DNA of 64,000 nt from Taklimakanibacter lacteus (GTDB taxonomy: Bacteria > Pseudomonadota > Alphaproteobacteria > Rhizobiales > Aestuariivirgaceae): positions 1 through 64,000 of the forward strand of contig QOZQ01000002.1 in the NCBI GenBank assembly GCA_003576695.1, given 5' to 3'. Within the stretch, counting starts at the first letter, position 1, and the number at the start of each line of letters is the position of its first letter. Of the stretch, positions 1 through 64,000 are shown piece by piece. The notes below the pieces were generated by a model. It made no database searches, was not told where the DNA came from, and saw nothing but the letters and a program-made list of their open reading frames with translations. Both the position numbers and the translations under genes were made by a program.

Positions 1-479
1 CCCGGCAGCGCGCTATAATCCGTCGCGCCCACATCCTCCCCCGCTTGCGTGAGGAGCGTGGTGATCTGGCCGCGGTGATGCGTCTGGTGATTGAACATAT
101 GCGTCACCAGCGCCCAGTTGAAATTGGTGAACTCGGCATCGCCCTTCACCGTCCTGAAGGTGAAGGACTGCCCGAGCCAGGCTTCGTCCACGGTCGCCGC
201 CCATTCCAGGATTTCGCGATCGAGCTCAGAGCGCGCGGCGCGCAGCATCGCTAGATCCGCCATCGGATCGCTGATCCGCGGCTTGCCTTCCCTGAAGCGC
301 CCCATCCAGATGAGATCGGCATAGCGCAGGTGATTGAGCGTGCCGAGGATCGACTTGAAGAAGGCGCCACGGTCGTGCGCGACCTCTTCCGCCGGCAGTC
401 GCCCCGCCGCGTCATAGACCTTGCCGTTCATCCACTCATTGTAGCGGGCCATGCTGACGACGTAGGGACGCGTGATCAT
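1..479 (-). CDS. DinB-family protein, 3' end outside window
   Basis: The reverse strand is open from an ATG at 479 to the left edge, about 159 codons without a stop, so the C-terminus is missing. The translation begins MITRPYVVSMARYNEWMN and carries the histidines expected of the DinB/YfiT four-helix metal-binding fold: TLNHLRYADLIW near residue 53 and HMFNHQTHHRGQ near residue 130. DinB-like proteins are putative metal-dependent, often thiol-linked transferases or hydrolases; the substrate cannot be read here. It is divergent from the downstream dehydrogenase with about 80 bp between starts. Family assignment is fairly sure, function is not. Confidence 0.8.
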   Translation of the reverse strand, partial: MITRPYVVSMARYNEWMNGKVYDAAGRLPAEEVAHDRGAFFKSILGTLNHLRYADLIWMGRFREGKPRISDPMADLAMLRAARSELDREILEWAATVDEAWLGQSFTFRTVKGDAEFTNFNWALVTHMFNHQTHHRGQITTLLTQAGEDVGATDYSALP

Positions 480-537
480 CGAATTCCGCTCCGATCCTTC
501 TTGCATTCGTGGATTCGTTGGCTGTAACTCACCTCAA

Positions 538-548
538 TTGTAGTACAA
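538..548. promoter_or_regulatory. Perfect 11-bp palindrome, candidate GntR/FadR-type operator
   Basis: TTGTA-G-TACAA is a perfect inverted repeat about 12 bp upstream of the dehydrogenase ATG at 560, just before its GGAG ribosome binding site. Its shape (TTGTA, one base, TACAA) resembles operators of FadR-subfamily GntR regulators of sugar-acid genes. A degenerate relative (TTGTAATACCC) lies at 4246-4256, upstream of the aldonate dehydratase. No GntR regulator gene is in the window. Regulatory role is inferred. Confidence 0.4.
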
Positions 549-559
549 AGGGAGTGCAC

Positions 560-1312
560 ATGTCGGCTGCCATCTATCCGAGCCTCAAGGGCAAGACGGT
601 TTTCATCACCGGTGGCGCCATGGGCATCGGCGAATCGATCGTCGAGGAATTCGCCAGGCAGGGCGCCAGGGTCGCCTTTGTCGATATCGCGAAGGAAGCG
701 GGAGAGAAGCTCAAGAACCGGCTCGCGGGCGACATATGGTTCGGCCACTGCGATGTCACCGACATTCCGGCGCTGCAGAAGGCCATTGCCGAAGCCGCGA
801 AAGCGCTCGGCCCCATCACCATCCTCGTCAACAATGCCGCCCATGACGAGCGCCATGCCTGGGACAGGATGACCCCCGACTATTGGGACCAGCGCATCGC
901 CATCAACCTCAAGCACCAGTTCTTCGCCGCGCAAGCCGTCATCCCGATGATGCAGAAGGCGGGCGGCGGCTCGATCATCAATCTGGGCTCCTGCTCATGG
1001 AAGATCGGCCAGGGCGGCATGGCCGCCTATACGGCGTCGAAATCGGGCGTCACCGGCCTGACGCGCTCGCTGGCGCGCGATCTCGGCCCCGACAATATCC
1101 GCGTCAACACCATCTCGCCCGGCTGGATCATGACCGAGCGACAGCTGAAGCTCTGGGTCACGCCCGAGGGCGAGAAGAAGATCATGGAAAACCAGTGCCT
1201 CAAGCGGAAGCTCTTGCCCGTCGACATCGCCCGCGTGGCCCTGTTCCTCGCCTCCGATGAATCGGGCGCCTGCACCAACCAGGATTTCACGGTCGACGGC
1301 GGCTGGGTATAG
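560..1312 (+). CDS. SDR-family aldose (probable D-xylose) 1-dehydrogenase
   Basis: A 250-aa short-chain dehydrogenase, probably oxidising an aldopentose to its lactone with NAD(P)+. The dinucleotide motif TGGAMGIG is at residues 17-24, an NNAA motif follows, and the catalytic pair is Y157-xxx-K161 (YTASK). The N-terminus (MSAAIYPSLKGK), DERH and PGW segments, and a C-terminal DGGW recall Caulobacter NAD-dependent xylose dehydrogenase from memory. The ATG at 560 was chosen because GGAG lies 5 bp upstream; longer versions lack a site. It converges with an epimerase-dehydratase pair of the same pathway, which supports a sugar substrate; L-arabinose or galactose remain possible. Confidence 0.82.
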   Translation: MSAAIYPSLKGKTVFITGGAMGIGESIVEEFARQGARVAFVDIAKEAGEKLKNRLAGDIWFGHCDVTDIPALQKAIAEAAKALGPITILVNNAAHDERHAWDRMTPDYWDQRIAINLKHQFFAAQAVIPMMQKAGGGSIINLGSCSWKIGQGGMAAYTASKSGVTGLTRSLARDLGPDNIRVNTISPGWIMTERQLKLWVTPEGEKKIMENQCLKRKLLPVDIARVALFLASDESGACTNQDFTVDGGWV

Positions 1313-1313
1313 A

Positions 1314-1358
1314 CGCATCATCCCGAAAAGTTGCAGACTTTTCGGATAAGATGATGCG
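1314..1358. repeat. Palindromic element (CCGAAAAGT type), possible bidirectional terminator
   Basis: Inverted repeat with outer arms CGCATCAT / ATGATGCG and inner arms CCGAAAAG / CTTTTCGG, located exactly between two convergent genes (stops at 1312 and 1404). Related copies occur at 13586-13635 and 34094-34142 and a truncated one near 24327-24347. It could terminate transcription from both sides. Confidence 0.7.
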
Positions 1359-1403
1359 CATAGAAAATCACCTTTGCCTCCAACGAGGGAGAGCGGAGTT
1401 GAT

Positions 1404-2414
1404 CTACACCGTATCGCTGTCGGGCCCGAAGCGCCATTCGATGCGGTGGCGATAGGTGTCGCCGGGCCTGAGCACGGCGGAGGGGAAATTCTCGTGGTTG
1501 GGCGCATCGGGCCAGTTCTGCGGCTCGAGCGCCAGCGACCCGAAGCGCCGGAGCGTGGCGCCGTTCTTGCCCTTGTAATCGGGCCCGTGATGGTTGCCGG
1601 TATAGAATTGCAGGCCGGGCTCGGTGGTGAAGAGATCGAGCTGCCGCCCGCCGGCCGAGACGCTCGCCGCGTGATGCAGCGCGCCGCGCTCGCCCTCCAG
1701 GCAGAAATTATTGTCGAAGCCGGTCTCGCCCAGCGCCTCGTCGAGCAGCACCGGCTCGCGGAAATCGTAATTGGTGCCGGATACGAAGCTCACATGCCCG
1801 GTCGGGATCAGCGCGCGGTCGGTCGGCGTATAGGTCTGGGCCGAGATCTGCAGCACATGGTCGCCCACCGTCTCGGCGCCGGAGAGATTCCAGTACACGT
1901 GATTGGTGAGGTTGACGATGGTCGCCCGCCGTGTCGTCGCTTCGAGTTCGCAGGAAAGCGTGTCCTCGTCGAACCGGTAGGTGCAGCGCGCCTTGAGTTT
2001 GCCGGGATAGCCTTCCTCGCGATTGGGCGAGACGAGCGTGAAGACGAGCGCGTCACCGTCGATCTCCGCCTGCCAGATGCGGCGATGGAAGCCCTGCGCG
2101 CCGCCATGCAGGTGGTTGGGCGGCTCGTTGACGCCGAGCTGGCGCTCCTTGTCGTTGAGCATGAACCTGCCGTTCTCGATGCGGTTGGCGAAGCGCCCGC
2201 ATGTGGCGCCGGCATAGATGTCGCTTGCCGGAATTTCCTCCGGCCGCTCGGGTCCCTGGACGATGTCGAAGCCGTCGGGAAAAGCGAGCCCCATCAGCCG
2301 TGCCCCCACGGATGTGAAAGTGGCGCGATAGCCCTGATCGGACACGATCTCGAAATTGCGCGCCGCCTCGCCCTCGAATGTACCCGCTTCGAGTTCGGCG
2401 AGGCGCGCCGGCAT
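1404..2414 (-). CDS. galM: Aldose 1-epimerase (mutarotase)
   Basis: A 336-aa GalM-type epimerase interconverting alpha and beta anomers of aldoses. Visible family motifs are GRFANRIENGRF, the NHLHGG histidine, the HVYWNL histidine (catalytic acid) and the C-terminal LALEPQNWPDAPN glutamate (catalytic base). The start at 2414 overlaps the stop of the upstream dehydratase by one base (TGATG on the reverse strand), indicating translational coupling. Placing mutarotase after an aldonate dehydratase and beside an aldose dehydrogenase fits an oxidative pentose pathway, where it would supply the anomer the dehydrogenase uses. Confidence 0.88.
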   Translation of the reverse strand: MPARLAELEAGTFEGEAARNFEIVSDQGYRATFTSVGARLMGLAFPDGFDIVQGPERPEEIPASDIYAGATCGRFANRIENGRFMLNDKERQLGVNEPPNHLHGGAQGFHRRIWQAEIDGDALVFTLVSPNREEGYPGKLKARCTYRFDEDTLSCELEATTRRATIVNLTNHVYWNLSGAETVGDHVLQISAQTYTPTDRALIPTGHVSFVSGTNYDFREPVLLDEALGETGFDNNFCLEGERGALHHAASVSAGGRQLDLFTTEPGLQFYTGNHHGPDYKGKNGATLRRFGSLALEPQNWPDAPNHENFPSAVLRPGDTYRHRIEWRFGPDSDTV

Positions 2415-4207
2415 CAATGATTGTCGCGCGGCAGACCCTTGGTCTGCGCGATCTTCTGGTATTTGACCGCGGGCTTCAGCACCATGCCCTGCGCCAGCTG
2501 GTCGACATTGGCGCGGAAGATCTCCTGCCACGGCGTCTGCGCCTCGGGGACATGATAGCCGCCATTGGCCTTGAGCGCGGCGCGGCGTTTCTCCAGCTCT
2601 TCTTTCGGGATAAGAATATCGGCCGTCCCCTTGTTGAGGTCGATTCGTACTTTATCGCCGTCTTTCAGCAAGGCAAGGCCGCCGCCCGCCGCCGCTTCGG
2701 GCGACGCATTGAGGATCGAAGGCGAGCCCGACGTGCCCGATTGCCGCCCGTCGCCGATGCAGGGCAGCGAATGCACCCCCTTCTTCAACAGCGAGCCGGG
2801 TGCGCGCATGTTCACCACTTCCGCAGCGCCCGGATAGCCGAGCGGCCCGGTGCCGCGCATGAACAGGATCGTATGCTCGTCGATATTGAGCTTCGGGTCG
2901 TCGATGCGCTTGTGATAGTCCTCAGGTCCGTCGAACACGACGGCCTTCGCCTCGAAGGCATTGGGATCCTTGGGGTCGGAGAGATAGCGCTGGCGGAATT
3001 CGTCCGAGATCACGCTCGTCTTCATGATCGCCGCGTCGAACAGGTTGCCCTTCAGCATCTTGAAGCCGGCATGCTTCTTGATCGGCTCCTCATAGGCCTT
3101 GATGACCTCGCGGTTGGCGGAGAACCTGCCTGTGCAGTTCTCGCCCATCGTCTTGCCGTTGACGGTGATCGCATCCTCATGGATGCGCTTCGCCTTGATG
3201 AGCTCGGCCACGACCGCCGGCACGCCGCCGGCGCGATGATAGTCCTCGCCCAGATATTCGCCCGCCGGCTGCAGGTTGACGAGCAGCGGGATGTCATAGC
3301 CATGCTTTTCCCAGTCGGCGACCTCGAGCGGCACGCCGATATGGCGGGCGATGGCATTGAGATGGATCGGGCAGTTGGTCGACCCGCCGATCGCCGAATT
3401 GACCGCAATGGCGTTCTCGAAGGCCTTGCGGGTGAGGATCTTGTCGGGGGTCATGTCCTCATGCACCATCTCGACGATGCGCATTCCGGTGCGATAGGCG
3501 ATCTGGCCGCGCTCGCGGTAAGGGGCGGGGATCGCGGCATTGCCGGGCAGCGTCATGCCCAGCGCCTCGGCCAGCGAGTTCATCGAGGTCGCCGTGCCCA
3601 TGGTGTTGCAGAAGCCGGTCGAGGGAGCGGAGGAGGCGACCAGCTCGACGAAGCCTTCATGATCGATGTCGCCGGTGGCGAGAAGCTCGCGCGCCTTCCA
3701 CAGGATGGTGCCGGAGCCGGTGCGCTCGCCATTGTGCCAGCCATTGAGCATGGGGCCGGAGGAGAGCGCGATGGCCGGGATATTGACGGTCGCCGCCGCC
3801 ATCAGCGCGGCGGGCGTGGTCTTGTCGCAGCCGATGGTGAGCACCACGCCGTCGATCGGATAGCCGTAGAGGACCTCGACCAGGCTCAGATAGGTCAGGT
3901 TGCGGTCGAGCGAGGCGGTCGGCCTTTTGCCGGTCTCCTGCATCGGATGGGTGGGGAATTCGAGGGGCACGCCGCCCGCCGCGATGATGCCGTCGCGCAC
4001 CCTTTTGGCGAGCTCGACATGCGCCCGGTTGCACGGCGACAGGTCCGAGCCCGTTTGCGCGATGCCGATGATCGGCTTGCCCGACTGCAGCTCCTCGCGG
4101 GTGAAGCCGTAATTGAGATAGCGCTCGAGATAGAGCGCCGTCATGTCGATATTGTCGGGATTGTCGAACCAGGCCTTGGACCTGAGCTTGGGCAGGGATT
4201 TTTTCAT
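2414..4207 (-). CDS. xylD: IlvD/Edd-family dehydratase, probable D-xylonate dehydratase
   Basis: A 597-aa dehydratase converting a sugar acid to its 2-keto-3-deoxy form. Iron-sulfur ligands are recognisable at C59 (GSDLSPCN), C127 (TIGCDKT) and C200 (GFCNTMG), nearly the same numbering as remembered for Caulobacter XylD. The N-terminal [18 protein letters not shown], internal [13 protein letters not shown] and final [16 protein letters not shown] are typical of the pentonate/xylonate subgroup rather than of IlvD for branched amino acids. The ATG at 4207 matches family length; an upstream extension runs into repeat DNA. Operon with galM. Specificity (xylonate versus arabinonate or galactonate) is inferred. 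Confidence 0.85.
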
Positions 4208-4294
4208 GTCATACAAATAGCCGACCACCCCCTCGGGGAGCAAGCTTGTAATACCCTCGCCCTGCAAGCATTGGCGCCGCTGCCGGAAGGTTTC

Positions 4295-4454
4295 CCCCTC
4301 GCCCGTTGCGAAGCAACGGGAGAGGGTGGCCGAAGGCCGGGTGAGGGCACTTTGCCCGAAGATAGAGTGCTTTTGAAGGTTTCGCAGGCGTCCAGAAAGA
4401 GCCCTCATCCGCCCTTTGGGCACCTTCTCCCACGCTGCGCGCGGGAGAAGGGGA
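4295..4454. repeat. Pair of REP-like palindromes (family CTCGCCCGTTGCGAAG)
   Basis: Two divergently oriented palindromic elements fill the 316-bp gap between divergent xylD and prmB. Copy one spans about 4295-4347 (CCGTTGC-GAA-GCAACGG stem, then GTGAGGG); copy two spans about 4402-4454 (CTCATCCG ... CTTCTCCC ... GGGAGAAG). A closely similar pair lies at 54208-54342 and a single unit at 52793-52828. Confidence 0.75.
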
Positions 4455-4523
4455 GTCTGTGCGGGGCGAGGGTAAGGTGCGACCCCTTGGCGCGGCAGGC
4501 CCCAGCCGCTATGGGGTTTTGTC

Positions 4524-5432
4524 ATGAAAGCCCATGCCGACGACCTCATCTCCATCCGCGATATGCTGCGTTTCGCGGTCAGCCGCTTCACCGAGGCCGG
4601 GCTCGCTTTCGGCCAGGGCACGACGGGGGCGGTCGACGAGGCGGCCTTCCTCATTCTCGAAAGCCTTCACCTTCCGGTTGACGACATCAATCCCTGGGCC
4701 GATGCGCGGTTGACCAAGGCGGAACGGGAAGCGCTGCTCGCCCGCATCGAGGAGCGCGTCTCCAAGCGCAAGCCCGCCGCCTATCTCACCCGCAAGGCCT
4801 ATATCCAGGGCATTCCCTTCCATGTCGATGAGCGGGTGATCGTGCCGCGCTCCTTCATCGGCGAGTTGCTGTTCTCCGATCTCTTCGGCGGCGAGGGCTT
4901 CACCCTGGTGCCGGATCCCTCATCCATCGGCCGCGTGCTCGATCTGTGCTCGGGCTCCGGCTGCCTGGCCATCCTCGCCGCCCATGTCTTTCCCAATGCG
5001 GAAGTGGATGCCGTCGAATTGTCACCCCAGGCGGCCGAGGTGGCGCGCCTCAACATTGCGGAATCGGGCTATGCCGACCGCCTGCGCCTCTACGAGGGCG
5101 ATCTGTTCCAGCCGGTGGCCAAGGAGCGCTACGACCTCATCCTTACCAACCCGCCCTATGTCGATGCCGAGGCGATGGAGGCGCTGCCGCCGGAATTCCG
5201 CCACGAGCCGGCGATGGCGCTCGATGGCGGCGAGGACGGTCTCGACATCGTGCGCCGGATCCTGGCCGAGGTGCCCCGCCATCTCAATCCGGGCGGCGGC
5301 CTTCTCTGCGAGATCGGCCGCGGCCGCGAGATCCTGGAAGACGACTATCCCGAGCTCGATTTCTTCTGGCTCGATACCGCCGAGAGCGAAGGCGAGGTCT
5401 TCTGGCTCACCGCCGACAAATTCGGCCGTTGA
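4524..5432 (+). CDS. prmB: Ribosomal protein L3 glutamine N5-methyltransferase
   Basis: A 302-aa SAM-dependent methyltransferase of the HemK/PrmB group, which methylates a glutamine side chain. The SAM-binding loop reads [13 protein letters not shown] around residues 138-150, followed by the acidic VDAVELS strand, and the diagnostic NPPYVD motif lies near residue 210. The N-terminal helical region ([22 protein letters not shown]) and length favour PrmB (L3) over PrmC (release factors). It starts right after a repeat pair and stands alone. Confidence 0.88.
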
Positions 5433-5493
5433 GCCGCCCCGCGCATAACCCGCCGTCATCCCGGCGCCGGGGTGACGAATGTGAGCGAGAGTA

Positions 5494-5648
5494 TCAGACC
5501 ACGCTGCGCACCCGTCCACTGGGCGACGTCCCATAGCTCTCGCGATAGCGCCTGGCGAAATGCGAGCGCGATGCATAGCCGGCGGCTTCCGCCGCGCTGA
5601 GGCTCGACGCGCCTTTGGCGATCGCCGCCTGTCCGGCGCGCAGCCTTT
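5494..5648 (-). pseudogene. Duplicated 3' fragment of the adjacent AraC gene
   Basis: On the reverse strand this encodes only the final helix-turn-helix segment (AAGYASRSHFARRYRESYG region) of the AraC regulator at 5774-6649, ending at the equivalent stop (5494-5496). Upstream of 5648 homology stops abruptly and a palindromic repeat begins, so there is no start or sensor domain. A few substitutions separate it from the functional copy. It is a remnant of a tandem duplication, unlikely to be expressed as protein. Confidence 0.85.
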
Positions 5649-5657
5649 AAATCTCAC

Positions 5658-5757
5658 CGTCATCCCGGCGAAAGCCGGGACCCACTGAATAAGCGCAAGC
5701 GGGCGGCGCTGCTCGGCTGAGAGAATTTAGGGGGCCCGGGCTTGCGCCGGGGTGACG
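5658..5757. repeat. GTCATCCCGGCGAAAG-family palindromic repeat
   Basis: Starts CGTCATCCCGGCGAAAGCCGG and ends CGCCGGGGTGACG, with about 60 bp of less conserved sequence between. The same family occurs near 19909, 21792, 46127, 48368, 51474 and 62765. A collapsed remnant of the element is at 5455-5478. Confidence 0.8.
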
Positions 5758-5773
5758 AATGTGAGCGAGAGTT

Positions 5774-6649
5774 TCAGACCACGCTACGCACCCTTCCACT
5801 GGGCGACGTCCCATAGCTCTCGCGATAGCGCCTGGCGAAATGCGAGCGCGATGCATAGCCGGCGGCTTCCGCAGCACCTAGGCTCGACGCGCCGCTGGCG
5901 ATCGCCGCCTGTCCGGCGCGCAGCTTTTCCCGGCGCAAAAGTGCTCGGAACGATGATCCCTCCAGCGCCAGCCGCCGTCTCAAGGTCGAGGCGCCGAGCC
6001 CGGTCTCTTTGGCAATGCGCTCCACGGTCCAATCCTCGCTCGGAGCACTTCCGATCAGCCAGGCCACCTCATCGCGCAACGGCATCGTGAACAGCGCCCG
6101 TGCCTCGGGCAGCGGTCTGAGCAGGGTCAGCACTTCCGACAGCCGCAGCGCCTGCACCGCCTCGCTCATCGCCTCATCGCGGATCATGGTCGCCGCATGG
6201 CAGAGGCCCTCGACCAGATCCTCGCTCAGCGCCACGCTGAAGGCGCGCGAGACCTGCTCGCGCCCGCGCCGCTCGGCGAGGCTCAGGGGCGGCACGGCGT
6301 CCGGCAGCATCGGCACTTCCAGGACGAGCGATTCATAGACGCCGGAGTCGCCCGGAATATTCACCACATTCATCGGCACATTGCGCGGCAGCACGATCAC
6401 CGATCCGGGCCGGAAGGTCCGGGCCACATCGCCGAGCCACACTTCCTTGGCGCCCCGAAGCACGATGCCGATCACAGGATGCGGCAGCTTGATGGCGGCC
6501 AGCCGCTCGCGCTTCAGCGCACAATAGGAGAACAGGTTGCGCGCATGGTTGTGCACGCCCTCAGCCGTGGCCGGCGCCCGGAAGCCGCGCAGCCGGGAGA
6601 CCAGCGCGTGGCGCAGGCGGTCGTTGCTCTGGGGCACATGGATATTCAT
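5774..6649 (-). CDS. AraC-family transcriptional regulator
   Basis: A 291-aa regulator with an N-terminal cupin-like effector domain (LPHPVIGIVLRGAKEVWLG, then FRPGSVIVLPRNVPMNV) and a C-terminal double helix-turn-helix: WTVERIAKETGLGASTLRRRL and AAEAAGYASRSHFARRYRES, followed by the family's typical G-SP ending. The start at 6649 gives a normal-length protein; an upstream extension enters the shared promoter. It is divergent from the exported metallo-beta-lactamase-fold gene, 130 bp away, and is its likely regulator. Its 3' end has been duplicated downstream. Confidence 0.88.
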   Translation of the reverse strand: MNIHVPQSNDRLRHALVSRLRGFRAPATAEGVHNHARNLFSYCALKRERLAAIKLPHPVIGIVLRGAKEVWLGDVARTFRPGSVIVLPRNVPMNVVNIPGDSGVYESLVLEVPMLPDAVPPLSLAERRGREQVSRAFSVALSEDLVEGLCHAATMIRDEAMSEAVQALRLSEVLTLLRPLPEARALFTMPLRDEVAWLIGSAPSEDWTVERIAKETGLGASTLRRRLALEGSSFRALLRREKLRAGQAAIASGASSLGAAEAAGYASRSHFARRYRESYGTSPSGRVRSVV

Positions 6650-6779
6650 GGGCCTGACTGTAGCGCGCCGGTGCCTCGCGAAAAACCACCGAAGTGAGCA
6701 TTTCGGGCTCAAGCCCGGGCGGCTCCGGCCCGTTCCCGGCCCGGCTCCCGGGCAGATTGCGGGGGAAAGGAGTCCCCTC

Positions 6780-7613
6780 ATGAAGTTTCTGAAGTTTCTC
6801 GTGGCGGCCGCTTGCGCCGTGCCTTTCGCCGGATCGGCGCAGGCCGCCGATCTCGAGCTCTGGCGTCTCGATTGCGGCAGCGTGGAAGTGCGCGACCTGT
6901 CGCTCTTCTCCGATGCGTTCGGCTATGGCGGCACGCACCGGACTTTGACCGACAGCTGCTATCTCATCCGTCATGACAAGCAATATATGCTGTGGGACAC
7001 GGGCCTGCCGGCGGCGCTGATCGGCTCCAAGCCCGACGCCAAGGCGCCCATTGTGCCGTCGCTTACGATCGATATTCCAAGCCAGCTCGCGAAAATCGGC
7101 GTGAAGCCCGAGCAGATCGGCTATATCGGCATCAGCCACTATCATTTCGATCATGTCGGCCAGGCGGCGGCTTTTCCGGATGCCGTGCTGCTGATCGGTA
7201 AGCCCGATTTCGACGCGCTGAAACTGCCGCCGCCGCCTTTCGGCGTCGAGCCGAAGCTGCTGCAGCCCTGGCTTTCGGGGAAATCGAAGGTCGAGCCCGT
7301 GTCGGGCGATCACGATGTCTTCGGCGATGGCAGCGTCGTCGTCCTGAAGATGCCGGGCCATACGCCGGGCGAGACGAGCCTGCTGCTGCGCTTGGCCGAG
7401 AGCGGCCCCGTCCTCTTGTCCGGCGACGTCGTGCATTTCGAGGAGCAGCTTGCCAATCGCGGCGTGCCGCCCTTCAACTGGGATCGCGCCCAAAGCCTGG
7501 CCTCGATGGACCGCCTGACATCCATCGCGAAAAATCTCGGCGCCAAGATCATCATCCAGCATGACGAGAACGATATCGCCAAGCTGCCCGCTTTCCCCAA
7601 AAGCGCCCGCTGA
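6780..7613 (+). CDS. Exported MBL-fold hydrolase, N-acyl-homoserine lactonase-like
   Basis: A 277-aa protein with a clear signal peptide (MKFLKFLVAAACAVPFAGSAQA, cleavage about residue 22) followed by a metallo-beta-lactamase fold. The zinc motif HxHxDH is H120-Y-H122-F-D124-H125; further ligands are the GHTPGE histidine, the LLSGDVVH aspartate and the IIQHDEND histidine. The layout (WRLDCG start, LWDTGLP, HYHFDHVG) matches lactonases of the AttM/AiiA-like family, so opening of acyl-homoserine lactones or related lactones in the periplasm is plausible but unproven. A strong site (AAAGGAG) precedes the ATG at 6780. Confidence 0.82.
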   Translation: MKFLKFLVAAACAVPFAGSAQAADLELWRLDCGSVEVRDLSLFSDAFGYGGTHRTLTDSCYLIRHDKQYMLWDTGLPAALIGSKPDAKAPIVPSLTIDIPSQLAKIGVKPEQIGYIGISHYHFDHVGQAAAFPDAVLLIGKPDFDALKLPPPPFGVEPKLLQPWLSGKSKVEPVSGDHDVFGDGSVVVLKMPGHTPGETSLLLRLAESGPVLLSGDVVHFEEQLANRGVPPFNWDRAQSLASMDRLTSIAKNLGAKIIIQHDENDIAKLPAFPKSAR

Positions 7614-7620
7614 ACAGCAC

Positions 7621-7667
7621 TCCCTCCCCGCGAAGTGGGGAGGGTCCGCCGTGAGGCGGGGGTGGGG
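7621..7667. repeat. REP-like palindrome (CCCTCCCC family)
   Basis: CCCTCCCCGC-GAA-GTGGGGAGGG stem followed by CCGCC-GTGA-GGCGG between the convergent ends of the MBL-fold gene and the ABC permease. It resembles the elements at 28493-28638 and 49425-49570. Confidence 0.7.
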
Positions 7668-7668
7668 T

Positions 7669-8610
7669 CTATCTCTCCCCCTTGCGATAGGGAATCATCA
7701 GCGCGCGCGGATAGGAAGCGCGGCGCGACATGAGGATGAGCGCCAGGATCGAGAGCGCATAGGGCAGCATTAGGAAGATCTGATAGGGCACGAATATGCC
7801 GGCAAGCTGCTGCAATCTCAGCTGATAGGCATCGAAGGCGGCGAACAGCAGGGCGCCGAGCAGCGCCTTGCCCGGCCGCCACGAGCCGAAGACGACGAGC
7901 GCGATGGCGATCCAGCCCCGGCCATTGACCATCTCGAAATAGAAGGAGTTGAAGGCGGACAGCGTCAGGAAGGCGCCGCCGATGCCCATGAGCGCGCTGC
8001 CCGCCACCACGGCCATGATGCGCACCCGCGTCACATCGATGCCCTGCGCTTCGACGGCTGCCGGATTCTCGCCCGCGGTGCGCACCGCAAGCCCGGCGGG
8101 CGTGCGATAGAGGAACCAGCCGACGAGCCCTGCCGCGATGAAGGCAAGATAGGTCAGCGGCGTCTGGCGGAACAGCGCCTCGCCGAGAAACGGAATGTCG
8201 GAGAGGACCGGAACGGGCCACGGTGCGAAAGGCTCGATCTTGGGCGGCGACGTCACTTCCGGGAAAGCGAGCCGGTAGGTGTAGTAAGTGAGGCTCGCCG
8301 CGAAGAGCGTGATGCCGATGCCGGTCACATGCTGCGACAGGCCGAGCGGCACCACCAGCATCGCATGCAGGAGGCCGAAGGCAGAGCCCGCCAGCGCCGC
8401 CGCCACCACACCGAGCCACAGATCGCCGCCCTGATAGACGGTGAACCAGCCGGCAAAGGCGCCGACCGTCATGATGCCCTCGATGCCGAGATTGAGCACG
8501 CCGGCGCGTTCCGAGATGAGCTCGCCCAGGGTCGCGAAGATCAGCGGCGAGGCGATGCGGATGGCGGCAGCCCACAGGCTGGCGGAGAAGAGGATATCGA
8601 GCGCGTCCAT
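7669..8610 (-). CDS. BMP-type ABC importer permease (second subunit)
   Basis: A 313-aa multi-pass inner-membrane permease of the branched-chain/BMP family (PnrA- or NupQ-like). The conserved ERAGVLNLGIEGIM motif after the first helix and the AGENPAAVEAQGIDV coupling segment near residue 180 are visible; about eight hydrophobic segments follow the usual order. It directly abuts the other permease (stop at 8611-8613), the last gene of a four-gene operon ATPase, permease, permease downstream of the binding protein. Likely imports nucleosides or related compounds. Confidence 0.88.
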   Translation of the reverse strand: MDALDILFSASLWAAAIRIASPLIFATLGELISERAGVLNLGIEGIMTVGAFAGWFTVYQGGDLWLGVVAAALAGSAFGLLHAMLVVPLGLSQHVTGIGITLFAASLTYYTYRLAFPEVTSPPKIEPFAPWPVPVLSDIPFLGEALFRQTPLTYLAFIAAGLVGWFLYRTPAGLAVRTAGENPAAVEAQGIDVTRVRIMAVVAGSALMGIGGAFLTLSAFNSFYFEMVNGRGWIAIALVVFGSWRPGKALLGALLFAAFDAYQLRLQQLAGIFVPYQIFLMLPYALSILALILMSRRASYPRALMIPYRKGER

Positions 8611-9660
8611 CTATTTCCACCGGATCCGGTAGCGGGTGAACATCAGCGCCGTGACCATGGCGAGAAGGGCGGCCGCCACCATCACCTGCGCGATATAGCT
8701 CGGCACCTGCGCCTGCCGGCTCATCGCATCGGCGCCGACGAAGATGCCGGCGACGAAGATCGCCGCGGCGACGACGCCCAGGGGGTGCAGCAGCGCCAGC
8801 ATGGCGACGACGATGCCGGCATAGCCGAAGCCCGGCGACAGATCGAGGGTGAGATTGCCCTTGAGGCCCGCCACTTCCGAAAGACCGGCAAGCCCCGCAA
8901 GTCCGCCCGACAGCAGCGCCGTCTTCAGCATGATGCGGTCGACCTTCATGCCGGCGAAGCGCGCCGCGCGCGGATTGAAGCCCACCGCCTTCATCTCGTA
9001 GCCGAGCGCCATGCGCGCATTGATGATCCACACGGCGAAGGCGGCGATGAGCGCCAGGATGAAGCCCGCATGCAATCGCTTGCCCTGGATGAGCTTCGGC
9101 AATTGCGCCTCGGCGATGACTTTCTTGGTCTGCGGCCAGCCCAGTCCCATCGGATCCTTCAGCGGGCCTTCGAGCAGCAGGCTGACGAACAGCACGATGA
9201 TGAAATTGAGCAGCAGCGTCGTCACCACCTCATCGACGCCGAAGCGCACTTTGAGGAAGGCCGGGCCCAGCAGAGTGAGCGCGCCGGCGATCGCCGCGAC
9301 GATCATGAGGATGGGGATCAGCAGCGGCGCCGGCAGCGGCAGGAGGCCGGTGCCGAAGACGACGGTTGCCACCGCACCCATATAGAGCTGCGCCTCAGCC
9401 CCGATATTCCAGAGCTTGGCGCGGAAGGCGACCGCGGCGGCGAGCCCGGTGAAGATGAGCGGTGTCGCGCGCGTCAGCGTTTCGAACAAGGCGAATTGCG
9501 AGCCGGCGGCGCCCTTGAGCACAAGGGTGAAGACCGAGAAGGGATTGGCGCCGCTGAAGCTCACCAGGATTCCGGCGAAGACGAACACCGCGAGGATCGC
9601 CAGCGTGGGATAGGCCAATGTCAAGGCGAGCGAGGGCGCTTCGCGGGGCTCAAGCCGCAT
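8611..9660 (-). CDS. BMP-type ABC importer permease (first subunit)
   Basis: A 349-aa permease paralogous to its neighbour, with an LTRATPLIFTGLAAAVAFR segment, the WNIGAEAQLYMG motif and a KAVGFNPRAARFAG loop that contacts the ATPase. The ATG at 9660 was preferred because GGGAGAGG lies just upstream; an in-frame ATG at 9684 would lengthen it by eight residues. Either start overlaps the end of the ATPase gene (11 or 35 bp), implying coupled translation. Works with the 7669-8610 permease as a heterodimer. Confidence 0.87.
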   Translation of the reverse strand: MRLEPREAPSLALTLAYPTLAILAVFVFAGILVSFSGANPFSVFTLVLKGAAGSQFALFETLTRATPLIFTGLAAAVAFRAKLWNIGAEAQLYMGAVATVVFGTGLLPLPAPLLIPILMIVAAIAGALTLLGPAFLKVRFGVDEVVTTLLLNFIIVLFVSLLLEGPLKDPMGLGWPQTKKVIAEAQLPKLIQGKRLHAGFILALIAAFAVWIINARMALGYEMKAVGFNPRAARFAGMKVDRIMLKTALLSGGLAGLAGLSEVAGLKGNLTLDLSPGFGYAGIVVAMLALLHPLGVVAAAIFVAGIFVGADAMSRQAQVPSYIAQVMVAAALLAMVTALMFTRYRIRWK

Positions 9661-11167
9661 GGGCCTCTCCCTCGCCGAAGCCATGGCCCGCCATCTTGAG
9701 CCCGAGCTCCTTGATCGTCACGGCCTTGCGCGGCTCGGGCGCCGAGATGCGGCCGCGATAGATGACGGCGATCCTGTCCGCCAGCGCCAGGATCTCGTCG
9801 AGATCATCGGAGATGAGCAGCACCGAGGCTTGGGCCTTGCGCGCCGCGAGAAGCCGCTGATGCACATAGGTGACGGCGCCGATATCGAGGCCGCGCGCCG
9901 GCTGGCAGGCCAGGATGAAACGCGGATCGAGCGACAGAGTGCGCCCGAGGATCAGCTTCTGCATATTGCCGCCCGACAGCAGCCGCACGCGGGCCTGGGG
10001 CGACGGGCATTTCACCTCGAACCGCTTGATGATGGCCTTCGCGAATTCATGCGCCTTGCCCCAGTCGAGGAAGCCGTGCCGGTTGAGGCTCGGATCGCGG
10101 TAAAGCTCGGCGATCACATTCTCGGTCACCGACATGTCGGCGATGAGGCCTTCGGCATGGCGGTCTTCCGGGATGCGGGCGATGCGCTCAATCGTCATGC
10201 GATCGGGCGTCCAGTTGCCTGCATCCTGGCCGAAGATGTGCAAGGACCCGCTCGCCTGCCGGCTGAGGCCGCTGAGCAGATTGGCGAGCGCCGTCTGGCC
10301 GTTGCCCGACACGCCGGCCAGCCCCATGATCTCGCCGCCATGGAGCGTGAGGGAGGCCTGGTCGAGACCGTCGGATGTCGTGACGGATCTGATCTCGATA
10401 TGGACCTCGCCGCAGGGCTGCGGCTCGACCTTGGGTTCGGCGATGGGCCGCCCGACCATCAATTCGGCGAGCTCCTGGCGGTTCGTCTCCCGGGTCTTGC
10501 GCTCGGCGACGAGCTTGCCCGCGCGCAGCACCAGGATGCGGTCGCTGACACTCAGCACTTCATTGAGCTTGTGCGAGATGAAGATGATGGAGAGGCCCTG
10601 CGCCGTCAGCTTCTTCAGCGTCGCAAACAGGCTCTGGCTTTCCTGCGGCGTCAGCACCGCGGTCGGCTCATCGAGGATGAGGATACGAGCTTCGCGATAG
10701 AGCGCTTTCAGGATCTCGACGCGCTGCCTTTCGCCGACTGAAAGCGCGGCCACGGTTCTGTCGGGCTCGATGGCGAGGCCAAAATCCTGCGCCAGCCGGG
10801 TGAGGCGCTGGCGGGCTTGCGCCTTTCGCGCGGCGGGCCGCCACAGCTTCTCGGTGCCGAGCATGATATTGTCGAGCACGGTCAGATTGTCGGCGAGGGT
10901 GAAATGCTGATGCACCATGCCGACACCGGCCGCGATTGCCGCATGAGGCTGGCCTGCCGGCAAGGGCTTGCCGAACACGCTGATCGATCCGTCATCGGCG
11001 ACATAGTGGCCGAACAGGATATTCATCAGCGTCGTCTTGCCGGCGCCATTCTCACCGAGCAGCGCCACGATCTCGCCGCGCCCGACCGCGAAGGAGATCG
11101 CGTCATTGGCGAGAAGCGCTCCGAAGCGCTTGGAGATGCGATCGAGATGGAGGACGGTGTCGGTCAT
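9650..11167 (-). CDS. BMP-type ABC importer ATPase, two nucleotide-binding domains
   Basis: A 505-aa double ATPase. Domain one has Walker A GENGAGKTT near residue 38, signature LSVGERQRVEIL and Walker B ILILDEPTAVL. Domain two has a degenerate P-loop (GVSGNGQTA), signature LSGGNMQKLILG and FILACQPARGLD in place of a classical Walker B, as usual for this family where one site is catalytically weak. It energises the two downstream permeases. It is separated from its binding-protein gene (start side) by a 224-bp gap full of palindromic repeats. Confidence 0.9.
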   Translation of the reverse strand: MTDTVLHLDRISKRFGALLANDAISFAVGRGEIVALLGENGAGKTTLMNILFGHYVADDGSISVFGKPLPAGQPHAAIAAGVGMVHQHFTLADNLTVLDNIMLGTEKLWRPAARKAQARQRLTRLAQDFGLAIEPDRTVAALSVGERQRVEILKALYREARILILDEPTAVLTPQESQSLFATLKKLTAQGLSIIFISHKLNEVLSVSDRILVLRAGKLVAERKTRETNRQELAELMVGRPIAEPKVEPQPCGEVHIEIRSVTTSDGLDQASLTLHGGEIMGLAGVSGNGQTALANLLSGLSRQASGSLHIFGQDAGNWTPDRMTIERIARIPEDRHAEGLIADMSVTENVIAELYRDPSLNRHGFLDWGKAHEFAKAIIKRFEVKCPSPQARVRLLSGGNMQKLILGRTLSLDPRFILACQPARGLDIGAVTYVHQRLLAARKAQASVLLISDDLDEILALADRIAVIYRGRISAPEPRKAVTIKELGLKMAGHGFGEGEAHAA

Positions 11168-11170
11168 GAC

Positions 11171-11385
11171 TTACCCTCGCCCCGCTTCAGCGGGGAGAGG
11201 GAAGGGGCCCGCTGCGCAGCAGCGGGAAGGGTGAGGGGCATCGTGCATTGAAAGACTCCCTCACCCACATTCCGCTCATCCACCTTGGTCGTGTAATCGA
11301 GCGCACTTCCCAATAGGCCCCTCACCCTCCCATTGCTCTCGCAATGGGGCCCTCCCTCTCCCCGCTGAAGCGGGGAGAGGGCAGT
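11171..11385. repeat. Inverted pair of REP-like palindromes (CTCGCCCCGCTTCAG family)
   Basis: Two copies in opposite orientation, about 11171-11240 and 11320-11385, each with a CCCCGCTTCAGCGGGG stem and a second stem (CCCGCTGC-GCAGCAGCGGG or CCATTGC...GCAATGG). They fill the gap between the binding-protein gene and the ATPase gene of the same operon. Same family at 31799-31951 and 47371-47440. Confidence 0.8.
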
Positions 11386-11391
11386 TTGGCA

Positions 11392-12402
11392 TCACGATGA
11401 TTTCGGTTCCGAATCGTCGATCGTGACGGTGAAGGCGCCGGATTTGATCTCGCCCTCGCGCGCCTTCACCTTGGCGGCGACATCGGCCGGCACCTTGCCT
11501 TCGAAGGTGCCGAGCGGCGACAGGCTGCAGCCGCCGGCCTTCATGAAGGAATATTGCCCATAGTCGTCGGCCTTGAAGGCCTTTTCGGAGATCGCCTTGA
11601 TCGCCGCATCGAGGGTCGGCTCGAAATGCCACAGCGCCGAGGCGACGACGGTGTCGGGATAATCCGCCTGCGTGTCGATCACATTGCCGATCGCCAGAAC
11701 TTTACGCTCCTTGGCCGCGTCCGACACGCCGAAGCGCTCGGCATAGAGAAGGTCGGCGCCGGCATCGATCTGCGCGAAGGCCGTCTCCTTGGCTTTCGGC
11801 GGATCGAACCACGAGCCGATGAAGGCGACCTGGAACTTGGCGTCGGGCTTCGTCTCCTTCACCCCGGCCATGAAGGCATGCATCAGCCGGTTGACTTCCG
11901 GGATCGGATAGCCGCCCACCATGCCGATATTGCCTTTTTGCGTCATGGCGCCGGCGATCATGCCGGTGAGATAGGACGCGTCCTGGATGTAATTGTCGAA
12001 CACCGCGAAATTGGGATTGGCGGCGGCATCGGGCTTGAAGCTGGAGCCGATCAGGAAGGCGCGGTCGGGATAATCCTTGGCGACGGCGCGCGCCGCATCT
12101 TCGACCGCGAAGGCCTCGCCCACGATCAGCTGGTGGCCCGCCTCGCAATATTCGCGCATCACCCGCTCATAGTCGGTATTGGCGACCTTTTCGGAGAAGG
12201 TGTATTCGATGTCGCCGCGCTCCTTGGCGGCAAGGGCCGCCTTGTGGATGCGGCTCACCCATTGCTGCTCGACCGGCACCGTATAGATGGCGGCGGTCTT
12301 GATGACGTCCTTGGCGCTGGCGGCGCCGTGAAACGAGCCGATGAGCGGCAACGAAGCTGCCGCTCCGGTGAGCCTCAAGACTTGTCGGCGTGACAGATGC
12401 AT
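11392..12402 (-). CDS. BMP-family ABC substrate-binding protein
   Basis: A 336-aa periplasmic binding protein. The N-terminus MHLSRRQVLRLTGAAASL with SRRQVL looks like a twin-arginine-type signal, cleaved near ASA-KD (residue 30). The mature part has the basic membrane protein layout: KTAAIYTVPVEQQWVSRIH, GEAFAVEDAA, the FLIGSS segment and MVGGYPIPEVNRLM. Members bind purine nucleosides or, in some relatives, autoinducer-like or vitamin ligands. RBS GGAGGAGGG precedes the ATG at 12402. First gene of the importer operon, divergent from glucokinase with 131 bp between. Confidence 0.88.
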   Translation of the reverse strand: MHLSRRQVLRLTGAAASLPLIGSFHGAASAKDVIKTAAIYTVPVEQQWVSRIHKAALAAKERGDIEYTFSEKVANTDYERVMREYCEAGHQLIVGEAFAVEDAARAVAKDYPDRAFLIGSSFKPDAAANPNFAVFDNYIQDASYLTGMIAGAMTQKGNIGMVGGYPIPEVNRLMHAFMAGVKETKPDAKFQVAFIGSWFDPPKAKETAFAQIDAGADLLYAERFGVSDAAKERKVLAIGNVIDTQADYPDTVVASALWHFEPTLDAAIKAISEKAFKADDYGQYSFMKAGGCSLSPLGTFEGKVPADVAAKVKAREGEIKSGAFTVTIDDSEPKSS

Positions 12403-12533
12403 GATTTCCCTCCTCCGCTATGGTTTTTACCAGTTGATCAAAGCGCTCTGGCGCTGTCAATTGGGCCACTGACATTGTACGCGGCAAATTATCGTTATAT
12501 GGCTGCGGTTATTGCGGGGATGGAACGGGTGGA

Positions 12534-13484
12534 ATGACGAAGCTCAGCCTGGTGGGCGATATCGGGGGAACCAATTCGCGCTTCGGCCTGGTGGCGGAAG
12601 GCGCGATGGCGGTCACCCGCATCGAGAAACTGAAGAATGACGATTATGCCTCGCTCGAAGATGTTGCCGCGGCCTATCTCAGAAGCCAGAGCATTTCAGA
12701 TCTCGAGGCAGCGGCCATCGATGTCGCGGGCCCCGTCACCGGAGAGGAATTCCCGCTCACCAACCGCGACTGGATCGTGAGCCGCACGAAACTCAAGGCG
12801 GCGCTCCACTGCCAGCGGCTTGTCATCCTGAATGATTTCGAAGCGCTGGCCCTGTCGCTGCCGCATCTGGGCAGGGATGATCTCGTCCAGATCGGCGGGA
12901 CCGAGCCTGCCAAGCCCAGCGTCAAGCTGGTGCTGGGGCCGGGCACCGGGCTTGGCATGGCGGCGCTGGCGCCTTTGCCGAGGGGCGGCTGGCTGGCGCT
13001 GCCGGGCGAGCTCGGCCATGTCAATTTGCCGGTGGTCACCCGTGAGGAATTCGACCTCCGGGAAGCGATGACCGCGCCCGGCACCGTCTTCGAATCGGAA
13101 TTCGCCGTCACCGGCGGCGGGCTTCATCTGATCTACATCACGCTGGCGCGGCTGGCCGGCCGCGCGCCTTTGCTCACGACGCCCGAGGCCATTCTCCAGG
13201 CCGCCCTTGCCGGGACCGATGCCGATGCGGTGAAGACGCTCGATCATTTCATCATCTGGCTGGGCCGCCTTGCCGGTGACGCCGCAATGATGATGCAGGC
13301 CCATGGCGGGGTCTATCTGGCGGGCGGCATCGCGCCCTCGATCGTGAGCGAGTTGCGCAAAGGTCCGTTCCGCCGTGTCTTCGAGGAGAAAGGCCGCCTC
13401 GATCTCAATTCCGTGCCGCTTTATGTGATCGTCGACGACTATCCCGCCTTCAAGGGCTGCGCCGCCGCTCTCCAGCACATCTGA
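12534..13484 (+). CDS. glk: Glucokinase
   Basis: A 316-aa ROK-unrelated bacterial glucokinase (Glk family) phosphorylating glucose with ATP in the cytoplasm. Signature elements are the phosphate loop VGDIGGTNSRFGL at residues 7-19, DVAGPV, the sugar-binding LTNRDW and VILNDFEALA (catalytic Asp), GPGTGLG, and the ELGH motif. Length matches the E. coli enzyme closely. It is monocistronic, divergent from the BMP transporter, and followed by a large hairpin before the lacI-type gene. Confidence 0.9.
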   Translation: MTKLSLVGDIGGTNSRFGLVAEGAMAVTRIEKLKNDDYASLEDVAAAYLRSQSISDLEAAAIDVAGPVTGEEFPLTNRDWIVSRTKLKAALHCQRLVILNDFEALALSLPHLGRDDLVQIGGTEPAKPSVKLVLGPGTGLGMAALAPLPRGGWLALPGELGHVNLPVVTREEFDLREAMTAPGTVFESEFAVTGGGLHLIYITLARLAGRAPLLTTPEAILQAALAGTDADAVKTLDHFIIWLGRLAGDAAMMMQAHGGVYLAGGIAPSIVSELRKGPFRRVFEEKGRLDLNSVPLYVIVDDYPAFKGCAAALQHI

Positions 13485-13518
13485 TAGGCGTACATCAAAA
13501 ATTGACAAGATCGCCGCT

Positions 13519-13574
13519 ATCGATCACGATGTCTCTGGATTTGGACAAATCCAGAGGACATGAACGTGATCGAT
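13519..13574. repeat. Large double-armed palindrome downstream of glk
   Basis: Outer arms ATCGATCACG / CGTGATCGAT (10 bp perfect) enclose inner arms CTCTGGATTT / AAATCCAGAG (10 bp perfect) around a GGAC loop. No T-tract follows, so it is not a classical terminator. It sits 34 bp after the glk stop and just before another palindrome. Confidence 0.75.
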
Positions 13575-13585
13575 CATATTAAGTG

Positions 13586-13635
13586 GAGCGGGATTCAGGC
13601 GGAAAACCGGCCTCCACTTTTCCGCATCCCGCTCT
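13586..13635. repeat. Palindromic element (GGAAAACCGG / CCACTTTTCC type)
   Basis: GAGCGGGA ... TCCCGCTC outer arms with inner GCGGAAAA / TTTTCCGC arms. It belongs to the same family as 1314-1358 and 34094-34142. Located directly upstream of the LacI-type gene, ending 17 bp before its start codon. Confidence 0.7.
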
Positions 13636-13652
13636 AGGTCAAGTGCAGGTCG

Positions 13653-14678
13653 ATGGGAAAAATCACGATCCTCGATGTCGCCCACTCGGCGGGCGTCAGC
13701 GTCGCCACCGTCGACCGCGTGCTCAACCGCCGCACCGGCGTGCGCAAGGTGACGGTGGAGCGCGTCGAGGCCGCCATCCGCCAGCTCAATTACCAGCCTG
13801 ACCGGCTCGCCGCCCGCCTCGCCCGCTCGCGCGATTATCATTTCTGCTTCGTGCTGCCGACCGGCAACAACACCTTCATGGTGTCGCTGGGCGAGGAGGT
13901 GCAGGCTGCCGCCGAGCGCATGGCGCCGGAGCGCGTGGTGATCGACACGCGCCTCACCGATGTGTTCGACGGCAATGCGCTGGCTCAGACCCTCGACCAG
14001 ATCGGCGATATCTATGACGGCGTTGCGGTCGTCGCCCTCGATCATCCGAGCGTGCGCGAGGCGATCAGCGGCTTGACCGCGCGCGGCGTCACCGTGGTGA
14101 CGCTCGTCTCCGACGTGCCGGGCTCGAAGCGCGTGCATTATGCCGGCATCGACAACACCTCCGCCGGACGCACTGCCGCGAGCCTCATGGGCAAGTTCTT
14201 AGGGAGCCGCAAGGGCGAGGTCGGCCTGATCGCGGGCTCGCTCGCCTTGCGCGATCACATCGAGCGCCAGTTCGGCTTCGAGCAGATCGTGACCCATGAA
14301 TATCCGCATCTTGCGATCCTGCCGGTGCGCGAAGGCCGCGACGACTGGCAGCGTGTCGAGGAAGTGACGACCCAGCTCCTGAAGGAGCATCCGCATCTCA
14401 TCGGCCTCTACAATGCCGGCGGCGGCACCCGCGGCATCATTGCGGCGCTCGAGAAAGCCCGGCGCGACCGCGACATCGTCTTCATCGCCCATGAGCTCAC
14501 CGATCACGCGCGCAAGGCGTTGATCAGGGGCACGGTCGATGCGATCATCAATCAGGATGCCGGCCACGAGGTGCGCAGCGCAGTGCGCGTCCTCCTCGCC
14601 AAGGCCGACAATGCGCCTCTGGTCGAGGCGCAGGAGCGCATCCGCATCGACATCTTCCTGCGCGACAACCTTCCGTGA
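13653..14678 (+). CDS. LacI-family transcriptional regulator
   Basis: A 341-aa repressor with the LacI helix-turn-helix ITILDVAHSAGVSVATVDRVLN at residues 4-25, the hinge region up to about 60, and a periplasmic-binding-protein-like effector domain. It is the XylR/RbsR-like type with FVLPTGNNTFM opening the sensor domain and several sugar-contact-type segments (VVALDHPSVREAI, YNAGGGTRG). It is the first gene before xylB (stop 14678, next start 14689) and probably controls the xylose isomerase operon or the wider sugar cluster. Confidence 0.87.
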   Translation: MGKITILDVAHSAGVSVATVDRVLNRRTGVRKVTVERVEAAIRQLNYQPDRLAARLARSRDYHFCFVLPTGNNTFMVSLGEEVQAAAERMAPERVVIDTRLTDVFDGNALAQTLDQIGDIYDGVAVVALDHPSVREAISGLTARGVTVVTLVSDVPGSKRVHYAGIDNTSAGRTAASLMGKFLGSRKGEVGLIAGSLALRDHIERQFGFEQIVTHEYPHLAILPVREGRDDWQRVEEVTTQLLKEHPHLIGLYNAGGGTRGIIAALEKARRDRDIVFIAHELTDHARKALIRGTVDAIINQDAGHEVRSAVRVLLAKADNAPLVEAQERIRIDIFLRDNLP

Positions 14679-14688
14679 GCTAGCACCC

Positions 14689-16140
14689 ATGTATCTCGGC
14701 CTCGATATCGGCACTTCCGGCGTCAAAGCGATCCTCATCGACGGGCGCCAGCGCATCATTGCCAGCGCCACCTCGCCACTCAAGGTATCGCGCCCCAGGC
14801 CAGGCTGGTCGGAACAGGCGCCGGACGACTGGTGGAAGGCCTGCACCGCGGCGGTCAAGGCCATTGCGAAACAGAAGCCCAAGGCGATTGCTGCGGTCGA
14901 GGGCATCGGTCTTTCCGGCCAGCAGCACGGCGCCACCTTGCTCGACAAGGCGGACAAGGTGTTGCGCCCGGCAATCCTGTGGAACGATGCGCGTTCCTTC
15001 GCCGAATGCCATGACATCGAGGCGCGTGAGCCGCGGGCGCGAAAAATCGCCGGCAATATTCCCTTGGCCGGCTTCACCGCCCCCAAGCTCGTCTGGGTGA
15101 AGAAGCACGAGCCGCGCGTCTTCGAGAAAGTGGCGAAGGTGCTGCTGCCCAAGGATTATGTGCGCCTGCGCATGACGGGCGAGCACGCCTCCGACATGTC
15201 CGATTCCTCGGGCACCTTCTGGCTCGATATCGCCAGGCGCGCCTGGTCGGATGAGCTTCTCGCCGCCACCGACGTGTCGCGCGACCAGATGCCGAAGCTC
15301 TATGAAGGCACCGAGGCGACCGGCCGGTTGACACCGCAAGTGGCGAAAGCCTGGGGCATGCCGAAGCGCCCGGTGGTCGCGGGCGGCGGCGGCGACAATC
15401 CGGCATCGGCCTGCGGCATCGGCGCGGTCACACCTGGCCAGGCCTTCGTGTCGCTCGGCACCTCGGGCGTGCTCTTCGTCTCCAATGAGCGCTTCATGCC
15501 CAATGCGGCGCGCGCCGTTCACGCCTTCTGTCATGCGGTGCCCGATGCCTGGCACCAGATGGGCGTCATCCTGTCGGCCACCGCGAGCCTCGAATGGCTG
15601 GCAGGTTTGCTCAGGACGCCGGCGCCGAAGCTCACCGCCGCCCTCGGCAAGTCGCTTTCAGGTCCCTCGCCCGCTTTGTTCCTGCCCTATCTCTCGGGCG
15701 AGCGCACCCCGGTCGCCGACGCCCAGATCCGCGGCCTTGCCATGGGAATCGGCCATGAGACGGATGCGAAGATCCTGACCCACGCGGTGCTCGACGGCGT
15801 TGCTTTCGCTTTCCGCGACAGCCTCGAAGCCTTGAAGGCGGCAGGCACCGACATGTCGCGCGTGATGGCGGTCGGCGGCGGCACGCGCTCGGAATTGTGG
15901 CTCAAGATCATCGCCACCGCGCTAGGTCTTCCGGTCGATGTGCCGGCCGATGGCGATTTCGGCGGCGCCTTCGGGGCGGCGCGGCTTGGCCTCATTGCGG
16001 CGACCGGCGCCGATTTCAGGAAGGTGTGCACGCCCCCGCGCATCGCCAGGACCATCAAGCCCGAAGCCCGCGCGCGTGACGCCTATGAGGCGGCCTATGG
16101 CCGCTATGTCAAAATCTATCCATCCATCCGGGAGATCTAG
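14689..16140 (+). CDS. xylB: Xylulokinase
   Basis: A 483-aa FGGY-family kinase phosphorylating D-xylulose to xylulose 5-phosphate. N-terminal ATPase motif MYLGLDIGTSGVKAIL, GLSGQQHGATLLD, LRPAILWNDAR, PGWSEQ, FTAPKLVWVKKHEP, LLPKDYVRLRMTGE and SDMSDSSGT all closely match E. coli XylB; the catalytic Asp lies in GGGGDNPASA. The ATG at 14689 gives the canonical start, 10 bp after the LacI-type gene. The stop TAG is directly followed by the xylA ATG. Confidence 0.92.
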   Translation: MYLGLDIGTSGVKAILIDGRQRIIASATSPLKVSRPRPGWSEQAPDDWWKACTAAVKAIAKQKPKAIAAVEGIGLSGQQHGATLLDKADKVLRPAILWNDARSFAECHDIEAREPRARKIAGNIPLAGFTAPKLVWVKKHEPRVFEKVAKVLLPKDYVRLRMTGEHASDMSDSSGTFWLDIARRAWSDELLAATDVSRDQMPKLYEGTEATGRLTPQVAKAWGMPKRPVVAGGGGDNPASACGIGAVTPGQAFVSLGTSGVLFVSNERFMPNAARAVHAFCHAVPDAWHQMGVILSATASLEWLAGLLRTPAPKLTAALGKSLSGPSPALFLPYLSGERTPVADAQIRGLAMGIGHETDAKILTHAVLDGVAFAFRDSLEALKAAGTDMSRVMAVGGGTRSELWLKIIATALGLPVDVPADGDFGGAFGAARLGLIAATGADFRKVCTPPRIARTIKPEARARDAYEAAYGRYVKIYPSIREI

Positions 16141-17451
16141 ATGCGTTTCTATTCCGTAAGTGAGCCGGTCAGATATGAAGGACCGGAGAGCAGCAACCCG
16201 CTGGCCTTCCGCTATTATGATCCCAAGCGCAAGATTCTCGGCAAGACCATGGCCGAGCATCTGCGCTTCGCGGTGTGCTACTGGCACACTTTGTGCTGGC
16301 CGGGCCTCGATCCCTTTGGCGGCGAGACCTTCCTCAGGCCCTGGCACCAGGCCGGCGACCAGATGGATCACGCGCGCCAGAAGGCCGATGTGATGTTCGA
16401 GACGCTGCGTCTGCTGAATGTTCCTTTCTTCGCCTTCCATGATCTCGACATCGCGCCGGAAGGTTCATCGCTGAAGGAATTCAACCGCAATGTCTCGGCC
16501 ATTGCGAACCATCTGCTCAAGAAGATGGACCAGACGGGCGTCAAGCTCCTGTGGGGCACCGCCAATATGTTCTCCAACCGCCGCTTCATGGCGGGGGCCG
16601 CCACCAATCCCGATCCCGATGTCTTTGCCTATTGCGCCGCCCAGGTTAAGCACTGTCTCGATGTCACGAAAGAACTGGGCGGTGAGAACTATGTCATGTG
16701 GGGCGGGCGCGAAGGCTATGAGACGCTGCTCAACACCGACCTGAAGCGCGAGCTTGCCCAGGCCGGGCGCTTCCTCAATCTCGTCGTCGACTACAAGCAC
16801 AAGATCGGCTTCAAGGGCCCTATCCTGATCGAGCCCAAGCCGCAGGAGCCGACCAAGCATCAGTATGACTACGATGTCGCGACCGTCTACAGCTTCCTCA
16901 AGGCCAATGGCCTCGAGAAGGAGGTGAAGGTCAATGTCGAGCAGAACCACGCGATCCTCGCCGGCCACACTTTCGAGCATGAGATCGCGCTCGCTTCGGC
17001 GCTCGGCATTTTCGGCTCGATCGACCTCAACCGCGGCGATAACCAGGTTGGCTGGGACACCGATCAGTTCGCCATGAACGTGCCGGAGCTGGCGCTCGCC
17101 CTCTATGAGATCATCAAGGCCGGCGGCTTCACCACCGGCGGCATGAATTTCGACGCCAAGATCAGGCGCCAGTCGCTCGATCCCGATGACCTCCTCCATG
17201 CCCATGTGGGCTCGATGGATGCCTGCGCCCGCGCTTTGATCATGGCGGCGAAGATGGTCGAGGATGGCCGTCTCAAGGCCGAAGTCGACAAGCGCTATGC
17301 CAAATGGAACGAGCCGAAGAACCAGGCGATGCTTGCCGGCAAGGAAAGCCTCGCCGATATTGCCGGCCGCGTGCTGAAGGACGGCATCGAGCCCAAGCCC
17401 GTCTCCGGAAGACAGGAATATCTCGAAAATCTGGTGAACTCTTATCTCTAG
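16141..17451 (+). CDS. xylA: Xylose isomerase
   Basis: A 436-aa class II xylose isomerase converting D-xylose to D-xylulose. Metal and catalytic residues are all present: [10 protein letters not shown] (His and Asp), [15 protein letters not shown] (Glu, Lys), VEQNHA (Glu, His), SIDLNRGD (Asp), GWDTDQF (two Asp) and NFDAKIRR (Asp). Its ATG immediately follows the xylB stop with no gap. Together with xylB it gives the isomerase route for xylose. Confidence 0.94.
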
Positions 17452-17471
17452 GGTATGATGCTTACCCAACT

Positions 17472-17565
17472 CGTCATGGCCGCCCTCGAGGCGGCCATCC
17501 AGCCCCTCCATGCAATGGCTGTATGGCGTCGAATCTGGATGGCCGGGTCAAGCCCGGCCATGACG
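17472..17565. repeat. Palindromic repeat (CGTCATGGCCG family)
   Basis: CGTCATGGCCGCC at one end pairs with the GGCCATGACG end; internal GATGGCCGGG-TCAAGCCCGGCC stem. A second copy, overlapping the aminotransferase 3' end, is at 25520-25583. Confidence 0.75.
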
Positions 17566-17639
17566 AAAGGGAGAGGGTTTCACTCGCTTGCGGCTCATAA
17601 GTAGCGGATCAATTGAACGAATAATCTAGGGAGGAGTTT

Positions 17640-18695
17640 ATGGCGAAGAACATCAAGGGCCCGGCGATCTTCCTGGCCCAGTTCGCGGGCGATGCGAAGC
17701 CCTTCAATTCCTGGGACAGCATTTGCAAATGGGCGGCGGGCCTCGGCTATAAGGGCGTGCAGATCCCGAGCTGGGACGGGCGTCTCTTCGACATCAGGAA
17801 GGCCGCCGAATCGAAGACCTATTGCGACGAGATCAAGGGCGTCGCCAGGAAGCACGGCATCGAGATCACCGAGCTTTCCACTCATTTGCAGGGCCAGCTC
17901 GTTGCCGTGCATCCGGCCTATGACGAGGCCTTCGACAATTTCGCCCCCGCCGCCGTTCATGGCAAGCCGAAGGAACGGCAGAAATGGGCGGTCGAGCAGG
18001 TCATGCATGGCGCCAGGGCGTCGCGCAATCTGGGGCTTGACGCGCATGTGACATTCTCGGGCGCGCTCGCCTGGCCCTTCCTCTATCCCTGGCCACAGCG
18101 CCCGGCCGGCATGATCGAGATGGCCTTCGCGGAGCTGGCGAAGCGCTGGACGCCCATCCTCGATGAATATGACAAGCACGGTGTCGATGTCTGCTACGAG
18201 ATCCATCCGGGCGAGGATCTGTTCGACGGCGCCACTTTCGAGATGTTCCTAGGCGCCGTGAAGAACCACAAGCGCTGCTGCATCAATTACGATCCCTCGC
18301 ATTTCGTCCTGCAGCATCTCGATTATCTGGCCTTCATCGACATCTATCATGAGCGCATCAAGGCGTTTCACGTGAAGGACGCCGAGTTCAATCCGGATGG
18401 CCGCCAGGGCGTCTATTCGGGCTTCCAGCCCTGGATCAACCGCGCCGGCCGCTTCCGCTCGCTGGGCGACGGCCAGGTCGATTTCGGCGCGGTCTTCTCC
18501 AAGCTCGCCGCTCATGACTATGACTCATGGGCGGTGCTCGAATGGGAATGCTGCCTCAAGGATTCGGGCCAGGGTGCGGCGGAAGGAGCCCCCTTCATCG
18601 AAAGCCATATCATCAAGGTGACGGAAAAGTCCTTCGATGATTTCACCGCCCGCGCCATCGACAAGAAGCAGGTCCAGCGCATGCTGGGCATATAG
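17640..18695 (+). CDS. Sugar phosphate isomerase/epimerase-family TIM-barrel protein
   Basis: A 351-aa xylose-isomerase-like TIM barrel (AP endonuclease 2 superfold). Metal-site-like elements include CYEIHPGEDLFDG near residue 185, NYDPSHFVLQH near 220, the KAFHVKDAEF strand and the VLEWECC glutamate near 300. It probably epimerises or isomerises a sugar or sugar derivative; related proteins accompany Gfo/Idh/MocA oxidoreductases in YcjR-like pathways. A strong GGGAGGAG precedes the ATG. It follows xylA after a repeat and precedes an oxidoreductase by 30 bp. Confidence 0.8.
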   Translation: MAKNIKGPAIFLAQFAGDAKPFNSWDSICKWAAGLGYKGVQIPSWDGRLFDIRKAAESKTYCDEIKGVARKHGIEITELSTHLQGQLVAVHPAYDEAFDNFAPAAVHGKPKERQKWAVEQVMHGARASRNLGLDAHVTFSGALAWPFLYPWPQRPAGMIEMAFAELAKRWTPILDEYDKHGVDVCYEIHPGEDLFDGATFEMFLGAVKNHKRCCINYDPSHFVLQHLDYLAFIDIYHERIKAFHVKDAEFNPDGRQGVYSGFQPWINRAGRFRSLGDGQVDFGAVFSKLAAHDYDSWAVLEWECCLKDSGQGAAEGAPFIESHIIKVTEKSFDDFTARAIDKKQVQRMLGI

Positions 18696-18725
18696 TCAAG
18701 CGGCATTCAGGAGGGAGAAGAGACT

Positions 18726-19895
18726 ATGGCCATCGAAGGACGCAGCGACGCCAAAGCGGGCGGGCGCATCAGGCTCGGCATGGTGGGCGGCGGGCAGGGC
18801 GCCTTCATTGGCGCGGTTCATCGCCTCGCCGCGCGCATGGATGACAAATATGAGTTCGTTGCCGGCGCCCTGTCCTCGAGCCCGGAGCGTTCTCAAGCTT
18901 CGGGTGCCGAGCTGGGCCTCGCCCCTGATCGCATCTATTCCGACTACGCCGAGATGGCGAAGGCGGAATCAAAGCGCAAGGACGGCATCGAGGCGGTCGC
19001 CATCGTGACGCCCAACAATATCCACGTGCCGGCGGCGAAAGCCTTCATCGAGGCGGGCATAAATGTGATCTGCGACAAGCCGCTCTCCATTTCGCTGAAA
19101 GAGGCGAAGTCGCTCGCGGCCTTGCTGAAGAAGAAGAACGTCGTCTTCGCGCTCACCCATAATTACGCCGGCTACCCGATGATCCGCCAGGCGCGCGAGA
19201 TGGTGGCGAAGGGTGAGCTGGGCCAGATCCGTCTCGTCCAGGTCGAATATCCGCAAGACTGGCTCACCGAGGACATCGAGAAGTCCGGCCAGAAGCAGGC
19301 CGCCTGGCGCACCGATCCCAAGCAGTCGGGTGGCGGCGCCATTGGCGATATCGGGACCCACGCCTATCAGCTCGCAAGCTTCGTCTCGGGCCTCACGCTG
19401 GATGAGCTCTCGGCCGACATGACGAGCTTCGTCAAGGGCCGCAAGGTCGACGACAATGTGAATGTGATGCTGCGCTTCAGGAACGGCGCCCGCGGCATGC
19501 TGTGGGCGAGCCAGGTAGCGCCTGGAAATGAAAACGGATTGAGATTGCGCGTCTATGGCACCAGGGGCGGGCTCGACTGGACCCAGGTCGATCCGAATTA
19601 TCTCTGGTTCACCCCCTTCGGCCAGGAGAAACGGCTGATCACAAGGGGTGGCGCCGGCTCAGGCGCCGCGGCAGGCCGCGTCACCCGCGTGCCGCCCGGC
19701 CATCCGGAAGGCTATCTCGAAGGCTTCGCCAATATCTATGCCGAGGCGGCGCGCGCCATCATCGCCAGGCGCGCGGGCAAGAAGGCCGACAAGGACGTCA
19801 CCTTCCCCGGCATCGAGGACGGCGTCGCCGGCATGGCCTTCATCGAAGCCTGCAAGAAGTCCTCGGCCAGGAACGGGAAGTGGACGAAGGTGTAG
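18726..19895 (+). CDS. Gfo/Idh/MocA-family sugar oxidoreductase
   Basis: A 389-aa NAD(P)-dependent oxidoreductase. The Rossmann motif LGMVGGGQGAFIG is near residue 17, followed by AIVTPNNIHVPAA, the ICDKPLS lysine motif (EKP equivalent, here DKP) near 115, and GDIGTHAYQL with the catalytic His near 215. It is paired with the preceding isomerase/epimerase, suggesting oxidation and rearrangement of the same sugar. Substrate unknown. Last gene of the LacI-xylB-xylA operon or of a sub-operon behind the repeat at 17472. Confidence 0.87.
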   Translation: MAIEGRSDAKAGGRIRLGMVGGGQGAFIGAVHRLAARMDDKYEFVAGALSSSPERSQASGAELGLAPDRIYSDYAEMAKAESKRKDGIEAVAIVTPNNIHVPAAKAFIEAGINVICDKPLSISLKEAKSLAALLKKKNVVFALTHNYAGYPMIRQAREMVAKGELGQIRLVQVEYPQDWLTEDIEKSGQKQAAWRTDPKQSGGGAIGDIGTHAYQLASFVSGLTLDELSADMTSFVKGRKVDDNVNVMLRFRNGARGMLWASQVAPGNENGLRLRVYGTRGGLDWTQVDPNYLWFTPFGQEKRLITRGGAGSGAAAGRVTRVPPGHPEGYLEGFANIYAEAARAIIARRAGKKADKDVTFPGIEDGVAGMAFIEACKKSSARNGKWTKV

Positions 19896-19908
19896 CAATC
19901 ACTTCAGT

Positions 19909-20010
19909 CGTCATCCCGGCGAAAGCCGGGACCCATTAGACTGGTGAAGTGCGAGCAGCGCCGCCCGGCTTTTCTTATTCAGGGGGTTCCGGCTCTCGCC
20001 GGGATGACGG
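19909..20010. repeat. GTCATCCCGGCGAAAG-family palindromic repeat
   Basis: CGTCATCCCGGCGAAAG at the left pairs with CTCGCCGGGATGACGG at the right; about 60 bp between. It lies between the convergent ends of the oxidoreductase and the VOC gene. Confidence 0.8.
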
Positions 20011-20018
20011 AAGAGGGG

Positions 20019-20381
20019 TTACTTCAATTCCATCAGCTCGATCCGGTTGCCGAACGGGTCATCGACATAGACCCGGTCATACCCCTCGAGCGGCTCGTCG
20101 CGCTTCATGGCGACGCCCGCCGCTTCGAGTCGCGCCGCCAGCGCCGCCAGATCGCTGACCAGGAAGGCCGGATGCGCCTTGCGGGCGCGGCGGAAATCCT
20201 TCTCGACGCCGAGATGGACCTTGATTCCGCCCTTCTCGAACCAGCAGCCGCCCCGCTTCCTGAGATTCTCCGGCTTCTCCACCTCGGCGAGGCCAAGCAG
20301 GCCCTCATAGAAATGCCGGGCGTCGTCTTCCCGGCCTTCCGGCATGGCGAGCTGTATATGGTCGAGTTGAACGAGGCCCAT
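20019..20381 (-). CDS. VOC (glyoxalase-like) family protein
   Basis: A 120-aa single-module vicinal oxygen chelate protein. It opens with LVQLDHIQLAMP (first metal His), has FYEGLLGLAEVEKP, a KVHLGVEKDF strand and ends with YVDDPFGNRIELMEL, the usual second half with its Glu. Such proteins bind a metal and act on small electrophiles or confer resistance; specific activity is not readable. Divergent from nicotinamidase with a 74-bp shared upstream region. Confidence 0.85.
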   Translation of the reverse strand: MGLVQLDHIQLAMPEGREDDARHFYEGLLGLAEVEKPENLRKRGGCWFEKGGIKVHLGVEKDFRRARKAHPAFLVSDLAALAARLEAAGVAMKRDEPLEGYDRVYVDDPFGNRIELMELK

Positions 20382-20455
20382 TACCGATCTTTAAGCATTG
20401 CGGTTCATTGCAATCTAGCATAACACGCGAAGCCCCTGATCGAGGACTGCTGGCC

Positions 20456-21064
20456 ATGGTGAAGCGCGACGGCGAAGTGCTCCTGGTTATCGACGTGCAG
20501 AACGACTTCTGCCCGGGTGGCCGGCTCGCCGTGCCGGGCGGCCACGAAGTGGTGCCGGTGATCAACCGGCTGGCGCGCGATTTCCGCCATGTCGTGCTGA
20601 CCCAGGACTGGCATCCCGAAGGCCATTCCTCCTTTGCCTCCTCGCATCCGGGCAAAACGCCCTTTTCCACGGTCGCCATGCCCTATGGCCCGCAGACCCT
20701 GTGGCCCGATCACTGCACCTGGGACAGCGACGGCGCCCGCTTTCATGCGGAGCTCGACATTCCCCATGCCGGGCTCATCATCCGCAAGGGCTTCCGTCCG
20801 GAGATCGACTCCTATTCCGCCTTCTTCGAGAACGATCACAAGACGCCGACCGGCCTCCTCGGCTATTTGCGCGAGCGCCAGCTCACCCGCGTCACTTGCG
20901 TCGGCCTCGCCTTCGATTATTGTGTCCGCTATTCGGCGGAAGACGCGCGCTCTCACGGTTTTGACACGATCGTGGTCGAAGAAGCCTCGCGTGCCATCGA
21001 TTTGAATGGAACCGCTGACGCTACAAGGGCGTCCTTTCGCGACAGAGGGATAAAGCTCACATGA
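20456..21064 (+). CDS. pncA: Nicotinamidase
   Basis: A 202-aa isochorismatase-fold amidase releasing nicotinate from nicotinamide for NAD salvage. Catalytic triad elements are the Asp in VIDVQNDFCPGG, the Lys in IIRKGF and the Cys in GLAFDYCVRYS; the metal site is DWHPEGH. The ATG at 20456 has a GAGGA site about 10 bp upstream; an in-frame TTG at 20408 lacks one. Its stop overlaps the ATG of the next gene (ATGA). Confidence 0.9.
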   Translation: MVKRDGEVLLVIDVQNDFCPGGRLAVPGGHEVVPVINRLARDFRHVVLTQDWHPEGHSSFASSHPGKTPFSTVAMPYGPQTLWPDHCTWDSDGARFHAELDIPHAGLIIRKGFRPEIDSYSAFFENDHKTPTGLLGYLRERQLTRVTCVGLAFDYCVRYSAEDARSHGFDTIVVEEASRAIDLNGTADATRASFRDRGIKLT

Positions 21065-21765
21065 ATCTCCGCGAACGCATCATGGACTATGTTGTCGACT
21101 TGGCACCCCAGCCTGCCGTGCCGGTGGCCGGTACGCGTCGCAGCTTTCCGGTGCGCCGGCTCTACTGCGTCGGCCGTAACTATGCCGAGCATGCGCGCGA
21201 GATGGGCCATGATCCCAGGCGGGAGAAACCGTTCTTCTTCCAGAAGGCGGCGGATTCGATCGTCACCGACGGCGTTTTTCCCTATCCGACCGTGTCGTCC
21301 GACGTGCATCACGAGATCGAGCTGGTGGTGGCATTGAAGGCGGGCGGCGGCAATATCCCGGCGGCCAAGGCCCGGGACATCATCTATGGCTTTGCGGTCG
21401 GCCTCGATATGACGCGCCGCGACCTCCAGGCCGAGGCGAAGAAGGCGGGCCGCCCCTGGGAGGCCGGCAAGGCTTTCGATCGCGCGGCACCCATCAGCGC
21501 CATCACACCCGTCGAGCAGTCGGGTTATCTGGTCAAGGGCGCCATCACGCTCGATGTGAATGGCGAGCGCCGCCAGTCGGCCGATCTTGCCGACATGATC
21601 TGGCCGGTCGCCGATATCATCGCCGAGCTCTCGCAGCTCTTCCTCCTGGCGCCCGGCGACCTGATCTTCACCGGCACGCCCGCGGGCGTTGCCGCCGTCA
21701 AGCGCGGCGACAAGCTCCATGGTGAGATTGCCAGGCTCTCGGCGCTCGATGTGGTGGTTACCTGA
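21061..21765 (+). CDS. Fumarylacetoacetate hydrolase-family protein (fumarylpyruvate hydrolase-like)
   Basis: A 234-aa small FAH-family enzyme. The motifs YCVGRNYAEHAREMG, PFFFQKAADSI, the metal-site HHEIELVVAL (Glu pair), GFAVGLDMTRRDLQ and LIFTGTPAGVAAV fit the NagK/YcgM type that cleaves acylpyruvates such as fumarylpyruvate. Four-base overlap with pncA indicates coupled translation. At 234 aa it is too short to be the 2-keto-3-deoxypentonate dehydratase of the Weimberg route, which also belongs to the FAH superfamily. Confidence 0.85.
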   Translation: MNLRERIMDYVVDLAPQPAVPVAGTRRSFPVRRLYCVGRNYAEHAREMGHDPRREKPFFFQKAADSIVTDGVFPYPTVSSDVHHEIELVVALKAGGGNIPAAKARDIIYGFAVGLDMTRRDLQAEAKKAGRPWEAGKAFDRAAPISAITPVEQSGYLVKGAITLDVNGERRQSADLADMIWPVADIIAELSQLFLLAPGDLIFTGTPAGVAAVKRGDKLHGEIARLSALDVVVT

Positions 21766-21791
21766 GGACTGTCGCCTCAAGAATATATACT

Positions 21792-21891
21792 GTCATCCCG
21801 GCGAAAGCCGGGACCCATTAAATAAGTGAAGCTGGGGAAGCGCCGCCCGCCTTATTCTATTCAGGGGGTCCCGGCTTTCGCCGGGATGACG
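21792..21891. repeat. GTCATCCCGGCGAAAG-family palindromic repeat
   Basis: GTCATCCCGGCGAAAGCCGGG on the left and CCCGGCTTTCGCCGGGATGAC on the right form a long perfect stem; located between convergent genes and ending 7 bp before the aldehyde dehydrogenase stop. Confidence 0.85.
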
Positions 21892-21897
21892 AATTGC

Positions 21898-23337
21898 TTA
21901 CAGCGCGTTCGTATAGGCCGTCTTGATCGCGGTGTAGAATTCCGCCGCATGCCTTCCCTGCTCGCGCGGGCCATAGCTCGAGCCTTTTCGTCCGCCGAAG
22001 GGCACGTGATAGTCGACGCCCGCCGTCGGCAGATTGACCATCACCATGCCGGCCGCCGAGTTCCTGCGGAAATGGGTGGCATGTTTGAGCGACGAGGTGG
22101 CGATGCCGGAGGAAAGCCCGAAGGCCGTGTCATTGGCGACCGAGAGCGCCTCCTCATAGCTGTCGACCTTGATCACCGAGGCAACCGGCCCGAAGATCTC
22201 CTCGCGGTTGATGCGCATCTTGTTGTCGGTATTCACGAACAGGGCCGGGCTCAGATAATGGCCCTTGGTGTCGCGGTTGAGCAGCTCGCCGCCCCAGGCG
22301 AGCTCGGCGCCTTCATGGCGCCCGACATCGATATAGGTGAGATCCTGGGCGAGCTGGTTCTCATCGACGACGGGGCCGACCTGCGTGCCGTCCTTCAGCG
22401 CGTGATCGACCTTGAGCGCCTTCAGCGCCTCGACCGTCTTGGTGACGAAGGCGTCGTGGATCTTGCTCTGCACGATGAGGCGCGAGGAGGCGGTGCAGCG
22501 CTGGCCGGTCTGGTAGAAGGCGCCATCGACAGCGGCCGCGACCGCGACGTCGAGATTTGCGTCGTCGAGGACGATGAAGGGATTCTTGCCGCCCATTTCA
22601 AGCTGGAACTTGGCGCCGCGCATGGCGCAGGCCTGCGCCACCCGGGCGCCGGTCGCGACCGAGCCGGTGAAGGAGATCGCATTGACATCCTTGGAATCGA
22701 GCATCGCCTGGCCGACCACCGAGCCCTTGCCCATCACCAGGTTGACGACGCCCTTGGGCAGGCCCGCGCGCGAGAGGATCTCCACCAGCGCCCAGGCCGA
22801 GCCCGGCACCAGATCGGCCGGCTTGAACACGACCGTGTTGCCGAAGGCAAGCGCCGGCGCCATTTTCCAGGCCGGGATGGCGATCGGGAAATTCCATGGG
22901 CAGATCAGGCCGACCACGCCCAGGGGCTCGCGCGTGACGGTGACATCGACGCCGGGCCGCACCGAGGCGATGGCCACGCCTTCGAGCCGCAAGGCTTCCT
23001 GCGCGAAGAACTTGAAGATCTGGGCGGCCCGCATCGTCTCGGCGACGCCATTGCCGAGCGGTTTGCCTTCCTCGCGCGCGAGCAGCTTGCCGATCTCGTC
23101 CTTGCGCGCCAGAAGCTCGACGCCCACCGCTTCGAGAATATCGGCGCGCTGCTGCGGCGTCGTCTGCGACCATTGCGGAGCGGCGGCCTTGGCGGCGGCG
23201 ATGGCGGCCTCTGCGTCACCCTGGCTCGCTTGCGCATAGGAGCCGATGATGTCGGACAGGTCGGACGGATTGATATTGTCCTTGGCGTTCCCGCCCTCGA
23301 CCCATTCGCCATTGATGAAATTCTTGTGCAGTGTCAT
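21898..23337 (-). CDS. Aldehyde dehydrogenase, probable 2-ketoglutarate semialdehyde dehydrogenase
   Basis: A 479-aa NAD(P)-dependent aldehyde dehydrogenase. It shows the catalytic Cys in GQRCTASSRLIV, the Glu in LEMGGKNPF, PWNFPIAIPAWK and the FTGSVATG cofactor loop. The GQRCTASSR and PLGVVGLICPWN segments resemble ketoglutarate-semialdehyde (2,5-dioxopentanoate) dehydrogenases, the last step of the Weimberg pentose route. The ATG at 23337 was chosen because the protein then begins MTLHKNFINGEWVEGG, standard for the family; a longer frame is not supported. Divergent from the next gene. Confidence 0.82.
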   Translation of the reverse strand: MTLHKNFINGEWVEGGNAKDNINPSDLSDIIGSYAQASQGDAEAAIAAAKAAAPQWSQTTPQQRADILEAVGVELLARKDEIGKLLAREEGKPLGNGVAETMRAAQIFKFFAQEALRLEGVAIASVRPGVDVTVTREPLGVVGLICPWNFPIAIPAWKMAPALAFGNTVVFKPADLVPGSAWALVEILSRAGLPKGVVNLVMGKGSVVGQAMLDSKDVNAISFTGSVATGARVAQACAMRGAKFQLEMGGKNPFIVLDDANLDVAVAAAVDGAFYQTGQRCTASSRLIVQSKIHDAFVTKTVEALKALKVDHALKDGTQVGPVVDENQLAQDLTYIDVGRHEGAELAWGGELLNRDTKGHYLSPALFVNTDNKMRINREEIFGPVASVIKVDSYEEALSVANDTAFGLSSGIATSSLKHATHFRRNSAAGMVMVNLPTAGVDYHVPFGGRKGSSYGPREQGRHAAEFYTAIKTAYTNAL

Positions 23338-23459
23338 TAGGGTAACCTCTCCCGATTTGCGGCGGCGGAAGCTATAGCATCGGACCGGAAGCTGTGCAGC
23401 GGTTTTCGGATGATCCGATGCGAATGGGGAACACACGCCCGGACGCGAAAGGACGCGAA

Positions 23460-24326
23460 ATGAAGATTGGATTTGTGGGTCTTGGCCTCATGGGTTCCGG
23501 CATGGCCGGACACCTTTTGGCCGCCGGCCATGAATTGTGGCTCATGGCGCATCGCAACCGTGTCTTCATCGATCCCTTGCTGGCCAGGGGTGCGCATGAA
23601 GCGAAGGATCTGGCGGGTCTCGCGCAACAGAGCGACGTGATCATCCTCTGCCTCACCACCGCCAGGGTGGTGGAGGAGACGGTGGCCGGCCTGAAGCCCC
23701 ATTTGCGGCGCGGCCAGATCGTCATCGACACCGGCACGACGAATCCCGAGACGACGCGCCGTCTGGCGCGCGAGCTCGCCCATCTTGGGATAGGCTATGC
23801 CGATGCGCCGATGGCGGGCGGGCCCGAGCAGGTGGCGAAGAAGGATGTGGGGGTGCTGGTCGGCGCCGATGCGGGGACCTTGGCTGCGATCACGCCGGTC
23901 ATTTCCTGCTATGCGAGCCGGCTGCGGCATTTCGGTCCGCCGGGGTCGGGCCATGTGGCGAAGCTCATCTCGAACTATCTGGTGATCGGCATGATCGGGC
24001 TCGTGGCGGAATCCTTCAAGGCCGCGCATTTGGCGCAGGTCGACTGGAAGGACCTCTATGAGGTGATGCAGAACGGCTCGGGCAATTCGGGCGTGCTGCG
24101 CAAGATGATGGATGCAGCGCTTGCCGGTGATTTCGACGGCTATAAATTCTCGCTCGCCAATGCCGCCAAGGACATCGGCTATTATGCGAGCCTTGCCGAA
24201 GAGCTCGGACAGTTGACGCCGCTCACCCAGGCAGTAGAGCAGATATTCGCCAATGCGGTCGCCACGGGTCATGGCGGCCGCAATGTCAGCCATTTGCTTG
24301 ACCCGGCCATAGACGACGTCACATAA
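23460..24326 (+). CDS. NAD(P)-dependent beta-hydroxyacid dehydrogenase (GarR/HIBADH-like)
   Basis: A 288-aa beta-hydroxyacid dehydrogenase. The Rossmann motif GFVGLGLMGSGMAGHLL is at residues 4-20, the catalytic ADAPMAGGPEQ near 115 and the GHVAKLISNYL lysine near 165, as in tartronate semialdehyde and hydroxyisobutyrate dehydrogenases. AAAGGA upstream supports the ATG at 23460. It is followed within 30 bp by an aminotransferase, possibly a small operon; substrate not determinable. Confidence 0.87.
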   Translation: MKIGFVGLGLMGSGMAGHLLAAGHELWLMAHRNRVFIDPLLARGAHEAKDLAGLAQQSDVIILCLTTARVVEETVAGLKPHLRRGQIVIDTGTTNPETTRRLARELAHLGIGYADAPMAGGPEQVAKKDVGVLVGADAGTLAAITPVISCYASRLRHFGPPGSGHVAKLISNYLVIGMIGLVAESFKAAHLAQVDWKDLYEVMQNGSGNSGVLRKMMDAALAGDFDGYKFSLANAAKDIGYYASLAEELGQLTPLTQAVEQIFANAVATGHGGRNVSHLLDPAIDDVT

Positions 24327-24352
24327 AGCATCACCCCGAAAAGTTGCGAGAC

Positions 24353-25537
24353 ATGCTGAACCTCAATCCCAATATCACCGTCATCGAAGAGGAGGGCGCC
24401 TTCGCCGTCCTCGATCGCGCGCTGGCGCTGAAGGCCAAGGGTGCGCCTGTCATCAATCTCGGCATCGGCCAGCCGGACTTCTCGCCGCCGCGCCACATAT
24501 TGGAAGCAGCGGAGAAAGCGGTGCGCGACGGGCCGCATGGCTATACGACGCCGATCGGCATCCTGCCTTTGCGCGAAGCGGTCGCGGCGCATATCGAGGG
24601 CCGCTTCAAGGTGCCGGTCACGCCGGATGAAGTCGTTATCGTGCCGGGCGGCAAGGTCACTTTCTACTTCGCCTGTCTTCTCTTTGGCGGGCCGGGGACC
24701 GAGATCCTCTATCCCGATCCCGGTTTTCCGCCCTATCGCGAGGCGATCCGCTCGGGCGGTGCGAAGGGCGTGCCTTATCCGATCCGCGAGGACAAGGATT
24801 TCGGCTTCGATGCCGAGGAGGTGCTTTCGCTCATCACGCCCCGGACGCGCCTCATCATGGTCAACTCGCCAGCCAATCCGACCGGTGGCGTCGTCGATGC
24901 CAGGGAGATCGAGAAGCTGGCGCACGGCCTCGCGAAACACCCCAATGTCGCGATCCTTTCTGACGAGATCTACAGTCACCTCGTCTTCTCCGGCGCCAAA
25001 TTCACGAGCTTCCTCGCCTTTCCCGAATTGCGCGACCGCACCATCATCCTCGATGGCTGGTCGAAGACCTTCGCCATGACCGGCTGGCGGCTGGGTTTCG
25101 GCATCTGGCCGAAAGCGCTTGTCGATCATGTGAGGAAGCTCATCACCGTCGATCATTCCTGCGTCAATGTCGCGGCCCAGATGGCGGGGCTTGCCGCCAT
25201 GACCGGGCCGATGGACGAGATCGAGGGCTTCCGCAGGAGCTTCGAGAAGCGCCGGCAGATCGTGGTCGACGGATTGAATGCGCTGCCGGGCGTCAGCTGC
25301 CGCATGCCGGGCGGCGCCTTCTATGCCTTTCCCAATGTGAAGGGTACGGGCCGGGCGTCACGCGATCTGGCGCGCGATCTCCTCAACGAGGCGCATGTGG
25401 CGCTGATCCCGGGCGAGAGCTTCGGCGACAATGGCGCCGGCTATTTGCGCCTCTCTTATGCCGCGAGCGAGGCCGAGCTCAGGGAAGCGCTCGCGCGGAT
25501 GAAGGGATTTCTCTCAGCTCGTCATGGCCGCCCTTGA
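24353..25537 (+). CDS. Class I/II PLP-dependent aminotransferase
   Basis: A 394-aa fold type I aminotransferase of the aspartate family. Visible are NLGIGQPDFSPP, GYTTPIGILPLREA, YPDPGFPPYRE, NSPANPTGG, the LSDEIYSHL aspartate and the PLP lysine in WSKTFAMTGWRLGF, plus the carboxylate-binding LRLSYAAS arginine. The ATG at 24353 is inside a truncated CCGAAAAGTTGC repeat and has no clear RBS; a TTG at 24344 is the alternative. The last seven codons (SARHGRP) are made by a palindromic repeat, so the C-terminus has been altered by it. Confidence 0.87.
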   Translation: MLNLNPNITVIEEEGAFAVLDRALALKAKGAPVINLGIGQPDFSPPRHILEAAEKAVRDGPHGYTTPIGILPLREAVAAHIEGRFKVPVTPDEVVIVPGGKVTFYFACLLFGGPGTEILYPDPGFPPYREAIRSGGAKGVPYPIREDKDFGFDAEEVLSLITPRTRLIMVNSPANPTGGVVDAREIEKLAHGLAKHPNVAILSDEIYSHLVFSGAKFTSFLAFPELRDRTIILDGWSKTFAMTGWRLGFGIWPKALVDHVRKLITVDHSCVNVAAQMAGLAAMTGPMDEIEGFRRSFEKRRQIVVDGLNALPGVSCRMPGGAFYAFPNVKGTGRASRDLARDLLNEAHVALIPGESFGDNGAGYLRLSYAASEAELREALARMKGFLSARHGRP

Positions 25538-25583
25538 GACGGCCATCCAGTCCAACCGTTGGCGGGGCAAGCCCGGCCACGGG
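25520..25583. repeat. Palindromic repeat (CGTCATGGCCG family) overlapping a gene end
   Basis: Starts CGTCATGGCCGCCC inside the aminotransferase reading frame and ends near CCCGGCCACGGG. Shorter than the copy at 17472-17565. From 25584 to 25757 no gene or clear site is seen before the convergent EamA gene. Confidence 0.7.
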
Positions 25584-25757
25584 AAAAGAGCCATGCCGGG
25601 CGCGGACCTTTAAGGGGCTGAGGATGAGAAGGTGGCGCCGGCATGGCGGGCAGTCGGGTGATGCCAGGAAAAGGGAACGCGACTGACGCTTCCTGGTGAG
25701 CTTAACGTGGCCTTAATTTATGACACGCGAGTGACGGCCTGACGTCAGTCACGCGAA

Positions 25758-26600
25758 TCATGAGAGCCTGAGCGCCACCGCGCCCAGTACGATCAGTATG
25801 GCGCCGATCAGCCGCAGCCCCGTCACCTTCTCCTTGAGGACCAGCGCCGACATCAGCATGACGAACAGGATGCTGGTCTCGCGCAAGGCCGCCACCGCGG
25901 CGATGGGCGCCAGGCTCATCGCCCAGATGACGATCCAGTAGGCGCCGGCCGAGAGCACGGCACCGGCGGCCCCGCTTTTCCAGGAGGGGAGGATTTGGAC
26001 GAAGGCCCTGGGCCCGCGGGTCATGAGCGCCACGGCGACCATGAACAGCCCGTCGAGCAGGAAGAGCAGCCCGGCATAGGCCGAGGCCGATCCCGACAGG
26101 CGTCCGCCGAAGCCGTCGACGATCGTATAGGCGGCGATGAAGCCCGATGTGCCGAGCGCGAAGAACAGCGTCATGCCGTCGAGCCGGATCGTCTTGCCGC
26201 CGGGCCGGACGGTGAGCCAGATGCCGGCGACGAGGGTGAGGATGCCGAGCGCCCCCACCGGCGTGACGGATTCCCCGGCAAGCCCCCAGGCGCCGATGAA
26301 AGTGAGGAGCGGCGCCGTGCCGCGCGCGATCGGATAGACCTGGCTCAGATCGCCGGTGCGATAGCTGCGCGCCAGGAAGATATTGTAGCCGGTATGCAGG
26401 AGCCCCGAGGCGAGCACGTAAGGATAGCTTTCAGGCCTGGGCCAGGGAAAGACCATGAGCATCGCAAGGCCCATGACGCCCATCAGGCAGGAGATCAGGA
26501 GCAGGGCAAGGAAACGGTCGAGATCGAGCTTGACCAGGAGGTTCCAGCTCGCATGCAGGATGGCCGCGACCAGCACGGCCAGGAAGATGGGAAGATCCAC
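25758..26600 (-). CDS. EamA/DMT-family transporter
   Basis: A 280-aa drug/metabolite transporter with about ten hydrophobic helices arranged as two EamA repeats. The first repeat begins FLAVLVAAILHASWNLLVKL; the second ends with RETSILFVMLMSALVLKEKV-T-GLRLIGAILIVLGAVAL, typical of the family. Probable inner-membrane exporter of small metabolites; no substrate clue. Single gene. Confidence 0.87.
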   Translation of the reverse strand: MDLPIFLAVLVAAILHASWNLLVKLDLDRFLALLLISCLMGVMGLAMLMVFPWPRPESYPYVLASGLLHTGYNIFLARSYRTGDLSQVYPIARGTAPLLTFIGAWGLAGESVTPVGALGILTLVAGIWLTVRPGGKTIRLDGMTLFFALGTSGFIAAYTIVDGFGGRLSGSASAYAGLLFLLDGLFMVAVALMTRGPRAFVQILPSWKSGAAGAVLSAGAYWIVIWAMSLAPIAAVAALRETSILFVMLMSALVLKEKVTGLRLIGAILIVLGAVALRLS

Positions 26601-26668
26601 TTTCGCCCGAAATCAAGAAAGTTGCGCGGGCGCTTATAGCCCAGGCCGGGCCGGCCTGCCAGCCGCGA

Positions 26669-27274
26669 TCAGCTGCAGCCGGAGGTGCAGTCGATCGTCT
26701 TGCTGAGGCGCGGCCGCATGGCGATCTGGTAGTGCAGGTTGAGCTCGTCGATGCCGATGATTTGCAGCGCGATGGGCGGTACCGAGGTGCAGACTTCCAC
26801 GACGACGATGTCGTTGGCATCGGTCATTTCGGTGTCCCGCAGGCCCTGGAGGGCGGCTTCGTCACGGGCCGCGCCGCAGTTCGGCGGCGGCGCGTCCGGT
26901 TGCGAGCCGACCTGCTGCGTGTACTGCCATTGCTGCTTGGCCGTCGTCCCGTTGACGCGGAAGTCACGCACGGTGAGCGTGATGCTTTCGATCGGATAGG
27001 GTTCGGTGATTTTGCCGGTGGCGGTCCAGAACGCGCTGATCTGGGTGCCGGTGATCGAGTTGGCGTTCTGGGTGGTGAGATCGGCGAGCGTGCTGCCCGC
27101 GATCACCAGGCGGCGATGCACCATGAACCAGTTGGCGACATCGACGGTGCCGAAATAGAGCAGCAGCAGCAGGGGTGCGATGATTGCCATCTCGATGGCG
27201 GCCACGCCCCCGGGATCGCGCAGGAAGCCCACGAGCTTCGCCGGGAAGTTTCGTAAGGAACGGGTCTTGCTCAT
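26669..27274 (-). CDS. TadE/TadG-family pilus assembly protein
   Basis: A 201-aa protein with the TadE-type N-terminus: a basic leader then GGVAAIEMAIIAPLLLLLYFGTVDVANWF, where the invariant Glu of the pseudopilin-like helix is in AIEMA. The remainder is extracytoplasmic with a cysteine-containing C-terminus (TIDCTSGCS). TadE-like pseudopilins belong to tight-adherence (Flp) pilus machines. It sits 4 bp downstream of a second TadE-like gene, but no Flp pilin, TadA ATPase or platform genes are nearby. Confidence 0.82.
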   Translation of the reverse strand: MSKTRSLRNFPAKLVGFLRDPGGVAAIEMAIIAPLLLLLYFGTVDVANWFMVHRRLVIAGSTLADLTTQNANSITGTQISAFWTATGKITEPYPIESITLTVRDFRVNGTTAKQQWQYTQQVGSQPDAPPPNCGAARDEAALQGLRDTEMTDANDIVVVEVCTSVPPIALQIIGIDELNLHYQIAMRPRLSKTIDCTSGCS

Positions 27275-27278
27275 GGGT

Positions 27279-27815
27279 TCAACCGCCGAAGGGTTCGTTG
27301 CGGAACAGGGCGCCGGCGGTCAGGCGGCGCATTTGCTCGCCCTCGCCATTGCTGTAATTGCTGAGCCGGCTCAGGGCCGGAATGAACAATTTCCAGTCAT
27401 AGCGGGCCTGGACCAGGACCCAGTCCGACGGGTCGCTCTTCTGCCAGCTCTGCGGGGTGCTGTCGTTGACCGTATCCATATCGACGCCGGCGGGCGGCTG
27501 GGTCGCCGACTTGCTGACATCCAGGCGGATCTTGCTGCAGTCGATATAGGAGAAGACATTCTTGCACACCGCCGAGCGGAAGGAATCCAGGCTCATATTC
27601 TGCGCCTGGCCGGTGCGGATCAGCCGCGAGGCGGCGGTCACGCCGTTCTGCAGCGAAATATCGGTGAACAGCACGACCGCGGTCTCGAAGATGACAAGGA
27701 GGAGCGCGAAGAACGGGCCGGCCACCAGGGCGAACTCAACCGCCGTCGCACCCTCTTCCCGCCGGCCGAAATGCCGGATGAGCCTCGCCAGTCCCCGCGT
27801 CTTGCCCCGCTTCAT
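27279..27815 (-). CDS. TadE-family pilus assembly protein
   Basis: A 178-aa protein with a basic leader, then EEGATAVEFALVAGPFFALLLVIFETAVVLF, a classic TadE/TadG N-terminal helix with the conserved Glu (AVEFA). Downstream is a short periplasmic domain with two cysteines (AVCKN, IDCSK). It forms a two-gene unit with 26669-27274. Likely minor pseudopilins of a Tad-type pilus whose other genes lie elsewhere. Confidence 0.84.
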   Translation of the reverse strand: MKRGKTRGLARLIRHFGRREEGATAVEFALVAGPFFALLLVIFETAVVLFTDISLQNGVTAASRLIRTGQAQNMSLDSFRSAVCKNVFSYIDCSKIRLDVSKSATQPPAGVDMDTVNDSTPQSWQKSDPSDWVLVQARYDWKLFIPALSRLSNYSNGEGEQMRRLTAGALFRNEPFGG

Positions 27816-27920
27816 GGAAATCCGTCTCGCCTCTCAGCTGTACCGGTCTCGTCTATCAACTCGCCATTAGAGCGGGTTGAACAAATTCAATAAAATTTTA
27901 GACAGCTTGAGCGAGGCGCT

Positions 27921-28382
27921 TCACTGCGCCTTGGCGTTGCCGCTGGCGATGTCGCTCTTGGTCTGCATCTGCCGGGTCAGCGGGTCGAACACCCTGGTCG
28001 AATCATCGCCCACTTGCAGGGTCTGCTCGCACATCGGCGCGCAGGCCAGCGTCATGCGCCCGCCCGCCTTGAACACCTGGACGGCGTTCTTGTCGGTGAT
28101 CTGCACGGTGACGTCGAGAGCGGCGAGCTGGTTGCCTTCGCGGTCGAGGATGATGAGATTGGTGACGCCGTAATTGCGGCCCATCAGCACGACCCGGTCG
28201 TCCTGCACGGTGACATCGGCAATGCTCGGATTGCCGACCACCACGGTGCCGGGCTGGCCGGAGACGGCGATGATCTTCGCCTGGTCGGCCTGGATGACGA
28301 TGTCGCTGGCACCCAAGGCAGGCGCGGTGAGCGCCAGCAGGGCCGTGGCGACTGCGAGACCGGTTAAGGAATGATTAAGCAT
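27921..28382 (-). CDS. CpaC/secretin N-terminal-domain protein of Tad pilus type
   Basis: A 153-aa exported protein. After a signal peptide (MLNHSLTGLAVATALLALTA, cleavage after ALGA) it contains a secretin N0-like domain: QADQAKIIAVSGQPGTVVVG, NPSIADVTVQDDRVVLMGRN, YGVTNLIILDREGNQLA. This is the domain seen at the start of RcpA/CpaC outer-membrane secretins, but the secretin barrel is absent, so it is a stand-alone partner. The ATG at 28382 gives the normal signal peptide. It lies upstream of the two TadE-like genes on the same strand. Confidence 0.82.
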   Translation of the reverse strand: MLNHSLTGLAVATALLALTAPALGASDIVIQADQAKIIAVSGQPGTVVVGNPSIADVTVQDDRVVLMGRNYGVTNLIILDREGNQLAALDVTVQITDKNAVQVFKAGGRMTLACAPMCEQTLQVGDDSTRVFDPLTRQMQTKSDIASGNAKAQ

Positions 28383-28492
28383 CGGGACAGGACCTTCATA
28401 GCCGTAGGGCCGGATGCGCGCTCCGGCAGGTCTGATTTGACCCGACAATGGTGAATCTTCCCTTACAGCGGCCTCGTTCTGCGCATTTCAGT

Positions 28493-28638
28493 TCCCCTCC
28501 CCCTTGCGGGGAGGGGTTAGGGGTGGGGGTCGGGCGGTGTCACAGAGACGGCGTCACTCATCGTTTGAAGGATCACGGAAATACCACCGGACCCCCACCC
28601 CGACGCTTCGCATCGACCCTCCCCGCAAGGGGGAGGGT
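28493..28638. repeat. Inverted pair of REP-like palindromes (CCCCTCCCCC family)
   Basis: Copy one (about 28493-28536: CCCTCCCCCTTGCGGGGAGG then GTGGGGGTC) and copy two (about 28590-28638: GACCCCCACCCCGACG ... CCCCGCAAGGGGGAGGG) face each other. The pair supplies the sequence immediately at the stop of the TIM-barrel gene (28638). Similar pair at 49425-49570. Confidence 0.8.
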
Positions 28639-29468
28639 TACTTCCCGATCGCCTTGAACTTCCGCGTCTGCTCGATGAGCGCGCGTTCCACCGGCAGGCG
28701 CTCCATCGAGGACGCGCCATAGAAACCATGGCAGCCGGGGCAGCTCCTGAGGATGAAACGGGCATCTTCCGGCTCGGCGATCGGCCCGCCATGGCAGAGG
28801 ATGATGATGTCGTCGCGGATCTTGCGCGCCGCCTTGATCATCTCGTTGATGAGCCGGGCGCTGTCCTCAAGCGTGAAAGCCGTCGAAGCCCCGATGGCGC
28901 CGCCCGTGGTCAGGCCCATATGGCAGACCAGGATGTCCGCACCGGCCCTGGTCATCGCTTCCGCTTCCGCCACCGTGAAGGCATAGGGCGTGGTCAGCAG
29001 GTTCTTTTGATGCGCCAGCCGGATGAGGTCGACTTCGAGCCCATAGCCCATGCCGGTTTCTTCGAGATTGGCGCGCATCCTTCCATCGAACAGGCCGACG
29101 GTCGGGAAATTCTGGATGCCGGCGAAGCCGAGCGCGCTCAACCGGTCGAGGAAATCATCGAAGATGCAGAAGGGATCGGTGCCGTTGACGCCGGCCAGCA
29201 CCGGGGTCTGCTTCACCACCGGCAGCACCTCCTTCGCCATGTCGAGCACGATGTCATTGGCATTGCCATAGGCCATCATGCCGGCAAGCGAGCCCCGGCC
29301 CGCCATGCGGTAGCGTCCGGAATTATAGATGATGATGAGGTCGATGCCGCCCGCCTCCTCGCCCTTGGCCGAAAGGCCGGTGCCGGCGCCACCGCCGATG
29401 ATCGGCTCTCCACGCTTGATCATGGCGTTGAAACGGGCGACCAGCTCTTCACGCTTGAAACGGCTCAT
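28638..29468 (-). CDS. PEP-hydrolase-like TIM-barrel protein (Tm-1 C-terminal half homologue)
   Basis: A 276-aa TIM barrel annotated in other genomes as phosphoenolpyruvate hydrolase-family or TIM-barrel signal protein. Visible features are [20 protein letters not shown] near residue 25, [10 protein letters not shown] near 93 and [19 protein letters not shown] near 180. Its ATG overlaps the stop of the UPF0261 gene by four bases (ATGA). In plants and fungi the two modules are fused in Tm-1-type proteins; here they are separate but coupled genes. Enzymatic activity is unknown. Confidence 0.85.
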
Positions 29469-30667
29469 GGGTTCTCCGTGATCTCGCGGAACGCCGTGAC
29501 CAGCGCTTCGGCGAATTGGGCATCATTGATGTGGAAGGGCAGCTTGCGCAGCTGATGAGATTGCGAGGTCTGGAAATCATTCTCGATCGCCGCGAAGAGC
29601 GCCGCATCGGCCGCGGGGTCGAAGAACGGCTTGCCTTCCTGGTCGAGCGCCGAGACGCCTTTCATCGGCAGCAGGAAGCGCACTTGCCCTTTCATGCGGT
29701 TGAGCTTCTGCGCGATGAACCGGCCGATCCGCGCATTCTCCTCAGGCGTCGTGCGCATCAGCGTGACATTGGCATTGTGGACATGGAGCTGGCGCTGGCG
29801 CAATGGCGCCGGCACCGTATCCATCCCCCAGAAATTCGCCATGTCGAGAGCGCCCGCCGAGCCGACATAGGGAACGGCATGCTCGGCAAAGACATCGAGG
29901 CGATGGGGACCGGCGCTCAGCACGCCGCCTGCGATCTCATCCGCGATCTCGGTCGTGGTGATGTCGAGCACGCCCGAGAAGAAGCCCGATCCCGCCAGCG
30001 CCTCGAAGGATTGCCCGCCGCTGCCGGTCGCGTGGAAGACGAGGCAGTCATACTGCTCATCGAGCAGCTTCGTCGCCATCTGCACGCATTGCGTGGTGAC
30101 GCCGAACATGGTGAGGCCGATCGCCGGCTTCTCTTGCCCGCCTGCCGGCGGCTCGGCCCGCATCATGCCGGCGAGCGCGCCCGCCGCATTGGCGAGCACC
30201 CGCCTGGAGATGCGGTTGAGGCCCGATATGTCGGTGACTGGGTAGATCATCGCGATATCGGAGGAGCCGACATGCGGCCGGACATCGCCGCTCGCGATGG
30301 TGGAGACCATGACCTTCGGCACGCCGACGGGGAGGGCGCGCATTGCCGGCGTCGCCAGTGCCGTGGCGCCCGATCCGCCGGCCGAGATGACGCCGCCGAG
30401 ATCGTCGCGCGATTTGAGGAAGATGGCGAAGGCTTCCGCCATGCGGGCGACGGCGCTGCCGCGCTCGCCGGTGAACACCGCACTCGCCGCGAGCGGATGG
30501 AAGGTCGCCACCGTCTGGGCACTGATATCGGCGCCGGCCATGGATTCTCCCGAGGTCGAGAGATCGACCAGCGTGACGGCAAGACCTTCGGCCTTCAGGC
30601 AGTCGCCGATATAGGCAAGCTCGCGCGCCTTGGTGTCGAACGTGCCGGCGACATAGGCGCGTTTCAC
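29465..30667 (-). CDS. Tm-1-like ATP-binding domain protein (UPF0261)
   Basis: A 400-aa UPF0261 protein. The start is an unusual GTG at 30667 giving [21 protein letters not shown] (first residue read as Met), matching the family N-terminus and length; an upstream extension into the promoter is unlikely. GAGCGAAGG lies upstream. The glycine-rich [20 protein letters not shown] near residue 95, [15 protein letters not shown] and [14 protein letters not shown] near 240 are the conserved nucleotide-binding-like segments. It is the first gene of a two-gene operon with the TIM-barrel protein. Confidence 0.87.
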
Positions 30668-30819
30668 GGACCTTCGCTCATTGGATTGGTTCCTCCCTCT
30701 CCCGACTGTGCATGAGCCGGAGCCGGCGGGCAATAGCGTAAACCCAGGAACATGAATCGCTGCGACAGGGACCCCGATGTTTGCTATCTGAACCATCGGA
30801 ACATGAAAGGGCTCGCATC

Positions 30820-31354
30820 ATGATCACCGGCAGCATTGGCAGGCATTTCGTTCTCGGCGCTTTCGCAGGCGTTGCCCTGCTGGGCGGCGGCGCCGTGGCG
30901 GCGCCGCAGAAGGAAACCTTCAGGGACTGGACCGCGACCCTCGATGAGATGAATACCGGCGAGGATATGCGCAAGACCTGCATGGCGGCAGTGGCCGGCC
31001 AGGGCTGGACGCTCAGCCTCGCGATCTCGAATGGCGATGTGCTGCCGCCCGACGCCTATCCCCAGATCGTCATTGCTTCGGACGGGCTGGCGCAAGGCGA
31101 AGGCATTCCGCTGGCCTTCGGCTTCGGCGACAAGCGCATCGATGTGCAAGGATCGGGCGACGGCAAGGAGGTGCTGGCCGGCAATGTGAAGGAGACGAGC
31201 CTCGCTTTGTTGCGCGCCATGGCGGCGGGAGACAAGCTCGACCTCGTGATCGCAGGCAAACCGTCGCCCTCGCTGTTCGCTCGCAGGCTTCACCGCCGCC
31301 TATCGCAAGCTCGGCGGCTGGTGCGGCTTCAAGACCGACGATGTCGCGAAATAG
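30820..31354 (+). pseudogene. Exported hypothetical protein with a one-base frameshift
   Basis: From ATG 30820 the frame encodes a signal peptide (IGRHFVLGAFAGVALLGGGAVA) and then a periplasmic-like domain (FRDWTATLDEMNTGEDMRKTC) with good codon use until about 31270. There the frame becomes arginine-rich, while the +1 frame continues naturally as SLAGFTAAYRKLGGWCGFKT and stops at TAG 31352-31354, right before the GGAG of the next gene. This fits a single-base insertion near 31262-31278 in the gene, or a sequence error. Resembles Cys-containing invasion-associated-type proteins; function unknown. Confidence 0.65.
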
Positions 31355-31363
31355 GAGATGGCC

Positions 31364-31741
31364 ATGCATCGTTTCATCGCGCTCATCGTCATTGCCCTGG
31401 TCGGCACGGCGTCGGCGGCGCAGGCGGCGAGCTTTGATTGCGCCAAGGCGGGAACGCCCGACGAGATCGCCATTTGCGCCAATCCCGAGATTTCCGCCCT
31501 CGACAGCGAGATGGGCGGCCTGTGGTTCGCCTTCCGCAAGGTGCCGATGCTGATGGGCTCGAACGGCGCCCGCATGGACGCTGCGCAGGCCTTCCTGCAG
31601 CAGCGTGCCCGATGCGGCGGCAACCTGGCCTGCCTGCGCCCACTCTATCACGCGCGCATCGAAACATTGCAGCAGGGAATCACCCAGGCGATGGACAATT
31701 ATTTCCAGCTGCAGAATGCCGATCCGCCGAAGTGTCAGTGA
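31364..31741 (+). CDS. LprI-like (DUF1311-type) exported protein
   Basis: A 125-aa exported protein. A signal peptide (MHRFIALIVIALVGTASAAQA) precedes SFDCAKAGTPDEIAICANPE and LSALD-type residues, the hallmark of the lysozyme-inhibitor LprI-like family, and further cysteines (RCGGNLACLRP, KCQ) that could form disulfides. The ATG at 31364 is preferred over 31358 because GGAG then has a six-base spacer. It is probably an operon with the frameshifted gene upstream. Confidence 0.8.
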   Translation: MHRFIALIVIALVGTASAAQAASFDCAKAGTPDEIAICANPEISALDSEMGGLWFAFRKVPMLMGSNGARMDAAQAFLQQRARCGGNLACLRPLYHARIETLQQGITQAMDNYFQLQNADPPKCQ

Positions 31742-31798
31742 CACAGGTTCCCCTCCCCGCAAGGGCTATCATGTGCACACATCGCGGTTGAGCCTTTC

Positions 31799-31951
31799 AC
31801 CCTCGCCCCGCTTCAGCGGGGAGAGGGTAGGGGCCCGCCGCGCAGCGGCGGGAAGGGTGAGGGGCCTGCGTGCAACTTTCATACAGGCCCCTCACCCTCC
31901 CATTGCTGCGCAATGGGTCCCTCCCTCTCCCCGCTGAAGCGGGGCGAGGGC
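31799..31951. repeat. Inverted pair of REP-like palindromes (CTCGCCCCGCTTCAG family)
   Basis: Copy one about 31799-31863 (CCCCGCTTCAGCGGGG, then GCCGCGCAGCGGC) and copy two about 31887-31951 (CCATTGC-TGC-GCAATGG, then CCCCGCTGAAGCGGGG) face each other between convergent genes. Confidence 0.8.
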
Positions 31952-32010
31952 AAGGCCGCAATCCTTCTACGATGTGTGAATCCGATAGCCGCAAGGGAGA
32001 GGGTAACCGG

Positions 32011-34028
<2,018 letters not shown>

Positions 34029-34093
34029 TCACCTTTGCTTTTGACAAGCGCTGGCGACCGTGGCATGGAGCCGCTCAATCATTGAAATCCAGC

Positions 34094-34142
34094 GCATGAT
34101 CCGGAAAAGTGGATGCCGGTTTTCCGATAAGATCATGCGCCA
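34094..34142. repeat. Palindromic element (GGAAAAGTGG / CCGGTTTTCC type)
   Basis: GCGCATGATC ... GATCATGCGC outer arms with inner CCGGAAAAG / GGTTTTCCG arms. It lies in the shared aroA/FYDLN upstream region, ending 17 bp before the GTG start of the latter. Same family as 1314 and 13586. Confidence 0.75.
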
Positions 34143-34158
34143 TTAGAGAGGATCAACC

Positions 34159-34590
34159 GTGGTCAAGGCTGAACTCGGAAGCAAGCGTATATGCCCGTCC
34201 TGCGGGTCGAAATTCTATGATCTGCTGAAGTCGCCGATCATCTGTCCCAAATGCGGCACGAGCTTCATTGCCGCCCCCCTGCTGCCCTCCAAGGGTGAGC
34301 TGCCGCAGGCCGCGGTGGCCAAGCCCCGCGAGGTGCCGAAGCCCCAGTCGGAGGAGGCCGAGGAAGTGTCCGATGTCGAGCTCGTCAGCCTCGAAGAGGT
34401 CGAGGAGGGTGGCGACGCCGAGGACGAGACCGCGGCCATTGCCGATGTCGATCTCGGCGAAGAGGAAGAGGCCGCCGAAAGCGAGGAGGACAACACCTTC
34501 CTGGTCGAGGACGAGGAAGAGAATTCCGACGCCGCGGGCTATCTCGATGGCGGCATAGGCGCCGCCAAGGAAGGCGAGGAGGAGCCGTAA
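34159..34590 (+). CDS. FYDLN acid domain protein (TIGR02300 type)
   Basis: A 143-aa small acidic protein found mainly in Alphaproteobacteria. The N-terminus (KAELGSKRICPSCGSKFYDL, then CPKCG) carries two CxxC pairs that suggest zinc binding, here with FYDLLK where the family name motif is FYDLN. The long C-terminal half is strongly acidic (runs of Glu and Asp) and probably disordered. Start codon GTG at 34159, preceded by AGAGAGGA. Function unknown; its position between aroA and tRNA-Ala is conserved in rhizobia from memory. Confidence 0.87.
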   Translation: MVKAELGSKRICPSCGSKFYDLLKSPIICPKCGTSFIAAPLLPSKGELPQAAVAKPREVPKPQSEEAEEVSDVELVSLEEVEEGGDAEDETAAIADVDLGEEEEAAESEEDNTFLVEDEEENSDAAGYLDGGIGAAKEGEEEP

Positions 34591-34744
34591 GCTCAGGCCC
34601 TCCGGCGGGAAATCAGGCCCGCCAAGTTTTGCTTGCTAAATGGCGGGGGCGGCACTAGTTTCCGCCCCGCTTCGCCGGGCCTCAGGGCCGGCACGGCATC
34701 CCAGGTCGATAGGGCTGAAAAGCGCCCCTTCGCAAACCCGGTGT

Positions 34745-34820
<76 letters not shown>

Positions 34821-34982
34821 TTTCCTTCTTATCCGTCCGGGACAAAAGCGTGCCGGGATATCCTGGCCGCAATCGTGATATGCTGATCCCGGAGCAATCC
34901 CGCCGAAGTTGAAGACTTGGCGATGGATCTGCTCCACCTAGTGACCTGGCGCCGGGATGCGCGCTGGAGAAGCGGAGGCACG

Positions 34983-35483
34983 ATGCTGGCAAGAGATTGG
35001 ATGGGCAGGACGGCGGTTATTGGCTTTGGCCTTTTGACGGTTGCCGGGACGGCGCTCGCCGAGGAATACGAGGCCTCGAGCGGGCAGGTCCTGGCGCTGG
35101 AGATCAGATCGACCACGCCCGAGGTCGACGCGCTCATTGATGCCACCTGTGTCGCCGCCAACACGATCGACATCCGCATTGGCGGCGAGCTCCCCTTCGG
35201 CAAGGGTGAGCGCGAGCCGACGCGCCTGACGCTCTCCGATGGCACGATCTCGACGAAGATCGCGGGAATTTCCGTCGTGAGCCCCGATGTCGAGATGACC
35301 GGCGGCTCGATGCTGCTGACCTCTGTCGAGCCGGACAGCAAGGTGATGCAGATCCTCGTCTCCGGCAAGCCGATCACCTTCAAGCCGCCGGATGGCTCCT
35401 CGCACAAGATCACGCTCGGCAAGAGCGCGACGGACGCGGTGAAGGCCTTCGTGAAGAACTGCGCGGATGGCGATAATAACTAG
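34983..35483 (+). CDS. Exported hypothetical protein
   Basis: A 166-aa protein with a signal peptide (RTAVIGFGLLTVAGTALA, cleavage before EEYEAS near residue 26) and a mature domain rich in beta-strand-like segments (GQVLALEIRSTTPEVDALID, RIGGELPFGKGE, VVSPDVEMTGGSMLL). Two cysteines (ATCVAA and VKNCAD) could form one disulfide. I do not recognise the family. The start at 34983 has GGAGG upstream; longer frames are poor. Its stop at 35481-35483 overlaps the remnant stop of an opposite DeoR fragment. Confidence 0.65.
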   Translation: MLARDWMGRTAVIGFGLLTVAGTALAEEYEASSGQVLALEIRSTTPEVDALIDATCVAANTIDIRIGGELPFGKGEREPTRLTLSDGTISTKIAGISVVSPDVEMTGGSMLLTSVEPDSKVMQILVSGKPITFKPPDGSSHKITLGKSATDAVKAFVKNCADGDNN

Positions 35484-35715
35484 GCGATGATGACGGTGAG
35501 GCCCTGCACCCGCGCCAGCTCCTCGGCGAAGACCTGCGTCGAGCCCGCATCGATGAACAGGCGGTCGCCGGCGGTGAAGAGCGCGGCCGCCCGCCTGGCG
35601 ATCCGGCACTTCTCTTCGACCAGCGCCTGCCGTTCTGCCAGGCCTGAAGGACACGGGAGGGCCGTTGACTGGCCCCTCAGGCCTGGGATCGAAGCCCGGC
35701 ATGTGGGCGCCGGAG
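35480..35715 (-). pseudogene. Remnant of a DeoR-family regulator sensor domain
   Basis: The reverse strand is open from about 35715 to a TAG at 35480-35482 and encodes EEKCRIARRAAALFTAGDRL, then FIDAGSTQVFAEELARVQGL followed by TVIIA and stop. This matches the start of the DeoR sensor domain (compare KIRIGKKAAKLFEPGDSLLI and CGTTTLFFAEQLAQHG in the intact gene at 36593-37372) but lacks the helix-turn-helix, a start codon and the rest of the sensor. It differs too much to be a recent copy of its neighbour. Considered an old gene fragment; 35716-35951 shows nothing else recognisable. Confidence 0.6.
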
Positions 35716-35951
35716 CCTCAAGTCACGAACGGTAAGGCACGCAACGCTTCTGCGGCGGACAGGCCTTCTTGGGTTGGTGGCCGGCAGGCCCACCGCAATG
35801 CAATGAGCCTGCCTGAGCAGACAGAATGCCCAAACAGGCGGTATGTCAACATAAAATTGACTGTTCGGTCATAAATTTTGGCAACAATGGCCATTCGGAA
35901 GTCCCATGGCCGGCCATCCAGCCCATCAGCCGCCCGACGGTCGCCATCTCA

Positions 35952-36503
35952 TCAATCGCCTGAGGGCCAGGGCCTGCCGTGGAAAGTCGACCAGTCTGTT
36001 TCTTCGACAGGGAGCCCTGGAAACGCGGCACGCAAGGATTCAGCCCAGACACAGCTTTTGCGGACACAGCGATCCGGCAGGCGAAGCCTCTCACCCTCGA
36101 TCCTGTCGAGATAGACTTCGCAACGGTGATAGGGATCTATGACGATCACCAGTTTTGCGAGGGCGCTGATGTTGACGACCGTCCTCGCCGCGGGAGAGGG
36201 ACCTTCCCACCAGACGATTTGTTTATTCCGCAGATCGACGAAGCTTCCCCACTCGGTTTTCACGATCTTGGCGACGAAGAGCCAGACGAGCAGGCCGCCG
36301 GCCGACAGCGCCATCGCCGCTGCAACAAAAACGAACTTAGGCACTTCGGGATAGCTGACCAGAAGCACCAGGCCCACGGCAAGCGGCAGCAACAAGACCC
36401 AGGCCAGCGCCAGATAGTCATTGCCGTAATGCGCCGAATATTCCTCGATTCGATCGCCTTCCGGCAAGGCGGGCCCAGCGGGGGCGGTCTGCTGCGTATC
36501 CAC
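35952..36503 (-). CDS. Hypothetical membrane protein with two helices
   Basis: A 183-aa protein with two predicted membrane segments (YLALAWVLLLPLAVGLVLLV near residues 30-49 and FVFVAAAMALSAGGLLVWLF near 58-77) and a C-terminal cytoplasmic-type domain resembling PH-like bacterial domains (GSFVDLRNKQIVWWEGPSP, IDPYHRCEVYLDRIEGERL). A GTG at 36503 with GAGG upstream is the most plausible start; no in-frame ATG fits. Function unknown; downstream of, but not clearly in operon with, the DeoR regulator. Confidence 0.6.
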   Translation of the reverse strand: MDTQQTAPAGPALPEGDRIEEYSAHYGNDYLALAWVLLLPLAVGLVLLVSYPEVPKFVFVAAAMALSAGGLLVWLFVAKIVKTEWGSFVDLRNKQIVWWEGPSPAARTVVNISALAKLVIVIDPYHRCEVYLDRIEGERLRLPDRCVRKSCVWAESLRAAFPGLPVEETDWSTFHGRPWPSGD

Positions 36504-36592
36504 GGGTTGCCGACCTCGAACAGATGAAACTGTGTCGAGATTACTCCTTGCCGAAATCCGGGCAATTGGGCCACCGCTCCCTGCGGAAAGCC

Positions 36593-37372
36593 CTACTCCT
36601 CCTCCGCCACGATGATCTCGACGCCTGCGATCTTGAGGATGCTTTCCAGCCCCGCATCGACGGGCTTCTCCGTCACCAGCCGGTCGATCTTCTCCGGCCC
36701 GCAGATCTGCAGCAGCGCATTGCGGTTGAGCTTGCTCGAATCCGCCAGCACCGTGACGGTGCGGGCGCTCTCCGCCATCGCGCGCGCCACGAAGGCCTCG
36801 TCCACGCTGTAGTCCATGATCTTGGCCGTCGAGCTGATGCTGCCCACCGCCAGCACCGCATGGTCGGCATGGATCTTCTGGATCTGCTCCACCACCTGCG
36901 CCCCCAGCGTCTCGAAGGCGTCGCCGAAATAGCTGCCGCCCATCAGGTGGATCGGCCCGCGCTGCGGCGCCTTCCACATCTCGGCCGCCACCAGCGCGGC
37001 ATTGGTGATGATGGTGAAGGGTCCGTGCTGCGCCAGCTGCTCGGCGAAGAACAGGGTGGTCGTGCCGCAATTGATCAGCAGGCTGTCGCCCGGCTCGAAC
37101 AGCTTCGCCGCTTTTTTGCCGATGCGGATCTTCTCCAGCCGCTGCCGGCCGCGCCGCTCGTCCAGCGGGCTCTCATGCGCCGACTGCGTCGCCGGCGCCG
37201 CCGTCGCCCCGCCATGGAATTTGCGCAGCAACCCTTGCTCCGACAGCAGCGCCAGGTCGCGCCGTACCGTCTCGCGCGACGTCGCAAGGTCTTCCGCCAG
37301 CTCCTCCACCGTCACCCGTTCGGAAGTCTGCACCAGCTCGAGGATCTTGCGCCGGCGGTCGGCGGGTCTCAT
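36593..37372 (-). CDS. DeoR/GlpR-family transcriptional regulator
   Basis: A 259-aa sugar-responsive repressor. The N-terminal winged helix RRRKILELVQTSERVTVEEL then ATSRETVRRDLALLSEQGLL and RKFHGGA are standard; the sensor domain has LFEPGDSLLINCGTTTLFFA and LMGGSYFGDAFETLG. The ATG at 37372 is preceded by GGGAG; an ATG five codons earlier lies within that site. Likely senses a sugar phosphate; the target is not obvious from neighbours. Confidence 0.88.
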   Translation of the reverse strand: MRPADRRRKILELVQTSERVTVEELAEDLATSRETVRRDLALLSEQGLLRKFHGGATAAPATQSAHESPLDERRGRQRLEKIRIGKKAAKLFEPGDSLLINCGTTTLFFAEQLAQHGPFTIITNAALVAAEMWKAPQRGPIHLMGGSYFGDAFETLGAQVVEQIQKIHADHAVLAVGSISSTAKIMDYSVDEAFVARAMAESARTVTVLADSSKLNRNALLQICGPEKIDRLVTEKPVDAGLESILKIAGVEIIVAEEE

Positions 37373-37552
37373 GTGTGGATCTCCCATGGCTTGTGTTCGA
37401 ACCGCAAGTTAAACCCAATATGCCTATATGGCATATTCTCTCCATGGTAGGATTACTTAGTTTCCAACGTTTTTCATCAAGCCAAATATCGGCCGTCGAT
37501 AGGTCCTTGGCCCTGTTAGCTCCTCAGAACTGAGATAGTTTCCGTTATCCCC

Positions 37553-37726
37553 ATGACTGAAGAAAGTAAGGCTGTAACAGAAGACTATCGAGTGCAGCGT
37601 CAACGCGCGGACGCACCGAAAAGTAGAGTTGACTACACCACGGCGACTTTCGATGACTGGCTCGCACAGAACGTTGCATGTTGTTTCGAAATGAAAGGTC
37701 CTCGGACGGCCTACCCGGATGCCTGA
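37553..37726 (+). CDS. Small ORF overlapping the giant helicase gene
   Basis: ATG 37553 opens a 57-codon frame (MTEESKAVTEDYRVQRQR ... FDDWLAQNVACCFEMKG) whose stop at 37724-37726 overlaps the helicase ATG (37719) by 8 bp. The helicase start itself has no good ribosome binding site, so coupling to this reading frame would explain its translation. The small protein has no signal peptide or membrane segment and I do not recognise it. It could instead be an untranslated leader; evidence is position only. Confidence 0.4.
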   Translation: MTEESKAVTEDYRVQRQRADAPKSRVDYTTATFDDWLAQNVACCFEMKGPRTAYPDA

Positions 37727-40700
37727 ACTGTCACACACGCTTCTGGCGCGATGCGTCTCGATCGACATCGAGGTCGATCCTAAGACGGCACGGATTTTCG
37801 GGCTGGCAGCTGTTTGGCGCGAGGGGGCCGAGGTAATCGCTTCGCACAAAGGGCAGCTGGATCAGGCGCTCGATCAGATCGAAGTGGCATTGTCGGATAC
37901 CACTCACCTGATCGGTCACAATATCCTACACCACGATTTGCCGCATCTAGTAGCGGTGAGGCCGCGATTGGCGGCGCTGGTTCTTTCTCCGATCGATACC
38001 CTTTGGCTGAATCCCTTGGCCTTTCCGCGCAATCCATACCACCACCTTGTGAAACACTATCAAGACGGGCGTCTGCAGGCGGGTCACATAAACGACCCGG
38101 AACTTGACGCCCGGCTGGTGTTCCAGGTTCTGGAGAACCAGCTCAGTGCCTTCCGTCAGTTGAAGGTCGAAGAGCCGGACGCCCTTTCTGCCTATCACTA
38201 CCTGACGACGCGGGCAGAGCAGGCTGGAGGGTTTGATGCGGTGTTCAGGCACGTTCGAAGCGCAGCCGCACCTTCACACGAGACCGCAGAACGGGTGATC
38301 CGGCGTCTGCTTTCGGGCCGGGCCTGCGCGCTCGGTGTCGAGCAAACGTTGGGCCGGCTGTCGAGCCCGCAGCTCGGCTGGCCCATGGCCTATGCCCTGT
38401 CCTGGATTTCGGTCGCCGGTGGGGACTCGGTTATGCCGCCCTGGGTGCGGAAGCAGTTCCCTGAGGCCGCACGGATCGTAAGAGATTTGCGGGATAGTGC
38501 TTGTGATAGTCCAGATTGCGCTTGGTGCGGGGAAAAGAATGACCCCGCCCGGGCGCTGTTGCGCTGGTTCGGCTTCGACGCCTTCCGACCGCAGCCCGTG
38601 GATGAGACGGGTCGTCCGTTGCAGGAGCGGATTGTGAAGGAAACAATGCGAGGGCGGAGCCTGCTTGGCATCCTGCCTACCGGCACGGGAAAGTCTATCT
38701 GCTATCAGATCCCAGCGCTGACAAAATTCGACAAGACTGGGGCATTGACGGTGGTGATCTCGCCCCTTGTGGCGTTGATGGCCGATCAGGTGCAGGGGAT
38801 GGAACGTGTCGGCATCTCCGCGGTTGTCACCGTCAACGGAATGTTGTCGATGCCCGAGCGGCAGGATGCACTGGACAAAGTGCGCATGGGCGACGCGGCG
38901 ATGCTGCTGATCTCGCCGGAACAGTTGCGAAGCGTTTCGGTCCGATCTGTTTTAAAGCAGCGCGAGGTTGAGCTATGGGTGCTGGACGAGGCGCATTGCG
39001 TTTCGAAATGGGGCCACGATTTCCGGCCCGACTATCGCTATATCGGGAGATTCATACGGGAGTTCTCAGGAGATGAGCCGCCCGCTCCAGTGTTGTGCCT
39101 GACCGCGACCGCCAAGCCCGATGTGGTGCGCGACATCCGCGAGCATTTCCGGTCGCGGCTGGGCACCGAACTCATACTGCTCGACGGCGGTGCGGTGCGA
39201 ACCAATCTAAGTTTTGAGGTAAGTTTGACGCAGCGGGGTACCAAGCTCGCAGACATCCTCGATGCGATCAACGCGAAGATGCCGCAGGAGGGAGTATCTG
39301 GTGCGGTCGTTTACTGCGCAACCCGTGAAGAAACCGAGCGTGTCTCAGAGTTTCTGAAACTGCAGGGCCTGTCGTCGGAACGCTTCCATGCCGGCCTGTC
39401 GCCCGAGGAGAAGCGCGACGTCCAGGAACGCTTCCGCACCGGTGATCTGAGGATCGTTGTTGCCACCAACGCTTTTGGTATGGGCATCGACAAACCCGAC
39501 ATCCGGCTGGTCGTCCACGGCGATATTCCCGGCTCGCTGGAGAACTACCTTCAGGAGGCAGGCCGCGCAGGGCGCGATGGGGCCCATGCCAATTGTGTGC
39601 TCCTGTTCGCAGGCGAAGACGTCGAGCGGCAATTCTCACTCTCCGCGCGCTCACGGCTTGCGCAGCACGAGATCGGCGCGATCCTCAAGGCAGTGCGGCG
39701 GCTCGACGAGCGGACGAAGAAGTCTGGCGAGGTCGTCGCCACTTCGGGAGAAATCGTGCGGGCAGACCGCGATCAGGAATTCGAGCGTGACAGTGCCACA
39801 GACGATACCCGCGTGAAGACGGCCATCTCCTGGCTGGAGGAGGCCATGCTGTTAACGCGCGAAGAGAACCGGGTGCGAGTGTTCCCGTCCTCCCTGCGCG
39901 TCCGCAGGCTAGAAGAGGCCAAGGCGATTGTCGACAGGGCTGCCATTACCGGTACGCGACGTACGCAGCTTGTAGACATTGTGCGGCATCTGATGAACGC
40001 TCCACCCGATGAGGGCGTCACGACCGACGAGCTTACGGGGGTAAGTGGCCTGACGGGCGGAGCGCTGAACAGAGTCATGACCGACCTCGAGATGCTCGGC
40101 ATTGCTCGCAACGATCTGGCCGTAACGGTCTTTGTCCATGTCGGGGTCGAAGGATATTCGCAGCAGCGCCGTTCTGCGGCTGCGCAACTCGAGGCCAATC
40201 TGATCACTTTGATGCGCGAGTCGGCTCCCGATGCCGAAGGCGCCGGCGGCCAGCCGTTGAATCTAGCTGAGACCTGTCAGATCCTGCGCGACAAGGGGCA
40301 TACGGCGGTACGCCCGGACATCGTCGAAAAGCTTCTGCGCGGCATGGCGCGCGACGGGCGCGATCAGGATGGTGGCAAGGGCAATGTCTGGCTCCGCAAG
40401 GTTTCGCGAAACACACTGATTGTGACACTGCAAAGGTCCTGGAATGCGCTGGAGCAGACAGCGGGATTGCGCCGACAGGGTGCGGAACTACTTCTCATGC
40501 ATCTGATCGACAAGGTGCCCAAAGGCATCCGAGGCAAAGACGTTCAAGTCGAAACCACGATGGGCGATCTTCTCGCCGCCCTGAACGGGGATGCCCTGTT
40601 ACGCGACACGGTGAAGGACATGACAAAACTCATGGATCGCGCACTACTATGGCTTCATGAGCAGGAAGTCGTAACGCTGGGAAAAGGGCTTACCGTTTTT

Positions 40701-42815
40701 CGTCCCGCCATGACGGTACATCTGAAGCCTGGCCGCGACGGCTTTACCCGGAAGGATTTCACCCCGCTTGAGGAGCATTACGCCGAGCAAACACTGCAGA
40801 CCCACGTGATGGCGGCCTACGCCGAGATGGGTCTTGCCTCGATGGACCGGGCGCTGAAGTTGTCCGAGGATTATTTCGTTATGGATCGTAATGCCTTCAT
40901 CCGCCGCTGGCTACCTGGGCATGAATCCGAATTCCGGCGACAAACCACCAGCGCCTCATGGAAGGCTATCGTCGAGGCGCTGGACAATCCAGTGCAGCAG
41001 AAGATTATTGCCGACGATCGAGAACAGACCAACGTCCTTGTGCTAGCGGGACCGGGATCCGGTAAGACTCGGGTTCTGGTCCACCGGATCGCCTATTTGA
41101 TTCGCGTGAAGCGGGAGGACCCACGCGACATCCTCGTTCTTAGCTACAACCGCCACGCGTCAGCCGAAATCCGCGCCCGCCTGCGCCATCTGATCGGTGA
41201 TGAGGCATACAGCGTCACCGTCTCTACCTGCCACTCACTCGCGATGCGTCTGGTCGGGGCGAGTTTTGCCGGCGGAGCGGCTGAAATCCAGGATTTCGAT
41301 GAGTTCGTTTTGGAAGCGGTTCGGCTCCTGAATGGCGAGGGGCTCACGAGGACCGAGGCTGAGGCGCAACGCGACACGCTGATCCAGGGGTATCGTTGGA
41401 TCTTGGTGGATGAGTATCAGGACATCGGCCCCGAGGAGTATGCCCTCATAGCCGCCATCGCGGGCAGATCACTGGACGATCCCGAACTGCGCCTTAGCCT
41501 TTTTGCAGTCGGTGATGACGATCAGAATATTTACGCCTTCGCGGGCGCGTCAGTCCACTTCATCCGCCAGTTCGAGGCAGACTACAAAGCCCGCCCCGAA
41601 TTCCTGATCGAAAACTATCGCTCGACCCAGCACATCATTGAAACCGCCAACGCAGTGATCTCCGCGGCTTCTGACAGGATGAAGGCAGGGCATGACATCA
41701 CTATCAACCGCAGGCGCGTAAAGGCCCCAGCGGGGGGCGCAATGGCGTCGCTCGATCCCGTGGCGCAGGGGCGGGTGCAGCTTCTCCAATGCCCGCCCGG
41801 CGATGTTGCACAGGCTGTCACGGCGGTGGACGAACTAGTTCGCCTGTCGCGCCTGGACGCTGACTGGAATTGGTCGCGAACAGCCATTATCGCGCGTGAG
41901 TGGCGGCGGCTAAACCCGGCGCGCGCTTATGCCGAAGCGCTTGGTATTCCGGTCCAGATGGCCAATGAGAGCCTGCCGAATATCTGGCGCCTGCGCGAGA
42001 TGCAAAGCCTGATCGCCGCATTGCGGCGCGAACCTGCGCGGCTGATGGGAATCGCCAACTTGGTCGGGGCTCTCAATCGCCTGCCACCCAATCGCTGGAC
42101 TGATCTGATTGCCGAAGGGATCGCCGCGCTGGCGCGGGAACTGGCCAACAAAACTATGCCCGTGCCCGATCTTATCGAATGGCTCGCTGAATGGGCTCGC
42201 GACACAAGAGGCGAGCAACGGGGGCTGCTCTTGCTGACCGCCCACCGCTCCAAGGGTCTTGAATTCGATGACGTGGTGATACTCGATGGCAACTGGGAGG
42301 CTTTCTCGAGCGGGGAGGACGCCGATGCACCCCGCCGCCTGTTCTATGTCGCCATGACCCGTGCACGCCGCAGTCTCGCGGTCATGGCCGCCGGCCGGCA
42401 TCCTTTTGTACAGCCGGGAGGCAACTCGATCCTGCCGCGGCAGGTGAAGCCAGAGCTGGAAGCGATTGCCGGCGACATGCCCATCTATCAGATGCCAGAC
42501 CTGAAGCTAGTCGATCTGTCCTGGCCTGGACGCCTTTTCGACGGAAATCCCGCGCTCGCGGCCATCACCGAGGCTCGCGTCGGCGATCCGATCGCGCTCC
42601 AGCCTGAGAACGGTGCATGGCTGATCCGGGATGCGAAAGGCCGGAAAATGGGCCGGTTGGCACGTAATTGGACACCGCCGGAGGGGCGCCATCTCAAGCG
42701 CGGTGAAGTAGGAGCAGTCGTTTGCTGGCGAAAGGCTGACAACAAGGAAGAATATCGCGATCACCTACGCCGCGACGAATGGGAAGTGGTATTACCAGAA
42801 TTCGTCTTCGAGTGA
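37719..42815 (+). CDS. Fusion of DEDD exonuclease-like, RecQ helicase and UvrD-type helicase domains
   Basis: A 1698-aa three-enzyme fusion. Residues about 10-190 look like a DEDD 3'-5' exonuclease (SIDIEVDP at 14-21, HLIGHNILHHDLPHL at 63-77, ELDAR near 130). A Cys cluster (C262, C267, C270) precedes a RecQ core with Walker A LPTGTGKS (319-326), DEAH 423-426, SKWGHDFRPDYR, and QEAGRAGRD (612-620), then winged-helix-like sequence. From about 1080 a UvrD/Rep helicase follows: AGPGSGKT (1110-1117), VDEYQD (1230-1235), GDDDQNIYAFAGA, ENYRST, TAHRSKGLEF (1507-1516), FYVAMTRARR. The tail may be a small beta-barrel. Probably unwinds and degrades DNA; repair or defence role is inferred. GC is lower than flanks. 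Confidence 0.88.
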   Translation: MPELSHTLLARCVSIDIEVDPKTARIFGLAAVWREGAEVIASHKGQLDQALDQIEVALSDTTHLIGHNILHHDLPHLVAVRPRLAALVLSPIDTLWLNPLAFPRNPYHHLVKHYQDGRLQAGHINDPELDARLVFQVLENQLSAFRQLKVEEPDALSAYHYLTTRAEQAGGFDAVFRHVRSAAAPSHETAERVIRRLLSGRACALGVEQTLGRLSSPQLGWPMAYALSWISVAGGDSVMPPWVRKQFPEAARIVRDLRDSACDSPDCAWCGEKNDPARALLRWFGFDAFRPQPVDETGRPLQERIVKETMRGRSLLGILPTGTGKSICYQIPALTKFDKTGALTVVISPLVALMADQVQGMERVGISAVVTVNGMLSMPERQDALDKVRMGDAAMLLISPEQLRSVSVRSVLKQREVELWVLDEAHCVSKWGHDFRPDYRYIGRFIREFSGDEPPAPVLCLTATAKPDVVRDIREHFRSRLGTELILLDGGAVRTNLSFEVSLTQRGTKLADILDAINAKMPQEGVSGAVVYCATREETERVSEFLKLQGLSSERFHAGLSPEEKRDVQERFRTGDLRIVVATNAFGMGIDKPDIRLVVHGDIPGSLENYLQEAGRAGRDGAHANCVLLFAGEDVERQFSLSARSRLAQHEIGAILKAVRRLDERTKKSGEVVATSGEIVRADRDQEFERDSATDDTRVKTAISWLEEAMLLTREENRVRVFPSSLRVRRLEEAKAIVDRAAITGTRRTQLVDIVRHLMNAPPDEGVTTDELTGVSGLTGGALNRVMTDLEMLGIARNDLAVTVFVHVGVEGYSQQRRSAAAQLEANLITLMRESAPDAEGAGGQPLNLAETCQILRDKGHTAVRPDIVEKLLRGMARDGRDQDGGKGNVWLRKVSRNTLIVTLQRSWNALEQTAGLRRQGAELLLMHLIDKVPKGIRGKDVQVETTMGDLLAALNGDALLRDTVKDMTKLMDRALLWLHEQEVVTLGKGLTVFRPAMTVHLKPGRDGFTRKDFTPLEEHYAEQTLQTHVMAAYAEMGLASMDRALKLSEDYFVMDRNAFIRRWLPGHESEFRRQTTSASWKAIVEALDNPVQQKIIADDREQTNVLVLAGPGSGKTRVLVHRIAYLIRVKREDPRDILVLSYNRHASAEIRARLRHLIGDEAYSVTVSTCHSLAMRLVGASFAGGAAEIQDFDEFVLEAVRLLNGEGLTRTEAEAQRDTLIQGYRWILVDEYQDIGPEEYALIAAIAGRSLDDPELRLSLFAVGDDDQNIYAFAGASVHFIRQFEADYKARPEFLIENYRSTQHIIETANAVISAASDRMKAGHDITINRRRVKAPAGGAMASLDPVAQGRVQLLQCPPGDVAQAVTAVDELVRLSRLDADWNWSRTAIIAREWRRLNPARAYAEALGIPVQMANESLPNIWRLREMQSLIAALRREPARLMGIANLVGALNRLPPNRWTDLIAEGIAALARELANKTMPVPDLIEWLAEWARDTRGEQRGLLLLTAHRSKGLEFDDVVILDGNWEAFSSGEDADAPRRLFYVAMTRARRSLAVMAAGRHPFVQPGGNSILPRQVKPELEAIAGDMPIYQMPDLKLVDLSWPGRLFDGNPALAAITEARVGDPIALQPENGAWLIRDAKGRKMGRLARNWTPPEGRHLKRGEVGAVVCWRKADNKEEYRDHLRRDEWEVVLPEFVFE

Positions 42816-42828
42816 TCCTGGGTAAAGG

Positions 42829-42861
42829 CCACTCCGCATCGCTCAGATAGAATCGTGCCAT
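42829..42861 (-). mobile_element. Tiny IS5-like transposase N-terminal remnant
   Basis: Reading leftwards from ATG 42861 gives MARFYLSDAEW, close to the usual MARYDLSDAEW start of IS5-family (IS427-like) transposases. Homology breaks after 11 codons, about 14 bp from the helicase stop. No terminal repeats or further transposase sequence are seen in 42816-43081. It suggests past insertion and deletion at the helicase gene's 3' edge. Eleven residues is weak evidence. Confidence 0.4.
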
Positions 42862-43081
42862 CTCACGCTCCAGCGCACGGAGAATAGTCAGTTGCCCGCG
42901 AACTACTCTCAAGGCCTTGTTGGGGTTGAATGATCTGAGGATATTGAGGTTTTGATTTTACCGGAAAGTACGGATTGTGTGGCAGTTTTCTTGCAACATA
43001 GATTAGGGATTCTACGACTCGGCGAAGCGTGATTCTGTGGGCTGAGGCGCTTCTCCTGAGCGAGGTTAGCCCTTATTGATG

Positions 43082-43759
43082 TCACCACTCTCGCGACGAC
43101 AGGAAGGCAACAGGCGCAACAGCCTCATCCGCGAACACCGCTGCCGTCAGCACCCCGCCATAGACGCAAGCCGTATCGATATTGACACGGTTGGGTCTGA
43201 TCTCCGGGCGGGCGTGGTCGAGCGGTGTGTGGCCATGCATGATAAGTCTTCCATAATCGGCTTGCGACCGGTGGAAGCGGTCGCGAATCCACAGCAGCGC
43301 TTCCTTCGGCTGCCGGTCTAGCGGCAGATCGGGATCGACGCCGGCATGGGCGAAGAACCGTTTGCCGTCGTCGTAGGACAGGCGCAGCGATCTCATCCAC
43401 GCAACATCGCCAGCGGGCAGCTCCTGAGGATCGCGTACGCCGTAGCTCGCCAGCGTTGCGGCTCCGCCATTGCTGAGCCAGTGAGATGGGTCACCGGTGT
43501 CAATGGCGTCAAGCAGCATTTCCTCGTGATTCCCCATCAGGCAGATCACGAAATCGGGATCGTGATGTTCGAGGCTGCGAATGGCCTCAATGACGGACCG
43601 GCTGTCCGGACCACGATCGATATAGTCGCCAATGAAGACCAGCCGGTGGCTTTGCCCGTTGGCATAGTCGCGGCACTGTTTGAGGCTCTGGAGCAGCGCC
43701 CTGTGGCACCCGTGAATGTCACCGATGGCGAAGGTGAATGCGGGCTCCATGGCGGCCAT
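43082..43759 (-). CDS. PPP-family metallophosphatase (serine/threonine phosphatase-like)
   Basis: A 225-aa phosphatase with all core motifs of the PPP family: GDIHGCHRAL near residue 13, VFIGDYIDRGPDSRSV near 41, CLMGNHEEMLL near 74, and MHGHTPLDHARPEI near 175. These bind two metals and hydrolyse phosphoesters; bacterial relatives include PrpA/PrpB and ApaH-like enzymes. It converges with the helicase gene. The start at 43759 has GGAG upstream; MEPAFT at 43750 is the alternative. Substrate unknown. Confidence 0.88.
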   Translation of the reverse strand: MAAMEPAFTFAIGDIHGCHRALLQSLKQCRDYANGQSHRLVFIGDYIDRGPDSRSVIEAIRSLEHHDPDFVICLMGNHEEMLLDAIDTGDPSHWLSNGGAATLASYGVRDPQELPAGDVAWMRSLRLSYDDGKRFFAHAGVDPDLPLDRQPKEALLWIRDRFHRSQADYGRLIMHGHTPLDHARPEIRPNRVNIDTACVYGGVLTAAVFADEAVAPVAFLSSREW

Positions 43760-44161
43760 TCGGTTTGAGCTCCGACGCTTAGGTGAATCTGGTTCCTCTT
43801 AGCACATGGCGGAACCTTTATGGGCAAAGTGTTCCCGGGGCGTGATTGAGGCCAGGTTGATCCCATGTGGTGCATAAGTAACCGCCGGGATACCGGGCGT
43901 ATTTCGCATGGCACGTCTTCGAGACGGGAAAACCTGACGCAACCGCACAATTTGATCCGCTCACGGAGTTTCCTGACAAGACAGTGGAATCGCGAAGCTT
44001 TTCCATTTCGCCACCCGGAGTCTGTCAGCATGTCGTTGCCGCCCCACAGCCGGCCCACGCGCGAACCGCACAGCATTTTTTGTTTGCCGCCACGTCCCCC
44101 GACACCACATGACGGGAGCAAAGATCAATTTGCATTCCCTTTAGTCAAGAGGAACACCGCC
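43760..44161. other. 402-bp gap without recognisable gene
   Basis: Between divergent phosphatase and exported-protein genes. Base composition is mixed and lower in GC than the genome background; no palindromic repeat, no tRNA and no convincing frame on either strand. It should contain promoters for both flanking genes; an AGAGGA site at its right end serves the gene at 44162. Confidence 0.5.
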
Positions 44162-44545
44162 ATGCGGAAACTGATCATCACACTCTCGCTTCTCCTGCTC
44201 CCGCTGATGGGAGGCGCCGCTCTCGCCGCCAGCGACAGCGGAACCGTGCGTTTCGTCGATACCCGCACCGGCATGCTGCAGCTTGCCGATGGCGCCAGCT
44301 ACTATGTGCCGAACCGCCTGCCGCTCAGCCGCCTGAAGAAGGGCGACACGGTGCGCATCCAGTTCGAGAACCGCACCGGCGGTCCGGTCGTGAGCAAGAT
44401 CGTGCGCACCGGCAGCAGCGATCGCGCCGTGCCGGTCATCACGCCGGCGCGCGATGCGCGGCGCGTGAACAAAAACTTCGGTATCGACAACGGCATGTGC
44501 AAGGTCACCGCGACCAGCAATCCCTGCTATATCGGCGCGCAGTAA
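44162..44545 (+). CDS. Exported DUF1344-like small protein
   Basis: A 127-aa protein with a signal peptide (MRKLIITLSLLLLPLMGG ... ALAA) followed by a small beta domain: GTVRFVDTRTGMLQLADGAS, YYVPNRLPLSRLKKGDTVRI, as in DUF1344 periplasmic proteins (VD...G...L.DG.....P....LK.GD.V). The C-terminus has two cysteines (GMCKVTATSNPCY). RBS AGAGGA precedes the ATG. Function unknown. Confidence 0.72.
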   Translation: MRKLIITLSLLLLPLMGGAALAASDSGTVRFVDTRTGMLQLADGASYYVPNRLPLSRLKKGDTVRIQFENRTGGPVVSKIVRTGSSDRAVPVITPARDARRVNKNFGIDNGMCKVTATSNPCYIGAQ

Positions 44546-44568
44546 GACGTAGGTAAAGATTATGAGAA

Positions 44569-44596
44569 GGGCTGAGGCGGCCTGCCGCCTTAGCCT
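44569..44596. terminator. Hairpin between convergent genes
   Basis: GCTGAGGCG / CGCCTTAGC arms (one G-T pair) around a six-base loop lie exactly between the stop at 44545 and the opposite stop at 44600. No long T-run is present. A bidirectional terminator role is inferred from position. Confidence 0.5.
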
Positions 44597-44599
44597 CTG

Positions 44600-46048
44600 C
44601 TAGCCCAAGCCGCGCATCACCTGCGCCAGCTTCTCGATGGCGCGTTGCGTCGCGCGTCTGTCCGATGCGGCGAAGCCGAACAGCAATCCCTTGCGCGAAG
44701 GCTCGAAGCGATATTGCAGCGAGAGCGATGAGACATTGATGCCGTGCGTCTTCGCCGCCTCCGCGATCGCCCGGTCATCGCGTTCATCCTTGAACAGGCC
44801 GACGAGCTGGATGCCGCTGTCGGTGCGCCGCAGCTCCATCTCATCCTTCAGATGCCGGTCGAATTGCTCCATGAAGAACTGCCGCCTGTCCGCATAGAGC
44901 CGGCGCATGCGCCTGAGATGCCGGGTCAGATGTCCCTCGGTGATGAAATCGGCGAGCGCTGCCTGCGTGATGAGCGGCGCGAACTGGCCGGAGCAGCTCA
45001 TCGCCGCGATCAGGCGGTCGCGCACATCCATCGGCACCACCATGTAGCCAAGCCGCATCGCCGGAAACAGGATCTTGGCGAAAGTGCCGACGAAGATGAC
45101 GCGCGCATCCCGGGCGATGCCTTGCAGCGCCGGAATGGGCTGGCCCTGGAAGCGGTATTCGCTGTCATAATCGTCCTCGATCACCCAGGCATGCCATTCC
45201 GCCGCCATGCGCAGCAGATTGAGGCGCTGCGCCATCGCCATGGTGAGGCCGAGCGGATGATGGCAGGAGGGCGTGGTGAAGATCACCCGCGGTGGCGTCG
45301 CAAGCGGGGTGAGGTCCCAGCCGCGATCGTCGACGCGCAGGGGCTCGAGCCTGGCGCCGGCGGCGATGAAGGCGGCGCCCGCGCCATAATAGCCGGGCTC
45401 TTCCATCCACACCGTCTCGCCGGGGTCGGTGAGAAGCCGCGCCAGAAGGTCGAAGGCCGCTTGCGCGCCATTGGTGATGACCACCTGCTCAGGCGCGCAG
45501 ACGACGCCGCGCGATGCGGTCAGATAGCGCGCGATCGCTTCGCACAGCGGCGGATAGCCCATGATGTGATAGGTGCCGAAGAGATCGCCGCGCGCCTGCT
45601 TGGCCCGCCGGTTCAGAAGCTTCGACCAGGTGTTGAAGGGGAAATTGTCGGCATCGGGAAGGCCCGGATGGAAGGCGGTGATGCCGGGCGTGCCATGATG
45701 GAAGGGCTGCTCGCTCATCACCCGGCCGCGCCGCGACAGCGCGGCATCCCCGGTCGGGCTTTCGGCCGCGGGCCGTGCCTCGGATGCGGGCAGGCCCTTC
45801 ACCACGGGGGCGGAGCCCCGCTCGATGGCGAGGAAACCTTCCAGCGCCAGCTGCTCATAGGCGGCGATCACGGTGTTGCGGCCAAGGCCCAGGTCGCGCG
45901 CCAGAAGGCGGGTCGAGGGCAAGGCGGTGCCGGAAGGCAGCATCCGCCTTTCGATCAGCTGGCGCAGCTGCCGGTAGATCTGCCGGTCGAGATTGATGCC
46001 TGAGGAGCGGTCGAGCTGCAGAGTCTCCAGGCGATAGCCGGCCGTCAT
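44600..46048 (-). CDS. MocR/PdxR-type regulator (GntR HTH fused to aminotransferase domain)
   Basis: A 482-aa regulator. Residues 15-80 are a GntR winged helix (LDRQIYRQLRQLIERRMLPS, STRLLARDLGLGRNTVIAAY); residues about 120-480 are a fold type I aminotransferase-like domain with ITNGAQAAFDLLA, EEPGYYGAG, VIEDDYDSEYRF and the PLP lysine in FVGTFAKILFPAMRLGY. MocR proteins sense PLP, amino acids or rhizopine-type ligands. The ATG at 46048 gives the normal start. It is divergent from the inositol/sugar operon, across a 235-bp region holding a palindromic repeat. Confidence 0.9.
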   Translation of the reverse strand: MTAGYRLETLQLDRSSGINLDRQIYRQLRQLIERRMLPSGTALPSTRLLARDLGLGRNTVIAAYEQLALEGFLAIERGSAPVVKGLPASEARPAAESPTGDAALSRRGRVMSEQPFHHGTPGITAFHPGLPDADNFPFNTWSKLLNRRAKQARGDLFGTYHIMGYPPLCEAIARYLTASRGVVCAPEQVVITNGAQAAFDLLARLLTDPGETVWMEEPGYYGAGAAFIAAGARLEPLRVDDRGWDLTPLATPPRVIFTTPSCHHPLGLTMAMAQRLNLLRMAAEWHAWVIEDDYDSEYRFQGQPIPALQGIARDARVIFVGTFAKILFPAMRLGYMVVPMDVRDRLIAAMSCSGQFAPLITQAALADFITEGHLTRHLRRMRRLYADRRQFFMEQFDRHLKDEMELRRTDSGIQLVGLFKDERDDRAIAEAAKTHGINVSSLSLQYRFEPSRKGLLFGFAASDRRATQRAIEKLAQVMRGLG

Positions 46049-46126
46049 GCGTGGTTCCCTAAAATCCCCGGCATCTGGTTCTCCGCAGGGAACCACCATA
46101 GGGCTAGTCTGGCTTTCAACACAACT

Positions 46127-46228
46127 GTCATCCCGGCGAAAGCCGGGACCCATTGAATAAGCGCAAGCGGGCGGCGCTGCCCTGTTTGGATCGCATTCAG
46201 GGGATCCCGGCTTTCGCCGGGATGACGG
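46127..46228. repeat. GTCATCCCGGCGAAAG-family palindromic repeat
   Basis: GTCATCCCGGCGAAAGCCGG on the left pairs with CCGGCTTTCGCCGGGATGAC on the right. It occupies most of the divergent promoter region between the MocR-type gene and the Gfo/Idh gene. Confidence 0.85.
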
Positions 46229-46283
46229 AGTGAGGGCAGGGCTCCAACGAACCGGGCAGCAGACAATGCCGGGGTGGTCAGGG

Positions 46284-47459
46284 ATGGGACGCATCAGGGT
46301 AGGGGTGATCGGCGCGGGCGGCATCGCCCAGATCGAGCATGTGCCCAACCTCCTGCGCCTCAGGGACCGTTTCGAGCTCTTAGGCGTCTGCGATCCTTCG
46401 GCCATTGCCCGGGATTTCATGGCCGACCGCTATGGCATCGCCACTTTCGAAAGCGTCGAGCATCTCCTGCATGTGCCGCTGGACGCCGTCGTCATCGCCT
46501 CGCCCGATGCGCTGCACAAGGAGCAGGCGCTTTCTGCCTTGGCAAAGGGGCTTCATGTCTTCTGCGAGAAGCCCCTCTGCTATGGCAGCGCCGACATTGC
46601 CGAGCTGATCGCCCAGCGCGACAAGGCCGGGCGCGTCCTCCAGGTCGGCTATATGAAGCGCTTCGATCCGGCCTTCGAGGCAGCGCTCGATCTCCTGCCC
46701 GGCGACGCCTCGGCGCTGCGCCACATCTGCGTCGAAGTGACCGATCCCGATGCCTGGCCCTTCATCCGCCATCATGAGTGGCGGCGCGGCGATGACGTGC
46801 CGAGGCCGCTCATCGCCGCGGTGGCGCGCAAGCAGAAGGAGCAGGTCGCGCGCGCCGTGGGCCTGAAGCTCGACGATGCCGCCTATCGCGGCTTCTGCGC
46901 CGCCTTTGCGTCATCGCTGGTGCATGACGTCAATGCCGTGCATGGCTTGCTCGACCGCCTCGGCATCGAAGATGGCGAGGTCACCGGCGCCGCCCTCTAT
47001 GCCGGCGGCGATGGCGGCCATGGCAGCGTGAAATTGCGCGGCGGCCAGGCTCTGTGGACGATGACGCATCTGACCGTCCCCCGGCTTCCCGATTATCGCG
47101 AGCGCATCAGCCTTTATTTCGACGATGCGACGCTCGAGCTCGAATTCCCCTCGCCCTGGCTCAATCACCAGCCCACCCGCCTCACGCTGAAGCGCGCCCG
47201 CGGCCACCAGCTCCATGTCGAGGACATCCGCGTCGGCTATGAGGAAGCCTTCATCGAAGAGCTCAAGGGCTTCGCCGATGCAATTACCGGTGAAGCACCC
47301 CAGCGCAACACCGCCGAAGAAGCCGCCCGCGACATGGACCTGCTCTGCGCTCTGGCGCGCGCATCAATACCCTCGCCCCGCTTCAGCGGGGAGAGGGAGG
47401 GACCCATTGCGCAGCAATGGGAGGGTGAGGGGCATATGAAACGAGGAGTCCCCGCGTGA
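46284..47459 (+). CDS. Gfo/Idh/MocA oxidoreductase with repeat-derived C-terminus
   Basis: A 391-aa NAD(P)-dependent sugar or inositol oxidoreductase. The Rossmann motif VGVIGAGGIAQIEHVP is at residues 5-20, AVVIASPDALHKEQA and the FCEKPLC lysine follow, then VLQVGYMKRFDPAF. The start at 46284 fits the family; ATG 46266 is an alternative. The last about 28 residues (from PSPRFSGEREGP to MKRGVPA) are encoded by a REP-like element rather than by family sequence. It overlaps the next gene by four bases (GTGA). Confidence 0.85.
   Translation: MGRIRVGVIGAGGIAQIEHVPNLLRLRDRFELLGVCDPSAIARDFMADRYGIATFESVEHLLHVPLDAVVIASPDALHKEQALSALAKGLHVFCEKPLCYGSADIAELIAQRDKAGRVLQVGYMKRFDPAFEAALDLLPGDASALRHICVEVTDPDAWPFIRHHEWRRGDDVPRPLIAAVARKQKEQVARAVGLKLDDAAYRGFCAAFASSLVHDVNAVHGLLDRLGIEDGEVTGAALYAGGDGGHGSVKLRGGQALWTMTHLTVPRLPDYRERISLYFDDATLELEFPSPWLNHQPTRLTLKRARGHQLHVEDIRVGYEEAFIEELKGFADAITGEAPQRNTAEEAARDMDLLCALARASIPSPRFSGEREGPIAQQWEGEGHMKRGVPA
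47371..47440. repeat. REP-like palindrome inside a reading frame (CTCGCCCCGCTTCAG family)
   Basis: CCCCGCTTCAGCGGGG followed by CCCATTGC-GCAGCAATGGG and GTGAGGGG, a single copy fully within the 3' part of the upstream oxidoreductase frame. Family members at 11171-11385 and 31799-31951 are intergenic pairs. Confidence 0.85.
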
Positions 47460-48355
47460 AAGTCCGCATCGGCATCAACCCCATCACCTGGACGAATGAC
47501 GATGTGCCGGAGCTCGGCGGCGACACGCCGCTCGAGACCTGTCTTTCCGAGACGAAGCAGGCGGGCTATGCCGGCACCGAGCTGGGCGGCAAGTTTCCGC
47601 GCGACGCCGGCGTGCTGAAGCCCATCATGGCGCGCCATGGGCTCGCTGTGATCTCGGGCTGGTATGATGGGCGCTGCGCCGAGAAGGAGGTCGCGGCCGA
47701 GATGGAGGCGATCGGCCCGCATCTGACCCTCCTGAAGGAGATGGGCGCGAAGCATGTGGTCTATGCCGACACATCGCTCGGCCGCCACGGCGCCATCTGG
47801 GCCCCGATCTCTCAACGTCCCTCGCTCAAGCCCGATGAATGGCCGGTCTATGGAAGGAAGCTCACGCAGCTCGCCGAGCGCATGGCCGATTTCAGCGTGC
47901 GCATGGCCTTCCATCACCATATGGGCACGATCGTCGAGACCGATGCGGAAGTGGGCCTGTTGATGCGCCACACCGGCGAGGCGGTCGGCCTCCTTTATGA
48001 CACTGGCCATTCTATCTTTTCCGGCGGCGATCCGCTCGCCCTCGTCAAGGCGCAGGTGAAGCGCATCGTCCATGTCCATTGCAAGGATGCGCGCAAGCCC
48101 GTGCTTGAACGGGCGCGCCGCGATGATATGAGTTTCATGGGCGCGGTGATGGACGGTATCTTCACCGTGCCGGGCGACGGCTTCATCGATTATGCTGCCA
48201 TCCTGAAAGTGTTGGCGGCGAATGGTTACGAAGGTTGGCTGGTGGTCGAGGCCGAGCAGGATCCCAGGAAGGCGCATCCGCTCACTTACGCCACCATGGG
48301 CTTCCGCAACCTGTCGTGCCTGGCGAAGGAGGCAGGCTTTACCGTGGTGAACTAA
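47456..48355 (+). CDS. iolE: Inosose dehydratase-like protein
   Basis: A 299-aa TIM-barrel enzyme closely resembling myo-inosose-2 dehydratase. Visible are IGINPITWTNDDVPELGG, AGYAGTELGGKFPRD, VISGWYDGR, AFHHHMGTIVET, LLYDTGHSIFSGGDP, VHVHCKDAR and VVEAEQDPRKA, the last providing metal ligands. Start codon is GTG at 47456 with GAGGAG upstream, overlapping the preceding stop (GTGA). The cluster lacks iolB, iolC and iolD, so its substrate may be a modified inositol or another cyclitol. Confidence 0.86.
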   Translation: MKVRIGINPITWTNDDVPELGGDTPLETCLSETKQAGYAGTELGGKFPRDAGVLKPIMARHGLAVISGWYDGRCAEKEVAAEMEAIGPHLTLLKEMGAKHVVYADTSLGRHGAIWAPISQRPSLKPDEWPVYGRKLTQLAERMADFSVRMAFHHHMGTIVETDAEVGLLMRHTGEAVGLLYDTGHSIFSGGDPLALVKAQVKRIVHVHCKDARKPVLERARRDDMSFMGAVMDGIFTVPGDGFIDYAAILKVLAANGYEGWLVVEAEQDPRKAHPLTYATMGFRNLSCLAKEAGFTVVN

Positions 48356-48367
48356 ATCCCACAATCC

Positions 48368-48417
48368 GTCATCCCGGCGAAAGTGACGCAACTGCGTCGC
48401 TTTCGCCGGGATGACGA
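48368..48417. repeat. Short GTCATCCCGG-family palindrome
   Basis: CGTCATCCCGGCGAAAG - TGACGCAACTGCGTC - CTTTCGCCGGGATGACG: a minimal element with a near-perfect 17-bp stem between the IolE-like gene and the binding-protein gene. Confidence 0.85.
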
Positions 48418-48463
48418 CAATAAGAAACTAGCCGAAGCATAACAACCAGGAGGAAACGCAAAC

Positions 48464-49414
48464 ATGATCTCGAAACTGATGAAACCGCTGCTCGGCCTTG
48501 TGGCCGCGCTCACACTGATGTCCGCCGCATCGCTCACCGCCGCGGCGGATGAAACCCGCGTCGTCTTCGTCACCCATGGCCAGTCGGGCGATCCCTATTG
48601 GTCGGTGGTCAAGAACGGCATGGACGATGCCGCCAAGACTCTGGGCGTGAAGGCCGAATATCTGGCGCCCGAGACCTTCGACATGGCGAAGATGGCGCAG
48701 ATGATCGATGCCGCCACCGCATCCAAGCCCGACGGCCTCGTCGTCTCGATCGCCGATCCCGCCGCCTTGAGCGGGCCGGTGAAGAATGCGGTCGCTTCCG
48801 GCATTCCGGTCATCGTGATCGATTCGGGCGGCGGCAAGCTCACTAAGGAACTGGGCGGGCTCCTCTATCTCGGCCAGAGCGAATATGAGGCGGGCGTGCT
48901 GGCGGGCGAGCGCATCGCCAAGCTCGGCGTCAAGAAGGCGGTCTGCGCCAATCACGAGGTCGGCAATGTCAGCCTCGATGACCGCTGCGCCGGCTTCGCC
49001 AAGGGCCTCGGCGCCGATGTGCCGGTGCTCAATGGCGTGATGGACCCGACCGAGATGAAGAACCGCATCATCGGCTATCTCAACGCCAATCCGGGCACCG
49101 AGTTCATCCTCACCGTCGGCATCGGCGGCGCCGAGCCCGGTCTCATGGCGCTGGACGAGCTGGGCCTCGCCGGCAAGGTGAAGATCGGCACCTTCGACCT
49201 GTCGCCCACGATCCTCAAGGCCACGGCCGACGGCAAGATGGAATGGGGCATCGATGCGCAGCAATATGCCATGGGTTATGTTCCAGTGGTGATGTTCGAC
49301 CTGTGGAAGAAATACAAGATCGCCCCCATCGCCGACTACCCGACCGGCCCCGGCTTCGTCACCAAGGAGACTGCGGCGTCGGTCATCGAATTGTCGAAAC
49401 AGGGCAAGCGGTAG
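48464..49414 (+). CDS. Sugar ABC transporter substrate-binding protein (CUT2 type)
   Basis: A 316-aa periplasmic binding protein of the ribose/inositol type. A signal peptide (LLGLVAALTLMSAASLTAAA) precedes VVFVTHGQSGDPYWSVVKNG, AQMIDAATASKPDGLVVSIA, IPVIVIDSGGG and FILTVGIGGAEPGLMAL, the standard two-lobe layout. RBS AGGAGG. It heads the importer genes and is separated from the permease by a pair of palindromic repeats, as in the other two ABC operons of the window. Confidence 0.89.
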   Translation: MISKLMKPLLGLVAALTLMSAASLTAAADETRVVFVTHGQSGDPYWSVVKNGMDDAAKTLGVKAEYLAPETFDMAKMAQMIDAATASKPDGLVVSIADPAALSGPVKNAVASGIPVIVIDSGGGKLTKELGGLLYLGQSEYEAGVLAGERIAKLGVKKAVCANHEVGNVSLDDRCAGFAKGLGADVPVLNGVMDPTEMKNRIIGYLNANPGTEFILTVGIGGAEPGLMALDELGLAGKVKIGTFDLSPTILKATADGKMEWGIDAQQYAMGYVPVVMFDLWKKYKIAPIADYPTGPGFVTKETAASVIELSKQGKR

Positions 49415-49424
49415 AAGCATCACT

Positions 49425-49570
49425 TCCCCTCCCCCCTGCGGGGAGGGGTTAGGGGTGGGGGTCGGGTGGTGTTGCAGATTGGGTAATATTCACTGCTCAA
49501 AGAAATCCCGTGAGACCACCCGACCCCCACCCCGACGCTTCGCGTCGACCCTCCCCGCAAGGGGGAGGGT
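49425..49570. repeat. Inverted pair of REP-like palindromes (CCCCTCCCCC family)
   Basis: Copies at about 49425-49468 and 49516-49570 face each other between the binding-protein stop (49414) and the permease start (49593). Same family as 28493-28638. Confidence 0.82.
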
Positions 49571-49592
49571 CATGTTGGAGGAACCAATCCAC

Positions 49593-50690
49593 ATGACCAC
49601 CGATACACGCGACGAAAGGGTGCGCGCCGTTCCGACACTGAGCCGGCTCCTCGCCCGGCCCGAGCTCGGCGCCGTCGCCGGCGCCTTGCTGGTCTTCGCC
49701 TTCTTCGCGGTGACGGCCGGCGGCTCGGGCATCTACAGCGCCAAGGGCATCGTCAATTTCCTCGAAATATCGGCCCAGCTCGGCATCCTCGCCGCCCCGG
49801 TGGCGCTGCTCATGATCGCCGGTGAGTTCGACCTGTCGGTCGGCTCGATGATCGGCTTTGCCGGCATCGCCATCGCCATACCGACCCTCGCCTGGGGCTG
49901 GCCGATCTGGCTCGCCGTGCTGTTCGCCTTCGCCGTCTGCGGCTTCTTCGGCTATCTCAACGGCCTCATCGTGGTGAAGACCGGCCTTCCGTCCTTCATC
50001 GTCACACTGGGCAGCCTTTTCATGCTGCGCGGCCTCACCCTCGGCATCATGCGCGGCGTCACCGGCCGCACCCAGGCCTCCGGCCTGCATGAATATTCCA
50101 GGGACGACTGGATCACGCCGTTCTTTTCCGGCCAGGTGCTGCGGACGCCGGTCGCCTGGCTCGCCGATCTCGGCATCATCGGCAAGCGCGCCGATGGCCT
50201 GCCGATGATCACCGGCATTCCGATGTCGATCATCTGGTGGATCGCGCTCACGCTGTTCTGCACCTGGCTTCTCACCCGCACCCGCTTCGGCAACTGGATC
50301 TTCGCCGCGGGCGGCGAGGCCAATGCGGCGCGCAATCTGGGCGTGCCGGTGGCGCGCACCAAGATCACACTGTTCGTCTTCACCGCTCTGGCCGCCACCC
50401 TCTTCGCCGCAATCCAGGTGCTGGTCACCGGCTCCGCCGACACGCTGCGCGGCAATCTCAAGGAGTTCGAGGCCATCATCGCGGTGGTGATCGGCGGCAC
50501 GCTGCTCACCGGCGGCTATGGCTCGGCCATCGGCGCCATGTTCGGCGCCCTCATCTTCGGCGTCGTGCAGATGGGCATCTTCTATACCGGCATCGACACC
50601 GACTGGTTCAAGCTCTTCATGGGCGCCATGATGGTGACGGCGGTGTTGTTCAATTCCTATGTGCGCAACCGCGCCATGCGGAACCGCTGA
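49593..50690 (+). CDS. Sugar ABC transporter permease (CUT2 type)
   Basis: A 365-aa inner-membrane permease of the RbsC/XylH family with about ten hydrophobic segments. Family motifs include [50 protein letters not shown] and the ATPase-contact [18 protein letters not shown]. The ATG at 49593 has GGAGGA upstream. Its stop overlaps the ATPase start by one base (TGATG). Confidence 0.89.
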
Positions 50691-51508
50691 TGACGGCGCC
50701 CCTGATCGAGCTGCAGCGCGTCAGCAAATATTTCGGCACCGTCATCGCGCTGAAGGAGGTGTCCTTCGATCTCAAGGCCGGCGAGGTCCATTGTCTCCTC
50801 GGCGACAATGGCGCCGGCAAGTCGACGCTCATCAAGATATTGTCCGGCGTGCATGTGCCGGACGAGGGCGCCATTTTGGTCGCGGGCGAGCCGGCGCGCT
50901 TCGGGTCGCCGCGCGAGACGCTCGATCGCGGCATCGCCACCGTCTATCAGGACCTGGCGCTGGTGCCCCTGATGAGCGTGGCGCGCAATTTCTTCCTGGG
51001 CCGCGAGCCGATGCGCCGCCTCGGCCCGATCAGGCAGCTCGATATCGATTATGCCAACCGCACCGCCTGGCGCGAATTGCGCGACATGGGCATCGAATTG
51101 CGCGATCCCGAGCAGCCGGTCGGCACGCTGTCGGGCGGCGAGCGCCAGTGCCTCGCCATTGCCCGCGCCATCCATTTCGGCGCCAAGGTGCTGATCCTCG
51201 ATGAGCCGACCTCGGCGCTGGGCGTCCACCAGGCCTCGATCGTCTTGAAGCTGGTCGTCGAATCGCGGGCGCGCGGCCTCGGCGTCATCTTCATCTCGCA
51301 CAATGTCCATCACGCCTATGTGGTGGGCGACCGCTTCACCATCCTGAAGCGCGGCCGGAGTGCCGGCACCTATGCGAGAAGCGACATCAGCCGCGACCAG
51401 CTCCTCCATCTGATGGCGGGCGGCAAGGAATTGGTCGACCTCGAAGCCGAGATCGCCCGGCTTTCCACCAGCGCGTCATCCCGGCGAAAGCCGGGACCCA
51501 TTCAATAA
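50690..51508 (+). CDS. Sugar ABC transporter ATPase (single-domain CUT2 type)
   Basis: A 272-aa ATPase with Walker [17 protein letters not shown] near residue 38, Q-loop VYQDLALVP, signature [14 protein letters not shown] and Walker [14 protein letters not shown]-loop FISHN. It has one nucleotide-binding domain where many CUT2 importers have two, as in FrcA-like systems. The last about 12 residues ([12 protein letters not shown]) are encoded by a GTCATCCCGG-family repeat, so the native C-terminus was probably replaced. Confidence 0.88.
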
Positions 51509-51574
51509 GTGCATGTGGGCGGCGTTGCCTGCCTTGAGAGAATTAGGGGATCCCTGCTTTCGCCGGGATGACGG
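51474..51574. repeat. GTCATCCCGGCGAAAG-family palindromic repeat overlapping two genes' edges
   Basis: Left end CGTCATCCCGGCGAAAGCCGG is inside the ATPase frame; right end CTTTCGCCGGGATGACGG contains an ATG in frame with the next gene, 21 bp before its likely true start. Confidence 0.85.
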
Positions 51575-51588
51575 AAGAGAGAAAGAGC

Positions 51589-52713
51589 ATGGATAGAATC
51601 GGCGTCGGCCTGATCGGGACGGGGTTCATGGGCAAATGCCATGCCATGGCCTATGGCGCGGTAAAGGCGGTGTTCGGCGACGTGCCGGCGGTCGACCGCA
51701 TCGCTCTGTGCGATGTCGACAAGGCCCATACGACGAAGCTCGCGCATGAGTTCGGCTTTGCGCGGGCGACCACCGACTGGCGCGATCTCCTCGCCGATCC
51801 ATCGATCTCGCTCATCTCGGTCACCTCGCCCAACGGGCTTCATCGCGAGATGGCGGTGGCGGCTCTCGCCGCCGGCAAGCATGTCTGGTGCGAGAAGCCG
51901 ATGGCGCTCACTTTGGCCGATGCCGAGGCGATGACGGCGGCCGCGGCCGAAGCGAAAGGCCAGGCGACGGCATTGGGCTATGGCTATCTGCGCAACCCGG
52001 CTTTGCAATATGCAAAATCGCTGATCGCCGAAGGGGCGCTGGGCGATGTCTTCGATTTCCGCGGCAGCGTGGATGAGGACTACATGGCCGATCCCGATCT
52101 GCCCTGGTCCTGGCGCCTGCGGGCGAAAGACGCGGGCCTCGGCACGCTGGGCGATCTCACCGTGCATCTGGTGTCGCTCGCCCGGGAACTGATGGGTCCG
52201 ATAGCGCGCCTCACCGCCATGGTCGATGTGGTGCATGAGGAACGCCCCGTGCCGGGCGGTGCTGCCAAAGCCAGGGTCGAGAATGACGACATCGCCCATG
52301 CGCTGGTGCGCTTCGGGTCGGGCGCGCGCGGCGTCCTGACCTCGAGCCGCGTGGCCCATGGCCGCAAGAACGGCCTCAAGCTCGAAGTGCATGGCGCGAA
52401 GGGCACGCTGTGGCTCGACAATGAGCGCATGAACGAGCTCAATCTCTATCTGGCCGAAGGTCCGCCGGAACGCCGCGGCTTCCGCCGCATTCTCTCAGGC
52501 CCGCATCATGCGGCCTATGGAAAACTATGCCCGGCGCCCGGCCATGGGCTTGGTTTCAACGAGTTGAAGGTGATCGAGCTCGCCGAGCTGCTCTATCAGG
52601 TGACGGGCCGGCCGTCGCAATCCGTCACTTTTGCCAAGGGCCTCGAAATCGAGAAGGTGATCCACGCTTTCGCCCGCTCCGCCCAGCATGGCCAATGGGT
52701 GGATGTGGCATGA
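51589..52713 (+). CDS. Gfo/Idh/MocA oxidoreductase
   Basis: A 374-aa NAD(P)-dependent oxidoreductase. Rossmann motif GVGLIGTGFMGKCHAMAY at residues 5-22, VTSPNGLHREMA, VWCEKPMAL (lysine of the EKP motif), and DLTVHLVSLARELMG with the catalytic His. The ATG at 51589 has a GGAAGAGAG site; the upstream ATG at 51568 is within a repeat. With the first oxidoreductase and the IolE-like enzyme it likely oxidises a cyclitol or sugar imported by the adjacent ABC system. Last gene of the operon, followed by a terminator. Confidence 0.89.
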   Translation: MDRIGVGLIGTGFMGKCHAMAYGAVKAVFGDVPAVDRIALCDVDKAHTTKLAHEFGFARATTDWRDLLADPSISLISVTSPNGLHREMAVAALAAGKHVWCEKPMALTLADAEAMTAAAAEAKGQATALGYGYLRNPALQYAKSLIAEGALGDVFDFRGSVDEDYMADPDLPWSWRLRAKDAGLGTLGDLTVHLVSLARELMGPIARLTAMVDVVHEERPVPGGAAKARVENDDIAHALVRFGSGARGVLTSSRVAHGRKNGLKLEVHGAKGTLWLDNERMNELNLYLAEGPPERRGFRRILSGPHHAAYGKLCPAPGHGLGFNELKVIELAELLYQVTGRPSQSVTFAKGLEIEKVIHAFARSAQHGQWVDVA

Positions 52714-52720
52714 ATAAAAA

Positions 52721-52744
52721 CGGAGGCAGCTTGCGCTGCCTCCG
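52721..52744. terminator. Strong 10-bp hairpin terminator
   Basis: CGGAGGCAGC-TTGC-GCTGCCTCCG, a perfect 10-bp stem with a four-base loop, starts 8 bp after the oxidoreductase stop. An A-run lies on the left and only a short pyrimidine run on the right. It marks the end of the 46284-52713 operon. Confidence 0.8.
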
Positions 52745-52792
52745 TCCCCAATCCTCTCGCCCTATTATTCCATCTCCCGCCTACCAGAATTT

Positions 52793-52828
52793 CCCCTTCT
52801 CCCATCGCTTCGCAATGGGAGAGGGGGA
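52793..52828. repeat. Single REP-like unit (CTCCCATCGCTTCGC family)
   Basis: CCCCTTCTCCCATC-GCTTC-GCAATGGGAGAGGGGG, one palindromic unit just before the metY-like stop at 52846. Related to 4295-4454 and 54208-54342. Confidence 0.65.
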
Positions 52829-52845
52829 ATGTTGGTGAGATCGGG

Positions 52846-54159
52846 CTAAGCCGCCTTCTTCAAACCCTGCGCCTGCTCCAGCGCCTGGTCGAGATCGGCG
52901 ATGATGTCGTCGATATGCTCGATGCCGACCGAGAGCCGCACATAGCCGGGCGTGACACCGGTGGCCAGCTGCTCCTCTTCGGTGAGCTGCGAATGCGTCG
53001 TCGAGGCCGGGTGGATGGCGAGCGAGCGCGCATCGCCGATATTGGCGACATGGTAGAACATCTTGAGCGCATCGATGAAGCCCCGGCCGGCCTCCACCCC
53101 GCCCGCGAGCTCGAAGCCCACCAGCCCGCCGCGTCCGCCTTTCAGATAGGTGGCGGCACGCCGGTCGGTCTCGCGGTCCTTGTGCATGCCGGGGAAGATC
53201 ACCCTGGTCACCGCGTCATGACGGCTCAAATATTCCGCCACCGCTTCGGCATTGCGGCAATGCTCGCGCATGCGCAGCGGCAGGGTCTCCATGCCCTGGA
53301 TGAACTGGAAGGCGTTGAACGGGCTCATGCACATGCCGAGATCGCGCTGCAGCGTGGTGCGGGCCTTCACCAGATAGGCGATGGGGCCCAAGGGCTTCAC
53401 CGCCTCGGTCCAGATGGCGCCGTGATAGCTCGGATCAGGCTCGTTCAGCATCGGGAAGCGCCTGGCATTGGTCTCCCAGTCGAAAGTGCCGCTGTCGATG
53501 ATCGCGCCGCCGATCGAGGTGCCATGGCCGCCGATATATTTCGTCGTCGAATAGACGACGATCGCCGCGCCATGCTCGAAGGGCTTGCAGATGACGGGGG
53601 CTGCCGTGTTGTCCATGACGAGCGGAATGCCGAGGCTCCGGCCGATGCGCGCCACTTCCCCGATCGGAAAGACGGCAAGCTTCGGATTGGGCAGGGTCTC
53701 GGCGTAATAGGCGCGCGTGCGGTCATCGCTCGCTCGGCGGAAAGCTTCCGGATCCTTGGGATCGACGAAGCGCACTTCGATGCCCATGGTGGGGAATGTG
53801 TGCTTGAACAGGTTCCACGTCCCGCCATAGAGATCGGTCGAAGTCACGATATTGTCGCCGGCGCGGCAGATATTCTGCAGCGCCAGCGCCGAGGCCGCCT
53901 GGCCTGAGCTCACCGTCATCGCCGCGGCGCCCCCTTCGAGGGCGGTGAGCTTGAGCTCGAGCGCCTCATTGGTCGGGTTGGTGATGCGGCTGTAGATATG
54001 GGCGATCTCCTTGAGGGCAAAGAGATTGCTCGCATGCTCCGTGTCGCGGAACTGATACGAGGTCGTCTGGTAGATCGGCACCGCCACAGCGCCGGTCACG
54101 GGCTCGGCGCGCGGTCCCGCATGCAGCACGGTGGTCTCGGCATGCTTGGAAGAAGTCAT
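52846..54159 (-). CDS. metY: O-acetylhomoserine sulfhydrylase-like enzyme
   Basis: A 437-aa Cys/Met metabolism PLP enzyme making homocysteine from O-acetylhomoserine and sulfide. Motifs: QTTSYQFRDTEHASNLF, IYSRITNPTNEALELKL, SSGQAAS, STDLYGGTWNL, the VMDNTAA aspartate, the PLP lysine in VYSTTKYIGGHG, and ATTHSQLTEEEQ-like HPASTTHSQLT. The ATG at 54159 has GGAG six bases upstream; ATG 54171 is possible. No SAM riboswitch-like fold is obvious upstream. Confidence 0.89.
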   Translation of the reverse strand: MTSSKHAETTVLHAGPRAEPVTGAVAVPIYQTTSYQFRDTEHASNLFALKEIAHIYSRITNPTNEALELKLTALEGGAAAMTVSSGQAASALALQNICRAGDNIVTSTDLYGGTWNLFKHTFPTMGIEVRFVDPKDPEAFRRASDDRTRAYYAETLPNPKLAVFPIGEVARIGRSLGIPLVMDNTAAPVICKPFEHGAAIVVYSTTKYIGGHGTSIGGAIIDSGTFDWETNARRFPMLNEPDPSYHGAIWTEAVKPLGPIAYLVKARTTLQRDLGMCMSPFNAFQFIQGMETLPLRMREHCRNAEAVAEYLSRHDAVTRVIFPGMHKDRETDRRAATYLKGGRGGLVGFELAGGVEAGRGFIDALKMFYHVANIGDARSLAIHPASTTHSQLTEEEQLATGVTPGYVRLSVGIEHIDDIIADLDQALEQAQGLKKAA

Positions 54160-54207
54160 GGTCGTCTCCATTATTTAAAGGAATCAACGTCGGTCGTCGG
54201 TTCATTT

Positions 54208-54342
54208 CCCCTCGCCCGTTGCGAAGCAATGGGAGAGGGTGCCCGAAGGGCGGGTGAGGGCTCTTTGGCTCCGCCTGTTTGAAGGAAGAGCCCTCATCCG
54301 GCCTGTCGGCCACCTTCTCCCATGCTGCGCACGGGAGAAGGG
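54208..54342. repeat. Inverted pair of REP-like palindromes (CTCGCCCGTTGCGAAG family)
   Basis: Copy one about 54208-54260 (CCCATTGC complement in CGTTGCGAAGCAATGGG) and copy two about 54291-54342 (CTTCTCCC...GGGAGAAG) between the hydrolase stop and the metY promoter. Near-identical arrangement to 4295-4454. Confidence 0.8.
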
Positions 54343-54356
54343 AAAAATGGGTGTCT

Positions 54357-55145
54357 CTAAGCCGCGCGCGTCGGCAATCGCACCATTTGCCTTTCGGCGG
54401 CGCCCAGATGGGCGGTGAGGAATTTCGCCACGGTCGCTGCATGGGTCATCGGCAGGAAATGCCCGGCCCCGCTCACGGGGAGGACTTTCGCATTCGCCAT
54501 CTGACCGGCAACGAGTCTCGTCAGATGCTGGGCCAGCAACGGCGAGTTCTCGCCATAGAGGCAAAGCACCGGACAGGTCACGCGGGCGCAGTCGCTCAAG
54601 CGCCAGCTCTCCGCATCGAGGGCGGCGAAATTGGCGCGGATCAGGCCCAGGCGCTGGACCAGCTTGAGCCGGTTCTCCGCCGGATAGCGCTCGAAGCTGC
54701 CCGGCCCGTTCCAGAAATCGATGAACCGCGCCACGCCGCGCTCGGGCTCGCCCTTGGCCTCGGCATCGTCGAGTGCCGTGACGATATCGGCAATGTCGGC
54801 ATGCATCTGCTGCTCGATGGCATGGCCGTCGCGCAGCAGATGGAAGATCGCCGGCTCGAACAGGGTCAGGCTGGCGATCATGCCGGGCCATTTGACCGCG
54901 ATGCGCAGCGCCAGTGCCGCCCCATAGGAGTGGCCGATGAGATGCACCGGCCCGTCGAAATCGCACAGCCGGCGCATGATCACCAGGGCTTCATCCGACA
55001 GGCTGCGCCTGGCCGCCGGCACTTCCTGCGCGGCATGGCTCGGCAGGTCGAGCGCCACGGTCTCGATGTCCTTCGGCAGCTGATAGACGAGGTCGGCCCA
55101 TTGCCGCCGGCCTCCCGCCGTACCATGCAGCAATACCGCTGACAT
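54357..55145 (-). CDS. Alpha/beta hydrolase
   Basis: A 262-aa hydrolase with the oxyanion-hole LLHGTAGG near residue 5, the nucleophile elbow HLIGHSYGAALAL (Ser of GHSYG near 82) and the C-terminal VSGAGHFLPMTH histidine. The ATG at 55145 gives a typical compact N-terminus; an ATG at 55190 would add 15 Arg-rich residues but overlaps the DUF1127 stop by 8 bp, suggesting coupling. Neither start has a clear RBS. Substrate unknown. Confidence 0.82.
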   Translation of the reverse strand: MSAVLLHGTAGGRRQWADLVYQLPKDIETVALDLPSHAAQEVPAARRSLSDEALVIMRRLCDFDGPVHLIGHSYGAALALRIAVKWPGMIASLTLFEPAIFHLLRDGHAIEQQMHADIADIVTALDDAEAKGEPERGVARFIDFWNGPGSFERYPAENRLKLVQRLGLIRANFAALDAESWRLSDCARVTCPVLCLYGENSPLLAQHLTRLVAGQMANAKVLPVSGAGHFLPMTHAATVAKFLTAHLGAAERQMVRLPTRAA

Positions 55146-55182
55146 GCTACGGCGTCTGGTGGAGCGCCGCATAACGGGAGAT

Positions 55183-55410
55183 CTAGCCATGATTCTTGGT
55201 CTTTCCATGGGCGACGAAAAAGATATCGCCGCGGGTCAAGCCTATGTCTTTCAACATGAAATCATCGAGCGCGTGGAGTTGGCGCGCGCCGCGATTGCGC
55301 TCCAGGCGCAGTCTCACTGCATCCAGAACCGTAGTTGCGAAGCTGCGCCGTATCCCGCGAGCGCCTGAACGCGCGCGGACAGCCTTGCTTCCCGAGGAAG
55401 CTTTGCTCAT
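55183..55410 (-). CDS. DUF1127-family small protein
   Basis: A 75-aa protein. The C-terminal part RQLHALDDFMLKDIGLTRGD is the DUF1127 signature (LDD..LKDIG..R.DI), found in small alphaproteobacterial proteins that in Agrobacterium and Brucella modulate phosphate, fucose or stress genes, partly by RNA binding. ATG 55410 has GGAG seven bases upstream. It lies just upstream of the hydrolase on the same strand. Confidence 0.85.
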   Translation of the reverse strand: MSKASSGSKAVRARSGARGIRRSFATTVLDAVRLRLERNRGARQLHALDDFMLKDIGLTRGDIFFVAHGKTKNHG

Positions 55411-55593
55411 TGCATTCTCCATAGACAGTGTGTATGTGACGCCGCTCTTGCTAGGAACAACGCGCCCATCGGGCCAGCTCATCGCGGCCGTTTCTCTCGC
55501 GGATGTTATCTAGTGAAGCTGGCGGCGGGATTGAATGACCGCGCCGCCGGAAGAGTTGATCGATCCGCCGGGGGCAGAAATGGGTGTTGCGCG

Positions 55594-56550
55594 TTGAAAG
55601 ACACGCTTTCCGAGATTCTGCGCGGGCTTAGGCTGAAAGGCGGCATCTTTCTCGATGCCCGCTTCACCGCGCCCTGGTGTGTGATTTCTCACATCACGCC
55701 CGAGGACTGCCGCGACCTTCTCAAGGACCCGCATGACTTCGTCTGTCTGCACTATGTCGTTTCCGGCAGGGTTTATGTCGGTGTCGGCGATGGCGAGCGC
55801 ATGGAAGTGAATGAAGGCGAGCTCGTGCTCGTGCCGCGCAACGACGCGCATGTGATGTCGAGTGACACGGGTGGCCGCCCGATCAATCACCGTCAGCTCG
55901 TCGAGACATCGCCGGAGGGCGGCCTGGCGCGCATCGTCTATGGCGGCGAAGGTCCGCTCACTCATCTCATCTGTGGCTTTCTTGCCACTGAGGATCGCCA
56001 TAATTCTTTGCTGGCCTCGCTGCCGCGGCTGCTCAAAGTGAATATCACCGAAGGCGTGTCGCGCGACTGGGTCGAATCTTCCGTGCGCTTCGTCGCCCAG
56101 GAGCTGGGCAGAAGCGAGGAGGCCTCCACATCACCGGCCGTGGGACGCCTCTCGGAGCTGCTCTTCGCCGAAGCCGTGCGCTCCTATGCGGCGGGCCTGC
56201 CTGAGGAAGAGAAGGGTTGGCTCAAGGGGCTCGATGACCAGTATGTCGGACGCGCTTTGGCGGCATTGCATGACCGCCTGTGCGAGGACTGGACCGTCGA
56301 GGCGCTGGCCGATGAAGCCGGCCTGTCACGCTCGGCCTTTGTCGAGCGCTTCACCGAGGCCATGGGCCTGCCGCCGATGAAATACATCACGCTGTCGCGC
56401 CTGCAGCAGTCCAAGCAATTGCTGCTCGACGGCCGCCTGGCCGTGGCGCAAGTGGCGGCGAAGGTCGGCTATGAGGCCGAGGAAGCCTTCGCCCGCGCCT
56501 TCAAGCGTGAATTCGGCCTGCCCCCGGCCAGGTGGCGCGACCTGCAGTAG
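55594..56550 (+). CDS. AraC-family transcriptional regulator (cupin_6 type)
   Basis: A regulator of about 318 aa from the TTG at 55594 (LKDTLSEILRGLRLKGGIFL), which matches how the family usually begins; the GTG at 55513 gives 345 aa. No strong RBS supports either. The cupin domain includes APWCVISHITPEDC and GELVLVPRNDAH; the C-terminal HTH has WTVEALADEAGLSRSAFVER and VAAKVGYEAEEAFARAFKRE. It precedes the FAD monooxygenase by 85 bp on the same strand and probably regulates it. Confidence 0.85.
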   Translation: MKDTLSEILRGLRLKGGIFLDARFTAPWCVISHITPEDCRDLLKDPHDFVCLHYVVSGRVYVGVGDGERMEVNEGELVLVPRNDAHVMSSDTGGRPINHRQLVETSPEGGLARIVYGGEGPLTHLICGFLATEDRHNSLLASLPRLLKVNITEGVSRDWVESSVRFVAQELGRSEEASTSPAVGRLSELLFAEAVRSYAAGLPEEEKGWLKGLDDQYVGRALAALHDRLCEDWTVEALADEAGLSRSAFVERFTEAMGLPPMKYITLSRLQQSKQLLLDGRLAVAQVAAKVGYEAEEAFARAFKREFGLPPARWRDLQ

Positions 56551-56635
56551 GCCCATCCGTTCTGTGATCGCCTCGCTTGAACCTCGCCAGTGAAGCCTGG
56601 CCACGTTATCGTGGCCTGCTCGCAGGAGAGGCGCA

Positions 56636-58177
56636 ATGACCACCGCCAACACCCAAGTCCTCATTGTCGGCGCCGGTCCCACCGGCCTGACGCTCGCTCT
56701 GTGGCTGACGCGCCTCGGCGTCGATATCCGCATCATCGACAAGGCCGCAGGTCCGGGCGAGACCTCGCGCGCGCTCGCCGTCCAGGCGCGCACGCTCGAA
56801 TTCCACCGCCAGCTCGGCATCGTCGAGGATGTGCTTGGCGCAGGCGTCAGGCTCAGGCGGCTCACCATGCGTGTGCCGCCGCATGGCGTTGCGGCCACGC
56901 TCGAGCTCGGCAATTTCGGTGAGGGCGTGACGCGCTATTCCTACGCCTTCGCCTTGCCGCAGGATATACATGAACGTGTGCTCGTGGAGCACCTGCAGAA
57001 AGCCGGCGTCACCGTCGAGCGCCGGACCGAGCTCGTCGATTTCGCCGATGACGGCAGTGCTGTCACCGCGAATGTGCAAGGTGCGAAAGGCGCCGCTGTC
57101 ATCCGCGCCGACTACATCGTCGGCTGCGACGGCGCCCACAGCACGATGCGCCATGGTCTCGCGCTCGGCTTCCCGGGCGGTGCCTACGATCAGTCCTTCT
57201 ATGTCGCCGATGTCGCGGGAAAAGGCCCGGTCACCGAAGAAGGCCTCGACATCGTGCTGGGCGCCTACGGCTTCGCCCTTGTCATGCCGGTGCGCCAGCG
57301 TGGCTCCCTGCGCCTCATCGGCATCGTGCCGGAGCGCTTCGAGAAGCAGGAGCATATCACCTTCGAGATGATCCGCGCCGATGTCGAGCGCGAGAGCGGC
57401 ATCGAGGTGAAGGCGCTGAACTGGTTCTCCACCTACCGCGTGCATCACCGTGTCGCCGATCGCTTCCGTGTCGGCCGCGCGTACCTCGCCGGCGATGCCG
57501 GCCATATTCACAGTCCGGCCGGTGGCCAGGGCATGAATACCGGCATCGGCGATGCGGTCAATCTCGCCTGGAAGCTCGCGGATGTCCTGAGGGGCAGGGC
57601 GAATCCCGGATTGCTCGACAGCTATGAGTCGGAACGCCTGGCTTTCGCCCATTCGCTCATCAGGGGCACCGACCAGGCCTTCCGCCTGGTGAGCGGCAGG
57701 TCGCTTCTGTCGAGGATCTGGCGACGCTTTGTCATGCCGCATGTCGCGGCGCGCATCTTGAAGACAAGGCGTGGCTCGCAGTTCTTCTTCGGGCTGATCT
57801 CCCAGACCCGGATTGATTATCGCGCCAGCGCCATCAGCGCAGGCTCGGCCGGCGAGGTCGCGGGTGGCGATCGCCTGCCCTGGGTCGATTTCGGCGGCGA
57901 CGACAATTTCGCGCCACTGAACGAGCTCGACTGGCAGGTCCATGTCTATGGCGAGGCCGATCCTCTGTTCCGCCAGGCGATCGGCGCGCCGGGAATCGCT
58001 CTCCACCGCTTCGACTGGAATGAAGCGGTGGGCAAGGCCGGGCTCATGCGCAATGCCGCCTATCTGCTGCGGCCCGACGGCCATGTGGCGCTGGCATCCG
58101 AGACGCAGGATGCGGCTCGCTTCGAGGAATACATCGCCGCTCTCGGCCTCAAGCCACAGGCTGCCTCGCCTTCTTAG
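56636..58177 (+). CDS. FAD-dependent monooxygenase (class A, PHBH-like)
   Basis: A 513-aa flavoprotein hydroxylase. The FAD Rossmann motif [19 protein letters not shown] is at residues 8-26, the DG motif VGCDGAHST near 163, and the second FAD motif [19 protein letters not shown] near 283, followed by [12 protein letters not shown]. These enzymes hydroxylate aromatic or polyketide substrates with NAD(P)H and oxygen. Its stop overlaps the convergent transporter stop (shared TTAG). Confidence 0.89.
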
Positions 58178-59418
58178 GTCGGTTGCCGAACGGGCTCATG
58201 CTCGATGGGCGCCAGCTCTTCGCCGCCGATCGCCGCCTCGAAGGCCCTGAGGCGCTTGTAGATCGACTGCAGCTCGACGATCGCCGTCCAGGAATTGACC
58301 AGATACTGGAAGGACGAGCTCACCTGGGTGAACGCGTTCTGGATCTGGTTCATCAGCCCGAGCGTGATCTTGCCGGCGACGACGGAAGGAATCAGCAGGA
58401 AGAAGCCGAAGATATTGTCGACCTGCAGATAGAGAATCCGTCCGACATTGAAATAGGTGTAATGCAGATAGAGGCGGAAATAATTCTTGCGCACCGCCTC
58501 GAACAGGTCGGCCAGGGTCGGTGGCTGGGCGCGCTCGGCATGGTCCTCGCCGAAGACGAGCTCCTTGCGATAGGCGGCCTCGACGCGCTGGTTGCGGAAG
58601 TTGAGGCCGGGCAGCTTGATACCCAGCATGGCGAGGAAGCCGGTGCCGAAGGCGGCCCATACGATCGCCGCGACGACCAGCGCATGCGGGATGGTCCCGA
58701 CGAAGGGCAGTTCCGTGACGTTGTTCGAATAGCGCATGAGCGCCGGGAGGAAGGCGATGAGCGTCATGACGCTGCCGATGAGGCTCACCCCCAGATCCTC
58801 CATCGTCGTCGAGAAGCGCATCGTGTCTTCCTGGACACGCTGTGCGGCGCCCTCGATGTGCCGCAGCCTCTGCCAGTTGGCGACATAATAGTCGTTCATC
58901 GCGGTGCGCCAGCGGAAGATATAGTGGCTGATGAAGAAGCGGGTGAGAACCCCGATCGCTACCGCAACGAGCGCAAGGCCGAGGAATCCGCCCAGCTCCT
59001 GATAGAACTGCGGGGCGGTGACCGGGGCGCTCCTGGCGACCGCCGTCTGGATCAGGTCATAGAACGGGCCGTACCAGTTGTTGATGGCGACATCCACCTC
59101 GACGTCGAAATAGGTGATGAAGATGATGAGCGCCGAGCCCAGGATCGACCAGCGGGCCCAGGGATGCGGCGCATGGACCGTCCAGAAGCCGGCGAACAGC
59201 GCCACCGTGGTCGCATAATAGATATAGAACCAGATGAATTGCCGCGAGACGAAGACGCTGATGCTCGCACCATCCACGATCTCGCGGCTCGCGGGCAGGA
59301 TGCCGAATGCAGTGCCGATATCATTGCCGAACCGGTACCAGAAGGCGATGGCGAGCAAGGTCCAGACGATCGCCGACCAGAAGAACAGCTTGGGCCGCGG
59401 GAAGAAGGAGACGAACAT
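58174..59418 (-). CDS. sbmA: SbmA/BacA-family peptide transporter
   Basis: A 414-aa inner-membrane protein of the SbmA/BacA family, which imports peptides and in rhizobia is needed for symbiosis. The N-terminal [20 protein letters not shown], then [54 protein letters not shown] and the C-terminal [20 protein letters not shown] are typical. It has no ATPase domain, consistent with proton-driven uptake. It follows the sugar ABC ATPase on the same strand with an 80-bp gap; whether they share a transcript is unclear. Confidence 0.9.
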
Positions 59419-59498
59419 GGGAGATCCTTTCGGATCTCGAATAAATGTTGGCTGCGGCGGCGAAACAAGGGCCGCGCGGATTACATTATATTAAGATA

Positions 59499-60554
59499 TC
59501 AGGACTGGCGGATCCTCGCACCCGTATCGGTATCGAACAGAAAGACGGCAGTGTCGGTGAAGTCGATGCCGATCGGCTCATCCATTTGATAATGCGCGGT
59601 CTTGTCGGCTTTCACCGTGACCGTGCGGTCGCCGACCTGGCATGAGATCAGCGTATGGTCGCCGATGAGCTCCAGCGCATAGACGCGCGCCTTGATCCTG
59701 CCCTTGCCGGGCGCCGTCACCCGGCAGTCTTCGGGTCTGAGGCCCGCCGTCACCTTGTCCTTGCTCTGCTGGAGGGCGGTTGAGAACGTGCCTTCCGGCC
59801 ATGTGAAATTGCCCTTGTCGAGGGCACCTTCGAGGAAATTCATCGGCGGCGAGCCGATGAAGCCGGCGACGAACAGGTTGGCCGGATCGTCATAGATGCG
59901 CCGGGGCTCGGCGATCTGCTGCACCACGCCCTTGTTCATGATGGCGACGCGATGCGCCAGCGTCATCGCCTCCACCTGGTCGTGGGTGACATAGATGGTG
60001 GTGACGCCGAGTTCGGCCTGCAGGCGTTTCAGCTCGGAGCGCATGGCGCCGCGCAGTTTGGCGTCGAGATTGGACAGCGGCTCGTCCATGAGGAATACCG
60101 AGGGCCGCCGCACCATGGCGCGCGCCAGCGCCACGCGCTGGCGCTGGCCGCCCGAAAGCTGGCGCGGATAGCGGTCGAGATATTCCTCCAGATGCACCTT
60201 GGTGGCGGCGCCGCGCACTGCCGCATCGCGCTCGCCTTGCGGGATTTTGCGCATCTTGAGCGGGTAGCCGATATTGTCGGCGACCGTCATATGCGGATAG
60301 AGCGCATAGGACTGGAACACCATCGCCACATCGCGGTATTTCGGCAGCACATTGGTCACGTCGCGCTCGCCGATGAGGATCTTGCCCGATGTCACCGTCT
60401 CGAGCCCCGCGACCATGCGCAATGCCGTCGTCTTGCCGCAGCCCGAGGGCCCGAGCAGCACCAGGAACTCGCCATCGGCAATTTCGAGATCGAGGCCCTT
60501 GACGACCTCGACCGGCCCGAAGGACTTGTAGATTTGCGAAAGCGTGACCTTCAT
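59499..60554 (-). CDS. Sugar ABC transporter ATPase (UgpC/MalK type)
   Basis: A 351-aa ATPase with Walker A LLGPSGCGKTTALRM near residue 36, Q-loop VFQSYALYPHM, signature LSGGQRQRVALARAM, Walker B VFLMDEPLSNLDAKL, H-loop YVTHDQ and a C-terminal TOBE/OB regulatory domain (about 240-351). It powers the two upstream-encoded CUT1 permeases; its start lies 4 bp after the permease stop. Confidence 0.92.
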   Translation of the reverse strand: MKVTLSQIYKSFGPVEVVKGLDLEIADGEFLVLLGPSGCGKTTALRMVAGLETVTSGKILIGERDVTNVLPKYRDVAMVFQSYALYPHMTVADNIGYPLKMRKIPQGERDAAVRGAATKVHLEEYLDRYPRQLSGGQRQRVALARAMVRRPSVFLMDEPLSNLDAKLRGAMRSELKRLQAELGVTTIYVTHDQVEAMTLAHRVAIMNKGVVQQIAEPRRIYDDPANLFVAGFIGSPPMNFLEGALDKGNFTWPEGTFSTALQQSKDKVTAGLRPEDCRVTAPGKGRIKARVYALELIGDHTLISCQVGDRTVTVKADKTAHYQMDEPIGIDFTDTAVFLFDTDTGARIRQS

Positions 60555-60558
60555 GCCC

Positions 60559-61605
60559 TCAGCCTTTCACCGCGCCGACGAGCAGCCCGCGCGCTATGTG
60601 TTTCTGCAGCACGCTGGCGATCACGACCACGGGCGCGATCATCACCACGATGAGCACCGACATGTTCCACCATTGCGGGCCCCGCGTGGTGTTCTGCGCC
60701 GAGACCAGCACCGGCATGGTCTGCGCATTGGCGTTGGAGAGGAAGAGCGCCAGCAGATATTCGTTCCAGGCGAGGATCAGCACCAGCAGGAAGGTGGCGA
60801 CGAGCCCTGAGCGCACCAGTGGCAGCGCGATGGTGGCGAAGACGCGCAGTTTCGAGGCGCCGTCGATCTCGGCACTTTCCTCGAGATCCTTCGGTATGGC
60901 GGCGAAGAAATCGCGCGTCAGCCACACGACGATGGGCAGGTTGACGGCGGTGTAGGTGGCGATCAGCGCCACTTGCGTATCGAGCAGGCGCAATTGCTGG
61001 AACATCACATAGATGGGCAGCACCGCCACGATCGGCGGCATGATGCGGTTGGAGATGATCCAGAATTCGATGTCGCTGTTGCCGACCGCGGCCTGCGTGC
61101 GGCTGACGAAAGTGAAGAGCGCGATGACGAAGAGCGCAATCGCGACAATCGAGGCGACCGGCCATGTCACGCCGAGGCCCGCCACCGCGACGATCACCGC
61201 GACGAGGAGGAGAATGAAGGTCGCGACCGCGGCGAGCCTGACGTTGAAGCGGATGCGCACCAGCGCATAGGCCGCGAGCGCGCCGATCAGCAGCGCCAGG
61301 ATGGTGCTGCAGACGGCGACGATCACCGAATTGAGATAGGGCCCGAGCGTATAGTTCTGCAGCAGCATGAAATCCCAGGCGGCGAGCGAGGGCTGGAAAT
61401 CGACGAAGGGGATATAGAACGGCCCGTTATCGACCTCTCCCGCCCCCTTGAAGGAGGTGATCAGCACCCAATAGAGCGGCACCAGCACGACCAGCGCCCA
61501 CAAAAAGAGCAGCGCATAGGTGATGACGAAAGCGGCCGGCGACTGCCTGTCGATGGCGGAAGGCTCGAACAGCCTTTGGCCGAGGGTTCTTTTGGAGGCG
61601 CTCAT
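60559..61605 (-). CDS. Sugar ABC transporter permease (MalG type) with extra helices
   Basis: A 348-aa CUT1 permease. The EAA loop reads DLEESAEIDGASKLRVF near residue 243, and SNRIMPPIVAVLPIY and LAWNEYLLALFLSN are typical. Between YALVRIRF and FWIISNRIMPP there is an insertion of about 60 residues with two additional hydrophobic segments (ATFILLLVAVIVAVAGLG, IVAIALFVIALFTFV), making it longer than the usual 270-300 aa. Overlaps the other permease by four bases. Confidence 0.89.
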   Translation of the reverse strand: MSASKRTLGQRLFEPSAIDRQSPAAFVITYALLFLWALVVLVPLYWVLITSFKGAGEVDNGPFYIPFVDFQPSLAAWDFMLLQNYTLGPYLNSVIVAVCSTILALLIGALAAYALVRIRFNVRLAAVATFILLLVAVIVAVAGLGVTWPVASIVAIALFVIALFTFVSRTQAAVGNSDIEFWIISNRIMPPIVAVLPIYVMFQQLRLLDTQVALIATYTAVNLPIVVWLTRDFFAAIPKDLEESAEIDGASKLRVFATIALPLVRSGLVATFLLVLILAWNEYLLALFLSNANAQTMPVLVSAQNTTRGPQWWNMSVLIVVMIAPVVVIASVLQKHIARGLLVGAVKG

Positions 61606-62741
61606 GTTTCATGCCTCCGCGCTGGCTGCACCACGAAATTGAAGAAGGACACGCAGACCACGGTCGAGATGAAGAGCAGGAGATAGCCGACCGCCGCCGA
61701 GCCGCCGAGATCCTGGGTACGCCAGGCGATGAAGGAATGGAGCGTCATCGATTCCGTGGCGAGACCGGGCCCGCCACCGGTCAGCACATTCGGCAGGTCG
61801 ATGATCTTGAAGGCCTCGATGAGGCGGATCAGCACGATGGTCGCGGCTACGGGCGCGATGGCGGGCCAGGTGATATCGCGGAAGATCTGGAAGCCATTGG
61901 CGCCGTCAAGCGTCGCCGCTTCCACCTGGTCGCGCGGCTGGTTCTCGACCGCGGCGAGCAGCACGATGAACATGAAGGGCGTCCATTGCCAGGTGTCGCC
62001 GACCAGCACCATCAGCCGGGCCGACCAGGCTTCCGTCGCCCAGGACCATTCCTGGATGCCGATCGCCTGCACCAGCGGCGCGAAGGGGCCCTTCTGCATG
62101 TCGGCCAGCATGCGGAACGTGTAGGCGATGCCGACCGGCGTCACCATCAGCGGGATGAAGAAGAGCACGCGGAAGAAATTGCGCCCGCGGATCGGCCGGC
62201 CGCACAGCAAAGCGAGGCCGAGGCCCAGCGCGAACTGGGTGGCGACACCGATCACGACATAGAGCAGCGTGTTGACGATGGTGCCCGGCACGCCGCCCAT
62301 CGCGGTGGTGGCGATGGCGGTGAGGACCAGGCCCATGGTCACGCCGGCGGAGAGAAGCCGTCCGAGCGCGCCGACGATGGAGACCCGCCCGCTGCGGAAA
62401 TAACGGGAGAGAAGATAAAGCAGGAGGGCCGCGGTGATGAGGATGAGCAGCCATTGCATGGCGCCGAGCGCCCCGAAATTGCCGAGCAGGTGATATTGCT
62501 GCGATCCGGTCAGCAATTTCCTGAAATTGGTCAGGCCGATGAATTTGAGGGTGAAGCCGCCGGGCGCCAGGGCGAAGCGCGACAGCGCCAGATAGGCCGA
62601 GATGATGAGCGGGAAGACCGCGAAAGCGAGGATCACCAGCACTGCCGGCAGCACCATGATCGGCCCGCAATGGCGATCGAGCCATTCGGCCCAGCCGCGC
62701 GTGCCCCGGATGTCCGGCGAGTATTCAGCGGAAGCGGTCAA
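61602..62741 (-). CDS. Sugar ABC transporter permease (MalF type) with extra helices
   Basis: A 379-aa CUT1 permease. Typical parts are MVLPAVLVILAFAVFPLI, the LTNFRKLL loop, FFIPLMVTPVGIAYTFRML and the EAA loop QVEAATLDGANGFQIF near 285. About 70 residues with two extra hydrophobic segments (MQWLLILITAALLLYLLS, AGVTMGLVLTAIATTAMG) are inserted before the NTLLYVVIGVATQFALGL segment, mirroring the insertion in its partner. Separated from its binding protein by repeats at 62765-62994. Confidence 0.89.
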   Translation of the reverse strand: MTASAEYSPDIRGTRGWAEWLDRHCGPIMVLPAVLVILAFAVFPLIISAYLALSRFALAPGGFTLKFIGLTNFRKLLTGSQQYHLLGNFGALGAMQWLLILITAALLLYLLSRYFRSGRVSIVGALGRLLSAGVTMGLVLTAIATTAMGGVPGTIVNTLLYVVIGVATQFALGLGLALLCGRPIRGRNFFRVLFFIPLMVTPVGIAYTFRMLADMQKGPFAPLVQAIGIQEWSWATEAWSARLMVLVGDTWQWTPFMFIVLLAAVENQPRDQVEAATLDGANGFQIFRDITWPAIAPVAATIVLIRLIEAFKIIDLPNVLTGGGPGLATESMTLHSFIAWRTQDLGGSAAVGYLLLFISTVVCVSFFNFVVQPARRHET

Positions 62742-62764
62742 AGGCTCTTCCCAAATCCTTCATT

Positions 62765-62994
62765 CCGTCACCTGGCGAAAGTGACGGATAATCTCAATCC
62801 GTCATCCCGGCGAAAGTGACGGATAATTTTAATCCGTCATCCCGGCGAAAGCCGGGACCCCCTGACTGGAATCAACCGGGCGGTGCTGCTTTGGTGGCGC
62901 GTTCCGCCCTTATCCCGCCAATAGGTTGGTGAAGCACGACCAGCACCGCCCAGATTGACCTTATTCAATGGGTCCCGGCTTTCGCCGGGATGAC
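62765..62994. repeat. Cluster of GTCATCCCGG-family palindromes
   Basis: Two short units (around 62765-62788 and 62799-62825: TCCGTCA...GCGAAAGTGACGGA) are followed by a full element (about 62832-62994) starting CGTCATCCCGGCGAAAGCCGG and ending CCGGCTTTCGCCGGGATGACG. They fill the 302-bp gap between the binding-protein stop and the first permease start. Confidence 0.85.
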
Positions 62995-63043
62995 GTTGGT
63001 TTGCATTGTTGTCCTCTCTCCGGGAGAGGATATAGGGTTCACC

Positions 63044-64000
63044 CTACTTCGCGCCGATGGTGGCCTTGTAGAACTGAAGCTGCTCGTCCTTGCCGATCTC
63101 GTCATTGAGCTCGTTCCAGCCATCCGTGACCGCCTTGACCGTCGCTTCCTTGTCGATCTCGCCGGCGAGGAAGCGCGATACCGCTTCGTCGAGCACCACC
63201 TGCTGATATTTCTGGTTCTGCGGGATGCGCAGGTCGAGGATCATGTTCGGGCTGCTCATGCTTTGGTTGATGGCGCCGAGATAGACCTTGGCCTCGTCCT
63301 CGCTCATGCCGGCATTCTTCCACAGATCGCTGTAGCTCAATTGCGAGAGGCGATAGGGGTTGAAGCCGGTGCCGCCGATCGTCACGTCGGAATTCGACTG
63401 CGCCGGCTGCGTCATAAAGGAGAAATAGGCATAGGCCGCGTCCTTGACCTTGTCCTGGGCCTTGGCATTGATGCCGCCGCCCCAGCCGCCGAAGGCCGCG
63501 AAGGGCGCGTGATTGACGCCATCGATGGCATGCGGGCAGGTCTCGGCCGTGCAGGCTTCGAGCTTGCCCGAATCCCAGTTCAGCACTTCCTTCGAGCCCG
63601 GCATGATCGCGGCACCCCATTTGCCCATCACCTTGGACTGCTTGGGATCGATCGAGATCGTGCCGACATCGCCCCAGTCGAGATTGAGGGCGCAGCGTCC
63701 CGAGGCGAAGAGCGGACGGGTGTCGCTGACATCGAGATTGAGCTCGTCCGGCGGTCCGTATTTGGTCGACTCCTGCAGGAAGTCGAGCGACTTGCGGAAC
63801 GCCTCGTTGTCGACCAGGGGCGTCATGTCCTTGGTGTTGAAGAACGTGCCCTGGCTGGTGCCCTTGGACTGCGTCATCGAGCCGACCACGTCCGTCACGA
63901 ACCAGTAGCTCTGCGCATTGCGCTTTTTGGCGATGCAGGAGCCGAAATCGGGCGTGCCGTCGCCATTCATGTCCTTGCCATGGGTGGCCTTGGCGACTTC
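63044..64000 (-). CDS. Sugar ABC transporter substrate-binding protein, 5' end outside window
   Basis: At least 318 codons are open from the right edge to the stop at 63044, lacking signal peptide and N-lobe start. The visible part shows a family 1 extracellular solute-binding fold: FASGRCALNLDWGDVGTISI, the WGAAIMPGSKEVLNWDSG segment, NHAPFAAFGGWGGGIN, AYFSFMTQPAQS and FNPYRLSQLSYSDLWKN. It serves the CUT1 importer encoded downstream (61602-62741, 60559-61605, 59499-60554). Ligand unknown; sugar or polyol likely. Confidence 0.87.
   Translation of the reverse strand, partial: EVAKATHGKDMNGDGTPDFGSCIAKKRNAQSYWFVTDVVGSMTQSKGTSQGTFFNTKDMTPLVDNEAFRKSLDFLQESTKYGPPDELNLDVSDTRPLFASGRCALNLDWGDVGTISIDPKQSKVMGKWGAAIMPGSKEVLNWDSGKLEACTAETCPHAIDGVNHAPFAAFGGWGGGINAKAQDKVKDAAYAYFSFMTQPAQSNSDVTIGGTGFNPYRLSQLSYSDLWKNAGMSEDEAKVYLGAINQSMSSPNMILDLRIPQNQKYQQVVLDEAVSRFLAGEIDKEATVKAVTDGWNELNDEIGKDEQLQFYKATIGAK

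Follow-up and report, generated by a model that had tools for sequence, protein, structure and literature searches.

A gene joining DEDD exonuclease-like, RecQ and UvrD modules in Taklimakanibacter lacteus belongs to a widespread family with a probable role in defence against foreign DNA

What a single gene that joins two helicases to an exonuclease-like domain does in a bacterium that also has separate RecQ and UvrD-like genes is the question raised by a locus of Taklimakanibacter lacteus. The window analysed, a stretch of 64,000 nucleotides of contig QOZQ01000002.1, contains an intact open reading frame at positions 37719-42815 of the + strand (the strand of all features described below), with an ATG start and no internal stops, which encodes a protein of 1698 aa; its extent is that of the reading frame and of full-length relatives. 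A first-pass annotation had described three enzyme-like modules in one chain, and the reading frame, the RecQ and UvrD profile matches and a conserved DEDD tetrad bear this out. The lower GC remarked on at that stage was also seen: the gene has a GC content of 60.7% and a GC3 of 69.6%, while the 45 other window reading frames longer than 600 bases have a mean GC3 of 81.3% (s.d. 6.2, lowest 64.4).

Pfam and TIGR profiles, sequence matches and alignment place a RecQ-type SF2 helicase core at residues 282-641 (38562-39641) and a UvrD/Rep-type SF1 core at residues 1085-1560 (40971-42398). The RecQ profile TIGR00614 scored 305.8 bits (E 5.2e-91, residues 299-641), above its cut-off of 219.8, and all the motifs of a RecQ-family core were conserved. 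The RecQ equivalog profile TIGR01389 reached 362.6 bits over residues 282-639, short of its cut-off of 640.2, and neither RQC nor HRDC was among the 11 Pfam families matching the window protein at E ≤ 1; the protein is therefore not a canonical bacterial RecQ. For the second core, the N- and C-terminal UvrD domains PF00580 (2e-41) and PF13361 (3.5e-14), as well as PF13245 (7.6e-24), each passed the cut-off. Both motif sets had been recognised at the outset; they are conserved in relatives, and together with the DEDD tetrad they are retained at identities as low as ∼25%. The region between the helicases (residues 642-1084; 39642-40970) probably consists of about three winged-helix modules, judging from a model of residues 630-1092 (pLDDT 83.0) whose Foldseek matches were weak and included several winged-helix proteins. 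The C-terminal domain (residues 1561-1698; 42399-42812) is conserved among the nearer relatives (alignment A5, 34 rows), and its best match among PDB sequences had an E-value of only 0.46. A HIRAN-like barrel was considered for this domain and discarded, Pfam and PDB sequences giving it no support.

Residues 1-200 (37719-38318) appear to form a DEDD exonuclease-like domain with a helical extension. Its Exo I motif D16-x-E18 lies at 37764-37772, the Exo II motif H67-N68-x4-D73 at 37917-37937 and the Exo III motif N125-D-P-x-x-D130, identified from the alignments and from that with DinG, at 38091-38108. The four metal-binding acidic residues of DEDD (DnaQ-like) exonucleases are all present: D16, E18, D73 and D130 did not vary in any of 44 aligned proteins or in any of the 18 rows of a wider alignment covering seven phyla (the two alignments have 10 rows in common), which makes the DEDD-like spacing reported earlier a real one. 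DEDDh and DEDDy enzymes have His or Tyr, respectively, as the general base of Exo III, and the fusion family belongs to neither subclass: where DinG has His, it has Asn in 42 of the 44 rows and Ser in two, and Asn or Ser in all 18 rows of the wider set. This makes nuclease catalysis uncertain. One may speculate that H108 and K112, kept in 17/18 and 18/18 rows of the wider alignment, replace the general base. No Pfam family matched the N-terminal 200 residues of the window protein, nor did any Pfam exonuclease family match the protein as a whole; DNA_pol_B_exo1 matched three of the 44 fusion members (best E = 0.03). In a profile search with residues 1-290 the best match was DinG (E = 5.7e-5), and when an AlphaFold model of the same residues (pLDDT 86.3) was searched with Foldseek, DEDD enzymes headed the list, DinG again being the best, with low TM-scores and a best E-value of 2.1e-3. 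The exonuclease fold first proposed for residues 1-200 gains modest support from the DinG profile and the fold matches, qualified by the weak Foldseek E-values and by the Asn in place of the usual catalytic His. Three cysteines that follow, C262...C267xxC270 (38502-38528), could bind zinc, mainly in the nearer relatives. C267 is present in 42 of the 44 rows of the first alignment; as it appears in only 10 of the 18 rows of the wider one, a zinc site was rejected as a hallmark of the family.

All three modules were found together in relatives from at least six phyla, and the architecture is that of a widespread family without a name. A full-text search of open-licence PubMed Central papers yielded no recognisable account of an exonuclease-RecQ-UvrD fusion. 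The PADLOC models gave no full-length match to the protein; among the best 25 of 97 matching families there were partial matches to the helicase cores only, including DpdF, PsyrT and GajB. In eukaryotic WRN an exonuclease likewise lies N-terminal to a RecQ core, and the RecQ cores of WRN and the fusion match by sequence; the fusion differs in having a UvrD core in addition. Kinship of the two N-terminal domains found no support: none of the 12 profile matches was a WRN exonuclease chain, and neither was any of the 50 fold matches listed out of 332. To our knowledge, the defence protein Nhi has one helicase and neither a RecQ core nor a DEDD domain, and by this description it is set apart from the fusion, with its RecQ and UvrD cores and DEDD-like N-terminus.

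Nhi nevertheless resembles the fusion in being a single-gene nuclease-helicase in one polypeptide, thought to be triggered by phage SSB (PMC12904381). Hna of Sinorhizobium meliloti, present in ∼2% of genomes, also combines helicase and nuclease in one effector, an abortive-infection 3′-5′ ssDNA exonuclease with SF2 helicase motifs, for which a trigger linked to SSB is likewise reported; it carries a C-terminal PD-(D/E)XK nuclease and one SF2 helicase (PMC13381803), unlike the fusion, in which the DEDD-like domain is N-terminal and RecQ and UvrD are both present. By these descriptions the fusion has the domain set of neither. Hachiman (HamAB) and Gabija (GajAB) are described (PMC12278908 and PMC10952713) as defending with a nuclease and a sensor helicase, which are separate proteins there and one chain here; GajB is UvrD-like, and the PADLOC GajB models match the fusion only over parts of its UvrD core. 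The MrfAB/YprA family pairs a helicase with a 3′-5′ exonuclease and has relatives recruited to defence (PMC12458937); it differs in its YprA-type helicase, with which MrfB is associated or to which it is fused. The DinG of Firmicutes, with a DEDD exonuclease fused N-terminal to a helicase, is closest to residues 1-290 by profile and fold, but its helicase is XPD-like (PMC12525004), and it keeps the Exo III His.

The distribution of the fusion is patchy. It was absent from the four other genomes of the genus (five in all), in which every candidate was scored. Across the class, 385 genomes yielded 10 that contain it, the source genome among them, and in a set of 40 relatives it was found only in the source genome itself, both counts being lower bounds because few candidates were scored per genome (at most two and at most 12, respectively). 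At least four of the ten class copies carry stops or split frames. Copies covering at least 80% of the query were present in 22 of 72,556 plasmid records. Thirteen plasmid matches were inspected one by one; they are mostly annotated as ‘RecQ family helicase’, which makes the family easy to miss. The copies on an Aliarcobacter and a Deinococcus plasmid directly adjoin partition or replication genes. One IMG/VR contig has the fusion ∼7.5 kb from a Rhodobacter-phage-like terminase, and in the 121 matching phage records no match reached 80% coverage of the query. From a search of genome contigs for relatives the best 80 of 587 were retained. In the tree of the family orders are mixed, the starred branches forcing three changes for Hyphomicrobiales and six for Rhodobacterales; order labels do cluster on it, values as low being obtained in 1-4 of 500 label shuffles. 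The order label of one member, L045, is odd and probably wrong. The absence from congeners, the scattered occurrence in the class, the plasmid copies and the mixed orders support the horizontal acquisition suspected from the start. A separate RecQ accompanies the fusion in 27 of 30 genomes.

The window copy sits among metabolic genes, as had been described, and occupies a rearranged site. The transposase scar also reported there was not confirmed: none of the ten flanking reading frames scanned matched a transposase family. What comes closest to a scar is a repeat of ∼150 bp (42890-43042) 3′ of the stop codon, with two more copies in the genome. Nor is there a defence island, the 79 proteins of the window and the next 20 kb yielding two PADLOC families with two members each. 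Both adjacent genes were discarded as partners: an upstream 57-aa reading frame that overlaps the gene start (37553-37726) had no convincing counterpart, with a best match of E 0.32 among the fusion loci examined, and a downstream metallophosphoesterase (43082-43759) had no full-length relative there, its matches among the loci examined lying at two canonical-RecQ loci (L082 and L088), plus a short piece in L030.

The surroundings of the relatives were different. A neighbour matching a PADLOC protein at E ≤ 1e-100 was found at 11 of 20 fusion loci and at none of the 20 canonical recQ loci of the same genomes (Fisher p = 1.5e-4), a core-gene control with about seven neighbours per locus. The 20 loci were drawn from 27 genomes with a canonical RecQ match, the other seven lying outside the comparison. 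Neighbouring genes were called with a simple script; 139 of the 140 control proteins were used (L197:13496-18994 was left out), and 19 of the 138 fusion neighbours were scanned singly and the remainder as a pool. At 1e-10, the 138 fusion neighbours matched 244 PADLOC families and the 139 control neighbours three. The neighbours were Hhe/PDC-S37 (L010, L018), type IV restriction (L013, L015), PDC-S06 (L023), PDC-S36 (L026, L033), BREX PglZ and BrxL (L030), ZorA (L022), a CBASS cyclase (L025) and AbiP2 (L034); that of L033 was assigned indirectly, on the grounds of 92.8% identity and of a count of two members. The fusions of L026 and L033 are 93.5% identical, and merging them gives 10 of 19 loci against 0 of 19 (p = 3.9e-4). 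The PDC families are themselves only candidate defence families. The L030 copy, next to BREX, showed no match to residues 1-209. There was no recurring partner, no Pfam family matching more than four of the 138 fusion neighbours. The link with defence islands that had been proposed therefore holds for the relatives, as measured against core genes, but not for the source genome, and the relatives are not a set of core genes with conserved synteny and no island association.

The helicase cores, the DEDD tetrad with its Asn, the patchy and mobile distribution, the redundancy with RecQ and the defence neighbours of relatives together form the basis on which we read the fusion as a mobile single-gene helicase-nuclease that protects its host from phages or plasmids, with a probability of roughly 0.6. 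Scattered relatives with frequent anti-virus genes beside them make a one-gene defence against foreign DNA probable, and the best reading is a system likely to resemble Nhi, Hna or Hachiman in action, built of other parts. Against it stands the lack of defence genes round the window copy. RecQ, UvrD and DEDD exonucleases are established repair enzymes, and the fusion might instead have an accessory part in repair or recombination. It would then be the bacterial counterpart of WRN or DinG, carried by plasmids and islands, and would remove stalled forks and aberrant 3′ ends to the benefit of host or mobile element. The best profile match of its N-terminus, DinG, is reported to mitigate replication stress in B. 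subtilis (PMC12525004), and the copies beside replication and partition genes could serve plasmid upkeep. The separate RecQ and UvrD-like genes of the source genome, the separate RecQ of most genomes with the fusion, the patchy distribution and the defence neighbourhoods speak against such a role, which we consider unlikely. It seems quite improbable that the gene is selfish, or serves to maintain plasmids, and merely accumulates as a hitch-hiker in the hot spots of defence genes. The control loci were core loci rather than other accessory genes, so the enrichment may partly reflect a general tendency of transferred genes to land in islands, and the window copy lies at its rearranged site away from defence genes; the same three modules are nonetheless retained across large distances, which argues for selection on the enzyme itself.

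Whether the defence enzyme would cut DNA is a separate matter. The Asn or Ser seen at the DinG His position in every row of both alignments may signal a nuclease that is weak or inactive, and the DEDD domain would then be a non-cutting sensor or end-binding clamp in a protein that unwinds, strips or remodels foreign replication intermediates, which would suit a defence role too. We find this doubtful: the invariance of the four acidic residues over seven phyla argues against a dead enzyme, and H108 and K112 might, speculatively, substitute for the missing base. RecQ and UvrD motors both usually translocate 3′-to-5′ on single strands. In a cutting defence enzyme they would enter invading or replicating DNA at its gaps, forks or ends. 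Recognition of the DNA structure would fall to the winged-helix region together with the C-terminal domain, and the DEDD domain would trim the exposed 3′ strand; the invader might thereby be destroyed, or abortive infection triggered. The nuclease activity, polarity, trigger and phage phenotype are ones we infer. The fullest version, an unnamed single-gene immune enzyme of plasmids and islands in at least six phyla, which uses two motors and an Asn-type DEDD exonuclease to destroy foreign DNA from replication intermediates, is put forward tentatively, at somewhat less than even odds.

If the fusion is a defence enzyme, it would represent a new layout of one-gene helicase-nuclease immunity, combining two helicase superfamilies with a DEDD-type domain in which the usual general base is missing, and it would offer a compact model of the regulation by which a nuclease and the motors that cooperate with it spare host DNA.

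The gene at 37719-42815 (+ strand) is a single open frame of 1698 codons. Pfam and NCBIfam models identified two helicases well past chance: residues ~282-641 are of the RecQ type (SF2) and residues ~1085-1560 of the UvrD/Rep type (SF1). PDB sequence matches concurred with both. The helicase motifs cited by the first-pass annotation, which had read the product as a three-enzyme fusion of DEDD exonuclease-like, RecQ and UvrD parts, were found in the protein and are kept among its relatives. Judged by score, the protein is not a canonical RecQ (362.6 bits against TIGR01389, cut-off 640.2), and RQC and HRDC were absent from the 11 Pfam families that it matched at E ≤ 1.

The N-terminal segment had no Pfam match, and residues 1-290 searched alone gave a single spurious one (E 2.3). 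In an alignment with 43 homologues, the tetrad D16, E18, D73 and D130 was invariant, as were H67, D93, H108 and K112. The tetrad was also present in 18/18 proteins of a second alignment (10 of them common to the first) drawn from Pseudomonadota, Verrucomicrobiota, Planctomycetota, Campylobacterota, Cyanobacteriota, Bacteroidota and Deinococcota. With a profile of the segment, the first match was the DEDD exonuclease-helicase DinG of Staphylococcus aureus (5.7e-5), followed by T7 DNA polymerase (0.01) and a TREX1 homologue (0.02). The AlphaFold model of the segment (pLDDT 86.3, pTM 0.85) had DinG, the TREX1 homologue and Escherichia coli Pol II as its top Foldseek ranks, but the E-values were weak, 2.1e-3 at best, and the TM-scores low. 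The invariant tetrad, the DinG profile match and this Foldseek ranking make a DEDD-type domain likely but do not prove it. An oddity of the predicted domain is N125, which aligns to the Exo III His of DinG; the column holds Asn in 42 of the 44 rows and Ser in two. The exonuclease subclasses DEDDh and DEDDy are named for the His or Tyr that acts as general base in Exo III.

Residues 630-1092, which span the region between the helicases, gave a structural model with pLDDT 83.0 and pTM 0.73. Its Foldseek matches were weak, none reaching E ≤ 0.001, and several were winged-helix proteins: the Cdt1 C-terminal domain, MarR-/PadR-type regulators and Roquin ROQ. The region probably holds about three winged-helix modules. 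The final 140 residues form a domain kept in nearer relatives, for which a convincing match was not found. A possible zinc site, C262/C267/C270, is present in nearer relatives and mostly missing from distant ones.

The distribution of the fusion is patchy. A protein search of one-genome-per-species contigs (best 80 of 587 matches) found full-length or contig-cut relatives, 57-78% identical, in Rhodobacterales, Hyphomicrobiales and Sphingomonadales, and distant relatives outside these orders. Copies from six phyla could be read through all three modules, and both Planctomycetota contigs stop short of the UvrD part. At least 10/385 genomes of the class carry the fusion, the window's own counted (E ≤ 1e-100), a lower bound because two candidates were scored per genome. 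Among 40 relatives (1e-150, up to 12 candidates scored) and among the five genomes of the genus (all candidates scored), it was found in the window's own genome only. Four of the ten class copies (genomes G073, G318, G325 and G327) have stops or split frames, which suggests decay or sequencing error. A separate canonical RecQ was present in 27/30 fusion-bearing genomes, and likewise in the window genome.

On a quick 40-row tree the orders were intermixed, the starred branches forcing three changes for Hyphomicrobiales and six for Rhodobacterales, one of the six probably due to a mislabelled record; order labels were still more clustered than shuffled ones. The record in question, L045, is titled Exiguobacterium profundum (MAG); its fusion groups inside Rhodobacterales, and its label is probably wrong.

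In 22/72,556 plasmid records a copy spanning 80% or more of the query was found; among the hosts are Thiothrix, Allochromatium, cyanobacteria and a Phocaeicola. Nine of the ten plasmid records first inspected name the product RecQ family ATP-dependent DNA helicase; the tenth has ATP-dependent DNA helicase RecQ. On the plasmid of Nostoc sp. ATCC 53789 (NZ_CP046704.1, 99558-106048) a relative is split in three, and the matched stretch carries an annotated IS1634 transposase. Phage records held no copy at 80% coverage. Two full-length copies were found on IMG/VR contigs, one of them ~7.5 kb from a terminase resembling that of Rhodobacter phages. In the IMG/VR record L132 the full-length fusion (69% identity) has a phage-like terminase on one side and, on the other, a gene named by eye as an ABC-transporter ATPase; this copy is possibly prophage cargo.

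The neighbours of the fusion were compared with those of canonical recQ in the same 20 genomes, using PADLOC defence-system models. Genes were called with a simple script, giving about seven predicted fusion neighbours per genome (138 proteins) and seven recQ neighbours (139/140 proteins scanned, one dropped for size). At 1e-10, fusion neighbours matched 244 families and recQ neighbours three: mad3 (two proteins) and the DRT-named models RT_UG29 and RTasDnaG-like (one protein each). At 1e-100, fusion neighbours matched 22 families and the control none, its best match being 5e-44. The matches placed by locus were Hhe/PDC-S37 (loci L010, L018), type IV restriction (L013, L015), PDC-S06 (L023), PDC-S36 (L026), BREX PglZ and BrxL (L030), Zorya ZorA directly downstream of the fusion (L022) and, placed via coordinates, a CBASS cyclase (L025) and AbiP2 directly upstream of the fusion (L034); PDC entries are candidate families. 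PDC-S36 was also inferred for L033, whose neighbour is 92.8% identical, the family having matched two members. A strong neighbour was thus present at 11/20 fusion loci versus 0/20 recQ loci (p=1.5e-4), or 10/19 versus 0/19 with the close pair L026/L033 counted once (p=3.9e-4); the controls are core genes, and some of this enrichment might also be seen around another accessory gene. Of the fusion neighbours scanned individually, 8/19 had no PADLOC match at 1e-10.

At L030 a type IIG match also overlaps a neighbour. The fusion copy there (10001-14467), beside the BREX genes, matches only from residue 210, so its exonuclease part is missing or unrecognisable. Anecdotally, the Thiothrix plasmid copy has a type I-D CRISPR operon ~4 kb downstream, the Allochromatium copy a type I restriction operon at one gene's distance, and the Rhizobium and Cereibacter copies toxin-antitoxin genes nearby; other plasmid copies had no such genes annotated nearby. 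On a Scytonema plasmid (L215, 1-5239), helicase-like, two hypothetical and phospholipase D-type genes lie just upstream of the fusion, a set reminiscent of a DISARM-like operon.

PADLOC models run on 79 proteins, taken from the window and the 20 kb beyond it, showed no clear defence neighbours of the window copy; the two families matched were mad3 and mad8 (two proteins each), and mad3 also matches recQ control neighbours. To the left of the fusion lies a glpR-like regulator of the DeoR family, which three of the other four congeners have at 85-86% identity. In one congener (G003) the regulator is followed by a stretch that is displaced and reversed in the window genome, which places the fusion at a rearrangement breakpoint and points to an inversion or similar event that ends, on one side, at the fusion gene. 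Relative to window positions 36593-37387, that stretch lies ~164 kb away, reversed, at 200273-206600 of contig C12. The GC3 of the fusion gene (69.6%, mean 81.3%) and its breakpoint location are consistent with a gene of foreign origin in a place that has been disturbed. Just past its stop codon is a ~150-bp repeat (42890-43042), with further copies at 85863-86009 (87%) and 72153-72305 (79%) of contig C4 and in one congener. A dispersed high-copy ~100-bp repeat lies at 46127-46228, with dozens in this genome and congeners, often with both strands matching.

The fusion matched 97 PADLOC families, none of the best 25 over the full length, and full-text searches of open-licence papers yielded no recognised description of it. 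A repair function is the main rival to a role in defence. For a defensive role, the predicted modules resemble those of one-gene helicase-nuclease defences. Nhi is described as a nuclease-helicase encoded by one gene and believed to be switched on when it detects phage SSB (PMC12904381), Hna as a single-effector 3′-5′ ssDNA exonuclease and SF2 helicase leading to abortive infection (PMC13381803), and Hachiman as pairing a nuclease and a sensor helicase (PMC12278908). Most likely, the fusion would engage single-stranded stretches of foreign replicating DNA, its two 3′-5′ motors would unwind that DNA, and the predicted DEDD domain would trim 3′ strands. Since the domain make-up of each of these systems is unlike its own, the fusion may act like Nhi, Hna or Hachiman without being a member of any of them.
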